Made by a program: the position numbers and the translations under genes. Below the pieces are notes generated by a model that did not search any database, was not told the DNA's origin, and worked only from the letters and a program-made list of their open reading frames with translations. Of a stretch of 52,126 nucleotides of DNA, positions 1 through 52,126 are shown one piece after another (positions within the stretch are counted from its first letter, which is position 1; each line of letters starts with the position of its first letter). The DNA is from Desulfuromonas sp. (GTDB taxonomy: Bacteria > Desulfobacterota > Desulfuromonadia > Desulfuromonadales > Geothermobacteraceae): assembly GCA_002868905.1 (NCBI GenBank), contig PKUA01000056.1, positions 1 to 52,126 on the forward strand. Direction: 5' to 3'.

Positions 1-40
1 GAAAAAACCTTCTTCGAAACCTCTACAAAGCAATATCTGG

Positions 41-83
41 CCCCACAGTCCACTACCTCCGGACTGTGGGGTTTTTTCTTTTT
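41..83 (+). terminator. Strong intrinsic terminator at window start
   Basis: An 11-bp perfect stem (CCCCACAGTCC at 41-51 with GGACTGTGGGG at 61-71) with a 9-nt loop is followed by a T-rich tract at 72-83. It must end a gene or RNA lying before the window. A related CCACAGT/ACTGTGG terminator occurs at 35390-35422. Confidence 0.85.
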
Positions 84-722
84 GCGTTTTCAACTGTCGA
101 AATCGATGCCTCGACGCGCCCCTTGGGGTTTGGTGGCCGGTGAGGGCAGGGCGGGTCTACGAGCACCTCCACTCTGGCCCAGGTTGCCCACCTGTCGACC
201 ATTCGCCGCAGCCCCTGGCTACCCCCATCCCGGACCTCCCTAGTTCACTCCGGGCAAACTGGAGTCCTGCATCGCTGGGTCAAAATGGTTCGGAAGTTTG
301 GTGGGCAGTTCGGAAAGGGGTCGGCATATCGATTGCGCAACTCGTTGGTTTATATCAAGAAGGCATCATAGGAGGTCGGATTTATGCCCTCCAGGTTCGG
401 AGAAGGTTTGTTCGCCAAGGTTCGGTTGCGAACTAGGATAGGAAAAAAATATTTAATAACAGTCACCTAGGTCGACAGAGTTGAGGCAATGTGTTGTTCG
501 CTGGCTCCTGCATTCATACGTTCGAATACTAGCACCCCAGCCCAATAATTCAGCGAATCATGTGATAGCGTGGCCCGCAATGTCGTCACCATGCCATTGA
601 GATTTCCGACAACCTGACCCGATGGCATATTGAGACAATATATAATGCTTCAATACATTACGTTAATGATGTAGTCTCGTGTGATTGATCGACTTAAAAA
701 TGCACTATCCACAGGGGGACTT
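84..722. other. Intergenic stretch without a recognisable gene
   Basis: No convincing gene is seen here. A 98-codon open frame at 140-436 on the plus strand has no ribosome site, odd composition and no recognisable motif, so it is not called. A TATAAT hexamer lies at 641-646 upstream of the CheY-PilZ gene, but no clear -35 box is visible at the right distance. Confidence 0.5.
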
Positions 723-1493
723 ATGAGCCAGCGACCTACTGTCGTCATTGCCGAATCGGACGAGAACTTTTTAGTCTACCTTTCGACTCTGTTGGGACGG
801 ATGAATTTTGAGGTGATACCCTGCAATGATTGCCATGAGTCTTATGACCTCGCAAAAGTTGTAAAACCAAACCTGTTGTTTCATGAAGAAACAAAAAATA
901 ATCCTATCGGACTTGAGGTCGTTAGAAGAATAAGGGCAGACAAGGAACTAAATGGGATTCCGATCGTAATGATCGGTGGTCAGGATTCTGATATCGAAGC
1001 ATGTTTCGCTGCCGGTTGCAGCGATTTTTTAACGAAACCGCTTGGGCTTACTTTTTTACACCTCGCAGTTCAGAAATGTTTCCCAGACCGACAAAATATG
1101 CGCAAGCATCTGCGTGCCCCATTTAATAAGAAAATCACCTATGAGTGCCAGGGTAAGACAGAACAGTGCTTTGCCGTAACTTTGTCGGAGGGTGGGGTCT
1201 ATGTGAGGACCAGAAAACCCCTCCCGGTTGGAACCAAGCTCAAGTTGAAAATTCCACTCGAGTCTGAGGCCGAGATATGTTTGTTCGGTACCGTCATTTA
1301 TCAAAAGGGACTCTCAAGAGGACGGTTCCTTATACCCCCTGGCATGGCAGTACGATTCTGCGAAGACGAGAGTGAAAGCAACGCCATGAAATCAGTGAAG
1401 AATGCTGTTTGCAACCTCCTGATTGGTGATATTTTCGAAGAACAGGAACACCTTTCTATCACATTTGAAAATGATGGCCCGAAAGATCATTGA
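723..1493 (+). CDS. Degenerate response-regulator receiver fused to PilZ domain
   Basis: A 256-residue two-domain protein. Residues about 5-120 align with a CheY-like receiver and residues about 123-235 with a PilZ domain, a c-di-GMP binding fold. The PilZ part has the RxxxR signature (R127, R131) and a TLSEGG version of the D/NxSxxG motif. In the receiver, the usual phospho-acceptor Asp is Glu (E55), the acidic pair is partly lost (E11, S12) and the conserved Thr/Ser is Gly (G85), while the conserved Lys (K105 in FLTKP) remains. It is therefore probably not switched by ordinary phosphorylation. The start at ATG 723 is chosen because AGGGGGA sits just upstream; a GTG at 681 in the same frame lacks a site. 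A terminator follows at 1561. The likely role is an adaptor in surface or motility control, which is an inference. Confidence 0.85.
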   Translation: MSQRPTVVIAESDENFLVYLSTLLGRMNFEVIPCNDCHESYDLAKVVKPNLLFHEETKNNPIGLEVVRRIRADKELNGIPIVMIGGQDSDIEACFAAGCSDFLTKPLGLTFLHLAVQKCFPDRQNMRKHLRAPFNKKITYECQGKTEQCFAVTLSEGGVYVRTRKPLPVGTKLKLKIPLESEAEICLFGTVIYQKGLSRGRFLIPPGMAVRFCEDESESNAMKSVKNAVCNLLIGDIFEEQEHLSITFENDGPKDH

Positions 1494-1560
1494 ATAAATT
1501 CAGGCAGCAATCTTGATCTGTCTGGTTATAGAATCCAGTCACACCAGCCAATTGTTTCAG

Positions 1561-1596
1561 CGGGATACGCATATCGCGTAGCCCGTTTTTGTTTTT
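1561..1596 (+). terminator. Intrinsic terminator after the CheY-PilZ gene
   Basis: A hairpin CGGG-AT-ACGC / GCGT-AG-CCCG with an ATATC loop (1561-1585) is followed by TTTTTGTTTTT. It fits as the end of the receiver-PilZ transcript. Confidence 0.75.
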
Positions 1597-1989
1597 GGGG
1601 ATTGGCATAGGATTGGGAGTCCCTTATGCCGAAGCAGGGAAGGGGAGCCTGTATGTCAGCCTTTCAGACATACACTTAAAAACGTTCATATCCAGGTTTG
1701 ACCCGATGCGTTTTTATCGGTTCATCGAGGATTTTTGAAGTTCTTAGGCGATTCAATGCCTTGTGCTATGATTCGCCGGATCATTGACTGTTTCAGGTTC
1801 TGACCTGACCCAGTGGGTAGGCGTCGAAAAAGAAGTGTAAGTGCTTGTTCTGGATGTGCTTACAGAAAATGTGAGTCGCACCCATAGGTTCGGCGGTCAT
1901 TTTTTGTGAGCTCAGGCACGGCAATGACTTGCGCTTATATTCGTCGGATCATTCAACGGTTCAGATCCTAATAAACAAATCCGGTAGGT
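1597..1989. other. Intergenic stretch containing a 50-bp imperfect repeat
   Basis: No gene is supported between the terminator and the epimerase. The stretch holds two imperfect copies of a 50-bp sequence (1754-1803 and 1922-1971), listed separately. An unstarted open frame near 1583-1740 begins with a hydrophobic signal-like run but has no ribosome site or usual start codon. Confidence 0.5.
1754..1971. repeat. Pair of imperfect 50-bp direct repeats
   Basis: The copies at 1754-1803 and 1922-1971 share about 37 of 50 positions, with an identical CGGATCATT core, and are 168 bp apart. The second copy lies directly before the epimerase start, so the repeat could be a duplicated control region. 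No known motif was recognised. Confidence 0.5.
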
Positions 1990-3009
1990 GTGCTTCAATT
2001 GAGCGGAAAACGAATTTTCATTACGGGTATAGCAGGTTTTTTAGGGAGTCATGTTGCGGACAGGTGTCTGGCTGAAGGGTACAGGGTTTCGGGATGTGAT
2101 AACCTGTCCGGCGGCTACCTTGACAATGTTCCGAGTGGCGCTGTGTTTCATCAAATCGACTGCAATGATTTTGCGCCACTTGCCGCTTTGATGAAAGACG
2201 TCGATATTGTCTACCATTGCGCTGCCACAGCCTATGAAGGCCTCTCCGTATTCAGCCCGCATCTGGTCACCCGGAACGTTGTAACGGCGACCAGTGGTGT
2301 TGTTTCCGCAGCAGCGGCCGGAGGAGTCAAGCGCTTCGTTCTCTGTTCGTCCATGGCCAGGTACGGCACAAATGAGGTTCCGTTTACCGAGGATATGGTT
2401 CCGGCTCCCCAGGATCCCTACGGCATCGCCAAATGGTGTGCGGAACGGCTCCTTGCCAATATTGCCGAAACCCACGGTATGGAATGGGTGGTGGCAGTTC
2501 CTCACAATATCATCGGGCCTCGGCAGCGGTACGACGATCCTTATCGCAACGTGGCCGCTATTTTCATCAACCTGATGTTGCAAGGACGTCAACCCTGTAT
2601 ATACGGGGACGGCAATCAGAAGCGCTGTTTCAGTTACGTCTCTGATGTGGTGGATCCGCTCCTGCTTATGGCTACAGATGACCGCTGTGTCCAGGAGGTC
2701 ATCAATATCGGTCCCGACGATGAGTTTGTCAGCATTAACGAGTTAGCCGCCATGATCGCCCGGATCCTCGATTTCGATCTGCAACCGAACCGGATCGATA
2801 GCCGCCCCCAGGAGGTTTTCTTTGCCAACTGCTGTGCCGACAAGGCGCGGCGGCTGCTTGATTACCGGCCGAAGGTGAAACTCGAAGAGGGATTGGCCGT
2901 GATGATTGACTGGATAAAATCTCGCGGGCCTCGCCCTTTTTTACACAATGTGGAGTTGGAAATAGATGGACCCCTCGCACCGAAAACCTGGTCGAAGAAG
3001 ATTCTGTGA
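1990..3009 (+). CDS. NAD-dependent epimerase/dehydratase (extended SDR)
   Basis: A 339-residue sugar-nucleotide epimerase/dehydratase of the GalE-like extended short-chain dehydrogenase family. The N-terminal Rossmann motif TGIAGFLGS gives the G-x-x-G-x-x-G spacing (G13, G16, G19), and the catalytic pair is Y144/K148 in YGIAK, with Ser 120/121 upstream. The fold length is normal for the family. The exact substrate cannot be read from sequence; UDP-hexoses are typical. The start is uncertain: GTG 1990 has almost no room for a ribosome site, whereas TTG 1999 has GGTAGG well placed and would remove three residues. The next gene starts 14 bp after the stop, which suggests co-transcription and a shared role in glycan or nucleotide-sugar metabolism. 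Confidence 0.88.
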   Translation: MLQLSGKRIFITGIAGFLGSHVADRCLAEGYRVSGCDNLSGGYLDNVPSGAVFHQIDCNDFAPLAALMKDVDIVYHCAATAYEGLSVFSPHLVTRNVVTATSGVVSAAAAGGVKRFVLCSSMARYGTNEVPFTEDMVPAPQDPYGIAKWCAERLLANIAETHGMEWVVAVPHNIIGPRQRYDDPYRNVAAIFINLMLQGRQPCIYGDGNQKRCFSYVSDVVDPLLLMATDDRCVQEVINIGPDDEFVSINELAAMIARILDFDLQPNRIDSRPQEVFFANCCADKARRLLDYRPKVKLEEGLAVMIDWIKSRGPRPFLHNVELEIDGPLAPKTWSKKIL

Positions 3010-3023
3010 TGAGGAGGCTGTTG

Positions 3024-4469
3024 ATGGGACAGCCTCCTGGGCCGCTCCATAACAAAACGGATGGCGGGGGGTTCACGCAACAGGCCGCCACTCTTTTGGC
3101 AGAGGCTACGGCTTTGGAGGGATCGCTGCATCTGCCCGGAGTGCGCGATGACTATCGATCTCGACTGGAGCATGTTGTTCTGTTGGCCACTAGGAGTCTT
3201 TCGGACATTACAGATCGTAGCGAGAGTTCAGCTGTTCAAGGGCAGATTTCCGATCGTTTGAGAACGAATAGCCATAGCTATTTGTCGAAAAGGATCGGAA
3301 ATATGAACCGATCAGATGATTTCGTAGCAGATTCATGTAAAGTCCGACAGGCTCCTGAGGCGGTGGGCAACGCGGTGGAAGGCCGAGAGGTTGCGTTGCT
3401 CCAATGGGTGCTGGTCAGGGCTCAGGGGGCCCGGGCAGAGGATGCGCGCTATGGTGCCGGGCAGCTCTCGCGCGGATCCCAGCGGGCGCCCACATTGGCA
3501 GATTGCGAAGACGGCTGGCAGCGAGTCGAGCAGATCGTTTGCACCGCAGAAGAGGCGGCACTGGAAACCGCCCGATTTGCCCGGGCACTTAATACGGCCA
3601 AAGCGAGAGAGATAGCCCACAAAGCGGAAGCTGCCGGCAAAGCCGCCAGGAAAATCGTCACAGAGCGGAACCGCGCTTACACTTTCCATGCTGATCCCGG
3701 CTTTTCGTTTGGCGAAGGGTGGTACCTGTCCGCTGCGGCGTTTTTTGCCGGCCTTTTCATCCAGATCAGACCCGGCGCTGTTCAGGAATTTCAGGCCAAA
3801 CGGTTTCTGCACGATGCCGGTCTGGAAGGATCCCTTCGCCCCTATCGACCTCGTCCGGCGAGTCCCAAGCATCTGACTCATATCATCGCCGAGGCTTTTC
3901 ACGCCGACGCACCCGGAGCGCAGCGTACTCTTCGCACAGCGTTCCTGGGAGACGAATCACCATCGGCTTCCTTACGATCATGGATCGATGGCAAAGTGGG
4001 AGAGAATCCAGAACAGAAGGTGCTGCTTTGGGTGCGAACGGGGGACCACGATGTCGGGCGCAATACCTGTTTCGATGAGTTGCGTCAGCTTTCTGAACTG
4101 GTATTGAATGCCGGGCTCACTCCCATCTTTTTCGGCGATGCTGTTTCTGCAGACCTTGTTCCGACAAAGGGGGTAGACCTGACCCTTTGCTGGAAAGAGC
4201 CCCTCTTCCAGGGACCGGACATGCGACGAGCTCAACTGCAACTCTTTGAAGAGTTGAAATCCAGCCACGGCTTGGTGGGCCAGATTGGCGTTACCACTGC
4301 CGGCATGGACGGACCGGCGCTTATGGGATTGCCCACCCTCTATCTCACACAGGATTGCAACGTCCGACTGGGTCGGTGGGTGGGAGCCGTTCCGGGATAT
4401 CAAGAGGTCGTGCAGGCTCCAGGCTATTTCGAAATTATTCGCAACACCCTGCATCACTGGCAGCACTGA
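3024..4469 (+). CDS. Uncharacterised protein with possible glycosyltransferase-like C-terminus
   Basis: A 481-residue protein I do not recognise. Residues 1-215 look mainly helical and rich in Ala, Arg and Glu. A hydrophobic stretch sits near 233-248 (WYLSAAAFFAGLFIQI). Residues about 330-480 look like an alpha/beta domain: a strand VLLWVRTG at 333-340, then DVGRN, a second strand TPIFFGD, and GMDGPALMGLPTLYL at 427-441, a pattern resembling the nucleotide-sugar half of GT-B-type or fucosyltransferase-like enzymes. That resemblance is weak. The start at ATG 3024 has GAGGAGG six bases upstream; GTG 3006, ATG 3009 and ATG 3303 are alternatives in frame. It follows the epimerase by 14 bp, so the pair may modify a surface glycan or glycoprotein. 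Confidence 0.7.
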   Translation: MGQPPGPLHNKTDGGGFTQQAATLLAEATALEGSLHLPGVRDDYRSRLEHVVLLATRSLSDITDRSESSAVQGQISDRLRTNSHSYLSKRIGNMNRSDDFVADSCKVRQAPEAVGNAVEGREVALLQWVLVRAQGARAEDARYGAGQLSRGSQRAPTLADCEDGWQRVEQIVCTAEEAALETARFARALNTAKAREIAHKAEAAGKAARKIVTERNRAYTFHADPGFSFGEGWYLSAAAFFAGLFIQIRPGAVQEFQAKRFLHDAGLEGSLRPYRPRPASPKHLTHIIAEAFHADAPGAQRTLRTAFLGDESPSASLRSWIDGKVGENPEQKVLLWVRTGDHDVGRNTCFDELRQLSELVLNAGLTPIFFGDAVSADLVPTKGVDLTLCWKEPLFQGPDMRRAQLQLFEELKSSHGLVGQIGVTTAGMDGPALMGLPTLYLTQDCNVRLGRWVGAVPGYQEVVQAPGYFEIIRNTLHHWQH

Positions 4470-4655
4470 CCCTGGTGGATTGTTCGGCTGCCCGGAACAG
4501 GCCGGGCTGCTGATGGAGGTTTCCGCCATGGATGTCGCCACCCACTGAGACCCGTACAAGAATCTTTGTCCCACACCTGATGTAGCTTGACGGCACACAT
4601 ATGTAATTCGGACATCGCTCTACAATGCGAGAGGGTAAGCAAGGGACTCTCTTCT

Positions 4656-4683
4656 TTGACCTCGACTGCTGAACGCGTATAAT
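4656..4683 (+). promoter_or_regulatory. Sigma-70 type promoter for the SLC13 gene
   Basis: TTGACC at 4656-4661 and TATAAT at 4678-4683 are separated by 16 bp. Transcription would start near 4690, leaving a leader of roughly 38 nt before ATG 4728. Confidence 0.7.
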
Positions 4684-4727
4684 TAAAAATCTTATATCTG
4701 CAGGTCTCATGGAATTGTTTTTGAATT

Positions 4728-6503
4728 ATGACAACTGACCAAACCATCCTCTTTAGCCTGATTGTCCTGATTTTTGTTTTTCTCATATGGGGCAAGCTTC
4801 GTTACGATGTGACCTCATTTGCGGCACTTGTTTTGGCATCTCTGGCCGGTGTCATCCCCAAAGACAAGATTTTCTCAGGATTCGGACATCCGGCTGTCAT
4901 CATCATAGCCTTGGTCCTGATTGTTAGTCGCGGTCTTTCTCGATCTGGTGCCATCGAAATGCTGGCGAGCAAGCTTGTCGATTCGTCGCGCAGTTTAACG
5001 AAACATATCGGAATCATGGCATTTGTTTCCGCAGCGCTGTCTAGCATTATGAATAACGTTGCCGCGCTAGCACTGTTGATGCCTGTTGACATGCAGGCTG
5101 CCCAGCGGGCCAAGCGGAGCCCGGCACTAACGCTGATGCCACTTTCATTTGCCTCAATCCTTGGTGGCATGGTCACTCTGATCGGTACGCCGCCGAACAT
5201 TGTTATCGCCACGTTTCGCGAGAGCGCTCTTGGCGAACCATACGGCATGTTCTCTTTTGCCCCGGTAGGATTGGTGGTAGCGATTGTCGGGGTTTTGTTT
5301 GTCTCTTTTATAGGCTGGCGGCTGATTCCAGTCGAACGCGGCAAGCACGATACTCTTCTGGAGCTTGGCGATTTGCAGGACTACATATCAAATGCCAAGG
5401 TCCCGGAAGCCTCCAATGCCGTGGGGACGATGCTCAAGAATCTCGAACCTTTTGCCGAGGAGAGTGATGTCAATATTCTCGGGCTGGTACGGCGCGGCAA
5501 GCGCCTCCCCGGCTCCGCCCGAGGAGAGACCCTGCGGAAGAATGATTTGGTGGTGCTTGAAGGGCGCCCTGATGCCATAGACCAGTTTGTCGCTTCCGCA
5601 GACTTAAAGCACCTTGGTACAGACAAGCATGAAGGTGTCCTCGCCACTGCGGTGTCCCTGGTGGAGGTGGTTGTTCCGGAAGGAGCGATGATCGTAGGTC
5701 GTACGGCAATGGGTGTCCGATTGCTTTCCCGTCGCAATGTGACCCTGCTTGGCATCTCGCGTAAGGGACGGAGAATCCGTGAACAAGTACGCAAGGCCCC
5801 AATTAAGGCTGGGGACATTTTGCTGTTGCTTGGCCCCGAGGAGCAACTTCCGGATGTGGTTGACTGGCTTGGTTGTCTTTCACTGGCCGAACGTGGATAC
5901 GAAGTTCCCCAGCGGGGAAAAGCCTGGGCGGCGGTGGCAATTTTCGCCGCCTCTATCATTGCAGCCAGCACTGGTTTGATCTACCTGCCAATGGCGTTAG
6001 CTGCTGTGGTCGTTGCCTATGTCCTGCTTCGCATTGTCCCATTATCACAAATCTATGACTCTGTAGAGTGGCCAGTTATTGTCCTTCTTGGCTCAATGAT
6101 CCCGATCGGAGCCGCCCTGGAGAAGAGTGGAGGCACTACTCTGGTGGCCAATGCAATTGTTGATTGGACGGCTGGCTGGCCGACCGTCGCAGTTCTTACC
6201 GTTCTGATGTTTGTCACTATGACCCTTTCGGATGTGTTGAATAATGTAGCAACGGCGCTGATCGCAGCACCCATCGGCATAGATATCGCGACTCGGCTCA
6301 ATGCCAACCCTGATTCATTCCTGATGGCGGTCGCCGTCGCTGCATCCTGTGCATTCCTGACTCCCATTGGGCATAAGAACAACACCATCGTTATGGGTCC
6401 AGGTGGCTACAAATTTGGCGATTACTGGCGCATGGGACTACCGCTGGAGATCCTTGTGGTGCTAGTTGGTATCCCGATGATTCTTTTAGTCTGGCCTCTT
6501 TGA
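4728..6503 (+). CDS. SLC13-family permease with two RCK-C (TrkA-C) domains
   Basis: A 591-residue inner-membrane transporter of the SLC13/DASS type with a cytosolic regulatory insert. The first membrane half carries SSIMNNVAAL (105-114) and LIGTPPN (151-157), the second half repeats the pattern in LSDVLNNVATA. Between the halves lie two RCK-C/TrkA-C domains, roughly residues 218-290 and 308-380, which in related proteins bind small ligands. Such proteins move anions such as sulfate or dicarboxylates with Na+ or H+; the substrate here is not determined. The neighbourhood (Kef and Mrp antiporters) points to ion homeostasis. A good promoter lies just upstream, and the gene appears monocistronic because terminator-like hairpins follow at 6650-6700. 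The ATG at 4728 has no strong ribosome site. Confidence 0.9.
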   Translation: MTTDQTILFSLIVLIFVFLIWGKLRYDVTSFAALVLASLAGVIPKDKIFSGFGHPAVIIIALVLIVSRGLSRSGAIEMLASKLVDSSRSLTKHIGIMAFVSAALSSIMNNVAALALLMPVDMQAAQRAKRSPALTLMPLSFASILGGMVTLIGTPPNIVIATFRESALGEPYGMFSFAPVGLVVAIVGVLFVSFIGWRLIPVERGKHDTLLELGDLQDYISNAKVPEASNAVGTMLKNLEPFAEESDVNILGLVRRGKRLPGSARGETLRKNDLVVLEGRPDAIDQFVASADLKHLGTDKHEGVLATAVSLVEVVVPEGAMIVGRTAMGVRLLSRRNVTLLGISRKGRRIREQVRKAPIKAGDILLLLGPEEQLPDVVDWLGCLSLAERGYEVPQRGKAWAAVAIFAASIIAASTGLIYLPMALAAVVVAYVLLRIVPLSQIYDSVEWPVIVLLGSMIPIGAALEKSGGTTLVANAIVDWTAGWPTVAVLTVLMFVTMTLSDVLNNVATALIAAPIGIDIATRLNANPDSFLMAVAVAASCAFLTPIGHKNNTIVMGPGGYKFGDYWRMGLPLEILVVLVGIPMILLVWPL

Positions 6504-6542
6504 AATGAACGAAAACAGGAATTTTTTGATAATTTACGGATT

Positions 6543-6753
6543 TCGAGAGGAAAAGCGGCCTGTTATTGATAGAGACATTTGGAAGTTGTGGACAACCCAG
6601 AAAAAGCTGTTACAAATTTATCAAGCACTCTGTTCCATGATCCTCTCATGGGGCAGGGAGAATTGCCCTGCTCCACCCCTCCTTGGAGTGGGGCTTTTTT
6701 ATTTGTAACCGCTTACGAGAGGAAAATCGGGTTTTTATTGATAGTGACATTTG
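6543..6753. repeat. 39-bp imperfect direct repeat, two copies
   Basis: Copies at 6543-6581 and 6715-6753 match at 33 of 39 positions (shared CGAGAGGAAAA and TTATTGATAG blocks) and are 172 bp apart. Similarity fades upstream into a T-run in both cases. Each copy is followed by a separate terminator, at 6676-6700 and 6981-7010, as if a small transcription unit had been duplicated. Confidence 0.65.
6650..6700 (+). terminator. Two consecutive hairpins ending in T6
   Basis: A 9-bp stem GGGGCAGGG/CCCTGCTCC (6650-6674, one wobble) is followed by CCCCTCC-TT-GGA-GT-GGGG (6676-6693) and TTTTTT at 6695-6700. The second hairpin is a good intrinsic terminator, for the SLC13 transcript or for a short RNA starting within the first repeat copy. 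Confidence 0.65.
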
Positions 6754-6842
6754 AGAGGGTTTTTAATCAGCCCTGCTTGTGCTATATTGAAATCACCCCA
6801 AATCATTCATGGGGTCTCTCAAGACAGAAGGAGGAAGATGTT

Positions 6843-6893
6843 ATGCCAGTCTCTGATCCGCCTGACCGTTTAAGAGAACCTCCATCAAACTGA
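6843..6893 (+). CDS. Possible 16-residue small protein
   Basis: ATG 6843 lies eight bases after AAGGAGG, an ideal spacing, and opens a 16-codon frame rich in Pro, Asp and Arg (begins MPVSDPPDRL, ends PPSN). A second ATG at 6838 in another frame gives 11 codons but sits too close to the ribosome site. The peptide has no membrane segment. It may be a leader or small regulatory peptide, or the ribosome site may be fortuitous. Confidence 0.3.
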   Translation: MPVSDPPDRLREPPSN

Positions 6894-6980
6894 ATATCAA
6901 AAAAACATGGATTGCTGAGATCCCGTAATCCACCGAAGGTTCCCACGACGGGAACACTCAAAGATAGAAAGAAACACAGA

Positions 6981-7010
6981 AACGCCCCAGGAAACTCTGG
7001 GGCGTTTCTC
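6981..7010 (+). terminator. Strong intrinsic terminator
   Basis: A 10-bp perfect stem AACGCCCCAG / CTGGGGCGTT with a GAAACT loop (6981-7006) is followed by TCTCTATTTAT. It ends the candidate small transcript and insulates the Kef-type gene. Confidence 0.75.
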
Positions 7011-7018
7011 TATTTATC

Positions 7019-7051
7019 ACCATCAATAAGATGGCAAAATGACCCCTCCGC
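7019..7051. repeat. 33-bp dispersed repeat, copy 1
   Basis: ACCATCAATAAGATGGCAAA and the 13 bases after it recur at 35430-35462 with four differences. Both copies lie shortly downstream of an intrinsic terminator and upstream of a membrane transporter gene. Confidence 0.6.
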
Positions 7052-7122
7052 CCTTGGTGCAGATAATCAGTTAAAAATATCCGACTATAAAATTATCAGA
7101 TTATTCAATATAATCACTTTTT

Positions 7123-8712
7123 ATGGACCCTTTAATTATATCCATATCCGCAGCGTTTGTGTTTGGTTTTGTGGCCCGCCAAGTTGGTCTGCCGCCGTTG
7201 GTTGGATTTTTAGCTGCTGGATTTATTTTGAATGCCTTTGGTGTAGAGCCAGGCAAATACCTAGATACCATTGCTGACCTTGGTGTTACTCTTCTGCTTT
7301 TCTCGATAGGCCTGAAGCTAAGGCTGAAGAGTCTTAAAAGACCCGAAGTCTGGTGTGGAGCTTCGGTGCACATGGCGATCACCATATTGGTGTTTGGCTG
7401 TGGCCTTTATTTGCTCAAACTTTCTGACCTGCCTTATTTCCAAGAGTTGACGCTACCGTTGGTTGTCATGGTGGCGTTTGCCCTCAGTTTCTCCAGCACA
7501 GTTTTCGCCGTTAAAATCCTTGAAGAAAGGGGGGGGATGGATTCGATTCACGGTCGTGCGTCGATCGGGATTCTGATCGTGCAAGATATCTTTGCGGTGA
7601 TCTTTCTTGTTTTTTCATTGGGAAAGCTTCCCTCCGCCTGGGCTATCCTGATCCCTTTGGTTCTGTTCGCCATAAAGCCCGTCCTGTACCGATTGATGGA
7701 TCAGAGTGGCCATGGAGAATTGCTGTTACTGTTTGGTTTGTTCGTGGCTCTCGTCGTTGGTGCTGGTGGTTTTGAATTAGTGGGAATCAAGGCGGATCTC
7801 GGAGCTTTGATCTTGGGTGGGCTATTAGCCCAGCATGAGAAAAGTTCAGAGTTAGCCAAAAATCTCATGGGTCTTAAAGAATTGTTTTTGGTCGGATTCT
7901 TTCTGAAAATCGGATTGTCCGGGTTGCCGAGTATGGCGGCAATTGGAGTTTCGGCTATCTTGGTCGGTGTTGTGGTTTTTAAAGCCGGAACCTTTTTCCT
8001 TCTGTTGACCCGTTTCAGGTTGCGCGCACGTTCATCACTTCTTGCCTCTCTGAGTTTAGCCAACTATAGCGAGTTCGGACTTATCGTTGCGGCGGTTGGG
8101 ACATCTCAAGGGTGGCTAAACCCAGAATGGTTAGTCATTATTTCCATGGCCTTGGCAGCAACATTCGTTATTGCCGCACCCTTGAATAGTTTCGCCGATG
8201 CACTTTATGTCCGATATCGCGAAAAACTGTGTCGATTTGAAACCAACACCCGGCACCCTGATGATCAACCAATACAGACGGGTGATACCACGATAGGTGT
8301 CTTCGGTATGGGGCGCATTGGGACGAAAGCTTATGATTTTTTGAGGGAGCAATATGGAAATACAGTCATTGGATTTGATTCCAATGCCGAAACGGTCGCC
8401 GAACACTGCCAGGAGGATCGTCGTGTCGTTTTTGGTGACCCGACTGATCCGGATTTTTTGAACCGGATTAGACGCAGGGGATCAAAGGCAAGATTAGCAC
8501 TTTTAGCAATGTCGGAGCACAGGGCCAACATCAGCGCAGCGAAGCACCTAATTGATGTCGGCTTCCCCGGAAAAATTATCGCAATTGCTCATTTTGATGA
8601 TCAGGTACAGGAACTTGAGGAAGCCGGTGTTCATGCGGCCTTCAATATGTACAAAGAGGCTGGTATCGGTTTTGCTGAATACGCCTGGAAAAACATTGAA
8701 GAACATGCATGA
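7123..8712 (+). CDS. Kef-type monovalent cation:proton antiporter (CPA2) with RCK-N domain
   Basis: A 529-residue inner-membrane protein. Residues about 1-380 hold 11-13 hydrophobic segments of the CPA2 exchanger fold, starting with the typical VARQVGLPPLVGFLAAG run and including LGVTLLLFSIGL. Residues about 393-510 form a cytosolic RCK-N/TrkA-N nucleotide-binding domain with GVFGMGRIG. No RCK-C domain follows, as in KefB/KefC and YbaL. The family exchanges K+ or Na+ for H+ and is often gated by nucleotides or thiol adducts. The ATG at 7123 lacks a clear ribosome site, and a TATAAT at 7109-7114 is so close that a leaderless start is conceivable. It converges with the mrp operon, with 62 bp between the stops. 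Confidence 0.9.
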   Translation: MDPLIISISAAFVFGFVARQVGLPPLVGFLAAGFILNAFGVEPGKYLDTIADLGVTLLLFSIGLKLRLKSLKRPEVWCGASVHMAITILVFGCGLYLLKLSDLPYFQELTLPLVVMVAFALSFSSTVFAVKILEERGGMDSIHGRASIGILIVQDIFAVIFLVFSLGKLPSAWAILIPLVLFAIKPVLYRLMDQSGHGELLLLFGLFVALVVGAGGFELVGIKADLGALILGGLLAQHEKSSELAKNLMGLKELFLVGFFLKIGLSGLPSMAAIGVSAILVGVVVFKAGTFFLLLTRFRLRARSSLLASLSLANYSEFGLIVAAVGTSQGWLNPEWLVIISMALAATFVIAAPLNSFADALYVRYREKLCRFETNTRHPDDQPIQTGDTTIGVFGMGRIGTKAYDFLREQYGNTVIGFDSNAETVAEHCQEDRRVVFGDPTDPDFLNRIRRRGSKARLALLAMSEHRANISAAKHLIDVGFPGKIIAIAHFDDQVQELEEAGVHAAFNMYKEAGIGFAEYAWKNIEEHA

Positions 8713-8750
8713 AAAAATGGAAAGTTCGATTTGAAAAAGGCGGGGCGAAA

Positions 8751-8768
8751 GTCTTATTGAAATAAGAC
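8751..8768. terminator. Small palindrome between convergent genes
   Basis: GTCTTATT-GA-AATAAGAC is a perfect palindrome around a 2-nt centre in the 62-bp gap between the Kef-type gene and mrpG. No T-run follows on either strand, so its role as a bidirectional terminator is weakly supported. Confidence 0.35.
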
Positions 8769-8774
8769 ACGAAT

Positions 8775-9077
8775 TTAGAAAGTTTCGATGTCGTTACGAT
8801 CCAATTGTTTGGCCTTTAAGGCAGCCCGAGCGAGAACATGAGATGCAACCGGCATTGTCAGCCAGACAAATGCGATAATAATCAACCCACGTACCCACCA
8901 ACCTGATCCGCCATCGATCAGAACTGCGCCGAAAACGATGGCGACGACTCCGAGCGATCCGGATTTGGTGGCGGCGTGTTGGCGGGACAGCGCATCTTTA
9001 AAAACAAAGAGGCCAAGGCTCGACACTACAAGAATCACAACTCCAAAAGAGAGTAAAATTAAACCGACACTCGTCAT
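8775..9077 (-). CDS. mrpG: Mrp Na+/H+ antiporter subunit G
   Basis: A 100-residue three-helix membrane protein matching MnhG/MrpG: it opens with MTSVGLILLSFGVV and carries the family pattern FVFKDALSRQHAATKSGSLG, then two more hydrophobic segments. It is the last gene of the seven-gene operon. The start is set at ATG 9077, four bases after the mrpF stop; a longer frame reaching back to 9143 would overlap mrpF deeply and has no support. MrpG is required for assembly of the hetero-oligomeric antiporter in the inner membrane. Confidence 0.92.
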   Translation of the reverse strand: MTSVGLILLSFGVVILVVSSLGLFVFKDALSRQHAATKSGSLGVVAIVFGAVLIDGGSGWWVRGLIIIAFVWLTMPVASHVLARAALKAKQLDRNDIETF

Positions 9078-9081
9078 GACA

Positions 9082-9345
9082 TTACCCCGTATCTTGGTTG
9101 TTGCGGACCTCGACCAAGCGTGCCCATGCAAGGGTCGCCACAAACCCTACCAGCGCAACCCCGATTGCGACATCCAGAAATAAAACCCGGTCGGTCACCA
9201 GGGCGGCAAAAACACATAACCCGACAGCCGCTGAAAAAAGGATATCGACGGCGACGATCCTGTCGGCATCTGTTGGCCCGGTCACGAAACGTACCATCCC
9301 TGCTGCGGCACATCCCATGACCAGAAGAATTAATAACGTAATCAT
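9082..9345 (-). CDS. mrpF: Mrp Na+/H+ antiporter subunit F
   Basis: An 87-residue membrane protein with three hydrophobic segments and the MnhF/MrpF hallmark RFVTGPTDADRIVAVDIL followed by VLFLDVAIGVALVGFVATLAWAR. It overlaps mrpE by four bases (ATGA), so translation is probably coupled. It is a small scaffold subunit of the Mrp complex. Confidence 0.93.
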   Translation of the reverse strand: MITLLILLVMGCAAAGMVRFVTGPTDADRIVAVDILFSAAVGLCVFAALVTDRVLFLDVAIGVALVGFVATLAWARLVEVRNNQDTG

Positions 9346-9680
9346 GTCTCTACCTTTGGGAACAGTGTCCGAAGGTCCATTTCAAAATCGCGCCGGATGG
9401 CTGCGAGGCTCTCTTCCGCCTTACTTAAATCGAGCAGGTGCAAAACGATTTCCCCTCGTTCAAGATCGATGTCAACCGTGCTGCTTCCCGGAGTCAACGT
9501 CACCACGGCCCCGAGAATGGCAACTCCTGTCGGACTCATTGCTTGATACTGCATTTTAACCAAGCCTCCTGAAGTGGATTGCCGCAGAAGGATCATGCGG
9601 GTCGTGACGAGCCCGGAGAATATGCAATGCCAGAGAAATTTCGTCGTTAATCGGCCTATCGCCATTGGCTGAAACGTCAT
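9342..9680 (-). CDS. mrpE: Mrp Na+/H+ antiporter subunit E, short form
   Basis: A 112-residue protein whose C-terminal two thirds match MnhE/MrpE, with MSPTGVAILGAVVTLTPGSS and a DxERGEIVLHLLDL segment before the soluble tail. Typical MrpE proteins are near 160 residues and start with two or more membrane helices; here only one weak hydrophobic segment (about residues 15-32) precedes the conserved part. The gene overlaps mrpD and mrpF by ATGA at both ends, so the short form is not an annotation artefact and no frameshift is evident. The loss of N-terminal helices is a real peculiarity of this operon or its lineage. Confidence 0.88.
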   Translation of the reverse strand: MTFQPMAIGRLTTKFLWHCIFSGLVTTRMILLRQSTSGGLVKMQYQAMSPTGVAILGAVVTLTPGSSTVDIDLERGEIVLHLLDLSKAEESLAAIRRDFEMDLRTLFPKVET

Positions 9681-11134
9681 GGGATGCCTCCTCGAATGGT
9701 CATGGCAGCATCATTTACAAAGACCAGGAGTGGTTCCGGGTAAAGTCCCAGCCATAAAACGACAAAAAGCAACGTGCATATTCCCGCATAGGCGGGGGCC
9801 AGTTTTTTCTCCTTTGTGGGCGACCATGTCGCGTCAGGGTGTGGTTTCCAAAAGGCCTCTTTCCATATTTTCAACATCGAGTAGAAGGTTAATCCTCCCA
9901 CGGACAAGGCAACCCCAGCCCAGAGATACTGACCTTGAATCAGGCACTCTCGTATAATGAGGTATTTCCCCCAGAATCCTGTCAGCGGGGGAATCCCGAC
10001 CAGAGACAAGGCAAACAGCAGGAAAATCACCGAAAGGAATGGTCTGGCTGCGTAAAGGCCGCCGATCCGTCTCAGGTCGTAATGTCCCGCCATGCAGAAA
10101 ATCAGTGCCCCGCAAAGAAACAGGCCGGCTTTAACCAGGCTGTGATGCACGGCGAAAAAGATGGTCGCGGCGTCCCCTTGCCGGGAGGATAAAGCTATTG
10201 CCAGAAGCATATAGCCGACCTGGCTGATGCTGTGAAAGGCGAGTATTCGCCTGATGTCCCAATGGTAAGCGGCACCCAGAACACCGATCACCATGGACAG
10301 AAGTGCAATCCCTGCCAGCAGAGTCATTAGAAGATAAGAAGGCGGATGAAAGGTCCCGCTCAGCATGCGGACGAGCGCACAGATGCCGATTTTGCTCAGG
10401 AGTGCGGAGAAAACGGCCAGGGACGGTGCCGGGAGGGTGTGGTATGAAGCCGGCAGCCATGCGAAAAACGGAAACGCGGCGGCTTTGACGAGAAAGGCAA
10501 TCAACAGCAGCCCGGTGATGGGCAGCATGACGGCCGGGTCGACCTGTTGAACGGCAAGGCGCAGGTTGGCGAAGTTCAGATGACCCGTGGCCGCATACGT
10601 CAAGGCAATCGCCGCCAGCAGAAGCAGGGTTCCGACCAGGTTCAAGACAAAATATTTCAGGGTCGCGTCGAAGTGCTTCAGGCCGCCACCCTGGGCCAGA
10701 AGACCGAGGGCGCATATCAGCGCGACTTCGAACCAGACGTATAGGTTGAACAGGTCGGCGGTGATGAATGCCGCGCAGGATCCGGCCACAAGGCCATGTA
10801 TTAATGGGTGAAAAAAGCCTGACGTCGGAGCGGGATCCGCGTCGCTGTTCTGCCAGAGAAGACTGATTGTCAGCATCAATGCGGCGATCAGGGTCAAGGC
10901 AACACCGAGCCGGTCGACTACAACCTCGATTCCGTATGGAAGCGGCCAGTTGCCCGCGGTCAACGACACGACATGGTTGCTCGAAACCTCAATAACCAGA
11001 ATGATGGCGGTGATCAGCAAGGCCAACGCGCCAGCGATACTGAAGCGGCTCTGCAGGCGCGGCGAGCCATAGCTCACTGTGCAGAGCAGGGCGGTTGCCA
11101 GCGGTACCAGCAGCGGAGCGACAGCCAAAATCAT
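9677..11134 (-). CDS. mrpD: Mrp Na+/H+ antiporter subunit D
   Basis: A 485-residue polytopic membrane protein of the proton-translocating NuoL/M/N-MrpA/D family. It contains the central segment with AAFPFFAWLPASYHTLPAPS, with the conserved Lys in LVKAAAFPFF, and RRILAFHSISQVGYMLLA and HHSLVKAGLFLCGAL, all typical for MrpD. Together with MrpA it forms a proton channel of the antiporter. It overlaps mrpC and mrpE by four bases each. Confidence 0.95.
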   Translation of the reverse strand: MILAVAPLLVPLATALLCTVSYGSPRLQSRFSIAGALALLITAIILVIEVSSNHVVSLTAGNWPLPYGIEVVVDRLGVALTLIAALMLTISLLWQNSDADPAPTSGFFHPLIHGLVAGSCAAFITADLFNLYVWFEVALICALGLLAQGGGLKHFDATLKYFVLNLVGTLLLLAAIALTYAATGHLNFANLRLAVQQVDPAVMLPITGLLLIAFLVKAAAFPFFAWLPASYHTLPAPSLAVFSALLSKIGICALVRMLSGTFHPPSYLLMTLLAGIALLSMVIGVLGAAYHWDIRRILAFHSISQVGYMLLAIALSSRQGDAATIFFAVHHSLVKAGLFLCGALIFCMAGHYDLRRIGGLYAARPFLSVIFLLFALSLVGIPPLTGFWGKYLIIRECLIQGQYLWAGVALSVGGLTFYSMLKIWKEAFWKPHPDATWSPTKEKKLAPAYAGICTLLFVVLWLGLYPEPLLVFVNDAAMTIRGGIP

Positions 11135-11517
11135 GGCTCATCCTCGATAATCGGCTTGAGGGGATCATTCGAATGAGGCTCGGCTTCTCGCAGTGCGATG
11201 GTGTCGTCGCTGCGGTTTTCCTGAACAATGCGGATCGCAAGAATAAGCGAGAAGCAGAGCATGGCAAAACTGATCACGATAGCCGTTAAAACCAAGGCCT
11301 GCGCCAGAGGGTTGGCGGTTGCTCCCAGCACCGTATCTCCTGCAGGGATAATAGGAGGGGAGAGACTGTTAAGCCGACCGGATGTGAACAGCATCAGGTT
11401 GATCCCGTTGCCCAATAACGCCAAACCGATCAGGCAGCGAAACAGGTCACGTGAGAGGGCCAGGTAAATACCCGCTGTGATGACCGTGCCAAGTGCGAGA
11501 ATAACAGCCCAGCTCAT
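11131..11517 (-). CDS. mrpC: Mrp Na+/H+ antiporter subunit C
   Basis: A 128-residue NuoK-like subunit with three hydrophobic segments, including GLALLGNGINLMLFTSG and the NPLAQALVLTAIVIS helix with conserved residues of MnhC. The C-terminal tail of about 25 residues is charged (ends in IIEDEP) and cytosolic by prediction. It overlaps mrpB and mrpD by ATGA. Confidence 0.94.
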   Translation of the reverse strand: MSWAVILALGTVITAGIYLALSRDLFRCLIGLALLGNGINLMLFTSGRLNSLSPPIIPAGDTVLGATANPLAQALVLTAIVISFAMLCFSLILAIRIVQENRSDDTIALREAEPHSNDPLKPIIEDEP

Positions 11518-11945
11518 GCCTCCCCCTCAATGGAATGGATCAACAGAAGGCATGAACCGCCGATGGTCCCCCATACAGCCAAATAAACGCCCAGATCAAA
11601 CAGCATGACCGTCGATGCGGCCAGCTCGACCTGAAAGAGATTTATGGTCCACCATGGATGGGTCAGATACGGGAGCCCTTGAGAAATCGCCGGGACCCCG
11701 CTCAGCAAAGCGAGCAGGATGCCGATCCCGGCAAGGCGAACAGGCGCACACGGCAGCCTGTTGAGAGCATTGGTTGCATTGAACACCAGGGCATAGGAGG
11801 CGCTCGCTGCGACCGCCATCAGGCCGCCAATGAAACCACCTCCCGGGGCATTGTGGCCACGGAATAGAATGACAACCGAAGCGATGAGCAGCAGCGGGTA
11901 AAGACCGCGCATGAAGATTTCTGCCATATGTGCCCGCGAGGTCAT
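11514..11945 (-). CDS. mrpB: Mrp Na+/H+ antiporter subunit B
   Basis: A 143-residue membrane protein with the MnhB signature RGHNAPGGGFIGGLMAVAA and four hydrophobic segments. It overlaps the end of mrpA by four bases. In this family MrpA carries an extra C-terminal portion and MrpB follows as a separate gene, as seen here (group 1 arrangement, seven genes A to G). Confidence 0.94.
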   Translation of the reverse strand: MTSRAHMAEIFMRGLYPLLLIASVVILFRGHNAPGGGFIGGLMAVAASASYALVFNATNALNRLPCAPVRLAGIGILLALLSGVPAISQGLPYLTHPWWTINLFQVELAASTVMLFDLGVYLAVWGTIGGSCLLLIHSIEGEA

Positions 11946-14215
11946 CGACGTTTCTCCCGAATCTGTTTCAGGAGAGGGTAGGCTGCCAATAGTCCGAAGC
12001 CGAGAACCGAAATCTCCCCGAGGGTGTCCAGCGCGCGAAAGTCGACCAGGATGATGTTGACAACATTGCGACCGTTGGCATCCAGAAGGCTGCGGGCACC
12101 ATAGAAATCGGTCAGCGCAGGGTCAAACGGCAAGGCAGAAACCAGGAGGCAGAGAATGACAAAGACGCTGCCAAAACTGGCTGCGACAAGGAAATGAAGA
12201 GGTCTGAACCGCTTCTCCGGTGGCACTTTTGCCGTCTCGTTCCTGAAGCTGCGCAGCTTTACCAGCACAGCCGCCACCACAACGACGAAGATTGTCTCGA
12301 CAACGAATTGGGTCAGGGCAAGGTCAGGGGCGCCGGTGAAAAGAAACAGCAGGGCACTGCCATAGCCGACCATGCCACCAACAAGGAGCAAAATCAGATG
12401 ATCGCTTACCCGGAAGGTCGCCAATGCTCCCGCAGCAATCACCATCGAGGCTCCTAAAACCGGAAAGGGCAGACTTTCCATCTCCGGCCACTGCCAATTC
12501 AGTCCTGAGGCAGCAAGCAGTGTTGCCAGCAAGGCCGCAACGGTTGCTATTAGAGTCAGGAGGTAACGGGGCAACATCCCGTTTTGAAAAACCCGGGTGG
12601 ATCGGACCGCTACGAGCGGCAGAGTTTCAAGAACTGCGTTGTACCAGGATTCAGGTCCTCGTTTTTGGATCGCCTGCAAACGATTGAACTTGTTGTGCAG
12701 CCAGTCCCAGCGCAGGTAGGTGAAGAGTCCTAAAGCTAAAGTGCCGAAGGTTGCCTCGATAACCGGGATGGCATCATAGGACAGGTCGACCTTGTTCGGG
12801 TCAAGTCCCGGAGCCATCGATTGCGCGGCCAAGCCAAGCAGCGGGTCAATCAGGGCGGGACGCAACCCAAAAAGCAGACCTGTCGCAGCAAGAACAAGTG
12901 GCGGAAAAAGCATGCGAAGGTTGGCTTCGTGGGGCTGAGCTTTTCGCGGGATGGTATCCTGTCCCCAGAAAATATGAATCGCGGCAATCGCTGCAACAGC
13001 CACAGACACGACATTGACGAAAAAGGCTGCGTAACTTACCAGCTGCAGGAGGTTTGCCTGGGATTTCGCAAGATTGATAATGTCCTTGGCGACAAAACCA
13101 AAGGTCAAAGGGAGGCCTGCCATGGAGATCGCCGCAAAGAATGCTGCTGTTGCCGTCCATGGCATGTATCGGCGCATCCCGGTTAAGCAGTCAATTTGCC
13201 GGGTGCCTGCACCGTGATCAAGGTTCCCCGCGACGAAAAACAGTGGTGCCTTGTAAAGGGCATGTGCAAAAAACAGGGCTGCCGTGGCGAGGGCGGCACC
13301 TTCGCCCGGCATTCCAACCAGCATGACCAGGGTACCGAGTGTCGCAATAGTAGACCATGCCAGTATCCTCTTGAGGTCCCTTTCATAGATGGTTTGAATT
13401 GCCGCGATCACTGCAGTGAAAATACCGACCGTGATCAAGCTGACCTCCCAGAAGAATAGGTCGCTGAATGCCGGGTCCAGGCGCGCCAACAAGTAGATTC
13501 CCAACTTGACCATGGTTGCCGAATGGAGATAGGCGCTGACCGGTGTCGGCGCAGCCATTGCGTTCGGCAGCCAGAAGTGGAAGGGGAATTGGGCAGATTT
13601 GGTAAATGCCCCGATAAAAACAAATCCCAGGGCCCAGAAAAGACGCGGGTCGTTTATAAACAGAGGAGCGCGCGCGATAAGTAATTGAATCGAGTAGGTT
13701 CCGGCAATCTGTCCAAGGAGAATGCATCCGAGCAAAAGACACAAGCCCCCCGATCCGGTAATCAGCATAGCCTGCTGGGCCGACTTCCGGTTGTTTTCCT
13801 CCTCGTGATTGAAGCCGACCAGCAAGAAAGAGAGAACGCTGGTCAGTTCCCAAAAGACAAAGAGAACAATTAGGTTGTCGCTGACGACCGCCCCGATCAT
13901 CGCGAGCATGAACAACAGAAGCAGCAGGAAAACGTGGTTGGCTTTTTTGTGGCCGGCCAGATAGCCTGTGCCGTAAAGAAAAACCAAACAGCCGATTCCT
14001 GAAATCATCAATAGAAACTGCGCGGAGAGGCCATCAACAAAAACCGAGAAACCGATATTGAGTGAGGGAACCCATGCGATCTGAAAAGACCATGGTAGTG
14101 GCTGGTAAAACAGCCACCAGACTAGGCAGGAAAACAACAGGGTCGGAATTGCCAGATGGAAAAGTGTTGAGTCCGGGCCTTTTTTAGATGTCTGGTTCTG
14201 TTCAGGATTGTCCAC
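11942..14215 (-). CDS. mrpA: Mrp Na+/H+ antiporter subunit A
   Basis: A 757-residue polytopic subunit. The first part is NuoL-like, with VLFVFWELTSVLSFLLVGF, FHFWLPNAMAAPTPVSAYLH (the conserved proton-channel region) and RDLKRILAWSTIATLG. The C-terminal 220 residues carry the MrpA-specific extension with GAPDLALTQFVVETIFVVVV and the closing ALDTLGEISVLGFGLLAAYP. The start is GTG 14215 with only a weak GGAA upstream. It is the first gene of the mrpABCDEFG operon, which uses proton motive force to expel Na+ and supports pH and salt tolerance. A symmetrical TTATAATTATA block at 14296-14306 could serve divergent promoters for mrp and the stress gene. Confidence 0.95.
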   Translation of the reverse strand: MDNPEQNQTSKKGPDSTLFHLAIPTLLFSCLVWWLFYQPLPWSFQIAWVPSLNIGFSVFVDGLSAQFLLMISGIGCLVFLYGTGYLAGHKKANHVFLLLLLFMLAMIGAVVSDNLIVLFVFWELTSVLSFLLVGFNHEEENNRKSAQQAMLITGSGGLCLLLGCILLGQIAGTYSIQLLIARAPLFINDPRLFWALGFVFIGAFTKSAQFPFHFWLPNAMAAPTPVSAYLHSATMVKLGIYLLARLDPAFSDLFFWEVSLITVGIFTAVIAAIQTIYERDLKRILAWSTIATLGTLVMLVGMPGEGAALATAALFFAHALYKAPLFFVAGNLDHGAGTRQIDCLTGMRRYMPWTATAAFFAAISMAGLPLTFGFVAKDIINLAKSQANLLQLVSYAAFFVNVVSVAVAAIAAIHIFWGQDTIPRKAQPHEANLRMLFPPLVLAATGLLFGLRPALIDPLLGLAAQSMAPGLDPNKVDLSYDAIPVIEATFGTLALGLFTYLRWDWLHNKFNRLQAIQKRGPESWYNAVLETLPLVAVRSTRVFQNGMLPRYLLTLIATVAALLATLLAASGLNWQWPEMESLPFPVLGASMVIAAGALATFRVSDHLILLLVGGMVGYGSALLFLFTGAPDLALTQFVVETIFVVVVAAVLVKLRSFRNETAKVPPEKRFRPLHFLVAASFGSVFVILCLLVSALPFDPALTDFYGARSLLDANGRNVVNIILVDFRALDTLGEISVLGFGLLAAYPLLKQIREKRR

Positions 14216-14423
14216 GTATGTTCCGTTTGTCCATCAGATAACATGGTCTTTCATGGCACAGGTCTTGTCCTGGGGAATGACCAATAGAAAAATCGTTATA
14301 ATTATACATGGTTCCCTGCATTTCTCTCGTTGGAGCAAAAAGAAAACCCGGGAGTTCTCTCGTTCATAAAACTCAATAAGACTGTTCAAAAAGGGTCCTG
14401 ATCAAAGATGCAGAAAAAGCATA

Positions 14424-14447
14424 TGGTATAATTCCTCCGAATATAAT
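14424..14447 (+). promoter_or_regulatory. Extended -10 promoter for the universal stress gene
   Basis: TGGTATAAT at 14424-14432 is an extended -10 box placed so that transcription would begin near 14440, about 24 nt before the ATG. A second TATAAT lies at 14442-14447. No -35 box is recognisable. Confidence 0.5.
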
Positions 14448-14462
14448 CCCAAGAGGCCTTTT

Positions 14463-15389
14463 ATGGAACGATTTCAACACATTCTGTTTGCGTCTTGTGG
14501 TGGCAAAGACGATGGCGTTGCCATCGGGAGGGCCAACCGATTGGCCATGGCAAATAAGGCCGACATCACGCTGATCAGGGTTCTTGAAGACATCCCGCTC
14601 CCCGCCAGTTTGTTTATGAAGAAAAAGCGTCTCGAGGATTTCCAGAGTGCTTTGAGAGAGCATGCCCAAAAGGAACTCGACGCCCTTGCAAAAAAAATTG
14701 ATTCTTCGGTAGCTGTCAAAACTAAAATTGTTTTCGGTAAACCTTTTATCGAGATTATTCGTACGATCGAATCGGGCTCGCATGATGTCCTGATCAAACC
14801 GAAAATCCCTACCGACATATTAACCAGGCTCGATAGCACCGACTTGCATTTGTTGAGAAAATGCCCCTGTCCTGTGTGGATTCTTAAGCCCAATCAAAGA
14901 AAGCCTTTCGGCAAAATCATGATAGCTGTCGACCCGGATCCGGGCGAGTCAGTCCGGCTTCATTTGCATGAAGACCTTATGAAGCTTGGCACCTCATTGG
15001 CCGAGCGGGAGCAGGGGAAAGTTGAGGTCGTCCATTCCTGGATCCTGGAAGGGGAGAGTACGTTGAAGGGGCCACGCTTTAACATGAGTGAAGACGAGAT
15101 TTCTTCCTTGTGCCACGAAGTGGAAACGACCCATAAAACTTGGCTGGATCAATTATTAGCACCCTATGCAGAGCACCAACTCAAAGTAACGATGGTCAAG
15201 GGACCCCCCGGACCGACCCTGATCGACCTGATCGAGAAAAAGAAGCCTGATATCGTTGTGATGGGAACCGTGGCAAGGACAGGTTTGCCGGGGTTGATCA
15301 TCGGGAATACAGCCGAACACATCCTGGGTCAGATTTCCTGCTCAATTTTTGCGATTAAGCCGAAAGGTTTCAAATCGCCTGTTTTGTGA
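14463..15389 (+). CDS. Universal stress protein with two Usp domains
   Basis: A 308-residue tandem UspA-fold protein, similar in plan to UspE. The N-terminal domain (about 1-145) begins RFQHILFASCGGKDD and ends at CPVWILKP; the second (about 150-300) begins KIMIAVDPDPG and ends at CSIFAIKP. Only the second keeps the ATP-binding pattern, MGTVARTGLPGLIIGNTAE, so one domain probably binds nucleotide. A ribosome site AAGAGG lies before ATG 14463. It is transcribed away from the mrp operon and fits a role in salt or energy stress. Confidence 0.88.
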   Translation: MERFQHILFASCGGKDDGVAIGRANRLAMANKADITLIRVLEDIPLPASLFMKKKRLEDFQSALREHAQKELDALAKKIDSSVAVKTKIVFGKPFIEIIRTIESGSHDVLIKPKIPTDILTRLDSTDLHLLRKCPCPVWILKPNQRKPFGKIMIAVDPDPGESVRLHLHEDLMKLGTSLAEREQGKVEVVHSWILEGESTLKGPRFNMSEDEISSLCHEVETTHKTWLDQLLAPYAEHQLKVTMVKGPPGPTLIDLIEKKKPDIVVMGTVARTGLPGLIIGNTAEHILGQISCSIFAIKPKGFKSPVL

Positions 15390-15515
15390 TGGACGTGTTG
15401 CCGACCCCGTAGCGGCTCCATCCCGGCCTGATATCCCTTTTCTCGGCAGACTTTTGTTGCTTCCTTGTTAAAGCCTCTTCGGTTGCCAAAGTTACACCAT
15501 AGGGATGTAAGTGGT

Positions 15516-15950
15516 CTATTCGGTTGCGTCGATACTTATAAACTCCCCCCAGGCATACCGTTCCAAGGCGTTTATCGCATTCTCGACCAATTGACTCTGG
15601 GTGAAAACCATCTGGAGCAATACTTTTATTGGAGCGACTTTTTCCTGTTCCATTAACGACAGGTCAATTTTATGCATGGACCAATCAGGGCAAATGCGGT
15701 CGATATCCCCACTTTCCGATGAAAGAAGAAGAACATTGGTGTGGCGTGGATCGCGCTCAATGTTTGAATAGAGAGAGTCGATAGTTCCCTCGGGGCCCTC
15801 GATAATCTGAAAAAATAGTGTCCCGGAGGCGACAAGCATACCTGTAATGCCATGCTCTTTGTTGTATTGCTGTGCCTGCTCCGCAATATTCTGTATATCT
15901 GCCTGCGTCATTGGTTTGGCAAAAGAGCTGATATATCGAATTCTTTTCAT
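15516..15950 (-). CDS. BLUF-domain blue-light sensor, short
   Basis: A 144-residue stand-alone BLUF protein, a flavin-binding blue-light receptor. It shows the expected marks in order: the flavin-contacting Tyr in RIRYISSF, the Asn/Ile pair in NKEHGITGMLV, the Gln in FFQIIEGPE, and Trp plus Met in DWSMHKIDL near the end of the fold. About 45 residues follow the core, forming a helical cap. There is no output domain, so signalling would go through a partner. It lies 131 bp downstream of a paralogue in the same orientation. A GGAG site precedes the ATG. Confidence 0.87.
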   Translation of the reverse strand: MKRIRYISSFAKPMTQADIQNIAEQAQQYNKEHGITGMLVASGTLFFQIIEGPEGTIDSLYSNIERDPRHTNVLLLSSESGDIDRICPDWSMHKIDLSLMEQEKVAPIKVLLQMVFTQSQLVENAINALERYAWGEFISIDATE

Positions 15951-16081
15951 TGTTGGCTCCGAAAGTTTGAATTGATTGTGCTCAATACTGAGGCAAAAGC
16001 GTCCCCATAGATACTGTGGTCTTCTGATTTGGTTCAGGTTTAAACGGTCTCCGCCTTGATTCCGAGTGGGGAAATTGCACT

Positions 16082-16519
16082 TTAGTTCTCTGGCTTGAAA
16101 TCGAGAAGTTCAGTCCAGGCCGATGCTGCCAGGGCCTCGGTCAGTGTCTCAATAATGGCTGACTGGGCGTGAACTGCGTCCATAATCGCCCGTACCGGCT
16201 GAAGTCTCTCCGATGTCGCTCTGTCCAGAATTATCTCCTTCATGTGCCAGCGTGGGAACAATCTTTTGATGTCTCCAACCTGGATCCCGAGAGTGATAAT
16301 CTTTTCATGGCGCGGATCCTTCAGGATGTTTGAAAACAGCCTGTCAATATTCTCTTCCGGGCCTTCGATGATTTGGAAAAACAGCCCTCCCTTCGCCATC
16401 AAGACCCCTGTGATATCATTTTCCGCATTGTTCCTGGCCGCCTGACGCGCAAGGTCCACGATCTCTTCATCAGACATCTCCTGTACAAAACTGCTTATAT
16501 AATTGATCCGCTTAAGCAT
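16082..16519 (-). CDS. BLUF-domain blue-light sensor, short, second copy
   Basis: A 145-residue stand-alone BLUF protein, clearly paralogous to the one at 15516-15950. The same marks are present: Tyr in RINYISSF, Asn/Ile in NNAENDITGVLMA, Gln in FFQIIEGPEENIDRLF, and WHM (Trp, Met) in RWHMKEI. AGGTGA precedes the ATG at 16519. It lacks an output domain. Both copies are near ovoA and may control the light-protection genes, by analogy with BLUF-only proteins such as PixD and YcgF relatives that act by protein-protein contact. Confidence 0.87.
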   Translation of the reverse strand: MLKRINYISSFVQEMSDEEIVDLARQAARNNAENDITGVLMAKGGLFFQIIEGPEENIDRLFSNILKDPRHEKIITLGIQVGDIKRLFPRWHMKEIILDRATSERLQPVRAIMDAVHAQSAIIETLTEALAASAWTELLDFKPEN

Positions 16520-16801
16520 TTTTTCACCTATTCCTGGTTTTCTGGAGACAAGAATCTATTGGCCAGAGCCGGGACGTTTTTATGTAGAAAAAAGCATCGA
16601 GAATCAAACTGATCCCTTCGATGGTTGTTTGGTGTTTACAGGATTCATGGTTCTACGGCAAAAGTTATACTGCAGAGAGAACCCATAGCTCCCCTTGAGG
16701 GAATTAAAACAACTAAAAAGACAAAAGCAAGATGAACTTTGAAAATTTCATCGAAGCCGTTCACATGAATTATTTTCCAGGCTACTGGATTTGGACAGCA
16801 A
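16520..16801. other. Intergenic stretch between BLUF gene and ovoA terminator
   Basis: This stretch separates divergent genes. No coding frame with a plausible start is visible. It should hold the promoters for the BLUF pair on the minus strand and for ovoA on the plus strand, but no clear promoter boxes were recognised. Confidence 0.4.
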
Positions 16802-16827
16802 CCCTCCCGATTAAGGAGGGATTTTTC
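16802..16827 (+). terminator. Intrinsic terminator upstream of ovoA
   Basis: CCCTCC (16802-16807) pairs with GGAGGG (16815-16820), followed by ATTTTTC. It lies about 70 bp before the ovoA start. It may end an unseen short RNA or act as an attenuator in the ovoA leader. Confidence 0.55.
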
Positions 16828-16895
16828 ATTGTTCAACCTTGTGGCATAATGGAGATACTCTGATTATCAAATGTTATAGGTGTCAGGAGATATAT

Positions 16896-19004
16896 ATGGA
16901 TTTTCGCAAAACCAGCACGATCATACTCAATGAGGGGGATCCCGAAGCGAAGCGCAGAGAAATCCGTGACTATTTTCACAAATCCTTCAGCCTCGAAGAC
17001 CATCTCTACGACTCCCTGGCGAGAGACGAGGCTTTTTATCTGCGGGCAGAGCCGTTACGCCATCCGCTGATTTTTTATTTGGGCCACACAGCGGCATTTT
17101 ACGTCAACAAGCTGATCGTGGCCAAAATTATCACCGAACGCGTGAATCATTTTTTTGAATCGATTTTTGCGGTTGGGGTCGACGAAATGTCGTGGGACGA
17201 CCTTGATGAGGCCAACTACGATTGGCCGACGGTTGCCGAGGTTAAAGATTACCGGGGCAAGGTTCGTTCCTTGGTCAGTCAGGTGATTGATTCACTGCCA
17301 TTGACCATGCCGATTAATTGGGACAACCCATTATGGTCGATCATGATGGGGATTGAGCATTCACGAATTCACCTAGAGACCTCTTCGGTCATTATTCGTC
17401 GCCTCCCTTTGGAACATGTGCGTCAGTTGCCATTTTGGGATATCTGTCATGATTCCGGTTCTGCCACAAAGAATCAGCTGCTTCCTGTGACCGGTGGAAC
17501 TGTGATCCTTGGCAAGAATAAGGATCATCCGTTGTATGGTTGGGACAACGAGTTTGGCCAGCACCGGTTTGAGGTCATGGATTTCGCAGCAAGTCAGCAT
17601 CTTGTTTCCAACTCGGAGTACTTAGCGTTTGTCGATGCCAATGGGTATCAAAATGAAAAGTATTGGACGAACGAGGGGTGGCGTTGGGTAATATACAGCC
17701 AAGCTGAGCACCCTCTGTTCTGGGTCAAGACCAATAATTCTTTCCTCCTGCGGACCATGAACCGGGAGATTGAAATGCCCTGGGATTGGCCTGTCGAGGT
17801 GAACTGTCTTGAGGCCAAGGCTTTTTGTCAGTGGCAGGCAGAACAAACCGGTTTGCCGATTCGATTGCCGACGGAGGATGAATGGTATCGGCTGCACGAT
17901 TTACATAACATTCCCGATCAACCTTATTGGGACAAGGCTCCGGGAAATATCAACCTCGAACATTGGGCGTCCTCCTGTCCTGTCAATTGTTTTTCTTTCG
18001 GCGATTTCTACGACATTATCGGCAATGTCTGGCAGTGGACCGAAACTCCGATCAATGGTTTTGACGGTTTCGAGGTTCACCCCTATTACGATGATTTTTC
18101 GACGCCGACCTTCGATACTCAACACAATCTCATCAAGGGCGGTTCCTGGATCTCCACGGGGAATGAAGCAACCCGAGATTGTCGGTATGCTTTTCGCCGC
18201 CACTTTTTCCAGCATGCCGGTTTTCGCTATGTCGCCGCTAAGCAGAAGGTCGAGTTGCCAGAGGCGATGTACGAGTCGGATGGTTCAGTAGCTCAATACT
18301 GTGACGCTCATTTCGGCCCCGATAAGTTCGGCGTGAGAAATTTCCCGTCGCATCTGGTGGAGATCTGCTTGGAGGTCATGGGGGGACGCCCTAAACAGCG
18401 TGCCCTTGATCTCGGGTGTGCCGTCGGAAGAGCGAGCTTTGACCTGGCGCGGCATTTCGATGCCGTATCCGCCATTGATTTCTCCGCTCGTTTTATCCGT
18501 ATTGCCCACCAGCTTCAAGAGAAAGGTGTCATTCATTATCAACTGCAGGAAGAAGGAGAGATCGTTTCTTATCACGCCCATCGTCTGTCTGAATCCGGCC
18601 TGGATAACGTGCGCCACAAAATCGAATTCTTTCAGGGTGACGCCCACAATCTCAAGCCCCAATTTACCGACTATGATCTGGTTTTGGCAGCCAACCTGCT
18701 GGACCGTCTTTACGACCCGGCGCGTTTTCTGTCGCATATACATGAACGCATGAAGCCCAACGGGCTTCTTGTAATTGCTTCGCCATACACCTGGCTTGAA
18801 GAGTTTACAAAAAAGGAAAACTGGGTTGGTGGTGTTCGCAGAGCCGGCGAACCTTTCACGACCCTGGAAGGCATCGAGGAGCAATTGGGACGTCATTTTG
18901 TGAGAATGGGGGAACCGCGAGATGTCGAATTTGTCCTTCGCGAAACCGCACGCAAATATCAGCACACGGTCTCCCAATTGACTGTTTGGGAAAGGAAGCC
19001 ATGA
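16896..19004 (+). CDS. ovoA: 5-histidylcysteine sulfoxide synthase / mercaptohistidine methyltransferase OvoA
   Basis: A 702-residue enzyme of ovothiol A biosynthesis with the full OvoA plan: a DinB-like N-terminal domain (about 1-180), a formylglycine-enzyme-like domain (about 190-440) and a SAM methyltransferase (about 470-700). Putative iron ligands are H64 in YLGHTAAFYVNKL and H155/H159 in EHSRIHLETS. The FGE part shows GNVWQWTE and KGGSWISTGNEATR. The methyltransferase has ALDLGCAVGRASFDLA and a late LVLAANLLDRL. The enzyme joins cysteine to histidine using O2, then methylates the imidazole. The start at ATG 16896 follows AGGAGA; the frame extends 19 codons further upstream without support. 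No OvoB lyase lies next to it. Ovothiol is a redox-active thiol that removes peroxides. Confidence 0.95.
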   Translation: MDFRKTSTIILNEGDPEAKRREIRDYFHKSFSLEDHLYDSLARDEAFYLRAEPLRHPLIFYLGHTAAFYVNKLIVAKIITERVNHFFESIFAVGVDEMSWDDLDEANYDWPTVAEVKDYRGKVRSLVSQVIDSLPLTMPINWDNPLWSIMMGIEHSRIHLETSSVIIRRLPLEHVRQLPFWDICHDSGSATKNQLLPVTGGTVILGKNKDHPLYGWDNEFGQHRFEVMDFAASQHLVSNSEYLAFVDANGYQNEKYWTNEGWRWVIYSQAEHPLFWVKTNNSFLLRTMNREIEMPWDWPVEVNCLEAKAFCQWQAEQTGLPIRLPTEDEWYRLHDLHNIPDQPYWDKAPGNINLEHWASSCPVNCFSFGDFYDIIGNVWQWTETPINGFDGFEVHPYYDDFSTPTFDTQHNLIKGGSWISTGNEATRDCRYAFRRHFFQHAGFRYVAAKQKVELPEAMYESDGSVAQYCDAHFGPDKFGVRNFPSHLVEICLEVMGGRPKQRALDLGCAVGRASFDLARHFDAVSAIDFSARFIRIAHQLQEKGVIHYQLQEEGEIVSYHAHRLSESGLDNVRHKIEFFQGDAHNLKPQFTDYDLVLAANLLDRLYDPARFLSHIHERMKPNGLLVIASPYTWLEEFTKKENWVGGVRRAGEPFTTLEGIEEQLGRHFVRMGEPRDVEFVLRETARKYQHTVSQLTVWERKP

Positions 19005-19184
19005 TGTCACAGACAGTTTCTGCAAAGTTGAAACAGAGAGGCAAATAGCACTCTAAAATATTTTTGTACCTCCGGTTTTCAAACTTTTTAGTCTGAGGGT
19101 CCGCATTTATCTCCTGGATGCTCTCGGTTCCGGAGACAGTTTGATTGTTTGGTAAACATAAGATTAATTCATAGGGGTCGGCAT

Positions 19185-19724
19185 ATGTGGCTCAAAAATT
19201 TTGTTGTTCAAATAATCACGATGAGTTTGGGGATTCTGATGATTCAGGGATGTGTGTCTGTGCCGAAAGGTGTTGCTGTTGTCCAAGGTTTTCATTTGGA
19301 AAGGTACTTAGGTACCTGGTACGAAATTGCCCGCCTGGATAATCGGTTTGAAAGAGGCCTCAGCGATGTTTCAGCCACCTATCAAAAAAGAGACGATGGG
19401 GGGATTGATGTTTTCAACCGAGGCTTCAGCAAAGAGTCGAATGATTGGAAGGAGGTTAGGGGCCGGGCATACAAAGTGGGCAAGCCTGGTCAGGCGTCTC
19501 TCAAGGTCACCTTTTTCTGGCCGTTCTATGCCGGTTACAACGTCATTGTGTTAGACCGGGACAATTATCAGTATGCGCTCGTTTGTGGGCCAAGCAAAAA
19601 ATATCTCTGGATATTGGCGCGCGAGAAACAGCTGGAGGAATCTATTGTCAACCAGTTGCTGGCCAAAGCAAAAGCTTATGGGTTCAAGACCGACGAGTTG
19701 ATTTTTGTCACGCACGTCAATTGA
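19185..19724 (+). CDS. blc: Outer-membrane lipocalin lipoprotein, Blc type
   Basis: A 179-residue bacterial lipocalin. The signal peptide ends in a lipobox (MIQGC, lipid-anchored C23), followed by the lipocalin motif GTWYEIARLDNRFERGL at 43-59 and later VTFFWPFYAGYNVIVLD and LWILAREKQL, all typical of Blc. Blc proteins bind lysophospholipids or fatty acids at the outer membrane and respond to envelope stress. ATG 19185 is preceded by AGGGG; an earlier TTG at 19149 is less likely. It probably forms an operon with the next two genes (gaps of 33 and 17 bp). Confidence 0.92.
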   Translation: MWLKNFVVQIITMSLGILMIQGCVSVPKGVAVVQGFHLERYLGTWYEIARLDNRFERGLSDVSATYQKRDDGGIDVFNRGFSKESNDWKEVRGRAYKVGKPGQASLKVTFFWPFYAGYNVIVLDRDNYQYALVCGPSKKYLWILAREKQLEESIVNQLLAKAKAYGFKTDELIFVTHVN

Positions 19725-19757
19725 TACAAACGGTCTCTTTCAACGGACAAATGGCAG

Positions 19758-20180
19758 ATGAAAACTTACCCTGAATTTCCGATTGAAATCTTCTACGATG
19801 GCGCCTGCGTTGTTTGTTCTATGGAGATGGAACATTACAAACGTCACAACCAGCATGGCAAACTGGTGTTCACCGACATAAGCAAGCCGGACTTCCATGC
19901 AGACAAGCTCGAAAAAGCATATGATGACTTCATGAAGGAGATGCATGTTCGGGATGCCAACGGTGACTATTACACCGGTGTGGATGCCTTCCTCGCGATT
20001 TGGAGTGCTTATCCTGCAAGATCGATTTACAACCTGTTATCCAAAATATTCTCGCTTCCGGGTGTCCGGTCTCTGGCCGATCTCGGCTATGCGCTTTTTG
20101 CTCGATACCGTCATCTGCTTCCCAAGAAGAAGGTTGATTGCGATTCCGGAACCTGTGATCTCAAACATCGTCAAAAATAG
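19758..20180 (+). CDS. DCC-family thiol-disulfide oxidoreductase (DUF393)
   Basis: A 140-residue protein with the DCC motif near its N-terminus, IEIFYDGACVVCSMEM, giving the D-x-x-C-x-x-C arrangement of the DUF393/YuxK family. A second cysteine pair occurs close to the C-terminus (DCDSGTC). The family has a thioredoxin-like fold and is thought to act on disulfides, often next to lipocalin and photolyase genes. It starts 33 bp after the lipocalin and ends 17 bp before the OsmC fusion gene, so the three are likely co-expressed. Confidence 0.85.
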   Translation: MKTYPEFPIEIFYDGACVVCSMEMEHYKRHNQHGKLVFTDISKPDFHADKLEKAYDDFMKEMHVRDANGDYYTGVDAFLAIWSAYPARSIYNLLSKIFSLPGVRSLADLGYALFARYRHLLPKKKVDCDSGTCDLKHRQK

Positions 20181-20197
20181 ACCTGAAGGGAGCCGGG

Positions 20198-21421
20198 ATG
20201 AGATCCGAAAAAGTTCGCTTTGAGAATGAAGCCGGTACGGAACTCGCCGCTGTCATTGAGTGGCCCGAAGACGAAAAGCCGCTCGGATATGCGCTTTTCG
20301 CGCACTGCTTTACCTGTACCAAAAATGTCCTCGCTGCCGTTAACATCAGTCGGGCGCTGAGCCGTCAGCGTATTGCTGTTCTCCGTTTCGACTTTACCGG
20401 GCTGGGTGAGAGTGGAGGCGAGTTTGCTGCGACCACGTTTAGCGACAATGTTGCCGATATTGTTGCAGCGAGCCAATTCCTGGCCGAAAAACACTCGCCA
20501 CCGGATATCCTGATCGGCCATTCCCTGGGCGGCGCCGCAGTCCTCCAGGCAACCGGCCGTATCCCCACGGTGCGTGCGGTGGCAACCATCGGCGCCCCAT
20601 ATCATCCGGACAATGCCATGCATCTGTTTGAGACGTCCCGTGAAGAGATCGAAAGCAAAGGTGAAGCACAGGTGTCGCTGGCCGGCCGGACCTTCACCAT
20701 CCGCAGGTCGTTTCTCGATGATCTGGGCAACCATGACCCGGCTGAGACCATCCAAAACCTTGGCGCTGCTCTTCTGGTCATGCATTCTCCCCGGGATGCG
20801 GTTGTCGGTATCGAGAATGCGGCCGATATCTACAAGGCGGCAAAACACCCGAAAAACTTCCTTTCCCTTGAGCCTGCCGACCATCTGCTCAGCCAAAAAG
20901 AGGACTCGCTCTATGCCGCGGACATGATCGCAACCTGGGCGAAGCGATACCTTGAGGCAGGAGAGGAGGGGAGGGATTTCCCGGAGGTCATCGACAATCG
21001 CGTTACCGTGCGGACCCCGGCCGGAGCCTTTCGCACCGACATGTTTGTCAACGGCCATGCCCTGGTGGCCGACGAACCGACCAGTTATGGTGGGACGAAC
21101 AAGGGGCCATCGCCTTATGATTACCTGCAGGCCGCCCTGGGCGCGTGTACCGGTATGACCGTTCAGATGTATGCCTCACGAAAGAAATGGCCGCTCGAGT
21201 CCGTCGTGGTCCGTCTGCACCACGAAAAGATCCATGCCCGTGACTGTGTTGATTGCGACAACCCGAATCATCGTATTGACCATTTCGAACGGGAGCTTGA
21301 GATTCATGGCGAATTGAGCGAGGAACAACGACAACGGCTCCTGGAGATTTCCGAAAAATGCCCGGTTCACCGAACCTTGCACCAGGAGGTGAAAATCACC
21401 TCTTCCCTCGTTGACGACTGA
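20198..21421 (+). CDS. Bifunctional alpha/beta hydrolase-OsmC protein
   Basis: A 407-residue fusion. Residues about 1-255 form an alpha/beta hydrolase with the nucleophile elbow GHSLGG (Ser 109), an HCFTC loop, and a closing SLEPADHLL carrying the likely catalytic His. Residues about 265-405 form an OsmC/Ohr-type peroxiredoxin domain with GACTGM and KCPVHRTL, each carrying a conserved Cys that can reduce organic hydroperoxides. The fusion could release an oxidised acyl chain and then reduce it, which is an inference. An AAGGGAG ribosome site precedes ATG 20198. It is the third gene of the lipocalin operon. Confidence 0.92.
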   Translation: MRSEKVRFENEAGTELAAVIEWPEDEKPLGYALFAHCFTCTKNVLAAVNISRALSRQRIAVLRFDFTGLGESGGEFAATTFSDNVADIVAASQFLAEKHSPPDILIGHSLGGAAVLQATGRIPTVRAVATIGAPYHPDNAMHLFETSREEIESKGEAQVSLAGRTFTIRRSFLDDLGNHDPAETIQNLGAALLVMHSPRDAVVGIENAADIYKAAKHPKNFLSLEPADHLLSQKEDSLYAADMIATWAKRYLEAGEEGRDFPEVIDNRVTVRTPAGAFRTDMFVNGHALVADEPTSYGGTNKGPSPYDYLQAALGACTGMTVQMYASRKKWPLESVVVRLHHEKIHARDCVDCDNPNHRIDHFERELEIHGELSEEQRQRLLEISEKCPVHRTLHQEVKITSSLVDD

Positions 21422-21509
21422 TGAGCCGCGGGTTTGGCCTGACCTGCCATGACATCATCCAAGGTCCGTCTGGTTGAGTTTTTTTTCCATCCTGGCGTAC
21501 ATTGAAACA

Positions 21510-22505
21510 ATGGATTCATTAACTCAACTCACACTTGGTGCTGCGGTCGGCGAGGCCGTTGCGGGACGGAAGTTCGGGCGCAAGGCCATGCTCTGGGGCG
21601 CTATCTACGGAACAATTCCTGACCTGGACGTCTTTTTGCCTCTGGGTAATCCTGTCAGGGATTTCACGTATCATCGTAGCTTCAGCCATTCGTTATTTGT
21701 TCTCAGCCTGCTCACGCCACTGTTGGTCTGGTTGATTCTCAAACTGCACCCCAAGCTTGCCCGCTACAAAAAGAGCTGGAGTATGCTCGTCTGGCTCTGC
21801 TTTATGACCCACATTCTGCTCGACTGCTTCACCGTTTATGGCACTCAGATTTTCTGGCCATTTTCGGATTATCCCGTCGGCTGGGCATCAGTTTTTATCA
21901 TTGATCCATTTTATACCGTCCCCCTGTTGCTTGGGGTTATTGCCGCACTCCTTAAGAATCGAACCAGGGAATTCGGCTACAAGCTCAATAGGTCTATGTT
22001 AGCCTTGACCTCCTGTTACCTGGTCTGGAGTGTCGCGGCACAAGCTTATGTGACCACGGCGGTTCAAGAATCCCTGGCCCGGCAGGCTGTGACTTATGAC
22101 AAATTGCTGGTCAGCGCAGGGCCTTTGAATACCTTGCTTTGGCGGATCGTTGCAAAAGAACCGGGTGGAGATTATTACGAAGGTTACTACTCGCTGGTTG
22201 ACGGCCACGACGAGGTCACCCTCAATCGCTATGAGAGCCGAACCGAATTGCTGAAAGGATTGGAAAACCACTGGCCGGTCGAGCGGTTACGATGGTTTAC
22301 CAAAGGGTTCTATAAGGTCTGGCAGAGGGACGACTCAGTCGTCATGAGCGACCTTCGCATGGGATCAGAGCAGAGCTATGTCTTCTCTTTTGTTGTCGCT
22401 GAAACGGGAAACCCGCATCCCAACGCCGTCCCGGCACAAAGGCTACGAATGAAAAGGGATCCCGGATTGTTGAAAACGGTTTGGGAACGGATCTGGTCCG
22501 CATAA
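21510..22505 (+). CDS. Metal-dependent hydrolase-like inner-membrane protein (YdjM/DUF457)
   Basis: A 331-residue membrane protein. It begins MDSLTQLTLGAAVGEAVAG and has clustered His and Asp residues in TIPDLDVF, TYHRSFSHSL and THILLDCFTVYGTQ, the metal-site pattern of the YdjM/DUF457 family. Several hydrophobic segments fill residues 60-200, and the last 130 residues form a soluble domain. Relatives are linked to membrane stress and lipid turnover but the reaction is not known. The start at 21510 is chosen over an upstream TTG. It lies 88 bp after the OsmC fusion and may belong to the same transcript. Confidence 0.8.
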   Translation: MDSLTQLTLGAAVGEAVAGRKFGRKAMLWGAIYGTIPDLDVFLPLGNPVRDFTYHRSFSHSLFVLSLLTPLLVWLILKLHPKLARYKKSWSMLVWLCFMTHILLDCFTVYGTQIFWPFSDYPVGWASVFIIDPFYTVPLLLGVIAALLKNRTREFGYKLNRSMLALTSCYLVWSVAAQAYVTTAVQESLARQAVTYDKLLVSAGPLNTLLWRIVAKEPGGDYYEGYYSLVDGHDEVTLNRYESRTELLKGLENHWPVERLRWFTKGFYKVWQRDDSVVMSDLRMGSEQSYVFSFVVAETGNPHPNAVPAQRLRMKRDPGLLKTVWERIWSA

Positions 22506-22572
22506 CAACGTTGCAAACGTGTATCCCCGTTATGAACGTGCATGCGGCAGGGTCTTTGTGCTTTTTGAGGAA

Positions 22573-23727
22573 TCAGTACCCCGTCATCTCAATGTAGCCA
22601 CTCCCTTTGATCGTTCCTTCGGAAGAGCGGCCTTTGATCGTAACCGCTCCCTCCCAATATCTGAAGGTCGCATTGATTTCCTGCTGAGGTAGGCGAGGCT
22701 TGACCTCGAGAACCAGCTCTTTATCATCAAGCCTGAGACGCCACTTTGATGGATAAACAGAGCCGGTTTCTCGGCTTGTCCACCTTTCCAGAACGTCAAT
22801 CTGGACCTCCCGGGGAGAGATGATTTCGGTTTTCCCATCGCCGTTGACAAGCACGCCCTGGCTCAATGGATCGGGTGAGCCACCTTGCATCCGTAATTGG
22901 TAGTACATCAGTTCTCTGCCATCATCGAACTGAAAACTGAACCAATCCCAGCCGACCTGGTTTTTCCCGAGCGCACTTGTACTCCATTCTCTGTCAAGCC
23001 AACTATGACCTGCAACCTCAAATGTCTCTTCACCGACCTGAATCCGCCCGACCGTCGGCATTCTCGTGAAGGAGTAATAATATGATGCGTTGCCAGGTGC
23101 AGAGCTTTTCTGGCTTAAACCATCCCTCCCTTGCAGAACGATTGGCTTGGAGCTATCCAGCTGCAGGTTGATACCGACACCTTCTGCTTCCGCGAAAAGC
23201 GTCATCGGCAGGGTGTCATGTGAATCCCCTTGCGCAAACCAGTCTTCAAGCCAGACCCGAAAAGGCTCTGCCGTCGCTCCTGCCAAGTTTTTTGCCGACC
23301 GGCTGAAACGCTCAAAATGAAAAAACTGTTGGGAAGCCGTGTCGGTCAGGGCGAAGTGGGCCATGTAAATCTGGTTGGTCGCCCACGCTGAGTCGCGTGG
23401 TTTTGGTCGGGGTTTTAAAGCAGAGCGGAAGAATGTCAGCTGATAACCGAAATGCCTTGCGTCGTTTGTCTCCAGGTTCCCGGTGAAATACCACCACTCT
23501 GTTTGAAAGTCGGGATGGGAACCATGGTCTTTGGGAAAGAGGAAGGTTCTCGGTTTGAACGCCCTGGCGAATCCGGGATCCTGTTGATTCCCTAATACCG
23601 ACGGCACGCTGATGGTTCGGTCCGATCCGGTCTTGGGATTGTTGTCGTCCGCATCCAGGAGGAAAAACGTACCGATGGCGAAGGTGATGATAACGCCACA
23701 AAATGTCAACCCGGTCCTTGTCATCAT
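22573..23727 (-). CDS. AttH/CrtC-like lipocalin-fold exported protein
   Basis: A 384-residue protein of the carotenoid 1,2-hydratase (CrtC)/AttH superfamily. A single N-terminal hydrophobic segment (residues about 5-24) acts as a signal or anchor. The family marks are QTEWWYFTGNL near residue 75, FGYQLTFFR, YMAHFALTD, and GHSWLDREWSTS with GWDWFSFQFDDG in the second half. Next to an FtsX-type ABC transporter this is the AttH component of AttEFGH-like systems, thought to handle a lipid or hydrophobic substrate in the envelope. Its start overlaps the permease stop (ATGA). A carotenoid substrate is possible only by fold similarity. Confidence 0.88.
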   Translation of the reverse strand: MMTRTGLTFCGVIITFAIGTFFLLDADDNNPKTGSDRTISVPSVLGNQQDPGFARAFKPRTFLFPKDHGSHPDFQTEWWYFTGNLETNDARHFGYQLTFFRSALKPRPKPRDSAWATNQIYMAHFALTDTASQQFFHFERFSRSAKNLAGATAEPFRVWLEDWFAQGDSHDTLPMTLFAEAEGVGINLQLDSSKPIVLQGRDGLSQKSSAPGNASYYYSFTRMPTVGRIQVGEETFEVAGHSWLDREWSTSALGKNQVGWDWFSFQFDDGRELMYYQLRMQGGSPDPLSQGVLVNGDGKTEIISPREVQIDVLERWTSRETGSVYPSKWRLRLDDKELVLEVKPRLPQQEINATFRYWEGAVTIKGRSSEGTIKGSGYIEMTGY

Positions 23728-26267
23728 TCGTATCTCATGGCAGCGGCGGGTGGCGTGCGCGACATCCGCCAGGCGGGGAAAATCCCGGCCAGCAGCGCCG
23801 CAATAAAGGCTAGAAAAATGGCCTGGAGGAGGATTCCCGCATCCAGTGAGATTTGCATGCTCCAGCCAAAAGATCTCTGGTTGATCACCAGGATCAAAAC
23901 CAGCGCCTGTATGACTCCAAGGGGCAAGGCGAGTAGTCCGGCGGCAATCCCGACCAGGCTTGTTTCACTGATGACAAGGCGCCAGAGTTGTTGGGGTGTC
24001 AGCCCACTTGCACGGAGTACGGCGAGCTCCCGGGAACGTTCAATTTGCATCGCCATAAGGGCGTTCAGAACACCGACGAATGCAACGAGAATGGCTAACA
24101 TTCGCAGCACGGATGTGACTGCAAAGGTTCTGTCAAACGTTGCCAGCGACGCTTCACGCAGGCCTCGGTTCGAATAAAAAATCAGCTGCTGTTCCCCTTC
24201 GAAATTCATCCGGAGTTGGTTCACGAGTTGATCCGCATTTTGATTCTCGTCGAGATACAATCCCAAGGCGTCGACCTGGTTATCCTGCCAATATTTTCGA
24301 TAAAGGGGCCGGTTGATCGTAATGCGTCCACGATCGGAACCGTAATCGGAAAAAACCCCGGCTATTTGAAAAGAGCGCTTACCTGAGTCGGTAGGTATGA
24401 TGATGCTGTCACCACGACTTAAATCATGATGATAAGCGTACGGCTCGGAGATGATGACCGCATTCCTTAAGGTGAATTCTTGGTATATTTCCTCCGGGTC
24501 TCCATCCTTAAACCAGTAGGATTCAAAGCTTTTCTTGGGGATCTCTGCAACAAAAAGGTCGCTCGGCCCCTGTGATGTTTCCATGCTTAAATGACGTGCC
24601 CTGGTTATGTTGTTTACCCCAAGTGTGGATTCCAAATCGGTGATAACCTGTTCGGGAATCGGTGCCCGGCCCGGGCCGAAATTGCTGCTGATTGTTGTGA
24701 CGTAAATGTCGGCTTGCAGATAGCTTCGCAACCACTGATCCACCGTGGTGCGAAAGCTCTGAATCATCAATCCCACCCCAATCGTCGCGGCGACGGCGAT
24801 CACCAGTGCGGATGTTGCAACTCCCGTTCGGCTCAATCCGCCCAACAGGTTGCGGATGGCCATCTTCCCCAAAATGCCGAAGAGGGATTGTGCCAGTGGT
24901 TGCATCCGGCGGAGAAGGAAAACAAACAAACCCGGGGTGAGGAGGGCATACCCGGTAATTAAGACAAACATGGACAAAAAGCTCAAAGAGATGCTCTTGG
25001 ACGGAATAAACAGCCCCGCAATGCTGAGGATGATGAGTCCGACCCCGATGCCGGTGCCCCAGGGAAGGAGAACACGCTGCCTTGTTTCAATGGTTGAACG
25101 GATGAGGACGGTGCGAGGAGATGTTTTTGCGGCTTCGTAAGCAGGAATAAGCGCTGCTGCCGAGGTCGCCCCGAGACCGAGCAATACTCCTTTGAGCAAG
25201 GAGACTGGAGTGACCGAGAGGTTCTGAACATTCAAGAGAAAATACAGGTCATTGATTGTTCGTGTCACGATGGAGAGAAGACCATTGGCCAGGACTACGC
25301 CGAGGAAGACCCCAAGGACCGTCCCCGCGGCGCCGACCGCAATCGCTTCTGTGACGACCATCAGGAAAATTTGTGATTTGGTGACTCCGAGAGTTCGAAG
25401 AGAACCGAACAGGGGACGCCGCTGTAACACGGAGAAGGTCATGGTGTTGTAAATGAGAAACATGCCGACCACAAGCGCGAGAAGGCTGAGAGCCCTCAGG
25501 TTGATTTGGAAAGCTCGCGTCATCTGGGCCATGGTGTTGGCGCGTGAATTGGCAGGGAGAATATCGACGCCGGACGGAAGGAGCGCCCTGAGGCGGTTTA
25601 GCTCGTTTTGCCCAGGTTGTCCCGCTGGAACGATCAGGTCGACGCGGGAAAGCATCCTTTTGACCCCGAACAGCTCCTGAGCGGAGCTTATATCGACAAT
25701 CACCAGGTTCTCGAGAGCTCTTGCGGTTGATTGGTCGCGGGGCTCCAAAAAACCGACCAGGTGGATGGTCTGTTGCCGACCCATGACAGCCACCTGGAGT
25801 TCTTCATCGAGGCGTAAGCCAAGATTGTCTGCGGTCTTTTTGGTCATCAGGCCGGCACCCCTTTTGGTGAGGAAACGATTGATATCGAATGATCCTCCAA
25901 CGCGAGGTGAATAGCTCCTGAATTCTCCTTCCGATAAGGGGTCGACTCCGACGAGTTTGAGCGTGATGCCGCGTTGCGCAGGGATGGTCCCATGTCCTTC
26001 GATTACGGGCGCGCTTTGGCGCCATCCCCATTCTTGCCTGAGTTTGAGATAGATGTTCTCGTCGACCCCATTGGGCCCGCCGACAAGGGTATGGGTTGTC
26101 CGTCCCGTGAGAGCCTCGGCTGAAAGTCGAAATGCTTTGTCCGCACTGCTGTTTGCAAGGTCAATCGCAACAACAACGGCTACGCCGAGGGCAACACCGA
26201 CGACGGCAAAGCAGATCTGGAGAGGGTGACGCAAGAGATAGCGAAAGCCGGCTCGCCAGAGAATCAT
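23724..26267 (-). CDS. ABC transporter permease with two FtsX-like domains (AttFG type)
   Basis: An 847-residue inner-membrane protein with about 8-10 hydrophobic segments. It begins with a helix (FRYLLRHPLQICFAVVGVALG), a large periplasmic domain, and an FtsX triple near 250-370. A second unit follows: a helix (AIRNLLGGLSRTGVATSALVIAVAA), another periplasmic domain, and closing helices near 720-840 with RSRELAVLRASGLTPQQLW. This is the MacB/LolC-like topology with both halves fused, as in AttF-G proteins. It overlaps the ATPase gene upstream and the AttH-like gene downstream by four bases, so the three form one operon. Such transporters usually move lipids or lipoproteins rather than nutrients. 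Confidence 0.92.
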   Translation of the reverse strand: MILWRAGFRYLLRHPLQICFAVVGVALGVAVVVAIDLANSSADKAFRLSAEALTGRTTHTLVGGPNGVDENIYLKLRQEWGWRQSAPVIEGHGTIPAQRGITLKLVGVDPLSEGEFRSYSPRVGGSFDINRFLTKRGAGLMTKKTADNLGLRLDEELQVAVMGRQQTIHLVGFLEPRDQSTARALENLVIVDISSAQELFGVKRMLSRVDLIVPAGQPGQNELNRLRALLPSGVDILPANSRANTMAQMTRAFQINLRALSLLALVVGMFLIYNTMTFSVLQRRPLFGSLRTLGVTKSQIFLMVVTEAIAVGAAGTVLGVFLGVVLANGLLSIVTRTINDLYFLLNVQNLSVTPVSLLKGVLLGLGATSAAALIPAYEAAKTSPRTVLIRSTIETRQRVLLPWGTGIGVGLIILSIAGLFIPSKSISLSFLSMFVLITGYALLTPGLFVFLLRRMQPLAQSLFGILGKMAIRNLLGGLSRTGVATSALVIAVAATIGVGLMIQSFRTTVDQWLRSYLQADIYVTTISSNFGPGRAPIPEQVITDLESTLGVNNITRARHLSMETSQGPSDLFVAEIPKKSFESYWFKDGDPEEIYQEFTLRNAVIISEPYAYHHDLSRGDSIIIPTDSGKRSFQIAGVFSDYGSDRGRITINRPLYRKYWQDNQVDALGLYLDENQNADQLVNQLRMNFEGEQQLIFYSNRGLREASLATFDRTFAVTSVLRMLAILVAFVGVLNALMAMQIERSRELAVLRASGLTPQQLWRLVISETSLVGIAAGLLALPLGVIQALVLILVINQRSFGWSMQISLDAGILLQAIFLAFIAALLAGIFPAWRMSRTPPAAAMRYE

Positions 26268-26968
26268 CCTTCCACCTCTGCAACTTTGGGGGACTCGACG
26301 AGGCGGCCGTCTTCGATTGTTATGATCCGATCGGCCAATTTTGCAACCTCTTTACTGTGAGTCACCATCACTGTCGTCATCCGGTTTTGACGGACCAGAC
26401 GTTCGAGGAGTTCGAGAACCTGGGTCCCGGTTTCCGCATCGAGGTTTCCCGTCGGTTCGTCAGCCAGCAGAAGCAAGGGTTCATGGATGATGGCGCGACA
26501 GATTGCGACCCTTTGTTGCTCACCACCGGAGAGCCGGTCCGGATAACTCTCAAGCCGGTCGGCGAGTCCAACCTGGTCCAAAAGGGAGCGCGCTTGTTGT
26601 TCGGTGCCTTGATCCATGATGTTTTTCAGCTCAAGGGGCAGGAGCATATTTTCCATGACCGTCAGGGTCGGTATCAGATTGAAAAATTGAAAAACAAAGC
26701 CGATATGGTCACGCCTGAAGAGGGTTCGTTGTTTTTCTGTCATGCCTGTGAGGTTCTGGTCCCCGAGAAAGACCTCTCCCGACGTGGGGGCATCAATTCC
26801 GCTGATGAGGTTCAGCAGTGTCGATTTGCCGGACCCGCTTCGCCCGAGGAGGACAACGAATTCACCCTTCAGGATGGTTGTTTCAAGACCCTGAAAAACG
26901 ATCCGCTCACTTTCTCCTTCCCGAAAGTGTTTGGACAGGTTGTTGATTTTTAAAACGGTTTCGGCCAT
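26264..26968 (-). CDS. ABC transporter ATP-binding protein (AttE/LolD type)
   Basis: A 234-residue ATPase with every ABC motif: Walker [13 protein letters not shown]-loop in [11 protein letters not shown], signature LSGGEQQR, Walker [14 protein letters not shown] and switch His in MVTHSKEVA. The fit is best with MacB/LolD/FtsE-type ATPases. It energises the FtsX-like permease encoded next. It is the first gene of the operon on the minus strand. Confidence 0.95.
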
Positions 26969-27030
26969 TGAGTTCCTCGAGGGGTTTGGAATGAGCGAAG
27001 CTGACGGCTAGCCGGTGCAAAACGATGTCG

Positions 27031-28167
27031 TTATCTTGCCGGGACCAAGCGCACCAGAGCACCATCATCTTCGTCGGTCAGCAGGTAGATAAATCCGTCT
27101 GGCCCCTGCCGTACATCGCGGATTCGGCCAAGGACTTTTTGCAGGAAACGTTCTTCACCTATAACCTTCGCACCATCGAGGGTCAGCCTCACGAGCATGC
27201 GGTCCTTCAGGGCGCCGACGAACAGATCCCCTTTCCAGCGCGGGTATTGATCTCCCGTGTAGAACATCATCCCGGACGGCGCAATGGACGGAACCCAGTA
27301 ATGCAGCGGCTGGGCCATGCCTGGTTTGTGAGCCCCTTCGCCGATCTTGGTGCCGATAACGTAATTGACTCCATAGGTGATGACAGGCCAACCATAGTTG
27401 ACCCCTGCGCGAATCACGTTGATTTCGTCTCCCCCCTGGGGGCCGTGTTCGTGAGTCCAGAGCTCACCCGTCTTCGGATTGAGCGCCGCACCCTGAATGT
27501 TGCGATTGCCAAGGGTGTATTTTCCCGGTTTCCAGCCTGCTTTTCCGACGAAGGGGTTATCGGCAGGGACTCTGCCGTCATCGTGCAGGCGGATGACCGA
27601 ACCGGCATGGTCATCGGTTCGCTGGGCACGCTCTCGTTCGCCCCGGTCGCCAAGCGTGATGTAAAGGTATCCATCCTCGTCGAAGACCAGGCGTGAACCA
27701 AAGTGTCTGCCGGATGTGGTTTTCGGTTGCTGGCGAAAGATGACTTTCACGTTTTGCAGGCTGTTCCCGACCAGTTTGCCATGCGCCACCTCCGTACTTA
27801 CGCCACCATCCCCAGGACCGGAATAGGAAAAGTAAACAATTTGATTCTCAACAAATTGCGGGTGCAAGGCAACATCCAGCAGGCCGCCCTGTCCATAGGC
27901 CTCGATGGGTGGAAGGCCGGAAACCGGCTGAGCTTCAAGTTTTTCATTTTTGATGACCCTCAATCGACCTGGCCGTTCTGTGACCAGAATCCGGCCGTCA
28001 GGCAGAAAGGCCAAACCCCAGGGATGCTCCAGTCCGGTGACGATTGTCTCAGGGCGGAGATCGTACTGCTGCGTTTCGATGACCAGGGGGGCGCGAGCTG
28101 CGGCCGTCAGCAGCAATAATGCGCTCAGGTATGCAAGAATTCCTGTTAAAGTGATTCTTTTGCACAT
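27031..28167 (-). CDS. Periplasmic PQQ-dependent aldose sugar dehydrogenase-like protein
   Basis: A 378-residue exported beta-propeller of the glucose/sorbosone dehydrogenase family, related to E. coli YliI (Asd). A signal peptide occupies about residues 1-27 (ends in LLLLTAAARA). Family marks include GLEHPWGLAFLPDGRILVTERPGRL, the active-site region FDEDGYLYITLGDRGER, LWTHEHGPQGGDEINVIR and YTGDQYPRWKGDLFVGAL. It would oxidise aldose sugars with PQQ and pass electrons to the respiratory chain. The start at ATG 28167 follows AGGGG by seven bases; the frame could extend to 28230 but the signal peptide fixes the start. A nested inverted repeat lies about 60 bp upstream. Confidence 0.9.
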   Translation of the reverse strand: MCKRITLTGILAYLSALLLLTAAARAPLVIETQQYDLRPETIVTGLEHPWGLAFLPDGRILVTERPGRLRVIKNEKLEAQPVSGLPPIEAYGQGGLLDVALHPQFVENQIVYFSYSGPGDGGVSTEVAHGKLVGNSLQNVKVIFRQQPKTTSGRHFGSRLVFDEDGYLYITLGDRGERERAQRTDDHAGSVIRLHDDGRVPADNPFVGKAGWKPGKYTLGNRNIQGAALNPKTGELWTHEHGPQGGDEINVIRAGVNYGWPVITYGVNYVIGTKIGEGAHKPGMAQPLHYWVPSIAPSGMMFYTGDQYPRWKGDLFVGALKDRMLVRLTLDGAKVIGEERFLQKVLGRIRDVRQGPDGFIYLLTDEDDGALVRLVPAR

Positions 28168-28221
28168 GGTCAGCCCCTGTGATCTCCAGGTTGGTTCGGT
28201 TTGTTTAGACAGCCTGGTTCG

Positions 28222-28256
28222 AATTTCCATGTCAATTATGACATATCACATGGAAA
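28222..28256. promoter_or_regulatory. Nested inverted repeat upstream of the sugar dehydrogenase
   Basis: ATTTCCATGT (28222-28231) and ACATGGAAAT (28247-28256) are perfect 10-bp arms around a 15-bp centre. The centre overlaps a second palindrome, ATGTCA-ATTA-TGACAT (28228-28243). It sits 55 bp before the dehydrogenase start and 330 bp before uvsE, in the divergent region, so it may be an operator for either. The rest of 28168-28586 shows only a TGCTATGCT extended -10-like box near 28438-28446. Confidence 0.5.
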
Positions 28257-28586
28257 TATCTTGTTCGTCCCGGTTGGGCCATTGCGTTTTCAGGGTGCAC
28301 AAATAGAGGAGGGTAGACCTTTATAAAACTCTAAAATAACTGATTTTTCCTTCCTGACCGGGACTCCCCATCTGTTTTCGGGTTGTCAGAGGGTATGGAA
28401 GCCATTTCCGTCACCTGACCACAGCCTTAAATTGTTTTGCTATGCTAGGAAATCACATGACTTGTCCCGTTTCTTTTGGATATTTGGATCGGTGAAGGAA
28501 AAATCTTTTTGGTTATTTTAGGTAAGTCAAATTGAAAATTTTATTTCGTGGTTTTTAATAATTATAAAAGTGGGCACGGCATAACA

Positions 28587-29498
28587 ATGCGTTTCGGACT
28601 TTGTTGTCTTTTTCTTGAACAACCAGTGAAGTTTCGTCAAACGACGGCGAAAACTTTGTTGACACTTTCTCGTCGTGAGCGGATCCGGAAAGTCTCAGCG
28701 CTGTGCCTGGAGAACGCTAATAGCCTACTGCGATCTGTCGAGACAGTCCGTTGCCTCGGTATCGGCGCTTTTCGTGTGATGTCGCCGCTTTTCCCCCGAT
28801 ATACCCATCCTGAGGTCGGCTACGCGCTCGAAGATCTGCCTGACGCCGAGCATATCTCCTCGGTTCTGACTCAGGTGAAGGCGTTGTGCAACAAGGAGAA
28901 TGTTCGCCTCAGCTTTCACCCCGATCAGTTTATCGTTCTTTCTTCGCCCAGCCCCGAGGTTGTCAAAAAGTCGGTTGCCGAGTTGGATTATCAGGCGATG
29001 CTTGCGGAAATAATCGGTGCGGATGTTATCAATATTCACGGGGGAGGGGTCTACGGTGACAAGGCGGCTGCCTTGCAGCGATTTCGGGAAACGTTTGAAG
29101 GCCTGCCGGAAAGGGTGAAGGAGCGTTTGGCCCTGGAAAACGACGATATCTCCTATACCGTGGAAGATCTCAAGCCGGTCTGTGAGGATCTCTCGATTCC
29201 ATTGGTCTATGATGTGCACCACCATCGCTGCAATCCCGATTGTTATGGTGTCGATGAAGCTACCAGGGTCTGTATCGAATCTTGGAGAAATTCAGGGCGC
29301 GGAGAACCGTATCTTCATGTCTCGTCACCCAAGCACGGATGGCAGGGGACCAATCCCAAACCCCATGCGGACTACATAGATATCAATGACTTCCCCGTTG
29401 CGTGGCGAAAGCTGAACCTGACGGTTGATGTCGAGGCGAAAGCCAAGGAGTTGGCTGTTTTGAAGCTGATGAGAGAGCTGGAAGAACGGCATCTTTGA
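28587..29498 (+). CDS. uvsE: UV damage endonuclease UvsE
   Basis: A 303-residue TIM-barrel endonuclease that nicks DNA beside UV photoproducts without light. It carries RFGLCCLF at the start, RVMSPLFPRYTHPE, LSFHPDQFIVLSSP, DVINIHGGGVYGDK, LALENDDISYT, VYDVHHHRCN and YLHVSSPKHG, which provide the His, Asp and Glu metal ligands of the UVDE family. The length is normal. The start at ATG 28587 gives the family's N-terminus; a GTG at 28548 in frame is less likely. The gene stands alone on the plus strand and replaces a photolyase in this light-protection neighbourhood. Confidence 0.95.
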   Translation: MRFGLCCLFLEQPVKFRQTTAKTLLTLSRRERIRKVSALCLENANSLLRSVETVRCLGIGAFRVMSPLFPRYTHPEVGYALEDLPDAEHISSVLTQVKALCNKENVRLSFHPDQFIVLSSPSPEVVKKSVAELDYQAMLAEIIGADVINIHGGGVYGDKAAALQRFRETFEGLPERVKERLALENDDISYTVEDLKPVCEDLSIPLVYDVHHHRCNPDCYGVDEATRVCIESWRNSGRGEPYLHVSSPKHGWQGTNPKPHADYIDINDFPVAWRKLNLTVDVEAKAKELAVLKLMRELEERHL

Positions 29499-29549
29499 CG
29501 TGTTGAAAGTCGTCGGTCTGTTGCCCCAGTAATGTTTTAGGCGCGCTCT

Positions 29550-30410
29550 TTAATTTGATAGGTCATTCTGGTTTTCCACGGCGGTTGTTCTGTTGTTTTT
29601 CGCCGTCTCCACGAAGTCCAACCAGGCCTGGCGATACACTTCACCGCCAGCGGAAAAAGAGTTGCTGTGGTTGGCACCCTGAATCTCGACAAGTTTTTTG
29701 GGTTGTGGTGCCTTGGCAAAAAGTTCTCGCGACATCTCCGGAGGGATAATCGTATCCTGATCGCCGTGAAAAATCAGCAGGGGCGAAGGGAGCTTTGAGA
29801 TTTTGTCGAGATTGTCAAAGGAGCGACCGATCGACCAGAAACCGAAAAGGTAGTATGAAGCCGGATCGACCTGGGGCGCAATGGCGTGCAGGGAGGTGAA
29901 GGGTGCCTCGAGGACGATTCCAAGGGGAGGGAGTTCCAGGGCTAACTTGATTGCGACGGCAGCGCCGAGGGAGCGTCCGTAAAAAATCATTTGTTCCGGT
30001 GCCCAACCTTTTTCTTTTAACCAATTAATCGCCCCTTTTGCGTCGTCCTGGAGATCCTCCTCGTAAAGGGCCCGCCCTTCGCTGGCTCCAAACCCTCGAT
30101 AGTCGAAAATAAAGATCGGAAAACCGAGTTCGTGGAAGTAGGCAATGTTTTCAACCCGAAAGGTAATATTGGCGGCGTTTCCGTGGAAATAGAGAATGAG
30201 TGGCAGGTTGCGACTCGATGGGATGTGCCATCCATGCAACATGGTGCCGTCCTGACTGGAAAAGTGGACATCCTCGAATGGGATGCCAATATCCTCCGGC
30301 GTCCCCATGAACTGATCGTTCGTTTTGAAAATATACCGGGTTCCAAAACTGCAACCCGACAGGAACAGGAAGCAGGCAATCAGGACCAGGGGGCGAATAT
30401 TATGAAGCAT
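29550..30410 (-). CDS. Alpha/beta hydrolase lipoprotein (BEM46/YfhR type)
   Basis: A 286-residue hydrolase with a lipoprotein signal (LFLSGC), so anchored in the envelope. The fold marks are ILYFHGNAANITFR for the oxyanion loop, DYRGFGASEG, the nucleophile elbow YGRSLGAA, the acid FHGDQDTIIPPE and the catalytic His in GANHSNSF. The substrate is unknown; esters or lipids are usual. It is divergent from the carotenoid oxygenase gene, and an inverted repeat lies between them. Confidence 0.88.
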   Translation of the reverse strand: MLHNIRPLVLIACFLFLSGCSFGTRYIFKTNDQFMGTPEDIGIPFEDVHFSSQDGTMLHGWHIPSSRNLPLILYFHGNAANITFRVENIAYFHELGFPIFIFDYRGFGASEGRALYEEDLQDDAKGAINWLKEKGWAPEQMIFYGRSLGAAVAIKLALELPPLGIVLEAPFTSLHAIAPQVDPASYYLFGFWSIGRSFDNLDKISKLPSPLLIFHGDQDTIIPPEMSRELFAKAPQPKKLVEIQGANHSNSFSAGGEVYRQAWLDFVETAKNNRTTAVENQNDLSN

Positions 30411-30452
30411 CTTGGTTGATTCTCCGGTTGTACGGTCGTTTCGCCTTGTCGG

Positions 30453-30495
30453 CAGGAACGTCAGGACAATGTTCCTGAGATGATTTTGTTACAAT
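30453..30495 (+). promoter_or_regulatory. Inverted repeat overlapping a likely promoter of the carotenoid oxygenase
   Basis: CAGGAAC (30453-30459) and GTTCCTG (30471-30477) are perfect arms with an 11-bp centre. Downstream, TGTTACAAT at 30487-30495 is an extended -10 box. The repeat covers the -35 region, a typical operator position, in the divergent gap between the hydrolase and oxygenase genes. Confidence 0.5.
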
Positions 30496-30539
30496 GAGTG
30501 CGCCTGGTCAATGAGAGTTTCAGTGGGACACAAGAGAAT

Positions 30540-32078
30540 ATGAAGAGAAGACAGTTCCTTATTGGTGGTGGAATCCTCGGTCTTGCGTCGGGAGGAATCG
30601 TATTAAACTCCTACCAGCAACAGCGGCCTTTAGGCCATGATGGATTTTCCCCCCAAGATTTTTCAACTTTTCCTGCCCTGGCACTTGCCAGTTCCGCTGT
30701 CGGAGAATTCCATGACAAGTTAAAAGTTGTTGGAGCGTTACCGAAATCGATCGAAGGGACGCTCTATCGGAACGGACCAGGCTTGTTTGACCGTGGTGGT
30801 CGCAGAAAACTTTGCCTGCTCGATGGGGACGGAATGGTCCAGGCCTTTACCATCAAAAACGGTGAGGTCACTTATCGTAACCGTTTTGTAAGAACGCAAA
30901 AGTTTGTTGAAGAGGAGCGCGCTGGGGAGTTCCTTCATCCCTCCTGGACAACCCAGGCTCCGGGTGGTTTTTGGCGGAATCTCGTCGCGGGGCGTTATCC
31001 CAACCAGGCCGGGATAACGGTTGTCCACCGTAACGGCAGGCTGTTCGCTTTCGATGAATATAAGATGCCTTATGAAATCGATCCGAAAACCCTTGAAACG
31101 ATCGGGCTGAAAAATCTTGGGCTCAGTTCCGTTGGGACGGTGGTGTCTGCTCATTCAAAGATCGATCAACGGAATGGGGACTGGATTTTTTTCGGGCTTG
31201 AATATGGAAAGGATGTGATCCTGCATCTGACCATTCTTAATTCGGCAGGCAAACTCAAAAATCATCAGAAGGCAAAGCTCCCACGGTACACGTATCTGCA
31301 TGATTTTTTTGTGACAAACAATCATGTCCTGCTCAATCTGCATCCGGTCGAGCTCGACCTTATGTCCCTGCTGAGTGCTCGGCAGAGCATGGTTGCCGCC
31401 TTGCGCTGGAGAGAGGAACTTGGAAATCAGGTTTTGGTGTTCAAAAGAGACGGGCAGGGAGCCTATCAGAACTTCGAAGCACCTCCATCCTGGATGTGGC
31501 ACAGCATGAACGCTTATGAGCCGAAGGATGGTCAGCTTGTCATCGATTTTGTCGGCTATGATTTTCCGGATCACCTCCTCGGGCCCAACCCGGCCCTAAT
31601 GGCGATCATGAAGGGAGAGCGGGTTCTGATGAAAAATCACGGGACCTTGCGCAGGTACCTGATCGATTTGAAATCAAAGCGTCTGAGGCATGAAATTCTT
31701 GACGGTGGGAATTTCGAATTCCCCTATGTCGACCCTGCGGTTGTCGGTCGTTCCTACCGGTACGGTTACGCAGCAGAGATTCTGCGTGATGATGTGTTTT
31801 ATAATGCTCTGGTTCGCTTTGACCTTGTCCGCGGGACCAGGGAAGTTTTCGATTTTGGAGTCGGTCGTTATTGCAGTGAACCGATTTTTGTGCCGAACAG
31901 ATCAGGCAGGGGAGAGGGGGATGGCTGGGTGCTGGTGCAGGGACACGATGGTGTCAAGAGGAAAGGTTTCTTAGCTGTTTTTGATGCTCAGCGGGTTGAT
32001 GACGGACCGCTCGCCATGTGTGAGCTTAACCATGCATTCCCCTTGAGTTTTCATGGTTGCTGGGTCTCGGAAAGCTGA
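30540..32078 (+). CDS. Tat-exported carotenoid oxygenase (RPE65/CCD family)
   Basis: A 512-residue non-heme iron dioxygenase that cleaves carotenoid-like or apocarotenoid double bonds. A twin-arginine signal opens the protein (MKRRQFLIGGGILGLASG). The seven-bladed propeller follows, with RNGPGLFDRGG, LLDGDGMVQAFTI and RNRFVRTQKF. The four iron-binding His residues fit VSAHSKID, YLHDFFVT, MWHSMNAYE and FHGCWVSES, the last close to the C-terminus. The start at ATG 30540 follows AAGAG and opens the Tat motif directly; a frame extension to 30498 is not supported. Export to the periplasm is unusual enough to note. The substrate could be membrane carotenoids or lignin-type stilbenes. Confidence 0.92.
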   Translation: MKRRQFLIGGGILGLASGGIVLNSYQQQRPLGHDGFSPQDFSTFPALALASSAVGEFHDKLKVVGALPKSIEGTLYRNGPGLFDRGGRRKLCLLDGDGMVQAFTIKNGEVTYRNRFVRTQKFVEEERAGEFLHPSWTTQAPGGFWRNLVAGRYPNQAGITVVHRNGRLFAFDEYKMPYEIDPKTLETIGLKNLGLSSVGTVVSAHSKIDQRNGDWIFFGLEYGKDVILHLTILNSAGKLKNHQKAKLPRYTYLHDFFVTNNHVLLNLHPVELDLMSLLSARQSMVAALRWREELGNQVLVFKRDGQGAYQNFEAPPSWMWHSMNAYEPKDGQLVIDFVGYDFPDHLLGPNPALMAIMKGERVLMKNHGTLRRYLIDLKSKRLRHEILDGGNFEFPYVDPAVVGRSYRYGYAAEILRDDVFYNALVRFDLVRGTREVFDFGVGRYCSEPIFVPNRSGRGEGDGWVLVQGHDGVKRKGFLAVFDAQRVDDGPLAMCELNHAFPLSFHGCWVSES

Positions 32079-32154
32079 AAGTCAAGTCCAATCCGCTTGG
32101 GTTTTTAAACTAACTCTCCATACTGTAATTTCAATTTTTTGGCGGAAATGAATA

Positions 32155-32195
32155 GGGGAGGCAATGTGATATGAATCAAGCCTCCCCGTTGTTTA
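32155..32195 (+). terminator. Long-stem hairpin between convergent genes
   Basis: GGGGAGGC (32155-32162) pairs perfectly with GCCTCCCC (32180-32187) across a 17-nt loop and is followed by GTTGTTTAG. It probably ends the carotenoid oxygenase transcript, although the T-run is short. Confidence 0.5.
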
Positions 32196-32263
32196 GGATT
32201 TCATCCATAAAGTACTTAATGCCGGCAGTTCAAGTTCAAACCTTCAGGTCTGAACTGAGGGGG

Positions 32264-34381
32264 TCATTCCCTGTGAATCGTGATCAGGCCGAGATAGCCG
32301 TCAACCGTTACCTTGTCACCGGTCTTGATGATGTTGGTTGCCTCGGCAATTCCGGTGACGCAGGGTATGCGGTATTCACGCGCAATGATGGCGCCGTGTA
32401 TCAACATTCCCCCGCGTCTTTCAATAATTCCGCCTGCCAGGGGGACGACAAAGGTCATGACCGGGTCGATCGCATCACAAACGAGTATTTCGCCGGTTTC
32501 GACCGTTTTCAGGTCTGAGTCCTGTTGAATGATCCGGGCTTTCCCTGTGGCGATGCCTGCTGCTGCCGGTTGGCCCTGGTACTGCCTGACACTGATTTGA
32601 CCATGTTTGCTCCTCAGAAGGTGAGGGCTGTGATCTCGTCCCAGGCGGGTTGACGCATGAAAGCCGGTTTCCTTCGCCTCGGCGTGAGCTAAAACAGCCA
32701 AATTTTGCCCGGTTGCTTTTTTTAGTCTGCGTTGAAGCTCTTTCTCCGCCAAGTCGAGTTGGTGGCGAATTTTGCCGAGGCTGATATTGTCATCATCCCG
32801 CAACCTGTAACTCGCCCGAGCCAGCTCCAGAATCTCGACGCCTTTATCGCGCTCATCTGTTGAAAACTTCGCAAGGTAATGTTTTTCCAAGTGCTTGCGA
32901 TCTTGTTCGTTCTTTTGAATAGAGACCTTGTGCGCGCCTGGTTGTTTAGGAAAATGTGATAACAAATCGACAATGCTCTTTTTATAATTCCCGGTGACAT
33001 CGTTGAAACGATCATCTCCCGAGATGATTTCCTCGAGATCTTCATTTTTCAAACCCTGGCTTGCTAATTCAAGCAGGGCCTGGTTTCGCTGCAGAGCCTT
33101 CATCCCTGTTCCGGACAAAAGTTGAACAAATTCAAACGGTTCTTCCGGGCGGCACAGATCATTGTAAAAGGTGCCGAATAATCGGATGCCATGCGCCATC
33201 GGGATGCAGTAGGTTCGGTACTTTTCTTCCCATTCGTCAAGTGACTCACGGCGGTTGTTAAGTTCGTTTACAAAACGGGTGTCCGACAATTCTTGTAAAT
33301 TGACTTGCGCCATGGTGGTTGCAAGGTGTTCCATGCAGGGAATTAAATCCGTCTCGATCTTTAGTCGTAAGGTCTTTAATTCTTCGAAGCTACGATGCAG
33401 ATTTAAATAGCCCGTCCTGGGATCGGAAATGTCTTGATTCAGGGTCGTAATCGGGCGGGCCTGAAGCAGCCAGATGATACTGTTCTGGATCGTCCATTCG
33501 ATGTCCTGGGGGGAGCCGAAACAAATTTCAATCTCTTTGCCCAGGTTGAAAATAGCCGCAATCTCTGAGGCGCTTAATGGTGGCTTGTTTTCAAGTGAAG
33601 AGGGGAGTTTTTCTTTCTTTGTCCCATGTTTGTCCGCTGCCATGAAACTGGAACGATGGACTGAACGTTGTTTGAGGATAGCGCCGTTCGCTCGCGAGAT
33701 CTCCCACCCGTCCGGCTCAATGCTGCCATCGACCAGCCCGGCATTGAGACCGTAAACGGCTTCGAGGCTAGCCGTTGTTTTGTCGTTGGGATTTTGGGTG
33801 AAGAGAACGCCTGAACGCTCCCCGATAATCAATGTTTGAATTACGACGGCCATGCTGCTTCGATGTGGGTCGAGATTCAATTCTTTTCGATAGAGAAGAG
33901 CCCTGTCCGACCATAGAGAGGCCCAGACGGTTATGATTGCGGTTTCGAGACGCTTAATCCCCTGCACATTGACAACTGAGTCATGCAAACCGGCAAAAGA
34001 TTGTCTTGCAGAGTCTTCCTCGGATGACGAAGAGCGGACCACCAAGGCTTTCTCAAGGAAATCCGGGTTGAGCTGCTCCCTGAGTCCGGATCTGATGGCT
34101 TCGGGAAGGGGGGTGCGCTGAAACAGATTGCGGATGCGGAGGGATGCATCCCACATCTCTTCCCAGCGCATCTCGCTAAAATCCTTCCGCCCCATTTCAA
34201 CCTGGATTTGCCCGGCAAGTTGAGTCGTCTCCAGGAACTCCTGGTAGACATATGACGGCACCACCTGGGTGGGGGGGATGTTGTGACTTTTTTGCCGGAG
34301 ACTCGCTAGAGTTGCGGCTTTTCCACCAACATAGGGTTGGTGTTCAGAACTTAAATCACTGAGATTCAGGACAACTCGCAT
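32264..34381 (-). CDS. PEP/pyruvate-binding and PEP-utilising domain protein
   Basis: A 705-residue phosphotransferase-like protein. Residues about 1-310 are a PPDK-N/ATP-grasp domain with VGGKAATLASL, LVVRSSSSEEDS and the closing DIEWTIQNSIIWLLQARPITT. The last 80 residues are the swivelling phosphohistidine domain, with His 662 in GGMLIHGAIIAREYRIPCV. The middle (about 330-610) is helical and not recognised. This is the plan of PEP synthases and of rifampin phosphotransferases, but it is shorter than PpsA and lacks its C-terminal PEP barrel. It could transfer phosphate to a small molecule. The start (ATG 34381) lies two bases after the stop of the oxidase-fold gene, so the two are one operon. 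Confidence 0.85.
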   Translation of the reverse strand: MRVVLNLSDLSSEHQPYVGGKAATLASLRQKSHNIPPTQVVPSYVYQEFLETTQLAGQIQVEMGRKDFSEMRWEEMWDASLRIRNLFQRTPLPEAIRSGLREQLNPDFLEKALVVRSSSSEEDSARQSFAGLHDSVVNVQGIKRLETAIITVWASLWSDRALLYRKELNLDPHRSSMAVVIQTLIIGERSGVLFTQNPNDKTTASLEAVYGLNAGLVDGSIEPDGWEISRANGAILKQRSVHRSSFMAADKHGTKKEKLPSSLENKPPLSASEIAAIFNLGKEIEICFGSPQDIEWTIQNSIIWLLQARPITTLNQDISDPRTGYLNLHRSFEELKTLRLKIETDLIPCMEHLATTMAQVNLQELSDTRFVNELNNRRESLDEWEEKYRTYCIPMAHGIRLFGTFYNDLCRPEEPFEFVQLLSGTGMKALQRNQALLELASQGLKNEDLEEIISGDDRFNDVTGNYKKSIVDLLSHFPKQPGAHKVSIQKNEQDRKHLEKHYLAKFSTDERDKGVEILELARASYRLRDDDNISLGKIRHQLDLAEKELQRRLKKATGQNLAVLAHAEAKETGFHASTRLGRDHSPHLLRSKHGQISVRQYQGQPAAAGIATGKARIIQQDSDLKTVETGEILVCDAIDPVMTFVVPLAGGIIERRGGMLIHGAIIAREYRIPCVTGIAEATNIIKTGDKVTVDGYLGLITIHRE

Positions 34382-34383
34382 GG

Positions 34384-34824
34384 TCAGGGTCGCAGCTCAA
34401 CAACGTTTTGGAAGTGATCGACAATAATAAAGCAGTCGACCGTGATGGAGAATAGAGCGCAATTGGGAGATCGGACAAAGTTTCTTAATGAGGGATGCTT
34501 GGCAAGATAAATAGTTAGCTTCTGTGGCTTGTCATTGACACTTATCTCGGTGGCCTCGCCGCGGACGGTAACAGCCATCGCTTCATGGAAGTCATCAGCT
34601 TTGTTCTGGCGGTTATCGATCAACAGGGAAACGCTTTTGTCTTGACCCAGATTTGCAAACTTTCTTGTCGCCCGCGAAGTTGCAAATAGGAGATGTTTCA
34701 AATTCTTTTCCTCGGCGAACGCAACCAGGGTCGTGTAGGGGTGTCCATCGAGGTTCGTTGCAAGGACGCCGAGGTTTTGTGTTTGAAAAAGTTCTGCAAC
34801 TTTATTGTAAATGTCGTCGGTCAT
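34384..34824 (-). CDS. Pyridoxamine 5'-phosphate oxidase-fold protein
   Basis: A 146-residue split-barrel protein of the PNPOx/FMN-binding type. Marks are LGVLATNLDGHPYTTLVAF, LLFATSRATRKFANLGQDKSVSLLID, VTVRGEATE and a closing VDHFQNVVELRP. The fold usually binds FMN, F420 or heme. The start at ATG 34824 is chosen because GGACGGA lies upstream and the fold begins there; the open frame runs 88 codons further upstream into the transposase remnant and is not supported. It is translationally linked with the PEP-utilising protein. Confidence 0.85.
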   Translation of the reverse strand: MTDDIYNKVAELFQTQNLGVLATNLDGHPYTTLVAFAEEKNLKHLLFATSRATRKFANLGQDKSVSLLIDNRQNKADDFHEAMAVTVRGEATEISVNDKPQKLTIYLAKHPSLRNFVRSPNCALFSITVDCFIIVDHFQNVVELRP

Positions 34825-34901
34825 TGATATTCCGTCCAATTGCGAAAGTAAGGTCAATTCATGAAAGTAACAATTTTTTAAAGCATAACCTAAGGACCCA
34901 C

Positions 34902-35261
34902 ATGTCTCAATGTCTGTATGGTCGTATCCGCCAGCACCTTGGAGAAGTAATAGGAGAATTGGCTCGGCAACGAGAGAGCTAGGTGTTGGAAGGTCATTTG
35001 TGCGCTGACCATGTTCGAGTGTATATCCCGATCTTGCTGAAGTATGCGGTTGCTCAGGTCGTCGGTTACATAAAAGGGAAGAGCGCAATTCAGGTCGCCC
35101 GGACGTTTGCTTGGCGCACCCGGAACTTCACCGGGGAGAACTTTTTGGCAAGACGCTACTTTGCCTCGACAGTAGGGCGCGACGAAGAGGTGATCCGAAA
35201 GGACATTCAGGATCAGGAGCGTATAGATTGCAAAGTCGATCAATTGAACCTGCTCAGCTAG
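34902..35261 (+). pseudogene. Degenerate IS200/IS605-type transposase TnpA
   Basis: Translation of this frame gives a recognisable IS200-type Y1 transposase: LYGRIRQHLGEV near the start, EGHLCADHVRV, VVGYIKGKSAIQVART, NFLARRYFASTVGRDEEVI and QLNLLS at the end. It is broken in several ways. An in-frame TAG lies at 34980-34982, the first 35 or so residues are missing, the HUH metal motif reads HVR in place of HVH, and the catalytic Tyr expected in RKYIQDQ is Asp. A CCGCT-TTG-AGCGG hairpin at 35293-35305 resembles an IS200 right end. The element is inactive and no partner TnpB gene is present. Confidence 0.85.
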
Positions 35262-35389
35262 CCGCCTTCAGGCGACCCAGGGTTTGAGCATGCCGCTTTG
35301 AGCGGTTCACCCATAGAGACCCCTGCGTTCCCGGGGCATACTCACTGCCTGGCCGAATTGCTTTAGCAAAACCAAAGTAACCCGTTGCG

Positions 35390-35422
35390 CCACAGTTGCC
35401 CCCGTCTGGACTGTGGGTTTTT
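35390..35422 (+). terminator. Intrinsic terminator
   Basis: CCACAGT (35390-35396) pairs with ACTGTGG (35410-35416), followed by GTTTTTA. The sequence is related to the terminator at 41-83. It probably closes the region holding the transposase remnant. Confidence 0.65.
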
Positions 35423-35429
35423 ACATGGG

Positions 35430-35462
35430 ACCATCAATAAAATGGCAAAATGGCCCTTCCGC
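35430..35462. repeat. 33-bp dispersed repeat, copy 2
   Basis: This copy matches 7019-7051 at 29 of 33 positions. Here its end forms the left arm of the hairpin at 35449-35476. Confidence 0.6.
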
Positions 35463-35496
35463 ACTGGAGGGCCATTCTTCGGGATGGGCCTTTTTT
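35449..35496 (+). promoter_or_regulatory. Overlapping hairpins resembling a transcription attenuator
   Basis: Hairpin A pairs AATGGCCCT (35449-35457) with AGGGCCATT (35468-35476). Hairpin B pairs GGCCATTC (35470-35477) with GGAT-G-GGCC (35482-35490) around a TTCG loop and is followed by TTTTTT (35491-35496). The right arm of A is the left arm of B, so the two exclude each other. B is a typical intrinsic terminator. This lies about 95 bp before the DMT transporter gene. Confidence 0.5.
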
Positions 35497-35589
35497 GTCT
35501 CTGGGGGTCGGCACCGTACTGGGAGTCCTGTATGCTGTCGCTATTGAACGGCCGGGCACCCTAACCAACACATATGTAAAGGAACAAGT

Positions 35590-36039
35590 ATGTCCACAAT
35601 GACACTCTTCATCTTGATTGGAATTCTTGCAGGGCTCTCGGTACCAACCCAGGCTGGTATCAACTCCCAACTCGGGCTTTGGACCGAGTCGCCGGTTATT
35701 GCAGCAACAATTTCTTTTGCCGTCGGTACTTTAACCCTGGTGATCTATACCTTTGCGACCCGCATCCCGTTGCCCGCCATCGCGTCTGTCGGCAGTCACC
35801 CCTGGTGGGTTTGGACAGGAGGTGCATTCGGTGCCTTCTTTGTCACGGCAACTATCATTCTGGTACCGAAACTCGGCGCCACGACAATGGTCGCCACGAT
35901 CCTGGCCGGGCAGATGCTGGCCTCGCTTACCCTTGACCATTTCGGCTGGCTCGGCTACCCGTTGCACCCGATAAGTCTTGGTCGTATCGCCGGGGTTGTT
36001 CTGGTCTGTGGCGGAGTGTGGTTGATCAAGACCTATTAG
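35590..36039 (+). CDS. DMT-superfamily transporter, DUF606/YdcZ type
   Basis: A 149-residue membrane protein with four or five hydrophobic segments, beginning FILIGILAGLSVPTQAGINSQLG and ending VVLVCGGVWLIKTY, with the GATTMVATILAGQMLASLTLDHFGW pattern of the DUF606/YdcZ family. Related proteins work as dimers and are annotated as drug/metabolite carriers; the substrate is unknown. AAAGGA sits before the ATG. The attenuator-like hairpins and a strong terminator upstream suggest the gene may be switched at the RNA level. Confidence 0.85.
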   Translation: MSTMTLFILIGILAGLSVPTQAGINSQLGLWTESPVIAATISFAVGTLTLVIYTFATRIPLPAIASVGSHPWWVWTGGAFGAFFVTATIILVPKLGATTMVATILAGQMLASLTLDHFGWLGYPLHPISLGRIAGVVLVCGGVWLIKTY

Positions 36040-36306
36040 GTAATCATGGGAATCCATTCTGTGGGGGAGGCTGTTACGAACTTATCTGCAACACCCTGAT
36101 CTCGCTATCCGGGGGTTTAACCCTTACTCGCCAACTTGTTTTTAGAGAGGGTTTCTTCACCGGTCAAGCACGTTATTCATTTTGACTGAGTGTCGCCATT
36201 TACTCGAATTTTTTACACCTTCAATAACGAACGCTGCTGCCAAATTGCCTCATTTTTGATAGATTGCAGACTCAAGGTTTTTCCTGGTATGCAAGGTAGG
36301 GGCTCC

Positions 36307-37488
36307 ATGAAATTCTCTCCCTATATTCAACACGTTCAGTTTCCTCCCATCACCGAGGTCAAGTCGTGGCTTGCGGGAGTGGAGGTGGGTACAGGTCGTC
36401 CACTGGTCGATCTCTGCCAGGCGATCCCCGATTATGCGCCGCATCCGGAGTTGATTGGGCATCTGCGTGGGCTGATCGGGGAACCGGCCCTGGCACGTTA
36501 CGGGCCGGACGAGGGGATGCCGGAGGTGCGGGAGGCGGTCAGCGCGTGGTACGGGCGGCGTTACGGGGGAGGACCGACTCCGGAGGAACTCTGCCTGACA
36601 ATCGGCGCGAGTCAGGCGTACTGGCTGGCGATCATGGCGACCTGTCGGGCCGGGGACGAGGTGATCGTCCAACTGCCGGCGTACTTCGATCATCCAATGG
36701 CACTGCAGGCGCTCGGCATTCGCTGCGTCTGGGCGCCGTTTGAGGAAGAATCGCGTGGGCTGCCCGATCTGGCGACCATCGCCTCGCTGGTAACAGAGCG
36801 GACCCGCGCGATCCTGCTGGTGACGCCGAGCAATCCGACCGGGGCGGTGATCCCACCGGCGACTCTCAAGGGACTGTTTGATCTCTCCCGCGAACACGAC
36901 ATCGCCCTGATCCTCGACGAGACCTATAACGCATTCCTCCCGCCGGGCCAATCGCCGCATGCCCTGTTCGACGAACCGAACTGGCAGCAACATTTCATCC
37001 AGGTCGCCTCGTTCGGCAAGACCTTCGCCCTGACCGGTTTCCGGGCCGGAGCCCTGGTCGCCGGGCAGGAGGTGATCCGCCAGGCGCTCAAGGTTCAGGA
37101 TACCATGGCGGTCTGTCAGCCCCGTATCACCCAGGAGGCGGTCCGCTTCGGTTGCGAGAGGCTCGATGCCTGGGTCGACGGTAACGCAATGATGATGCAG
37201 CGTCGCCACGATGATTTCTGCGAGCTGTTTCATGCTGCGAACTGTGGTTTTGATCTGGCCGCGAGCGGCGGATTCTTCGCCTGGGTGAGGCACCCCTGGC
37301 CGAAGAGGACAGGGCGGGACGTGGCCAGACATTTGGTTGAAAAGGGGCACCTGCTCTGTCTCCCCGGGGAGGCGTTTGGGCCCGGGTTGGAGCGTTACCT
37401 GCGACTCGCGTTCGGCAACATCCATCAAGAGCAGATTCCCGCAGCTATTGCGCGTTTTACTGAGGTCGCATCTGGCTCCACCCCCTGA
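36307..37488 (+). CDS. PLP-dependent aminotransferase, class I/II
   Basis: A 393-residue fold-type I aminotransferase. Marks include RYGPDEGMPEVREAVSAWY, TIGASQAYWLAIM, the N-P-T motif in LVTPSNPTGAVI, the D-x-x-Y motif in LILDETYNAFL, and the lysine that holds PLP in SFGKTFALTGFRAG. A conserved Arg near the C-terminus (RYLRLAFGN) would bind the substrate carboxylate. The specific amino acid cannot be assigned. ATG 36307 follows AGGGG; the open frame extends 39 codons upstream with no fit. The GC content is visibly higher here and in the genes up to 45 kb than in the 4.7-16 kb block. Confidence 0.9.
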   Translation: MKFSPYIQHVQFPPITEVKSWLAGVEVGTGRPLVDLCQAIPDYAPHPELIGHLRGLIGEPALARYGPDEGMPEVREAVSAWYGRRYGGGPTPEELCLTIGASQAYWLAIMATCRAGDEVIVQLPAYFDHPMALQALGIRCVWAPFEEESRGLPDLATIASLVTERTRAILLVTPSNPTGAVIPPATLKGLFDLSREHDIALILDETYNAFLPPGQSPHALFDEPNWQQHFIQVASFGKTFALTGFRAGALVAGQEVIRQALKVQDTMAVCQPRITQEAVRFGCERLDAWVDGNAMMMQRRHDDFCELFHAANCGFDLAASGGFFAWVRHPWPKRTGRDVARHLVEKGHLLCLPGEAFGPGLERYLRLAFGNIHQEQIPAAIARFTEVASGSTP

Positions 37489-37685
37489 ATCGCCTTCTCT
37501 TCAAAATCCCCAGCTGTTTTGTTCTGTTCTCTCTGTCCCCTTACGTTCTTGCTATCCACGGGCGTATAATTGTTCTGTGAAGAACCTTCCGTTCCCATTT
37601 GCGGGATGGAGTGCGTGGGGTCGGCCCGGATACGACGGTCGTGTCCCGGCAAGAAACTCCATGCCGACGAAAGAAGGTGACAGCT

Positions 37686-38261
37686 ATGGCAATGGCAAGA
37701 ATGATCAACGGTGTTGACGTCGCCCGCATGACTGAGACGATCGACGCGATCAAGCAGGATCCGGAAATCGCGAAGTTTCGTTTCCGGGCGAACAACATCT
37801 GGGATGATGGCGGACACAACATGACGACCATCCACGATTTCTACGGAGCCAAGCAGAATGTCGACCACCTGCACGACTTCCACATCGAGGCGGACGAGCC
37901 GGAGATTCTCCTCGGACATGACCTGGGGGCGAACCCGGTTGAGATGGTGCTCTCGGCCATGGCGGCCTGCCTGACGACCTCCCTGGTTTACCATGCCGCT
38001 GCGCGCGGCATCACCATCCGCGGAGTGGAGTCGGAACTCGAAGGGGAGCTCGACCTGCGCGGCTTTCTGGGCATGAGTGACGATATCCGGCGCGGCTACC
38101 AGGGGATCAACATCACTATGAAGGTCGATGCCGACGCTTCGCAGGAGACCCTCGACGAGCTGGTCCTGCTGGCCAGGAAGCAGTCGCCGGTCGCTGATAT
38201 CGTCAGCAACCCGGTTGATATCATGGTCAAGGGGGAGGTGCTGGAGACGGACCTTCACTAG
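37686..38261 (+). CDS. OsmC-family protein
   Basis: A 191-residue OsmC-like protein. The family marks are GANPVEMVLSAMAACLTTSLVYHAAARGI, with the conserved Cys in MAACL, and a final KQSPVADIVSNPV where the second active-site Cys of classic OsmC/Ohr is absent (QSPV in place of CPV). A peroxidase activity is therefore doubtful. A GAAGGTGA site precedes ATG 37686. A clear terminator follows at 38286. Confidence 0.88.
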   Translation: MAMARMINGVDVARMTETIDAIKQDPEIAKFRFRANNIWDDGGHNMTTIHDFYGAKQNVDHLHDFHIEADEPEILLGHDLGANPVEMVLSAMAACLTTSLVYHAAARGITIRGVESELEGELDLRGFLGMSDDIRRGYQGINITMKVDADASQETLDELVLLARKQSPVADIVSNPVDIMVKGEVLETDLH

Positions 38262-38285
38262 GCAAAACTTCATACCTGGCAGGGG

Positions 38286-38313
38286 AAGGGCACTCATTTC
38301 GGAGTGCCCTTTT
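38286..38313 (+). terminator. Intrinsic terminator after the OsmC gene
   Basis: AAGGGCACTC pairs with GAGTGCCCTT around ATTTCG, ending in TTTT. The stem is close to perfect. Confidence 0.8.
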
Positions 38314-38380
38314 GCGTCCGGGTCGTGATAACTTAGGATTGTTGCGTTTTTTGTCATGCCTCGCCCGGGGAACAGAGACC

Positions 38381-38653
38381 GTGCAACCAAACCTTTACCG
38401 CTTCCGCAAAGTCGCCGTCGAGAGTAATCCCCTGCTCAAGGGGGAGAGCAGCTGGTACGAAATCCGTGACGGGGAGGGACACCTCCGCCGGGCCGTGCAT
38501 GTCATCGGCAATTGCCTCGGCGGCACCACCACCTTCCACCGCGACCTCGACCTCGACGACCCATCTGTCATCTTCCGGCTCGAACCGAAACGGAAGATCA
38601 TGAATTTGACCTATTACGTATTTGAGTCGGTTCTTTTGCCAATGAATGAATGA
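38381..38653 (+). CDS. Hypothetical 90-residue protein
   Basis: A small basic protein of unknown function starting at GTG 38381 (begins VQPNLYRFRKVAVESNPL, ends SVLLPMNE). It has no signal peptide or membrane segment. The part GESSWYEIRDGEGHL suggests a beta-rich fold, but no family is recognised. The start is tentative: only a GAGA lies upstream, and the frame is open to 38312. It lies between a terminator and the GTPase gene, 41 bp ahead of the latter. Confidence 0.45.
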   Translation: MQPNLYRFRKVAVESNPLLKGESSWYEIRDGEGHLRRAVHVIGNCLGGTTTFHRDLDLDDPSVIFRLEPKRKIMNLTYYVFESVLLPMNE

Positions 38654-38694
38654 AGGTGCGGTGACTCAAACAACCGCCCCGGAAGGAGCTTGCC

Positions 38695-39726
38695 ATGAAA
38701 ATTGCGATCCTGGGTTTGGCCCAGACCGGAAAGAAGACCCTGTTCACCCTGCTGACCGGCCGGGACGTGCCGGCGGCGCGTAAGCCGGAAGAAGCGATCG
38801 AGGGGATCGCCCCGATCCACGACAATCGGGTCGATGCCCTGAGCAAGCTCTACCGGCCCAAGAAGACCACCTACGCCGAAAACCAGTTTGTTCTCTGTCC
38901 CGACGTGACAGAGAACGGGACGTCACGCCCCTGGATGGAGGCGGCGCGGCGCTGCGACCTGATCTGTATGCTCGTCAGGGCATTCGATGCTCCGGGGGTG
39001 TTCCACCCGTCCGGTTCTGTCGACCCGGAGCGGGACCGGGCCCTGATCGAGTCAGAGCTGCTGCTGGCCGACATGCAGCTGGTCGAGACCCGCCTGCAGC
39101 GTCTCGCCAGGGAGAAGAAGGGGGGGCAGAGCGCTGACCAGGCGCTGGAGGAGGAGATCCTGAACAAGTTCAACGCCGCGTTGGAGGAGGAAAAATTCCT
39201 CTCCACGGTTGAACTCGATCCCCGCGAGGAGCAGGCGATCCGCAGTCTCGGTCTGGCGACCCGTACGCCGATCCTGTACGCCTACAACGTCTCGGACGAT
39301 GAGATCGGCCGGGATTTCGGACCCGGCACCTTCACCATTTCGTGCGAGATCGAAAGCGAGATCGCCGCCATGGAGGACGAGGCGGAGCGGAATGAGTTCA
39401 TGGAAGAGCTCGGCATCAGCGACCCGAGCCTCGATCGAATCAACGCCGCCCTTTATGACGCCCTCGGCCTGATGAGCTTCTACACTGCAGGGACCGACGA
39501 GTGTCGGGCCTGGACCATCCGCAAAGGATCTTCGGCCCCGGTTGCCGGCGGCAAGATTCACAGCGATATCGAGCGGGGTTTTATCCGGGTTGAGGTGGTG
39601 AAGTACGACGACCTGTTGGCGGCAGGTTCCGAGCAGGAGGTGAAGAAGGCCGGGAAGATGCACCTGAACGGCAAGGAATATGTCATCGAAGATGGTGATA
39701 TCTGTAATTTCCTGTTCAACGTCTGA
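38695..39726 (+). CDS. YchF/Obg-like GTPase with altered P-loop
   Basis: A 343-residue relative of YchF. The C-terminal TGS-like (DUF933) domain is clear: SFYTAGTDECRAWTIRKG, GKIHSDIERGFIRVEVVKYDD, AGKMHLNGKEYVIEDGDICNFLFNV. A helical hairpin near 125-165 matches the YchF coiled-coil insert. The N-terminal P-loop reads GLAQTGKKT (residues 7-15) where YchF has GxxNVGKST, so the Ser/Thr that coordinates Mg after GK is a Lys. The G4 position reads NVSD. Nucleotide hydrolysis may be impaired. AAGGAG precedes the ATG. The phosphoesterase gene starts 15 bp after the stop. Confidence 0.85.
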   Translation: MKIAILGLAQTGKKTLFTLLTGRDVPAARKPEEAIEGIAPIHDNRVDALSKLYRPKKTTYAENQFVLCPDVTENGTSRPWMEAARRCDLICMLVRAFDAPGVFHPSGSVDPERDRALIESELLLADMQLVETRLQRLAREKKGGQSADQALEEEILNKFNAALEEEKFLSTVELDPREEQAIRSLGLATRTPILYAYNVSDDEIGRDFGPGTFTISCEIESEIAAMEDEAERNEFMEELGISDPSLDRINAALYDALGLMSFYTAGTDECRAWTIRKGSSAPVAGGKIHSDIERGFIRVEVVKYDDLLAAGSEQEVKKAGKMHLNGKEYVIEDGDICNFLFNV

Positions 39727-39741
39727 ACCGATCGGCTGCGT

Positions 39742-40371
39742 ATGAGTCGACAAGTCGGGCTGATCAGTGATCCTCACGCCTCGCCGGAACCCTTGTTCGA
39801 CGCGCTGTCGATCTTCCGCCGGCGGGAAATCGACATTATCCTCTGCGCCGGTGATATCGCTGGTTACGGCTCCGATCTCGAACGGTCGGTGGAGGCGCTG
39901 AGCACGAATGATTGTCACGCGGTCCTCGGCAATCACGACCTCTGGTGGCTGGCCGACGAGGACGGGGAAGGTGGAACGGCCACCTCATACTTGCGAGGCT
40001 TGTCAGCGACCTTCGTCACTGAGGTCGAGGGCAAGGTCATCAGCATGGTGCATGGAGCGCCGCCGGACTTGGTGATGGACGGTATCCGGCTGCTGGATGA
40101 GGATGGGCGGGTCATCCCGGAACAGAGGGAGTTTTGGAGCGAGCGGCTGGAGTCTCTGCCGTGTGATGTGCTGGTGGTCGGGCACACCCACCAGGTGTTC
40201 GCCGAGCGGTTCGGGGACCTGCTGCTCGTCAACCCCGGCAGCACCTGTTTTAACCACACCTGTGCGATTCTGACCCTGCCGGAGCTTGAGGTCGAATTCA
40301 TTCCCCTCTGCGGCAGGGAGCCGCTGCTCTCCTGGAGCTGGGGGATGATAGGAAGGAGAGGGGGCGCTTGA
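39742..40371 (+). CDS. Calcineurin-like metallophosphoesterase
   Basis: A 209-residue phosphoesterase of the YfcE/MJ0936 type with all metal motifs in order: DPH (residues 10-12), GDIAGYG, GNHD and GHTH, then a closing VNPGSTC. It is a soluble enzyme that would hydrolyse phosphodiesters with Mn or similar metals; the natural substrate is not known. It is 15 bp downstream of the YchF-like gene, suggesting co-expression. Confidence 0.9.
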   Translation: MSRQVGLISDPHASPEPLFDALSIFRRREIDIILCAGDIAGYGSDLERSVEALSTNDCHAVLGNHDLWWLADEDGEGGTATSYLRGLSATFVTEVEGKVISMVHGAPPDLVMDGIRLLDEDGRVIPEQREFWSERLESLPCDVLVVGHTHQVFAERFGDLLLVNPGSTCFNHTCAILTLPELEVEFIPLCGREPLLSWSWGMIGRRGGA

Positions 40372-40412
40372 CGGTTTCGGGTCGTCCCAAGCCAGGCTGC
40401 GCCGCCGATGCT

Positions 40413-41264
40413 TCAGTCGGTGCCGCTTGGCGTCATCGGGGGCCGTTCGAGGCTGATCCGGCCGATTTTCCCGTCGCGTAATTCACGTAGGAACAATTCG
40501 GCTGCCCGATGCAGGTCGACCTCGCCGCCGCTGACGAGGCAACCGCGCCGCCTGCCAATCTCCTCCAGGACCATTTGGGCCGTCTCGGGCAGCTCCGGCA
40601 GCTTGTAACGTTGTTTCAGCAGGTTCGGGTAGCTCGCGGACAGCTCGGCGATGGTCGCCACCGCGACGCTGCTGGTGTCGTAGGCGTTTTCGCCGATGGC
40701 CCCGCTGGCGGCGAGATGGCGCGCTCCAGCCTGGTCGTCGAGTTTGGGCCAGAGCAGGCCGGGGGTGTCGTTGAGCAGGATGCCGTTGCGCAAGTCGACC
40801 TGCTGATGGCAGGTGGTAATCGCCGGTTTGTCGCCGACTCGGGCGATCTTCTTCCCTGCCATGGTGTTGATCAAGGTCGACTTGCCGACGTTCGGAATGC
40901 CGGCGACCATCACCCGCAGCGGCTTCAGCCCCCTGATCCCGCGCCCAGGCACCATTTTGCGACCGAGTTTCAGCAGGGCGTTGGCGCTGCGCCGTTCTTT
41001 CGCTTCCAGCGGGATCGCGCTGACATTCTGCTGCCGGTCGAAATACCTCACCCACTCCCTGGTCACGGCGTCATCAGCCAGGTCCTGTTTGTTCAGCACC
41101 TTGATGCACGGTTTGTCTCTCCTGAGATATGCCAGGATCGGGTTGGCGCTGCTCACGGGGAGACGGGCATCGAGGACCTCGATGATCAGGTCGATTTTCG
41201 GTAAGGCCTCGGCGATCTGTTCCTTCGCCTTTTTCATGTGACCGGGATACCAGTCGATGATCAT
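40413..41264 (-). CDS. rbgA: Ribosome biogenesis GTPase RbgA (YlqF)
   Basis: A 283-residue circularly permuted GTPase. G4 comes first (NKQD, residues 58-61), then G1 (GIPNVGKST, 122-130) and G3 (DTPG, 166-169). The N-terminal IDWYPGHMKKAKEQI and the C-terminal helical RNA-binding domain are typical of RbgA/YlqF, which helps mature the large ribosomal subunit. The length is normal. It converges with the phosphoesterase gene. Confidence 0.93.
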   Translation of the reverse strand: MIIDWYPGHMKKAKEQIAEALPKIDLIIEVLDARLPVSSANPILAYLRRDKPCIKVLNKQDLADDAVTREWVRYFDRQQNVSAIPLEAKERRSANALLKLGRKMVPGRGIRGLKPLRVMVAGIPNVGKSTLINTMAGKKIARVGDKPAITTCHQQVDLRNGILLNDTPGLLWPKLDDQAGARHLAASGAIGENAYDTSSVAVATIAELSASYPNLLKQRYKLPELPETAQMVLEEIGRRRGCLVSGGEVDLHRAAELFLRELRDGKIGRISLERPPMTPSGTD

Positions 41265-41334
41265 GCTTTGACTCCAACAGGTTAACGTGGTTCTTGGTTG
41301 CCAGGGGATTTATAACACGTCTGACCGGCGGGGA

Positions 41335-42135
41335 CTACTGGTTGGAGACCTGGAGGTTGTGCAAATCAAGGCATTCCTGGCAGGAGCAGTGGGTTGTGCG
41401 GCCGGTCCGACGACAATCTGTCTCGACGTTGACGTCGAAGTCGATCATGATCGGCAGGTGATCAGAGTAACAGACCCGGGGGACTTCGAATTTGCAGACG
41501 GCGATTTCCCTGCTGTGCAGAATGAAGTCGAGATGACGGCGCGGGTTGTTGCTCGGATAGGTTGGCAGGTTGAAACGATTGGCATTTTGCAGGCCGGTTG
41601 CTGCGAGGAAGAGGTTGATCTCCTGTTCGCCCCAGTGCAGGTTGAAATCGCCGGCGACCAGGCAGGGCTTGCGTCTCTCCTTGATCAGGTCATGCAGGTC
41701 GCTCAGCTGGTGGTGCCTCACCCGTGCACCGAGGGCAAGATGCACCAGGTAAACCACCAGATGGTCCAGTTCCAGTTCGATCACCAGCCGTTTCATGCCG
41801 CGTTTGAAGAAGTGGAAGGTTTCGTTGCGGATCCGATCCCTGGCCAGAAAGGCGTTGCCCTGCTGCTTGAGTACGGGAATACGCCGCCAGAAGGAGTTTT
41901 CCTGATATTTGATCGAGTGGCTGTGATAGTGACCCAGCCCGTTGGCCAGCAATTCAGCCTGGTTGGCGCCCCCTGTGCGGTAGGAGCCGTGGTCGACCTC
42001 GACCAGGCCGACCAGGTCCGGTTCCAGCTTGTTGATGAAGGCGCCGATCCGGGCCAGGTTGTCCCGGCTTGAGCGGACATAGTTGTGCATTTTCGGACCG
42101 GTACCATAGCGAATGTTGTAGAGAAGGAATCGCAT
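41335..42135 (-). CDS. Endonuclease/exonuclease/phosphatase-family protein
   Basis: A 266-residue member of the EEP (DNase I-like) fold. It starts MRFLLYNIRYGTG and shows the metal Glu in DLVGLVEVDHG, GDFNLHWGE, LDFILHS and the closing SDHLPIMIDFDV. These enzymes cut phosphodiesters or remove phosphates from lipids or nucleic acids. The C-terminal 30 residues are unusually rich in Cys and His (HCSCQEC). There is no signal peptide. It is divergent from the thioesterase gene. Confidence 0.88.
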   Translation of the reverse strand: MRFLLYNIRYGTGPKMHNYVRSSRDNLARIGAFINKLEPDLVGLVEVDHGSYRTGGANQAELLANGLGHYHSHSIKYQENSFWRRIPVLKQQGNAFLARDRIRNETFHFFKRGMKRLVIELELDHLVVYLVHLALGARVRHHQLSDLHDLIKERRKPCLVAGDFNLHWGEQEINLFLAATGLQNANRFNLPTYPSNNPRRHLDFILHSREIAVCKFEVPRVCYSDHLPIMIDFDVNVETDCRRTGRTTHCSCQECLDLHNLQVSNQ

Positions 42136-42258
42136 AGTTTCATTAAAACATGGTCGGTGGATTTCTCAAGACCTCTCCGGAGAAGATTTGCCCACCGGAT
42201 AGTAACGAGGTATATTCATCCGGTCCATCCACATTTTGATCCAGGAGAATGATTCGCC

Positions 42259-42762
42259 ATGAATCACAAGATCGTCGCCAGTCAGAATATTTCCAGGAAT
42301 TGTCTTGTCTGCGGCATCGACAACGACTTCGGTTTGAAAACCCGCTTTTACCAGACCGACAAAGGGGAGTTGATTGCCGTTTTCAAGCCATTGTCGGAAC
42401 ATCAGAGTTACCCGAATGTAACCCACGGCGGCATCTCGGCTGCCATCCTCGACGAGGTGATCGGACGTGCGATCATGACGACCACCGACAGCGGCACCTT
42501 CGGGGTGACCCTCGAGTTGAAGATGCGTTACAAGAAGCCGGTGCCGACCGGGGTCGAGTTAAAGGCGCTCGGTCGCATTACCAGGGACGGCGGTCGGATC
42601 TTCGAAGGGAGTGGAGAACTTTTTTTGCCGGACGGTACGGTGGCGGCCGAGGCGGAGGGGAAGTACATGAAGCGAAACATCGATCAGATTACCGATCAGG
42701 ACTTCACCGCTAACGAGTGGTTCGTACCGGAGGAGGACCTGCCCGACGAAATCCATATTTAA
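42259..42762 (+). CDS. Hotdog-fold thioesterase (PaaI type)
   Basis: A 167-residue 4HBT-superfamily protein. The hotdog signature is NVTHGGISAAILDEVIGRAI, followed by TLELKMRYKKPVPTG. A short N-terminal extension carries CLVCG, a feature seen in PaaI relatives. It would hydrolyse acyl-CoA thioesters; chain specificity is unknown. AGGAGA lies 11 bases upstream of the ATG, slightly farther than usual. Confidence 0.88.
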   Translation: MNHKIVASQNISRNCLVCGIDNDFGLKTRFYQTDKGELIAVFKPLSEHQSYPNVTHGGISAAILDEVIGRAIMTTTDSGTFGVTLELKMRYKKPVPTGVELKALGRITRDGGRIFEGSGELFLPDGTVAAEAEGKYMKRNIDQITDQDFTANEWFVPEEDLPDEIHI

Positions 42763-42835
42763 GGATTTCCTTCGGTGGTTGCGATAGAATTGAGGGAAAG
42801 GGATCCTTCCTGTCTTTTCTTAAGGAGGCATGTTT

Positions 42836-43498
42836 ATGTGTTCGGAAAATAAATGGAAAAACATATTGTCTTTTCTTTTGGTTGCGCTGCTTCTGCTCGT
42901 CGGAGGGTGCAGCAGTGTCGAGTACGCCGCCTATGAGAAGCTCGGTATCCACAAGCGGGATATCCTGGTCGATCGGGTCGAGGATGCGCGGGACAGCCAG
43001 AAGGAGGCAAAGGAGCAGTTCGCCTCGGCGCTGGAAGAGTTCAGTGCCGTGCTCAATTTTAAAGGTGGCGAGCTCGAGGAGACGTATGACACTTTGAATG
43101 ACGAACTCGAACGGAGCGAAGAGCGTGCCGAAGAGGTACGCGAGCGCATCGAAGAGGTCGAGGATGTGGCTGAAGCGTTGTTCGACGAATGGTCCGACGA
43201 ATTGAACCAGTATTCGAGCGCCAAGCTGCGCCGTTCCAGTGAGCGAAAGATGCAGGAGACCCGCAAGCACTACCAGCAGCTGATGAAGGCGATGCGGCGG
43301 GCCGAGTCGAAAATCGAGCCGGTGCTGACGCCGCTGCGGGACCAGGTGCTTTTTCTCAAGCACAACCTGAACGCCCGGGCCATCGCCTCATTGCAAAGCG
43401 AGTTGGGCCGGGTCGAGGGGAATGTCTCCTCTCTGATCGCGGACATGGAAGCGGCTATCCGCGAGGCCGACGCTTTTATCGGACGGATGGAAGAGTGA
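42836..43498 (+). CDS. DUF2959 family lipoprotein
   Basis: A 220-residue lipoprotein (lipobox LLVGGC) with long, charged helices typical of a coiled coil. The DUF2959 pattern is clear: KRDILVDRVEDARDSQ, ALEEFSAVLNF, ALFDEWSDELNQYSS and VLFLKHNLNARAIASLQ. Function is not known; it should sit in the periplasm or outer membrane. ATG 42836 is preferred because AAGGAGG is seven bases upstream; ATG 42830 is too close. Confidence 0.88.
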   Translation: MCSENKWKNILSFLLVALLLLVGGCSSVEYAAYEKLGIHKRDILVDRVEDARDSQKEAKEQFASALEEFSAVLNFKGGELEETYDTLNDELERSEERAEEVRERIEEVEDVAEALFDEWSDELNQYSSAKLRRSSERKMQETRKHYQQLMKAMRRAESKIEPVLTPLRDQVLFLKHNLNARAIASLQSELGRVEGNVSSLIADMEAAIREADAFIGRMEE

Positions 43499-43671
43499 GA
43501 GGATTGCCCCGCATGGTGCTGATGAAAAGCCGGCTGCTACTCCCGCGGCGGTTAACCATGACCTGTAGGGGCGGAGCAAGCACCGTCCCTGCTGCCTGCG
43601 AATGAGAGCTGTCCAGAGTTTATTCTGACGCGACCAAAAGATTTTCATTTGATTTTTCCCTGGAGGATGAC

Positions 43672-44121
43672 ATGGGCCTGACCGACATGTTCAAAAGCAA
43701 GAAATACAACAAGATCTTCGATCAGGTCTGGAAGATCGTCTGGCCCCGCTTCAAGCAACTCCCCGAGGAGGAGACGGCTGAGCAGGAATTCCACCTGGTT
43801 TTCGTCGGGACCTTGCTCTACGCGGCCCGGGTGAATGCCGCCCTCGTCGCGGGGATGCAGGAAACCGTGGCGAAAACGGTCGCCTTGAAGATTCTCTCCG
43901 GTGCGAACTATGACAAGGAGATGGAAGACGAGATTATCTTCATTTTCTCCGAGGAGAAGACCGCCGAGTATGCCAACCGTCTCAACGCGCAGCTTCGAGC
44001 CCTGGCCGAGAAGGCGAAAAATGAAGGGACCCTGCGTACCGGTCCGTCTGTCGAAGGGTATATGGAGGAGATCGAAACCTTGCGTACGTTGCTGCGTGAA
44101 CAACTCTCCCGCGAAGACTGA
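43672..44121 (+). CDS. Hypothetical 149-residue helical protein
   Basis: A soluble, acidic, mostly helical protein that I cannot assign. It begins MGLTDMFKSKKYNKIFDQVW and contains a VGTLLYAARVNAALVAGMQ helix with low charge and a C-terminal coiled-coil-like part (EEIETLRTLLREQL). A TGGAGG site supports the start. It lies alone between the DUF2959 lipoprotein and the RdgC-like gene, facing the latter's end. The 173 bp before it hold a GTAGGGGCGGAGCAAGC segment of the sort often seen in dispersed intergenic repeats. Confidence 0.65.
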   Translation: MGLTDMFKSKKYNKIFDQVWKIVWPRFKQLPEEETAEQEFHLVFVGTLLYAARVNAALVAGMQETVAKTVALKILSGANYDKEMEDEIIFIFSEEKTAEYANRLNAQLRALAEKAKNEGTLRTGPSVEGYMEEIETLRTLLREQLSRED

Positions 44122-44136
44122 ACCGATCGGGGCCGG

Positions 44137-45309
44137 TTAAGAGGTCCGCTGTTCCAGTTGGTTGCGGATCTGCTGCTCCTGTTGCGGCCAGCCAGGTGCC
44201 AAACGCTGCTGCAGGAAGGTAGCGAGCAGGCTGTGGAACAACTGCAGTCCCGTTTCCAGCAAAAACATCCTCTCGAGGAACAGCGCCTGTCGCTCCATGT
44301 CCGGATCGGTCATTTCATCCTTCTCCAACTGAACTCCGGGCGATCGGAACGAGGCGAAATTAAAGGTTTCCCCCTTCAATTTCAATTTCCAGAGCTGCTC
44401 CCCCTTCTCGAAAAAGATGATCGCTTCCTGAATCGCCTTTCCACTCTGCAGGGCGGTGCAGACTTCCCGGAAGTTGTCCTGCGGACCGCTCACCGTCACC
44501 TTTTGGACACCTTCCTCGTTAACGGCGGCGAGCCGGAAACCGTCATTGAGATAGGCGGTAAATCCTTCCCCTGTCACGGCAGGACCGGGCTGGCTGACGC
44601 TGTAATCACTGGAAGAGAACATGGTGGCATGGGTCAGCCAGAGAAGGAAATCCTGACCGAGCCACTGGTTGGCGGCCATCATCTCCAACACGCCGTCGTT
44701 GCTGGATTGGTTGGCAGCTTCCAGGGCCGGTTTGATCTCAGCATCGACGACCTCGAGGGCGCGGGAAAATGGGTGAAGTGGGACGAGTCGCAGGGGAGGG
44801 AAGGTCTTCTTGAACTCGTCGATAAACAGGTCGACGTTTTTCCCGCCGAGATTGCAGAACGTAACCAGGCCTTTCTCAAGATCCCAGACCGCATCGAAGA
44901 TCGCCGGGACCGGCAGGCTGCGGGCGAACAGTGCTCCGCGCACCGCCTCGTGAATCTCTTCCCGTTTCTGCTTAGGGACCCGGTTCAGGCCGGGGTTCGT
45001 TGCAAGGAAATCAGCTTCGGCCTGGGCCCGCTTCGCCTTGACCAGGGGGGCTGGCAGCTTGCGCTGGTCGCGACGGAGTGAGAAGGCGAGGTAGTGGTCG
45101 TAGCGGTAGAGATCGGTTCCGTCGAACTCGCCTGAGTCAACATCGTGCAACTGCACCCAGCCTATGGACAACTCATCGCTCCCAGCCTCGATCGGCACGA
45201 AGCGGCTGCGCTCAAGCTGCTTGCCGACCCAGTGGGAAATATCCTTTTCAGGGGGGGTGTCGGCAATTCGAAATTGGCAGATACTGACGCTGTTCTGGAG
45301 CAGACCCAT
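44137..45309 (-). CDS. rdgC: RdgC-like recombination-associated protein
   Basis: A 390-residue protein resembling RdgC, which forms a ring on DNA and restrains RecA. The parts that fit are the N-terminal SVSICQFRI strand, a central LPAPLVKAKRAQAEADF followed by the helix KQKREEIHEAV, and FPPLRLVPLHPFSRA. The C-terminal 120 residues are less similar. E. coli RdgC has 303 residues, so this one is longer. ATG 45309 follows AGGGAG; an in-frame GTG or longer start at 45336 is less likely. The assignment rests on pattern similarity only. Confidence 0.7.
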   Translation of the reverse strand: MGLLQNSVSICQFRIADTPPEKDISHWVGKQLERSRFVPIEAGSDELSIGWVQLHDVDSGEFDGTDLYRYDHYLAFSLRRDQRKLPAPLVKAKRAQAEADFLATNPGLNRVPKQKREEIHEAVRGALFARSLPVPAIFDAVWDLEKGLVTFCNLGGKNVDLFIDEFKKTFPPLRLVPLHPFSRALEVVDAEIKPALEAANQSSNDGVLEMMAANQWLGQDFLLWLTHATMFSSSDYSVSQPGPAVTGEGFTAYLNDGFRLAAVNEEGVQKVTVSGPQDNFREVCTALQSGKAIQEAIIFFEKGEQLWKLKLKGETFNFASFRSPGVQLEKDEMTDPDMERQALFLERMFLLETGLQLFHSLLATFLQQRLAPGWPQQEQQIRNQLEQRTS

Positions 45310-45487
45310 GATGACATCTCCCTCTGGTACGGACAATTGAGTTTCGGAACTTAAACCGGATAATTTTCGCTGGCAAAAGTCATCGTTGATACACGCTTTG
45401 CAGGTTCAGCGCAAGGGGAAATTGGGGTCGCAGCAAGGAAAGTCGCAGTGGAAACGTCGGGGGAAAGCGGGTGAAAAACCGGTGGGG

Positions 45488-45661
45488 TCAGGCTACCGAT
45501 GAGGCCTCGATCACGTCGGTCTTTTTGCAGATTTGACAGAGAATGATGACAGGGTTCTCCTTGTGTGAGAAGAACTCCGACTGCTCAAAATGCTCTGCGG
45601 GGACATCATTGATCGAGCCACAGTGACCGCATGGGATGCTTAACAGGTTTGTCGAGCTCAT
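45488..45661 (-). CDS. Small zinc-ribbon-like protein
   Basis: A 57-residue protein starting at ATG 45661, with two CxxC pairs (IPCGHCGS and ILCQICKK) about 30 residues apart, a likely zinc ribbon. A GAAAGG site lies upstream. The frame could extend 22 codons further but without a ribosome site. No function is assigned; zinc ribbons often bind nucleic acid or protein. Confidence 0.6.
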   Translation of the reverse strand: MSSTNLLSIPCGHCGSINDVPAEHFEQSEFFSHKENPVIILCQICKKTDVIEASSVA

Positions 45662-45939
45662 GGCTGTTGCCTTTCGCAAGGTGCTAAAATACCTGAAACG
45701 TGAAACTCTAATGAGGGATATTACCATGGGTATGGGCTTTCAAAATAGTGAAATAATTTTCACTAGTATAGATGGGCCCATACATGTTGCTGTGGAAACG
45801 GATTTGGAAGGGAAAAGGAAGGGCCGCACCCTTGGAAGGGTACCTCCTTTGTGTATCTTGGTGCCGAAGTCGACCTCAGGTTCTCCCTCGAATACCTCGC
45901 ATAAAGATTTCTAAAGTCCAAGTTCAGCGGAAACTTACC
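45662..45939. other. Intergenic stretch with palindromes
   Basis: No convincing gene is visible. It holds AGTGAAA-TAAT-TTTCACT (45747-45764), a perfect 7-bp inverted repeat, and ACCCTT-GG-AAGGGT near 45829-45842. Either could be an operator or a short hairpin. A 92-codon plus-strand frame overlaps the zinc-ribbon gene start and is not called. Confidence 0.45.
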
Positions 45940-45969
45940 TTGACAATAGTGATTAGGGACCACCATACT
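45940..45969 (+). promoter_or_regulatory. Promoter of the structured RNA region
   Basis: TTGACA at 45940-45945 is a consensus -35 box; CATACT at 45964-45969 follows after 18 bp. Transcription would start near 45977, ahead of the series of hairpins. Confidence 0.45.
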
Positions 45970-46012
45970 TAAATTATTTTAAATAGAATGCTGTTATGTT
46001 TTTGCCCTGAGG

Positions 46013-46212
46013 GGGCCTGACTTCACGTAGCTTTATGCGGTCGCAGACCGAACACCAAGGCTTTAGCCGTGGATGAATGAGCAAGGTTCTCGACCGTCGC
46101 TGTCAAGGCAAGTGACGGTCGGGAAATCAGATTCGAAGGCTCTGTGGTGTTAACTGATTGCTTATCGCAATTAGTTTGTAGAACATCAAGAACCCCGGGT
46201 TTACCCGGGGGT
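46013..46212 (+). ncRNA. Candidate structured noncoding RNA with five hairpins
   Basis: Five stems follow one another without any coding frame: CGGTC-GCA-GACCG (46038-46050), CCAAGGC-TTTA-GCCGTGG (46055-46072), CGACCGTC/GACGGTCG (46091-46121), AACTGATTGC-TTATC-GCAATTAGTT (46152-46176) and CCCCGGG-TTTA-CCCGGGG (46193-46210). It lies between a sigma-70-like promoter and the ECF sigma gene. The TTTA-loop hairpins resemble those at ends of IS200/IS605 elements and in their guide RNAs, but no TnpB is present. It may be a relic, a leader element or an independent RNA. Confidence 0.45.
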
Positions 46213-46298
46213 ATCTATTCACTCAGTACAATCCTTATCTAGTCACGGTTTTTTTGTTTCTAATCGGTGAATGGATTTATCAGCCTAGTTAATGTTCC

Positions 46299-46925
46299 AT
46301 GCAATGGGAAGGATTCAAATCAACTGATATTTTTGAACCGATTCGCCCAGAGCTCCCACTCATGGATAACAAAATGACCAATGATCTGCATGTTGCGTGT
46401 CTGAATGGAATTTCTACAAGAGGCGATGATGAGGCCCTTAAAACTCTTTACGACATGCTTCATAAGAAGGTCTACTTTTTCCTCTTCCGGATTTTGGGGG
46501 AGAAGGAGGCTGCCGAAGACATTATGGTCGAAACGTTCACAGTGATCTGGAAAAGTGCGGGGAGTTATTCGGGTAGGTCGAGCGTTTCGACCTGGATCCT
46601 GGGTATCGCTCGCAACCTTGCCCTGGATGAATTAAGGAAGCGTAAGTTCCACGATTGCGTTGATGACCATCCGCACATTGCAGGCGGGGAGATTCCTTCC
46701 ATGGAACAGGCTGATCGATCTCGGGTGATCCGGGTGGCGCTTGATAGACTCTCCCCAAAACACCAAGAGGTGATTGACCTGGTTTATTTTCATGAGCTGA
46801 ACTATCCCGAAGTTTCAGAATTGTTAGGAATTCCCGTCGGAACTGTTAAAACTCGGATATTTCATGCAAAAAATGCAATCCGTGCGGCGCTTGCAAGTTT
46901 GAAGGTCGGTCAGAATGATCTATGA
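46299..46925 (+). CDS. ECF-type RNA polymerase sigma factor
   Basis: A sigma-70 family factor of 208 residues from ATG 46299. Region 2 covers about residues 45-110 with VYFFLFRILGEKEAAEDIMVETF and TWILGIARNLALDELRKRK, and region 4 about 145-200 with LSPKHQEVIDLVYFHELNYPEVSELLGIPVGTVKTRIFHA. No extra C-terminal domain is present. The start is uncertain: no good ribosome site lies before 46299, and ATG 46362 or 46374 would drop 21 or 25 residues. It overlaps the following anti-sigma gene by 11 bases, the usual sign of a sigma/anti-sigma pair. Confidence 0.9.
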   Translation: MQWEGFKSTDIFEPIRPELPLMDNKMTNDLHVACLNGISTRGDDEALKTLYDMLHKKVYFFLFRILGEKEAAEDIMVETFTVIWKSAGSYSGRSSVSTWILGIARNLALDELRKRKFHDCVDDHPHIAGGEIPSMEQADRSRVIRVALDRLSPKHQEVIDLVYFHELNYPEVSELLGIPVGTVKTRIFHAKNAIRAALASLKVGQNDL

Positions 46926-47553
46926 TCGTGAAAAACTGCAGGAATTAATACCTCTTTATGCATCTGGACAGCTCTCCGAGTCAGAGCGTCATGCTGTCGA
47001 GCGCTCTCTTGAGAAGAATCCCGATCTCAGGCAGGAGCTTGCGGATGATCTTGAGCTCAAGGAGGCGTACCGCCAGATTGAGAGTGAAGTTCGACTCGAC
47101 CCCGAAAAACTTTTCTCGCGAATCGAGGCCAGGATTCAGCCGAAAGAGAAGCCCGCCAAAGTTCCGGCGCGACGACAACCGCAAGTCAACCGCCCCGGAT
47201 TTTCCATCAGAGACCTGTTCTTCTCACCCCGCCTCGCCTGGGGGATTGTCGCAATCCAGTTCCTCATTATTTTCGCTCTATTCCCGGCAGTCGATCAAAA
47301 ACCGGCCTTCACGACTCTCAGCTCATCGCCAGAAGCAGTTGCAGGTGGAGTGAATTTGCATATCGTGTTTCGTGAAGAGACGACCGAAGCTGCAATGAGA
47401 AGCCTGATTCTGGCTGCCCATGGGGAGATCGTCTCGGGGCCGTCGGCAACCGGTCTCTACGTGGTCCGGGTCGAAAATGACGGTGCGTTGCAGGAAGTGT
47501 TGTCGACGCTGCAGAATTCTCCCGTCATCCGGTTCGCTGCGAAAGCCGATTAG
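46915..47553 (+). CDS. Membrane-bound anti-sigma factor with periplasmic I9-like domain
   Basis: A 212-residue single-span membrane protein. The N-terminal 70 residues are helical (LIPLYASGQLSESERHAVERSL) and would hold the sigma factor; the HxxxCxxC zinc motif of many anti-sigmas is absent. A transmembrane helix lies at about 108-125 (AWGIVAIQFLIIFALFPAV). The periplasmic part (144-212) reads like the small inhibitor-I9 or subtilase-propeptide fold: LHIVFREETTEAAMRSLI, GEIVSGPSATGLYVVRVEND, LQEVLSTLQNSPVIRFA. It may sense misfolded envelope proteins or a protease. Confidence 0.82.
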   Translation: MIYDREKLQELIPLYASGQLSESERHAVERSLEKNPDLRQELADDLELKEAYRQIESEVRLDPEKLFSRIEARIQPKEKPAKVPARRQPQVNRPGFSIRDLFFSPRLAWGIVAIQFLIIFALFPAVDQKPAFTTLSSSPEAVAGGVNLHIVFREETTEAAMRSLILAAHGEIVSGPSATGLYVVRVENDGALQEVLSTLQNSPVIRFAAKAD

Positions 47554-47666
47554 CATAGTGTCATGATTCTGCATGCCGGCTGTTCGGTGCCTGCTTGTTG
47601 CCTTGAACAACCACGTAACAATGGTCATACAAGTTATGTTGTCACCTTTGGATTGAAGGAGGAAGC

Positions 47667-49628
47667 ATGCCGGGTTCATGGCTCACGTTCTGGCTGACTA
47701 TCATGCCCTGTCTCTGCCTATGGTCCATCGTATTGCCCACTTCGCCGAGTCGCGCCGATATAGACGTCGCTTTGGCTGAAGGGATGGTCGAGTTTACTTT
47801 TCCGGGACATGAAATGGAAATTGCCGAAAAAAAGCCGGTGGTCCGTATCGCAACCGGTATCCCGACATCTGAGGAGAACCTTCTGGTCCTGCTCGACGGA
47901 GTCGACATAACCGGCACCCTGAAATATTCGACAAACGGTTTTGAGTACCATCCCGTGGAGGCCCTGGGCGCTGGTGAACATCAGTTGCTTATCACTTTGT
48001 ATCTGCCGAGCGGGGAAGAGGTTGAACGGGAGTTCAGTTTCATTACTCATCATCAATGTTTTTTCAATGAACTGACCAGCGACAACAATCTCTCTGTTGC
48101 TTATGAGCAGTTGTTGAAGAAATCGGACGAACTCAGCGAGATTCCCCACCGCAATCTCAACGCCAATTTCAGTAGTATCTCGACCTCCAAGAAAGGGCCG
48201 TGGCAGGTCGGGGTCCGGACCAACCTTCGGTTCCTCGATCGCAGTGCACCGGTTTTCTACCCTGAGGAGAAGGGGATCGACCTGATTGACTACCTTGTGA
48301 CAGGTCAATATGTGGGTGAAACGGTTCGGGTGCTGGCCGAAACCGGTGACCTCAGCCTGCAGGAGACGCAAAATACCGTGATGGGGCTGGCGCGGCGCGG
48401 CGCCCGGGTCGGATTGGGTTACCAATCGGCGGCCCTGAACGCGTTTGTCGTTCAAAGCGACCAGGTGTACGGTTTCGACAGCGGCACCGGTCTCGATTTC
48501 GACGAAGATGACCACATCTACGGTGTCTCTGGTGAAGTCGGCCTGTTTGAGGACCGGCTCAAACTCAAGACAATTTATGTCGACGGTGGCGAAGAGGGGA
48601 GCTCTTTCGGAATTTATACCGATGGCGGCCTGCGCGAGGGGGACGTCCTCGGGTTCGTGGCCCAGGCCCAGTTGTTGGAGGGGAGATTGTCCATCGACGG
48701 CGAGTATGACATCGCCGAGTTCGATGGCGACACCTCCGATAAGTTCGGGTCCGAAACCGACCGGGCCTGGAACGTGAGGGCCAGCGGTTATCTCGACAGT
48801 TTCAATTACCAGGCCCTCTACGAGTATGTCGGCCCCGATTATGAGGTTGTGGGGAACCAGAACCTCCAGAGGGACCGCGAGGGCTTTAATTTCATGGCGG
48901 GCATGAACCGGGACGTTCACGCCATCAACCTGTCGGTTGCCCGCTACGAGGACAATGTCGACGAAGATGACCTGTTCCCGCAGGTCGTCTCATCGATGGC
49001 GTCGATTGATTATTCCCTGGCCAAATTTCCGACTCTTCCCATGGGTCTTAACTACCAGAAGTCGATTCTGGACACATCGATGGTGCCTGAATTCGGTTTC
49101 CCGCTGAAAACGCATACCGATGTGGTCGGCGCCAGGATCAATTACCTGCTCGACAAATGGAACTTCGGTTTCAACGTCAGTTATTCCAAGCAGGATGACA
49201 AGACACCGTTCGATTACGACTCATCTGCGCAGATGTACAACCTGGCCCCGGTCTACTACTCGGAATGTTTCACCTTTGCTCCAAACCTTGCCTTCAACCG
49301 CTCAACGAACGAAACGACGGATGTCGATACCGACACCTATACCATCACCCTCGATGTGCGAGGGAGCCTGTTTCAGCAAGCGGTTTCCTACGAATTAGCC
49401 GGGACTTTCAACCGAATGGAGATGAGCGACGGCGGTTTCGAGATGGAGACCATCAACAGCAACGCCCGGATCGCCTATCATTTTCTTCAGGAATGGACAG
49501 GTTTTTTGAACCCTACGGTGGGGTTGAGGGGACTCTATAACAGGACGGACGACAAGGTGCTCGACCAGGACAATGACGAATTTGCTCTCCTGCTGGCGGT
49601 TTCGTCCAGCATGGGATTCTCGTTTTAA
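47667..49628 (+). CDS. Predicted outer-membrane beta-barrel protein
   Basis: A 653-residue exported protein. The signal peptide ends near residue 30 (PTSPSRA). Residues about 31-130 form a soluble beta domain. From about 170 onward, short amphipathic strands alternate with acidic turns (for example AARVGLGY-type strands, RAWNVRASGYLDSFNYQALYEY, HAINLSVARYEDN), and the chain ends in an aromatic strand, VSSSMGFSF, with C-terminal Phe, the hallmark for insertion by the BAM machinery. A strong GAAGGAGG precedes the ATG. It follows the anti-sigma gene by 113 bp and precedes the Ig-like protein by 12 bp. It may be a porin or an export channel for that neighbour. Confidence 0.8.
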   Translation: MPGSWLTFWLTIMPCLCLWSIVLPTSPSRADIDVALAEGMVEFTFPGHEMEIAEKKPVVRIATGIPTSEENLLVLLDGVDITGTLKYSTNGFEYHPVEALGAGEHQLLITLYLPSGEEVEREFSFITHHQCFFNELTSDNNLSVAYEQLLKKSDELSEIPHRNLNANFSSISTSKKGPWQVGVRTNLRFLDRSAPVFYPEEKGIDLIDYLVTGQYVGETVRVLAETGDLSLQETQNTVMGLARRGARVGLGYQSAALNAFVVQSDQVYGFDSGTGLDFDEDDHIYGVSGEVGLFEDRLKLKTIYVDGGEEGSSFGIYTDGGLREGDVLGFVAQAQLLEGRLSIDGEYDIAEFDGDTSDKFGSETDRAWNVRASGYLDSFNYQALYEYVGPDYEVVGNQNLQRDREGFNFMAGMNRDVHAINLSVARYEDNVDEDDLFPQVVSSMASIDYSLAKFPTLPMGLNYQKSILDTSMVPEFGFPLKTHTDVVGARINYLLDKWNFGFNVSYSKQDDKTPFDYDSSAQMYNLAPVYYSECFTFAPNLAFNRSTNETTDVDTDTYTITLDVRGSLFQQAVSYELAGTFNRMEMSDGGFEMETINSNARIAYHFLQEWTGFLNPTVGLRGLYNRTDDKVLDQDNDEFALLLAVSSSMGFSF

Positions 49629-49640
49629 GGAGGCATGGCG

Positions 49641-52126
49641 ATGAAACAGACAACCACTATTCTCGGTCTGCTCCTGGTGCTGTTCATGATCAGTGCGAAT
49701 ATCGCCGGTGCGATTACGGTCAGTGCCTCCCCCAATCCGGCGCCCGCCAGCCAGAACGTCGTGGTGAGCGTTAACACCACCATCTCCACGCTGCTATGCC
49801 CGATGCGGGTCGACTTTGGCGATGGAAATATCACCAATTACAGCTGCAGCGGCGTGATGACCAGCACCTGCAATCGGGACTTCAACCATACCTACATGAC
49901 ACCGGGAACCTACACGATCCAGGCGAACTCAACCGGGCCGACATTCTGCGCCAACTCGCCAAACCCGGCCAGCGGGTCGGTGACCATCACCTGCCCGACT
50001 TTGAGCATCGTGACCCCCGTCACCCTCACCGCCGGTAACGTTGGCCAGAACTACAACCTGCAATTGCAGTCTGCCGGTGGCTCCCTGCCACATGCCTGGA
50101 GCTATACCATGGACTCCAACTGGCTCCCTCCAGGGTTGAGTCTGAGCCCGACCGGTCTGATCACCGGGGTGCCGACATCGTCCGGTACCTGGCTGGTAAA
50201 TATTACGGTGACTGACAGTTGCTCTCCGACCCAAAATACCTTCCGGCTGTTTTCGCTTACCATTAACCCGTGCAGTTCACTGAGTTTGACAACCCCGCCG
50301 ACCTTGCCGGATGCCACGGTCGGTCAAATGTACAACAAACAGCTGCAGGCGACCGGCGGCAATCCGCCGCTCACCTGGTCCCTGTTCCACAGTTTTCTTC
50401 CGGGCGGCCTCTCCTTGAGCCCAGGCGGTCTCATCTCCGGTGTCCCGACAGCTGCCGGGGCCTCTACTATTACCATCAAGGCGACGGACAAATGCATTCC
50501 GGCCCAATCGGTCGAGCGCACCTTCTCCCTGACAACCGATCCGGCACCGACCTGTAGTGCGCTGGCCATTGCGACCGGCTCTACGTTGCCGACCGGGACC
50601 GCGGGACAACCGTATAGCCAGCAGATTATGTCCAGCGGCGGTGAGTCGCCGATGACCTTCAGCGTCATCTCCGGGTCTCTTCCCGCCGGTCTGTCCCTCA
50701 CGCCGACCGGGTTGATCAGCGGGGTGCCGACGACGGAATTTTCCGGCAACGTGAGAATTCAGGCGAGTGACAACTGCACCAACCCGGTGTCACAGAAGGT
50801 GAACAAGGATTTTTCCATCACTATCGATCCGGCCTGCAGCCCGTTGAACATGGTGAGCGGTTCGACCTTGCCCTCAGGCGGGGTCGGTCAAGCCTACAGT
50901 TCTCAACTCCTGGCCAGTGGCGGCGAGGCGCCGCTCAGCTTCAGTGTCATCTCGGGATCTCTGCCTGCAGGGTTGAGCCTCACCACCTCGGGCTTGCTGG
51001 CCGGGATGCCGACAATGTCCGGAAATGCCACTTTCTCCGTGCGGGTCACCGACAATTGCACGCTTGCGCCGCAGACCAGCGACCGCTCCTTTAACCTTAA
51101 TATTTCCGCATTTCCCGTCACTTGTCAGCCGCTGAATCTCTCTCCCGCCGGGTCGGGATCGGCCGTCGTCGGTCAAAGTTACAGCGCCCAGTTTGTTGCC
51201 AGCGGCGGTGAGACGCCGGTGACCGTAAGCCTCATTTCCGGATCGTTGCCGGCCGGTTTGACCCTGAGCACGAACGGCATGCTCTCGGGGGTCCCGACCA
51301 GTTCCGGCAATTATTCGATCCAGGTCGAGGCTGCCGACAGCTGCTCTACGGGTGCTCAGACCAAGCAGCTTTCGTTCCCGATCGAGGTTGAGGAGGCTTC
51401 GACCTCATGTCCGTCACTGGCTATCACCACCCCGTCGCAGCTGACCGCGACCACGGTCGGGCTGCCCTTCAGCGGACAGGTTCAGATCGCAGGCGGGCAG
51501 GGTGCGGTGACCTTCAGCCTGGCAGCAGGGTCGCTTCCGCCTGGGATCAGCCTCAGCCCGAGCGGTCTGTTGAGCGGTAGCGCTTCGAGCGCCGGTAACT
51601 ACACCTTTTCCGTCCGCGCGACCGATAGCTGCCCTGGTGGTTCCCAATCGACCATCAAACCTATCGCACTGGTTGTGAGCCCAGCTTCGAGTAACGAAAT
51701 CTCGTTGGCCGTCACGCCCGCGTCGTTCAGAATGCAGCGACGGTCCTCGGCTACACAGGTTCTGACCTACCGTGCCTCTGTCCCGGGCATCCCGGCGCTA
51801 CAGTCCGATCGTGGGGTGTTTGTCGCCGGGGGCGGCATTATCGGTGAGGTTGTTGCCCCGGTCACAGTGACCACATCTAATTCGGTCGGTATCGCGACCG
51901 AGTCTCTGGTCGTCCCGGTTGCGGTAGCGAGGCTGGCTGAAGAGGGCAGGCACGCCCGCATCTCTTACCAGCGTGACTTCAGCGGCGGCCCGACTCCGCT
52001 GCGGACCAGCGTCGACATTTTCCTTACCACCGGGGCCACGGCCGACTTCAACATCACCCGCCTCCAGCTCTCCTTCGACAACGGCCGCGCCGAAACGACG
52101 GTGCTTAGAAATTATCCAGGCCTGCA
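49641..52126 (+). CDS. Large secreted PKD and Ig-like (He_PIG) repeat protein, 3' truncated by window
   Basis: The frame stays open to the window end, giving at least 828 residues. A signal peptide covers about residues 1-26 (VLFMISANIAGA). Residues about 30-110 match a PKD domain (VDFGDGN, HTYMTPGTYTI). Six putative-Ig (He_PIG) repeats of 93-96 residues follow, each starting with a Cys (codons at 49992, 50271, 50553, 50835, 51123, 51408) and each carrying a second Cys in a TDxC-type motif before its end, so each may be locked by a disulfide. The core consensus is GSLPAGLSLxPTGLxSGVPT. After 51690 a different domain begins. ATG 49641 is chosen for its eight-base distance from AAGGAGG; ATG 49635 is too close. 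It is likely a surface or extracellular protein, linked to the barrel protein before it. Confidence 0.9.
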   Translation, partial: MKQTTTILGLLLVLFMISANIAGAITVSASPNPAPASQNVVVSVNTTISTLLCPMRVDFGDGNITNYSCSGVMTSTCNRDFNHTYMTPGTYTIQANSTGPTFCANSPNPASGSVTITCPTLSIVTPVTLTAGNVGQNYNLQLQSAGGSLPHAWSYTMDSNWLPPGLSLSPTGLITGVPTSSGTWLVNITVTDSCSPTQNTFRLFSLTINPCSSLSLTTPPTLPDATVGQMYNKQLQATGGNPPLTWSLFHSFLPGGLSLSPGGLISGVPTAAGASTITIKATDKCIPAQSVERTFSLTTDPAPTCSALAIATGSTLPTGTAGQPYSQQIMSSGGESPMTFSVISGSLPAGLSLTPTGLISGVPTTEFSGNVRIQASDNCTNPVSQKVNKDFSITIDPACSPLNMVSGSTLPSGGVGQAYSSQLLASGGEAPLSFSVISGSLPAGLSLTTSGLLAGMPTMSGNATFSVRVTDNCTLAPQTSDRSFNLNISAFPVTCQPLNLSPAGSGSAVVGQSYSAQFVASGGETPVTVSLISGSLPAGLTLSTNGMLSGVPTSSGNYSIQVEAADSCSTGAQTKQLSFPIEVEEASTSCPSLAITTPSQLTATTVGLPFSGQVQIAGGQGAVTFSLAAGSLPPGISLSPSGLLSGSASSAGNYTFSVRATDSCPGGSQSTIKPIALVVSPASSNEISLAVTPASFRMQRRSSATQVLTYRASVPGIPALQSDRGVFVAGGGIIGEVVAPVTVTTSNSVGIATESLVVPVAVARLAEEGRHARISYQRDFSGGPTPLRTSVDIFLTTGATADFNITRLQLSFDNGRAETTVLRNYPGL
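49992..51690 (+). repeat. Six tandem ~282-bp coding repeats (He_PIG modules)
   Basis: Unit starts at 49992, 50271, 50553, 50835, 51123 and 51408 give lengths of 279, 282, 282, 288 and 285 bp, plus a last unit ending near 51690. Units 3 and 4 are most alike (both contain FSVISGSLPAGLSLT), which points to recent internal duplication. Confidence 0.85.

Follow-up and report, generated by a model that had tools for sequence, protein, structure and literature searches.

The window is the whole 52,126-nucleotide stretch analysed here, positions 1-52,126 of the forward strand of contig PKUA01000056.1 of Desulfuromonas sp. (GCA_002868905.1). It contains an array of hairpins ahead of a gene which, as a preliminary description of this DNA had proposed, encodes a sigma-70 family protein of ECF layout (Pfam Sigma70_r2 and Sigma70_r4_2). 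Behind the sigma gene lie a 212-aa frame, by impression possibly an anti-sigma factor, and then a 653-aa protein (47667-49628), neither of which gave a Pfam match at E 0.001. Features of the locus, with LE and RE denoting the left and right ends of the element, are as follows:

46032-46036, + strand: TTTAT, target and putative left cleavage sequence, in the flank (cleavage position taken from IS608-type elements)
46037-46218, + strand: whole element, 182 nt (LE 45/47 and RE 30/32 matches to the query end sequences)
46038-46050, + strand: stem 1, CGGTC-gca-GACCG, 5 bp, inside the LE
46050-46054, + strand: GAACA, putative LE counterpart of the AAGAA foot
46055-46072, + strand: LE subterminal hairpin with TTTA loop, CCAAGGC-TTTA-GCCGTGG, 7 positions including one A-G mismatch
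46073-46081, + strand: ATGAATGAG, constant sequence after the LE hairpin, included in the LE search pattern
46087-46125, + strand: hairpin A, a longer stem whose core is the 8 bp described earlier
46128-46144, + strand: hairpin B, a weaker stem overlooked earlier
46152-46176, + strand: hairpin C, AACTGATTGC-ttatc-GCAATTAGTT, 10 pairs, one of them G-T
46188-46192, + strand: AAGAA, 5' foot of the RE hairpin, presumed guide (positioned as IS608 guides are)
46193-46210, + strand: RE subterminal hairpin with TTTA loop, CCCCGGG-TTTA-CCCGGGG, 7 bp
46214-46218, + strand: TCTAT, presumed right cleavage sequence, the RE end common to relatives
46299-46925, + strand: ECF-type sigma factor gene, alternative start ATG 46362, outside the element

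All five consecutive stems that had been described at 46013-46212 were found by direct reading of the sequence, and the element itself is shifted slightly from that span. Relatives vary at the site of stem 1, where the form is either shorter (GTC-gaa-GAC) or longer (GTCGC-gaa-GCGAC). No long reading frame crosses the region, as had also been claimed. Folding of 45998-46230, which also draws on bases beyond the element boundaries, gave -89.8 kcal/mol and z -4.07 on the + strand, with 1 of 200 dinucleotide shuffles as good, and z -3.40 on the - strand, with 0 shuffles as good.

A distant search of a plasmid collection by blastn returned 25 records. In Piscirickettsia plasmid sequence, 51 nt matched window positions 46034-46084 at 90% (E 2e-9), and a two-piece Alteromonas match (E 0.3) bracketed an annotated IS200/IS605 tnpA; the order in this Alteromonas locus (L006) is TTTA-loop LE hairpin, ATGAATGAG, tnpA, AAGAACCCCGGG...CCCGGGG hairpin and ATCTAT. 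Since both ends stand in a single 182-nt element without tnpA, and LE and RE are paired in relatives, the TTTA hairpins are IS200-type ends and the window copy is transposase-less. The earlier proposal that the two TTTA-loop stems are IS200/IS605 terminal hairpins was thereby borne out, the stems matching the LE and RE of full-length relatives. Read directly from the sequence, the left tip (GCGGTC) and the right tip (TCTAT) are not inverted copies of each other, and target duplication is absent, the left TTTAT not being repeated in the right flank. At 182 nt the element is too short for a transposase and has no frame of note inside; there is no tnpA between its LE and RE, and it is therefore not an autonomous IS200. 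The boundaries at 46037 and 46218 were placed by the presumed cleavage sequences, TTTAT at the left end and TCTAT at the right. Taken together, the hairpin array is very probably a non-autonomous IS200-type element of the PATE kind, occupying 46037-46218 on the + strand; the window copy is decayed, single-copy and without a transposase gene, and is ordinary in kind.

Relatives were collected with the LE pattern, which matched 87 stretches in a collection of genome contigs. When LE and RE were paired, the full-length copies measured 534-569 bp and the short ones 127-185 bp, apart from one of 311 bp; the many LE stretches at contig ends or with no RE found were left out of the analysis. Full-length relatives overall measure 534-575 bp, carry tnpA and leave no room for tnpB. 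Within the same order, 8 of 136 genomes have the LE pattern at up to 3 mismatches, and six of these 8 carry 182-185 bp copies of the window layout, the window's genome being included in both counts. Widening the LE search to 277 genomes of the class gave no further carriers; among 395 genomes drawn from the wider phylum the pattern was found at up to 2 mismatches in 5, again including the window's (matches L156-L160). The 182-185 bp layout is represented by seven sequences from six genomes (the window, L101, L103, L106, L109, L111 and L112), the other six being 64.0-86.8% identical to the window. Left out were L100 (G007), which has a degenerate left end and no RE found, and L104 and L110, which contig ends truncate. 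Three genomes, G031, G076 and G079, have full-length elements of 569-575 bp, with a stop in the tnpA of G079; an additional copy in G079 was measured at 472 bp. The full-length copy in G076 (L108) shares the window's order of hairpins B, C and RE, and its protein, a 142-aa TnpA, is recognised as an IS200/IS605 transposase (NCBIfam NF033573).

By record title, the hosts of short copies include a Desulfuromonas MAG, other deltaproteobacterial MAGs, a Desulfobulbaceae MAG, Zixibacteria, Nitrospinota and gammaproteobacterial MAGs, and short copies also occur in plasmids of Piscirickettsia and Vibrio. A phage search gave two weak matches and nothing useful, an E. coli search gave none, and scanning of viral contigs with the LE pattern gave 0 matches. 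A deltaproteobacterial MAG (G288; L014 / L138) has 43 left-end matches at up to 3 mismatches, mostly AGCCACGGCTTTAGCCGTGGATGAATGCG and about 12 of them at contig starts, apparently a multicopy cousin family. A Zixibacteria MAG (G282; L029, L031, L082, L085, L086, L094 and L096) has 10 LE matches, several copies being closely alike short hairpin-A elements cut by contig ends, as expected of a recently spread element.

Two of the inner hairpins can be traced to the full-length parent. Hairpin C is the 3' untranslated hairpin of that parent, AACTGATTGC..GCAATCAGTT lying between the tnpA stop and RE in L108 and L113. Hairpin B is, by its place and likeness, a putative remnant of the tnpA 3' end, the stop region of tnpA in L108 reading CAGCACC-GTGA-GGTGCTGTGA; this hairpin was placed partly by eye and is absent from the best fold of L042, L103 and L112.

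Hairpin A has a different distribution. It is missing from 8 of 8 full-length copies printed, in which tnpA starts at most about 30 nt after the LE and leaves no room for it. A long stem between LE and hairpin B is found at the same place in 20 of 23 distinct short elements, carried by deltaproteobacteria, Zixibacteria, Nitrospinota and Gammaproteobacteria; the three short elements with no hairpin A are L024, L062 and L076, and L062 and L076 look like plain internal deletions. Folding of the inner region gave z of -4 or lower in 17 of the 20 hairpin-A elements, with weak folds in L074 (z -2.45), L103 (-1.52) and L042 (-0.18); the hairpin A stems of L074 and L042 have seven other mismatches each. 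The + strand folds better than the - strand in 22 of 23 short elements, the exception being L013. Simple deletion of tnpA does not explain hairpin A. The open-licence PMC literature yielded no account of PATEs with an extra internal hairpin or of these particular elements, and the conserved additional hairpin seems to be new on top of a known class.

Pairing was assessed in an alignment of the seven 182-185 bp copies against a structure of 48 pairs. In this alignment 94.0% of cells are paired against 89.0% after shuffling, 10 pairs have double changes against 5.0, and covariation is 0.230 against 0.128, and for none of the three did any of 500 shuffles score as high; further pair types number 24 against 20.4, a value reached by 26 of 500. 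These shuffle figures are inflated and are not probabilities, because the sequences are related and the structure was taken from them. Slid versions of the structure, used as a control, pair in 33-42%. By hairpin, the pairs with double changes are divided as 7 in A (of 17 pairs), 2 in C (of 10 pairs, with changes on both sides), 1 in RE and 0 in each of LE and B; in the structure given by RNAalifold itself, 9 of 53 pairs have double changes. All bases of ATGAATGAG but the first are invariant in the same alignment. Compensatory changes in homologues, a check set out in the preliminary description, are thus present in the inner hairpins A and C.

Mismatch types were counted with a strand-neutral inverted-repeat search in which all mismatches are scored alike. 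In hairpin A of 20 elements G-T was found 39 times and A-C once, and per-group maxima over nine author-made sequence groups came to 14 and 1, with three groups having neither; shuffled sequences gave 343 G-T against 251 A-C. The LE and RE hairpins together gave 7 against 6 in 25 short copies and 0 against 0 in 24 long copies, and comparison of 39:1 with 7:6 by Fisher test gave P 0.0005, uncorrected for relatedness. The excess of G-T over A-C argues that what is maintained in hairpin A is a single-strand structure, on the + strand only, where it probably acts either in the form of RNA or in the DNA being transposed. DNA also tolerates G-T, and TnpA would likewise read its hairpins on the + strand, so the two forms are inseparable here; the G-U pairs and the contrast with LE and RE lean slightly towards RNA.

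Searching of the window against Rfam at the gathering score, the covariance-model check set out earlier, gave no match, and hence no known RNA family at the element. At relaxed E-value, four weak hits over 45700-46500 were all below gathering and none lay over the element, and 19 relative loci gave only SRP RNA and a tRNA beside L108. Of the earlier idea of a new RNA class, then, the lack of an Rfam match and the compensatory changes in A and C stand in its favour, while selection on transposing single-stranded DNA would look similar. Tentatively, hairpin A (with B) may be a structured RNA module of a cross-phylum lineage of transposase-less IS200 elements, acting as RNA. Under such a reading, which we hold with equal reserve, the stem sequence would turn over while its pairing, its place between the LE and the tnpA remnant, and one-strand G-U would stay; one conceivable role, no firmer than the rest, is that of a small RNA favouring capture of a host-encoded TnpA or tempering read-through. 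Were it so, such elements would be more than deletion debris.

Other explanations of the array place its function in the host or its origin in another system. The relic might have been exapted as a leader or regulatory RNA, transcribed from a promoter at 45940, whose hairpins or whose termination at RE would modulate the sigma mRNA; this is unlikely. The TTGACA promoter noted earlier does have a TTGACA / CATACT pair at 45940-45969, but such a site is at chance level (1 against 1.3 in shuffles). The RE hairpin (46193-46210) is terminator-like on both strands, with 3 such sites in the region against 0.9 in shuffles, but the GTATCTATTC that follows it is a poor T-run. In keeping with a leader, the structured + strand is the coding strand of the sigma gene, and Borrelia IS605 stem-loops were exapted as RNA with G-U pairs according to the excerpted account (PMC2775950). 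However, the layout recurs in other genomes between what appear to be unrelated flanks, and the best sigma matches in the family are 32-34% identical, with the element not found there; conservation together with the sigma gene is therefore not demonstrable, and these loci are too diverged for an empty-site comparison. The proposed control of the sigma factor thus gains no support, and the element probably lies before the sigma gene simply because it inserted there. A puzzling hairpin array ahead of a sigma factor is in this way replaced by a mobile relic of known kind, for which no regulatory role is to be assumed.

Derivation from a REP/REPIN-type repeat mobilised by a REP-associated TnpA (RAYT) is very improbable. 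Two other Y1_Tnp reading frames do exist in the genome, on contigs C64 and C3, but the parent TnpA scores as an IS200 transposase at 119 bits (cut-off 55) against 24.3 for the REP family (cut-off 80), the element is single-copy, and its feet are GAACA and AAGAA where the canonical REP foot, as given in the excerpted source, is GTAG/GTGG (PMC6006769). End hairpins of the GGCTTTAGCC style are common to the IS200/IS605 family, and a guide-RNA-like relic without TnpB, that is, a remnant of a TnpB guide RNA (omega/reRNA) whose tnpB was lost, had been considered on this ground; it can be set aside almost entirely, since the full-length relatives, at 534-575 bp, carry tnpA and could not accommodate tnpB as well, PF07282 (TnpB zinc-ribbon) has no match in the genome and Rfam gave none. 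The idea that the left end derives from a decayed 3' end of tnpB was dropped on the same finding that full-length relatives hold tnpA only.

For the non-autonomous IS200-type element, the following history would account for its parts. An ancestor probably lost most of tnpA. What remained was the LE hairpin, hairpin B (from the final bases of tnpA), tail hairpin C and the RE hairpin, and hairpin A occupies the former place of tnpA. Movement would depend on TnpA (a Y1 HUH enzyme) acting in trans: recognising the LE and RE hairpins of the + strand in single-stranded DNA, it would cleave at TTTAT and TCTAT, release the strand and insert it 3' of a further TTTAT. In the excerpted descriptions of IS608, TnpA binds subterminal hairpins on single-stranded DNA and 5'-foot guides pair with the cleavage sequences (PMC5934647, PMC6006769); the cleavage points and the mobilisation in trans proposed here are predicted on that model.

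The window copy looks old, because its LE stem has an A-G mismatch, it is single-copy in its own genome (an 84-contig assembly) and it has no near TnpA; with the stem mismatch and no partner, it presumably no longer moves. Searching of this genome with the TnpA of L108 gave a sole match at E 1e-5, 30% identical and with a stop (34923-35228), and so no obvious TnpA partner is left in the draft genome. The window has a decayed Y1 transposase at 34908-35228 (Y1_Tnp E 4.7e-17, one TAG), after which a CCCC...GGGG near 35320-35336 resembles, by eye, the RE of a different subgroup. Among the six same-order genomes with window-type copies, a close TnpA is present in only 2 (G076, 100%; G079, 86%, with a stop); matches in G038 are at most 36%, G008 has none, and G089 is not among the 40 genomes with a match. 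Copies number two or more in some relatives and differ in their flanks; L109 and L111, from the same genome, are 94.6% alike and likewise differently flanked. No empty site for L109 was found in 9 other genomes of the genus, the flank search returning its own two flanks and four other genomes that matched only bases 72-131 of the 400-base upstream flank.

Insertion sites were compared across the fetched loci, which hold 64 distinct insertions of relatives at TTTAT. A terminator-like hairpin with a T-run lies within 60 nt before the site in 27 of these 64; for the remaining TTTAT sites of these loci the figure is 156 of 2312 (odds ratio 10, P 1e-14), where the control sites are not confined to intergenic sequence and many insertions come from few genomes. 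When the comparison is restricted to sites whose last 12 bases have five T, 24 of 32 insertions and 41 of 331 others are terminator-like. Full-length and short copies of the IS200 group are often seen in the T-tract of an intrinsic terminator (e.g., L109 1420-1484, L016, L035, L051 and L082); the window copy is not in such a site. The apparent preference for terminator T-tracts seems to be new, no description of terminator targeting by IS200 having been found in the open-licence PMC literature. IS200 is listed, in the excerpted source, among families over-represented between convergent genes (PMC9208149), an excess that fits a position after terminators. If real, insertion into terminator T-tracts suggests a possible way for the IS200 group to land harmlessly after genes.

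Compared with known systems, the element is most like the PATEs of Haloquadratum and Halanaerobium, which, in the excerpted accounts, lack inverted terminal repeats and target duplication, have near-terminal palindromes related to those of IS605-type transposons, are too short for a transposase and have ends fused after loss of the core (PMC3119063, PMC7290912). Judged from its sequence, the element fits the published description as excerpted there apart from mobility. It differs in that the parents of PATEs are given in these excerpts as IS605-type and here the parent is a tnpA-only IS200, in that the Halanaerobium case is described as keeping a tnpB end, and in that most short copies here have the additional conserved hairpin A. 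With the IS200 group it shares LE and RE hairpins, constant ends and the TTTAT target, whereas tnpA is gone and hairpin A stands in its stead. The Salmonella IS200 5'tnpA small RNA is likewise, in the excerpted report, a structured RNA from the left part of IS200 (PMC12594629), although that RNA is described as the 5' part of the tnpA transcript, and the inspected full-length copies have no hairpin A, which is known from DNA alone. If hairpin A is real biology, non-autonomous IS200 elements can be selected, structured entities, comparable to SINE-like parasites in eukaryotes, and the LE pattern with hairpin A provides a sequence handle for testing. Finally, the IS605 stem-loops at Borrelia lipoprotein genes resemble the element in having no transposase, compensatory changes and G-U pairs, and were described by Delihas, in the excerpted text, as kept as RNA (PMC2775950). 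There, according to the same text, end hairpins took on a new role at gene 3' ends, whereas here the ends are still recognisable and it is the internal hairpin that shows G-U; within what these excerpts cover, the Borrelia stem-loops are the nearest precedent for a structure outliving its transposase.
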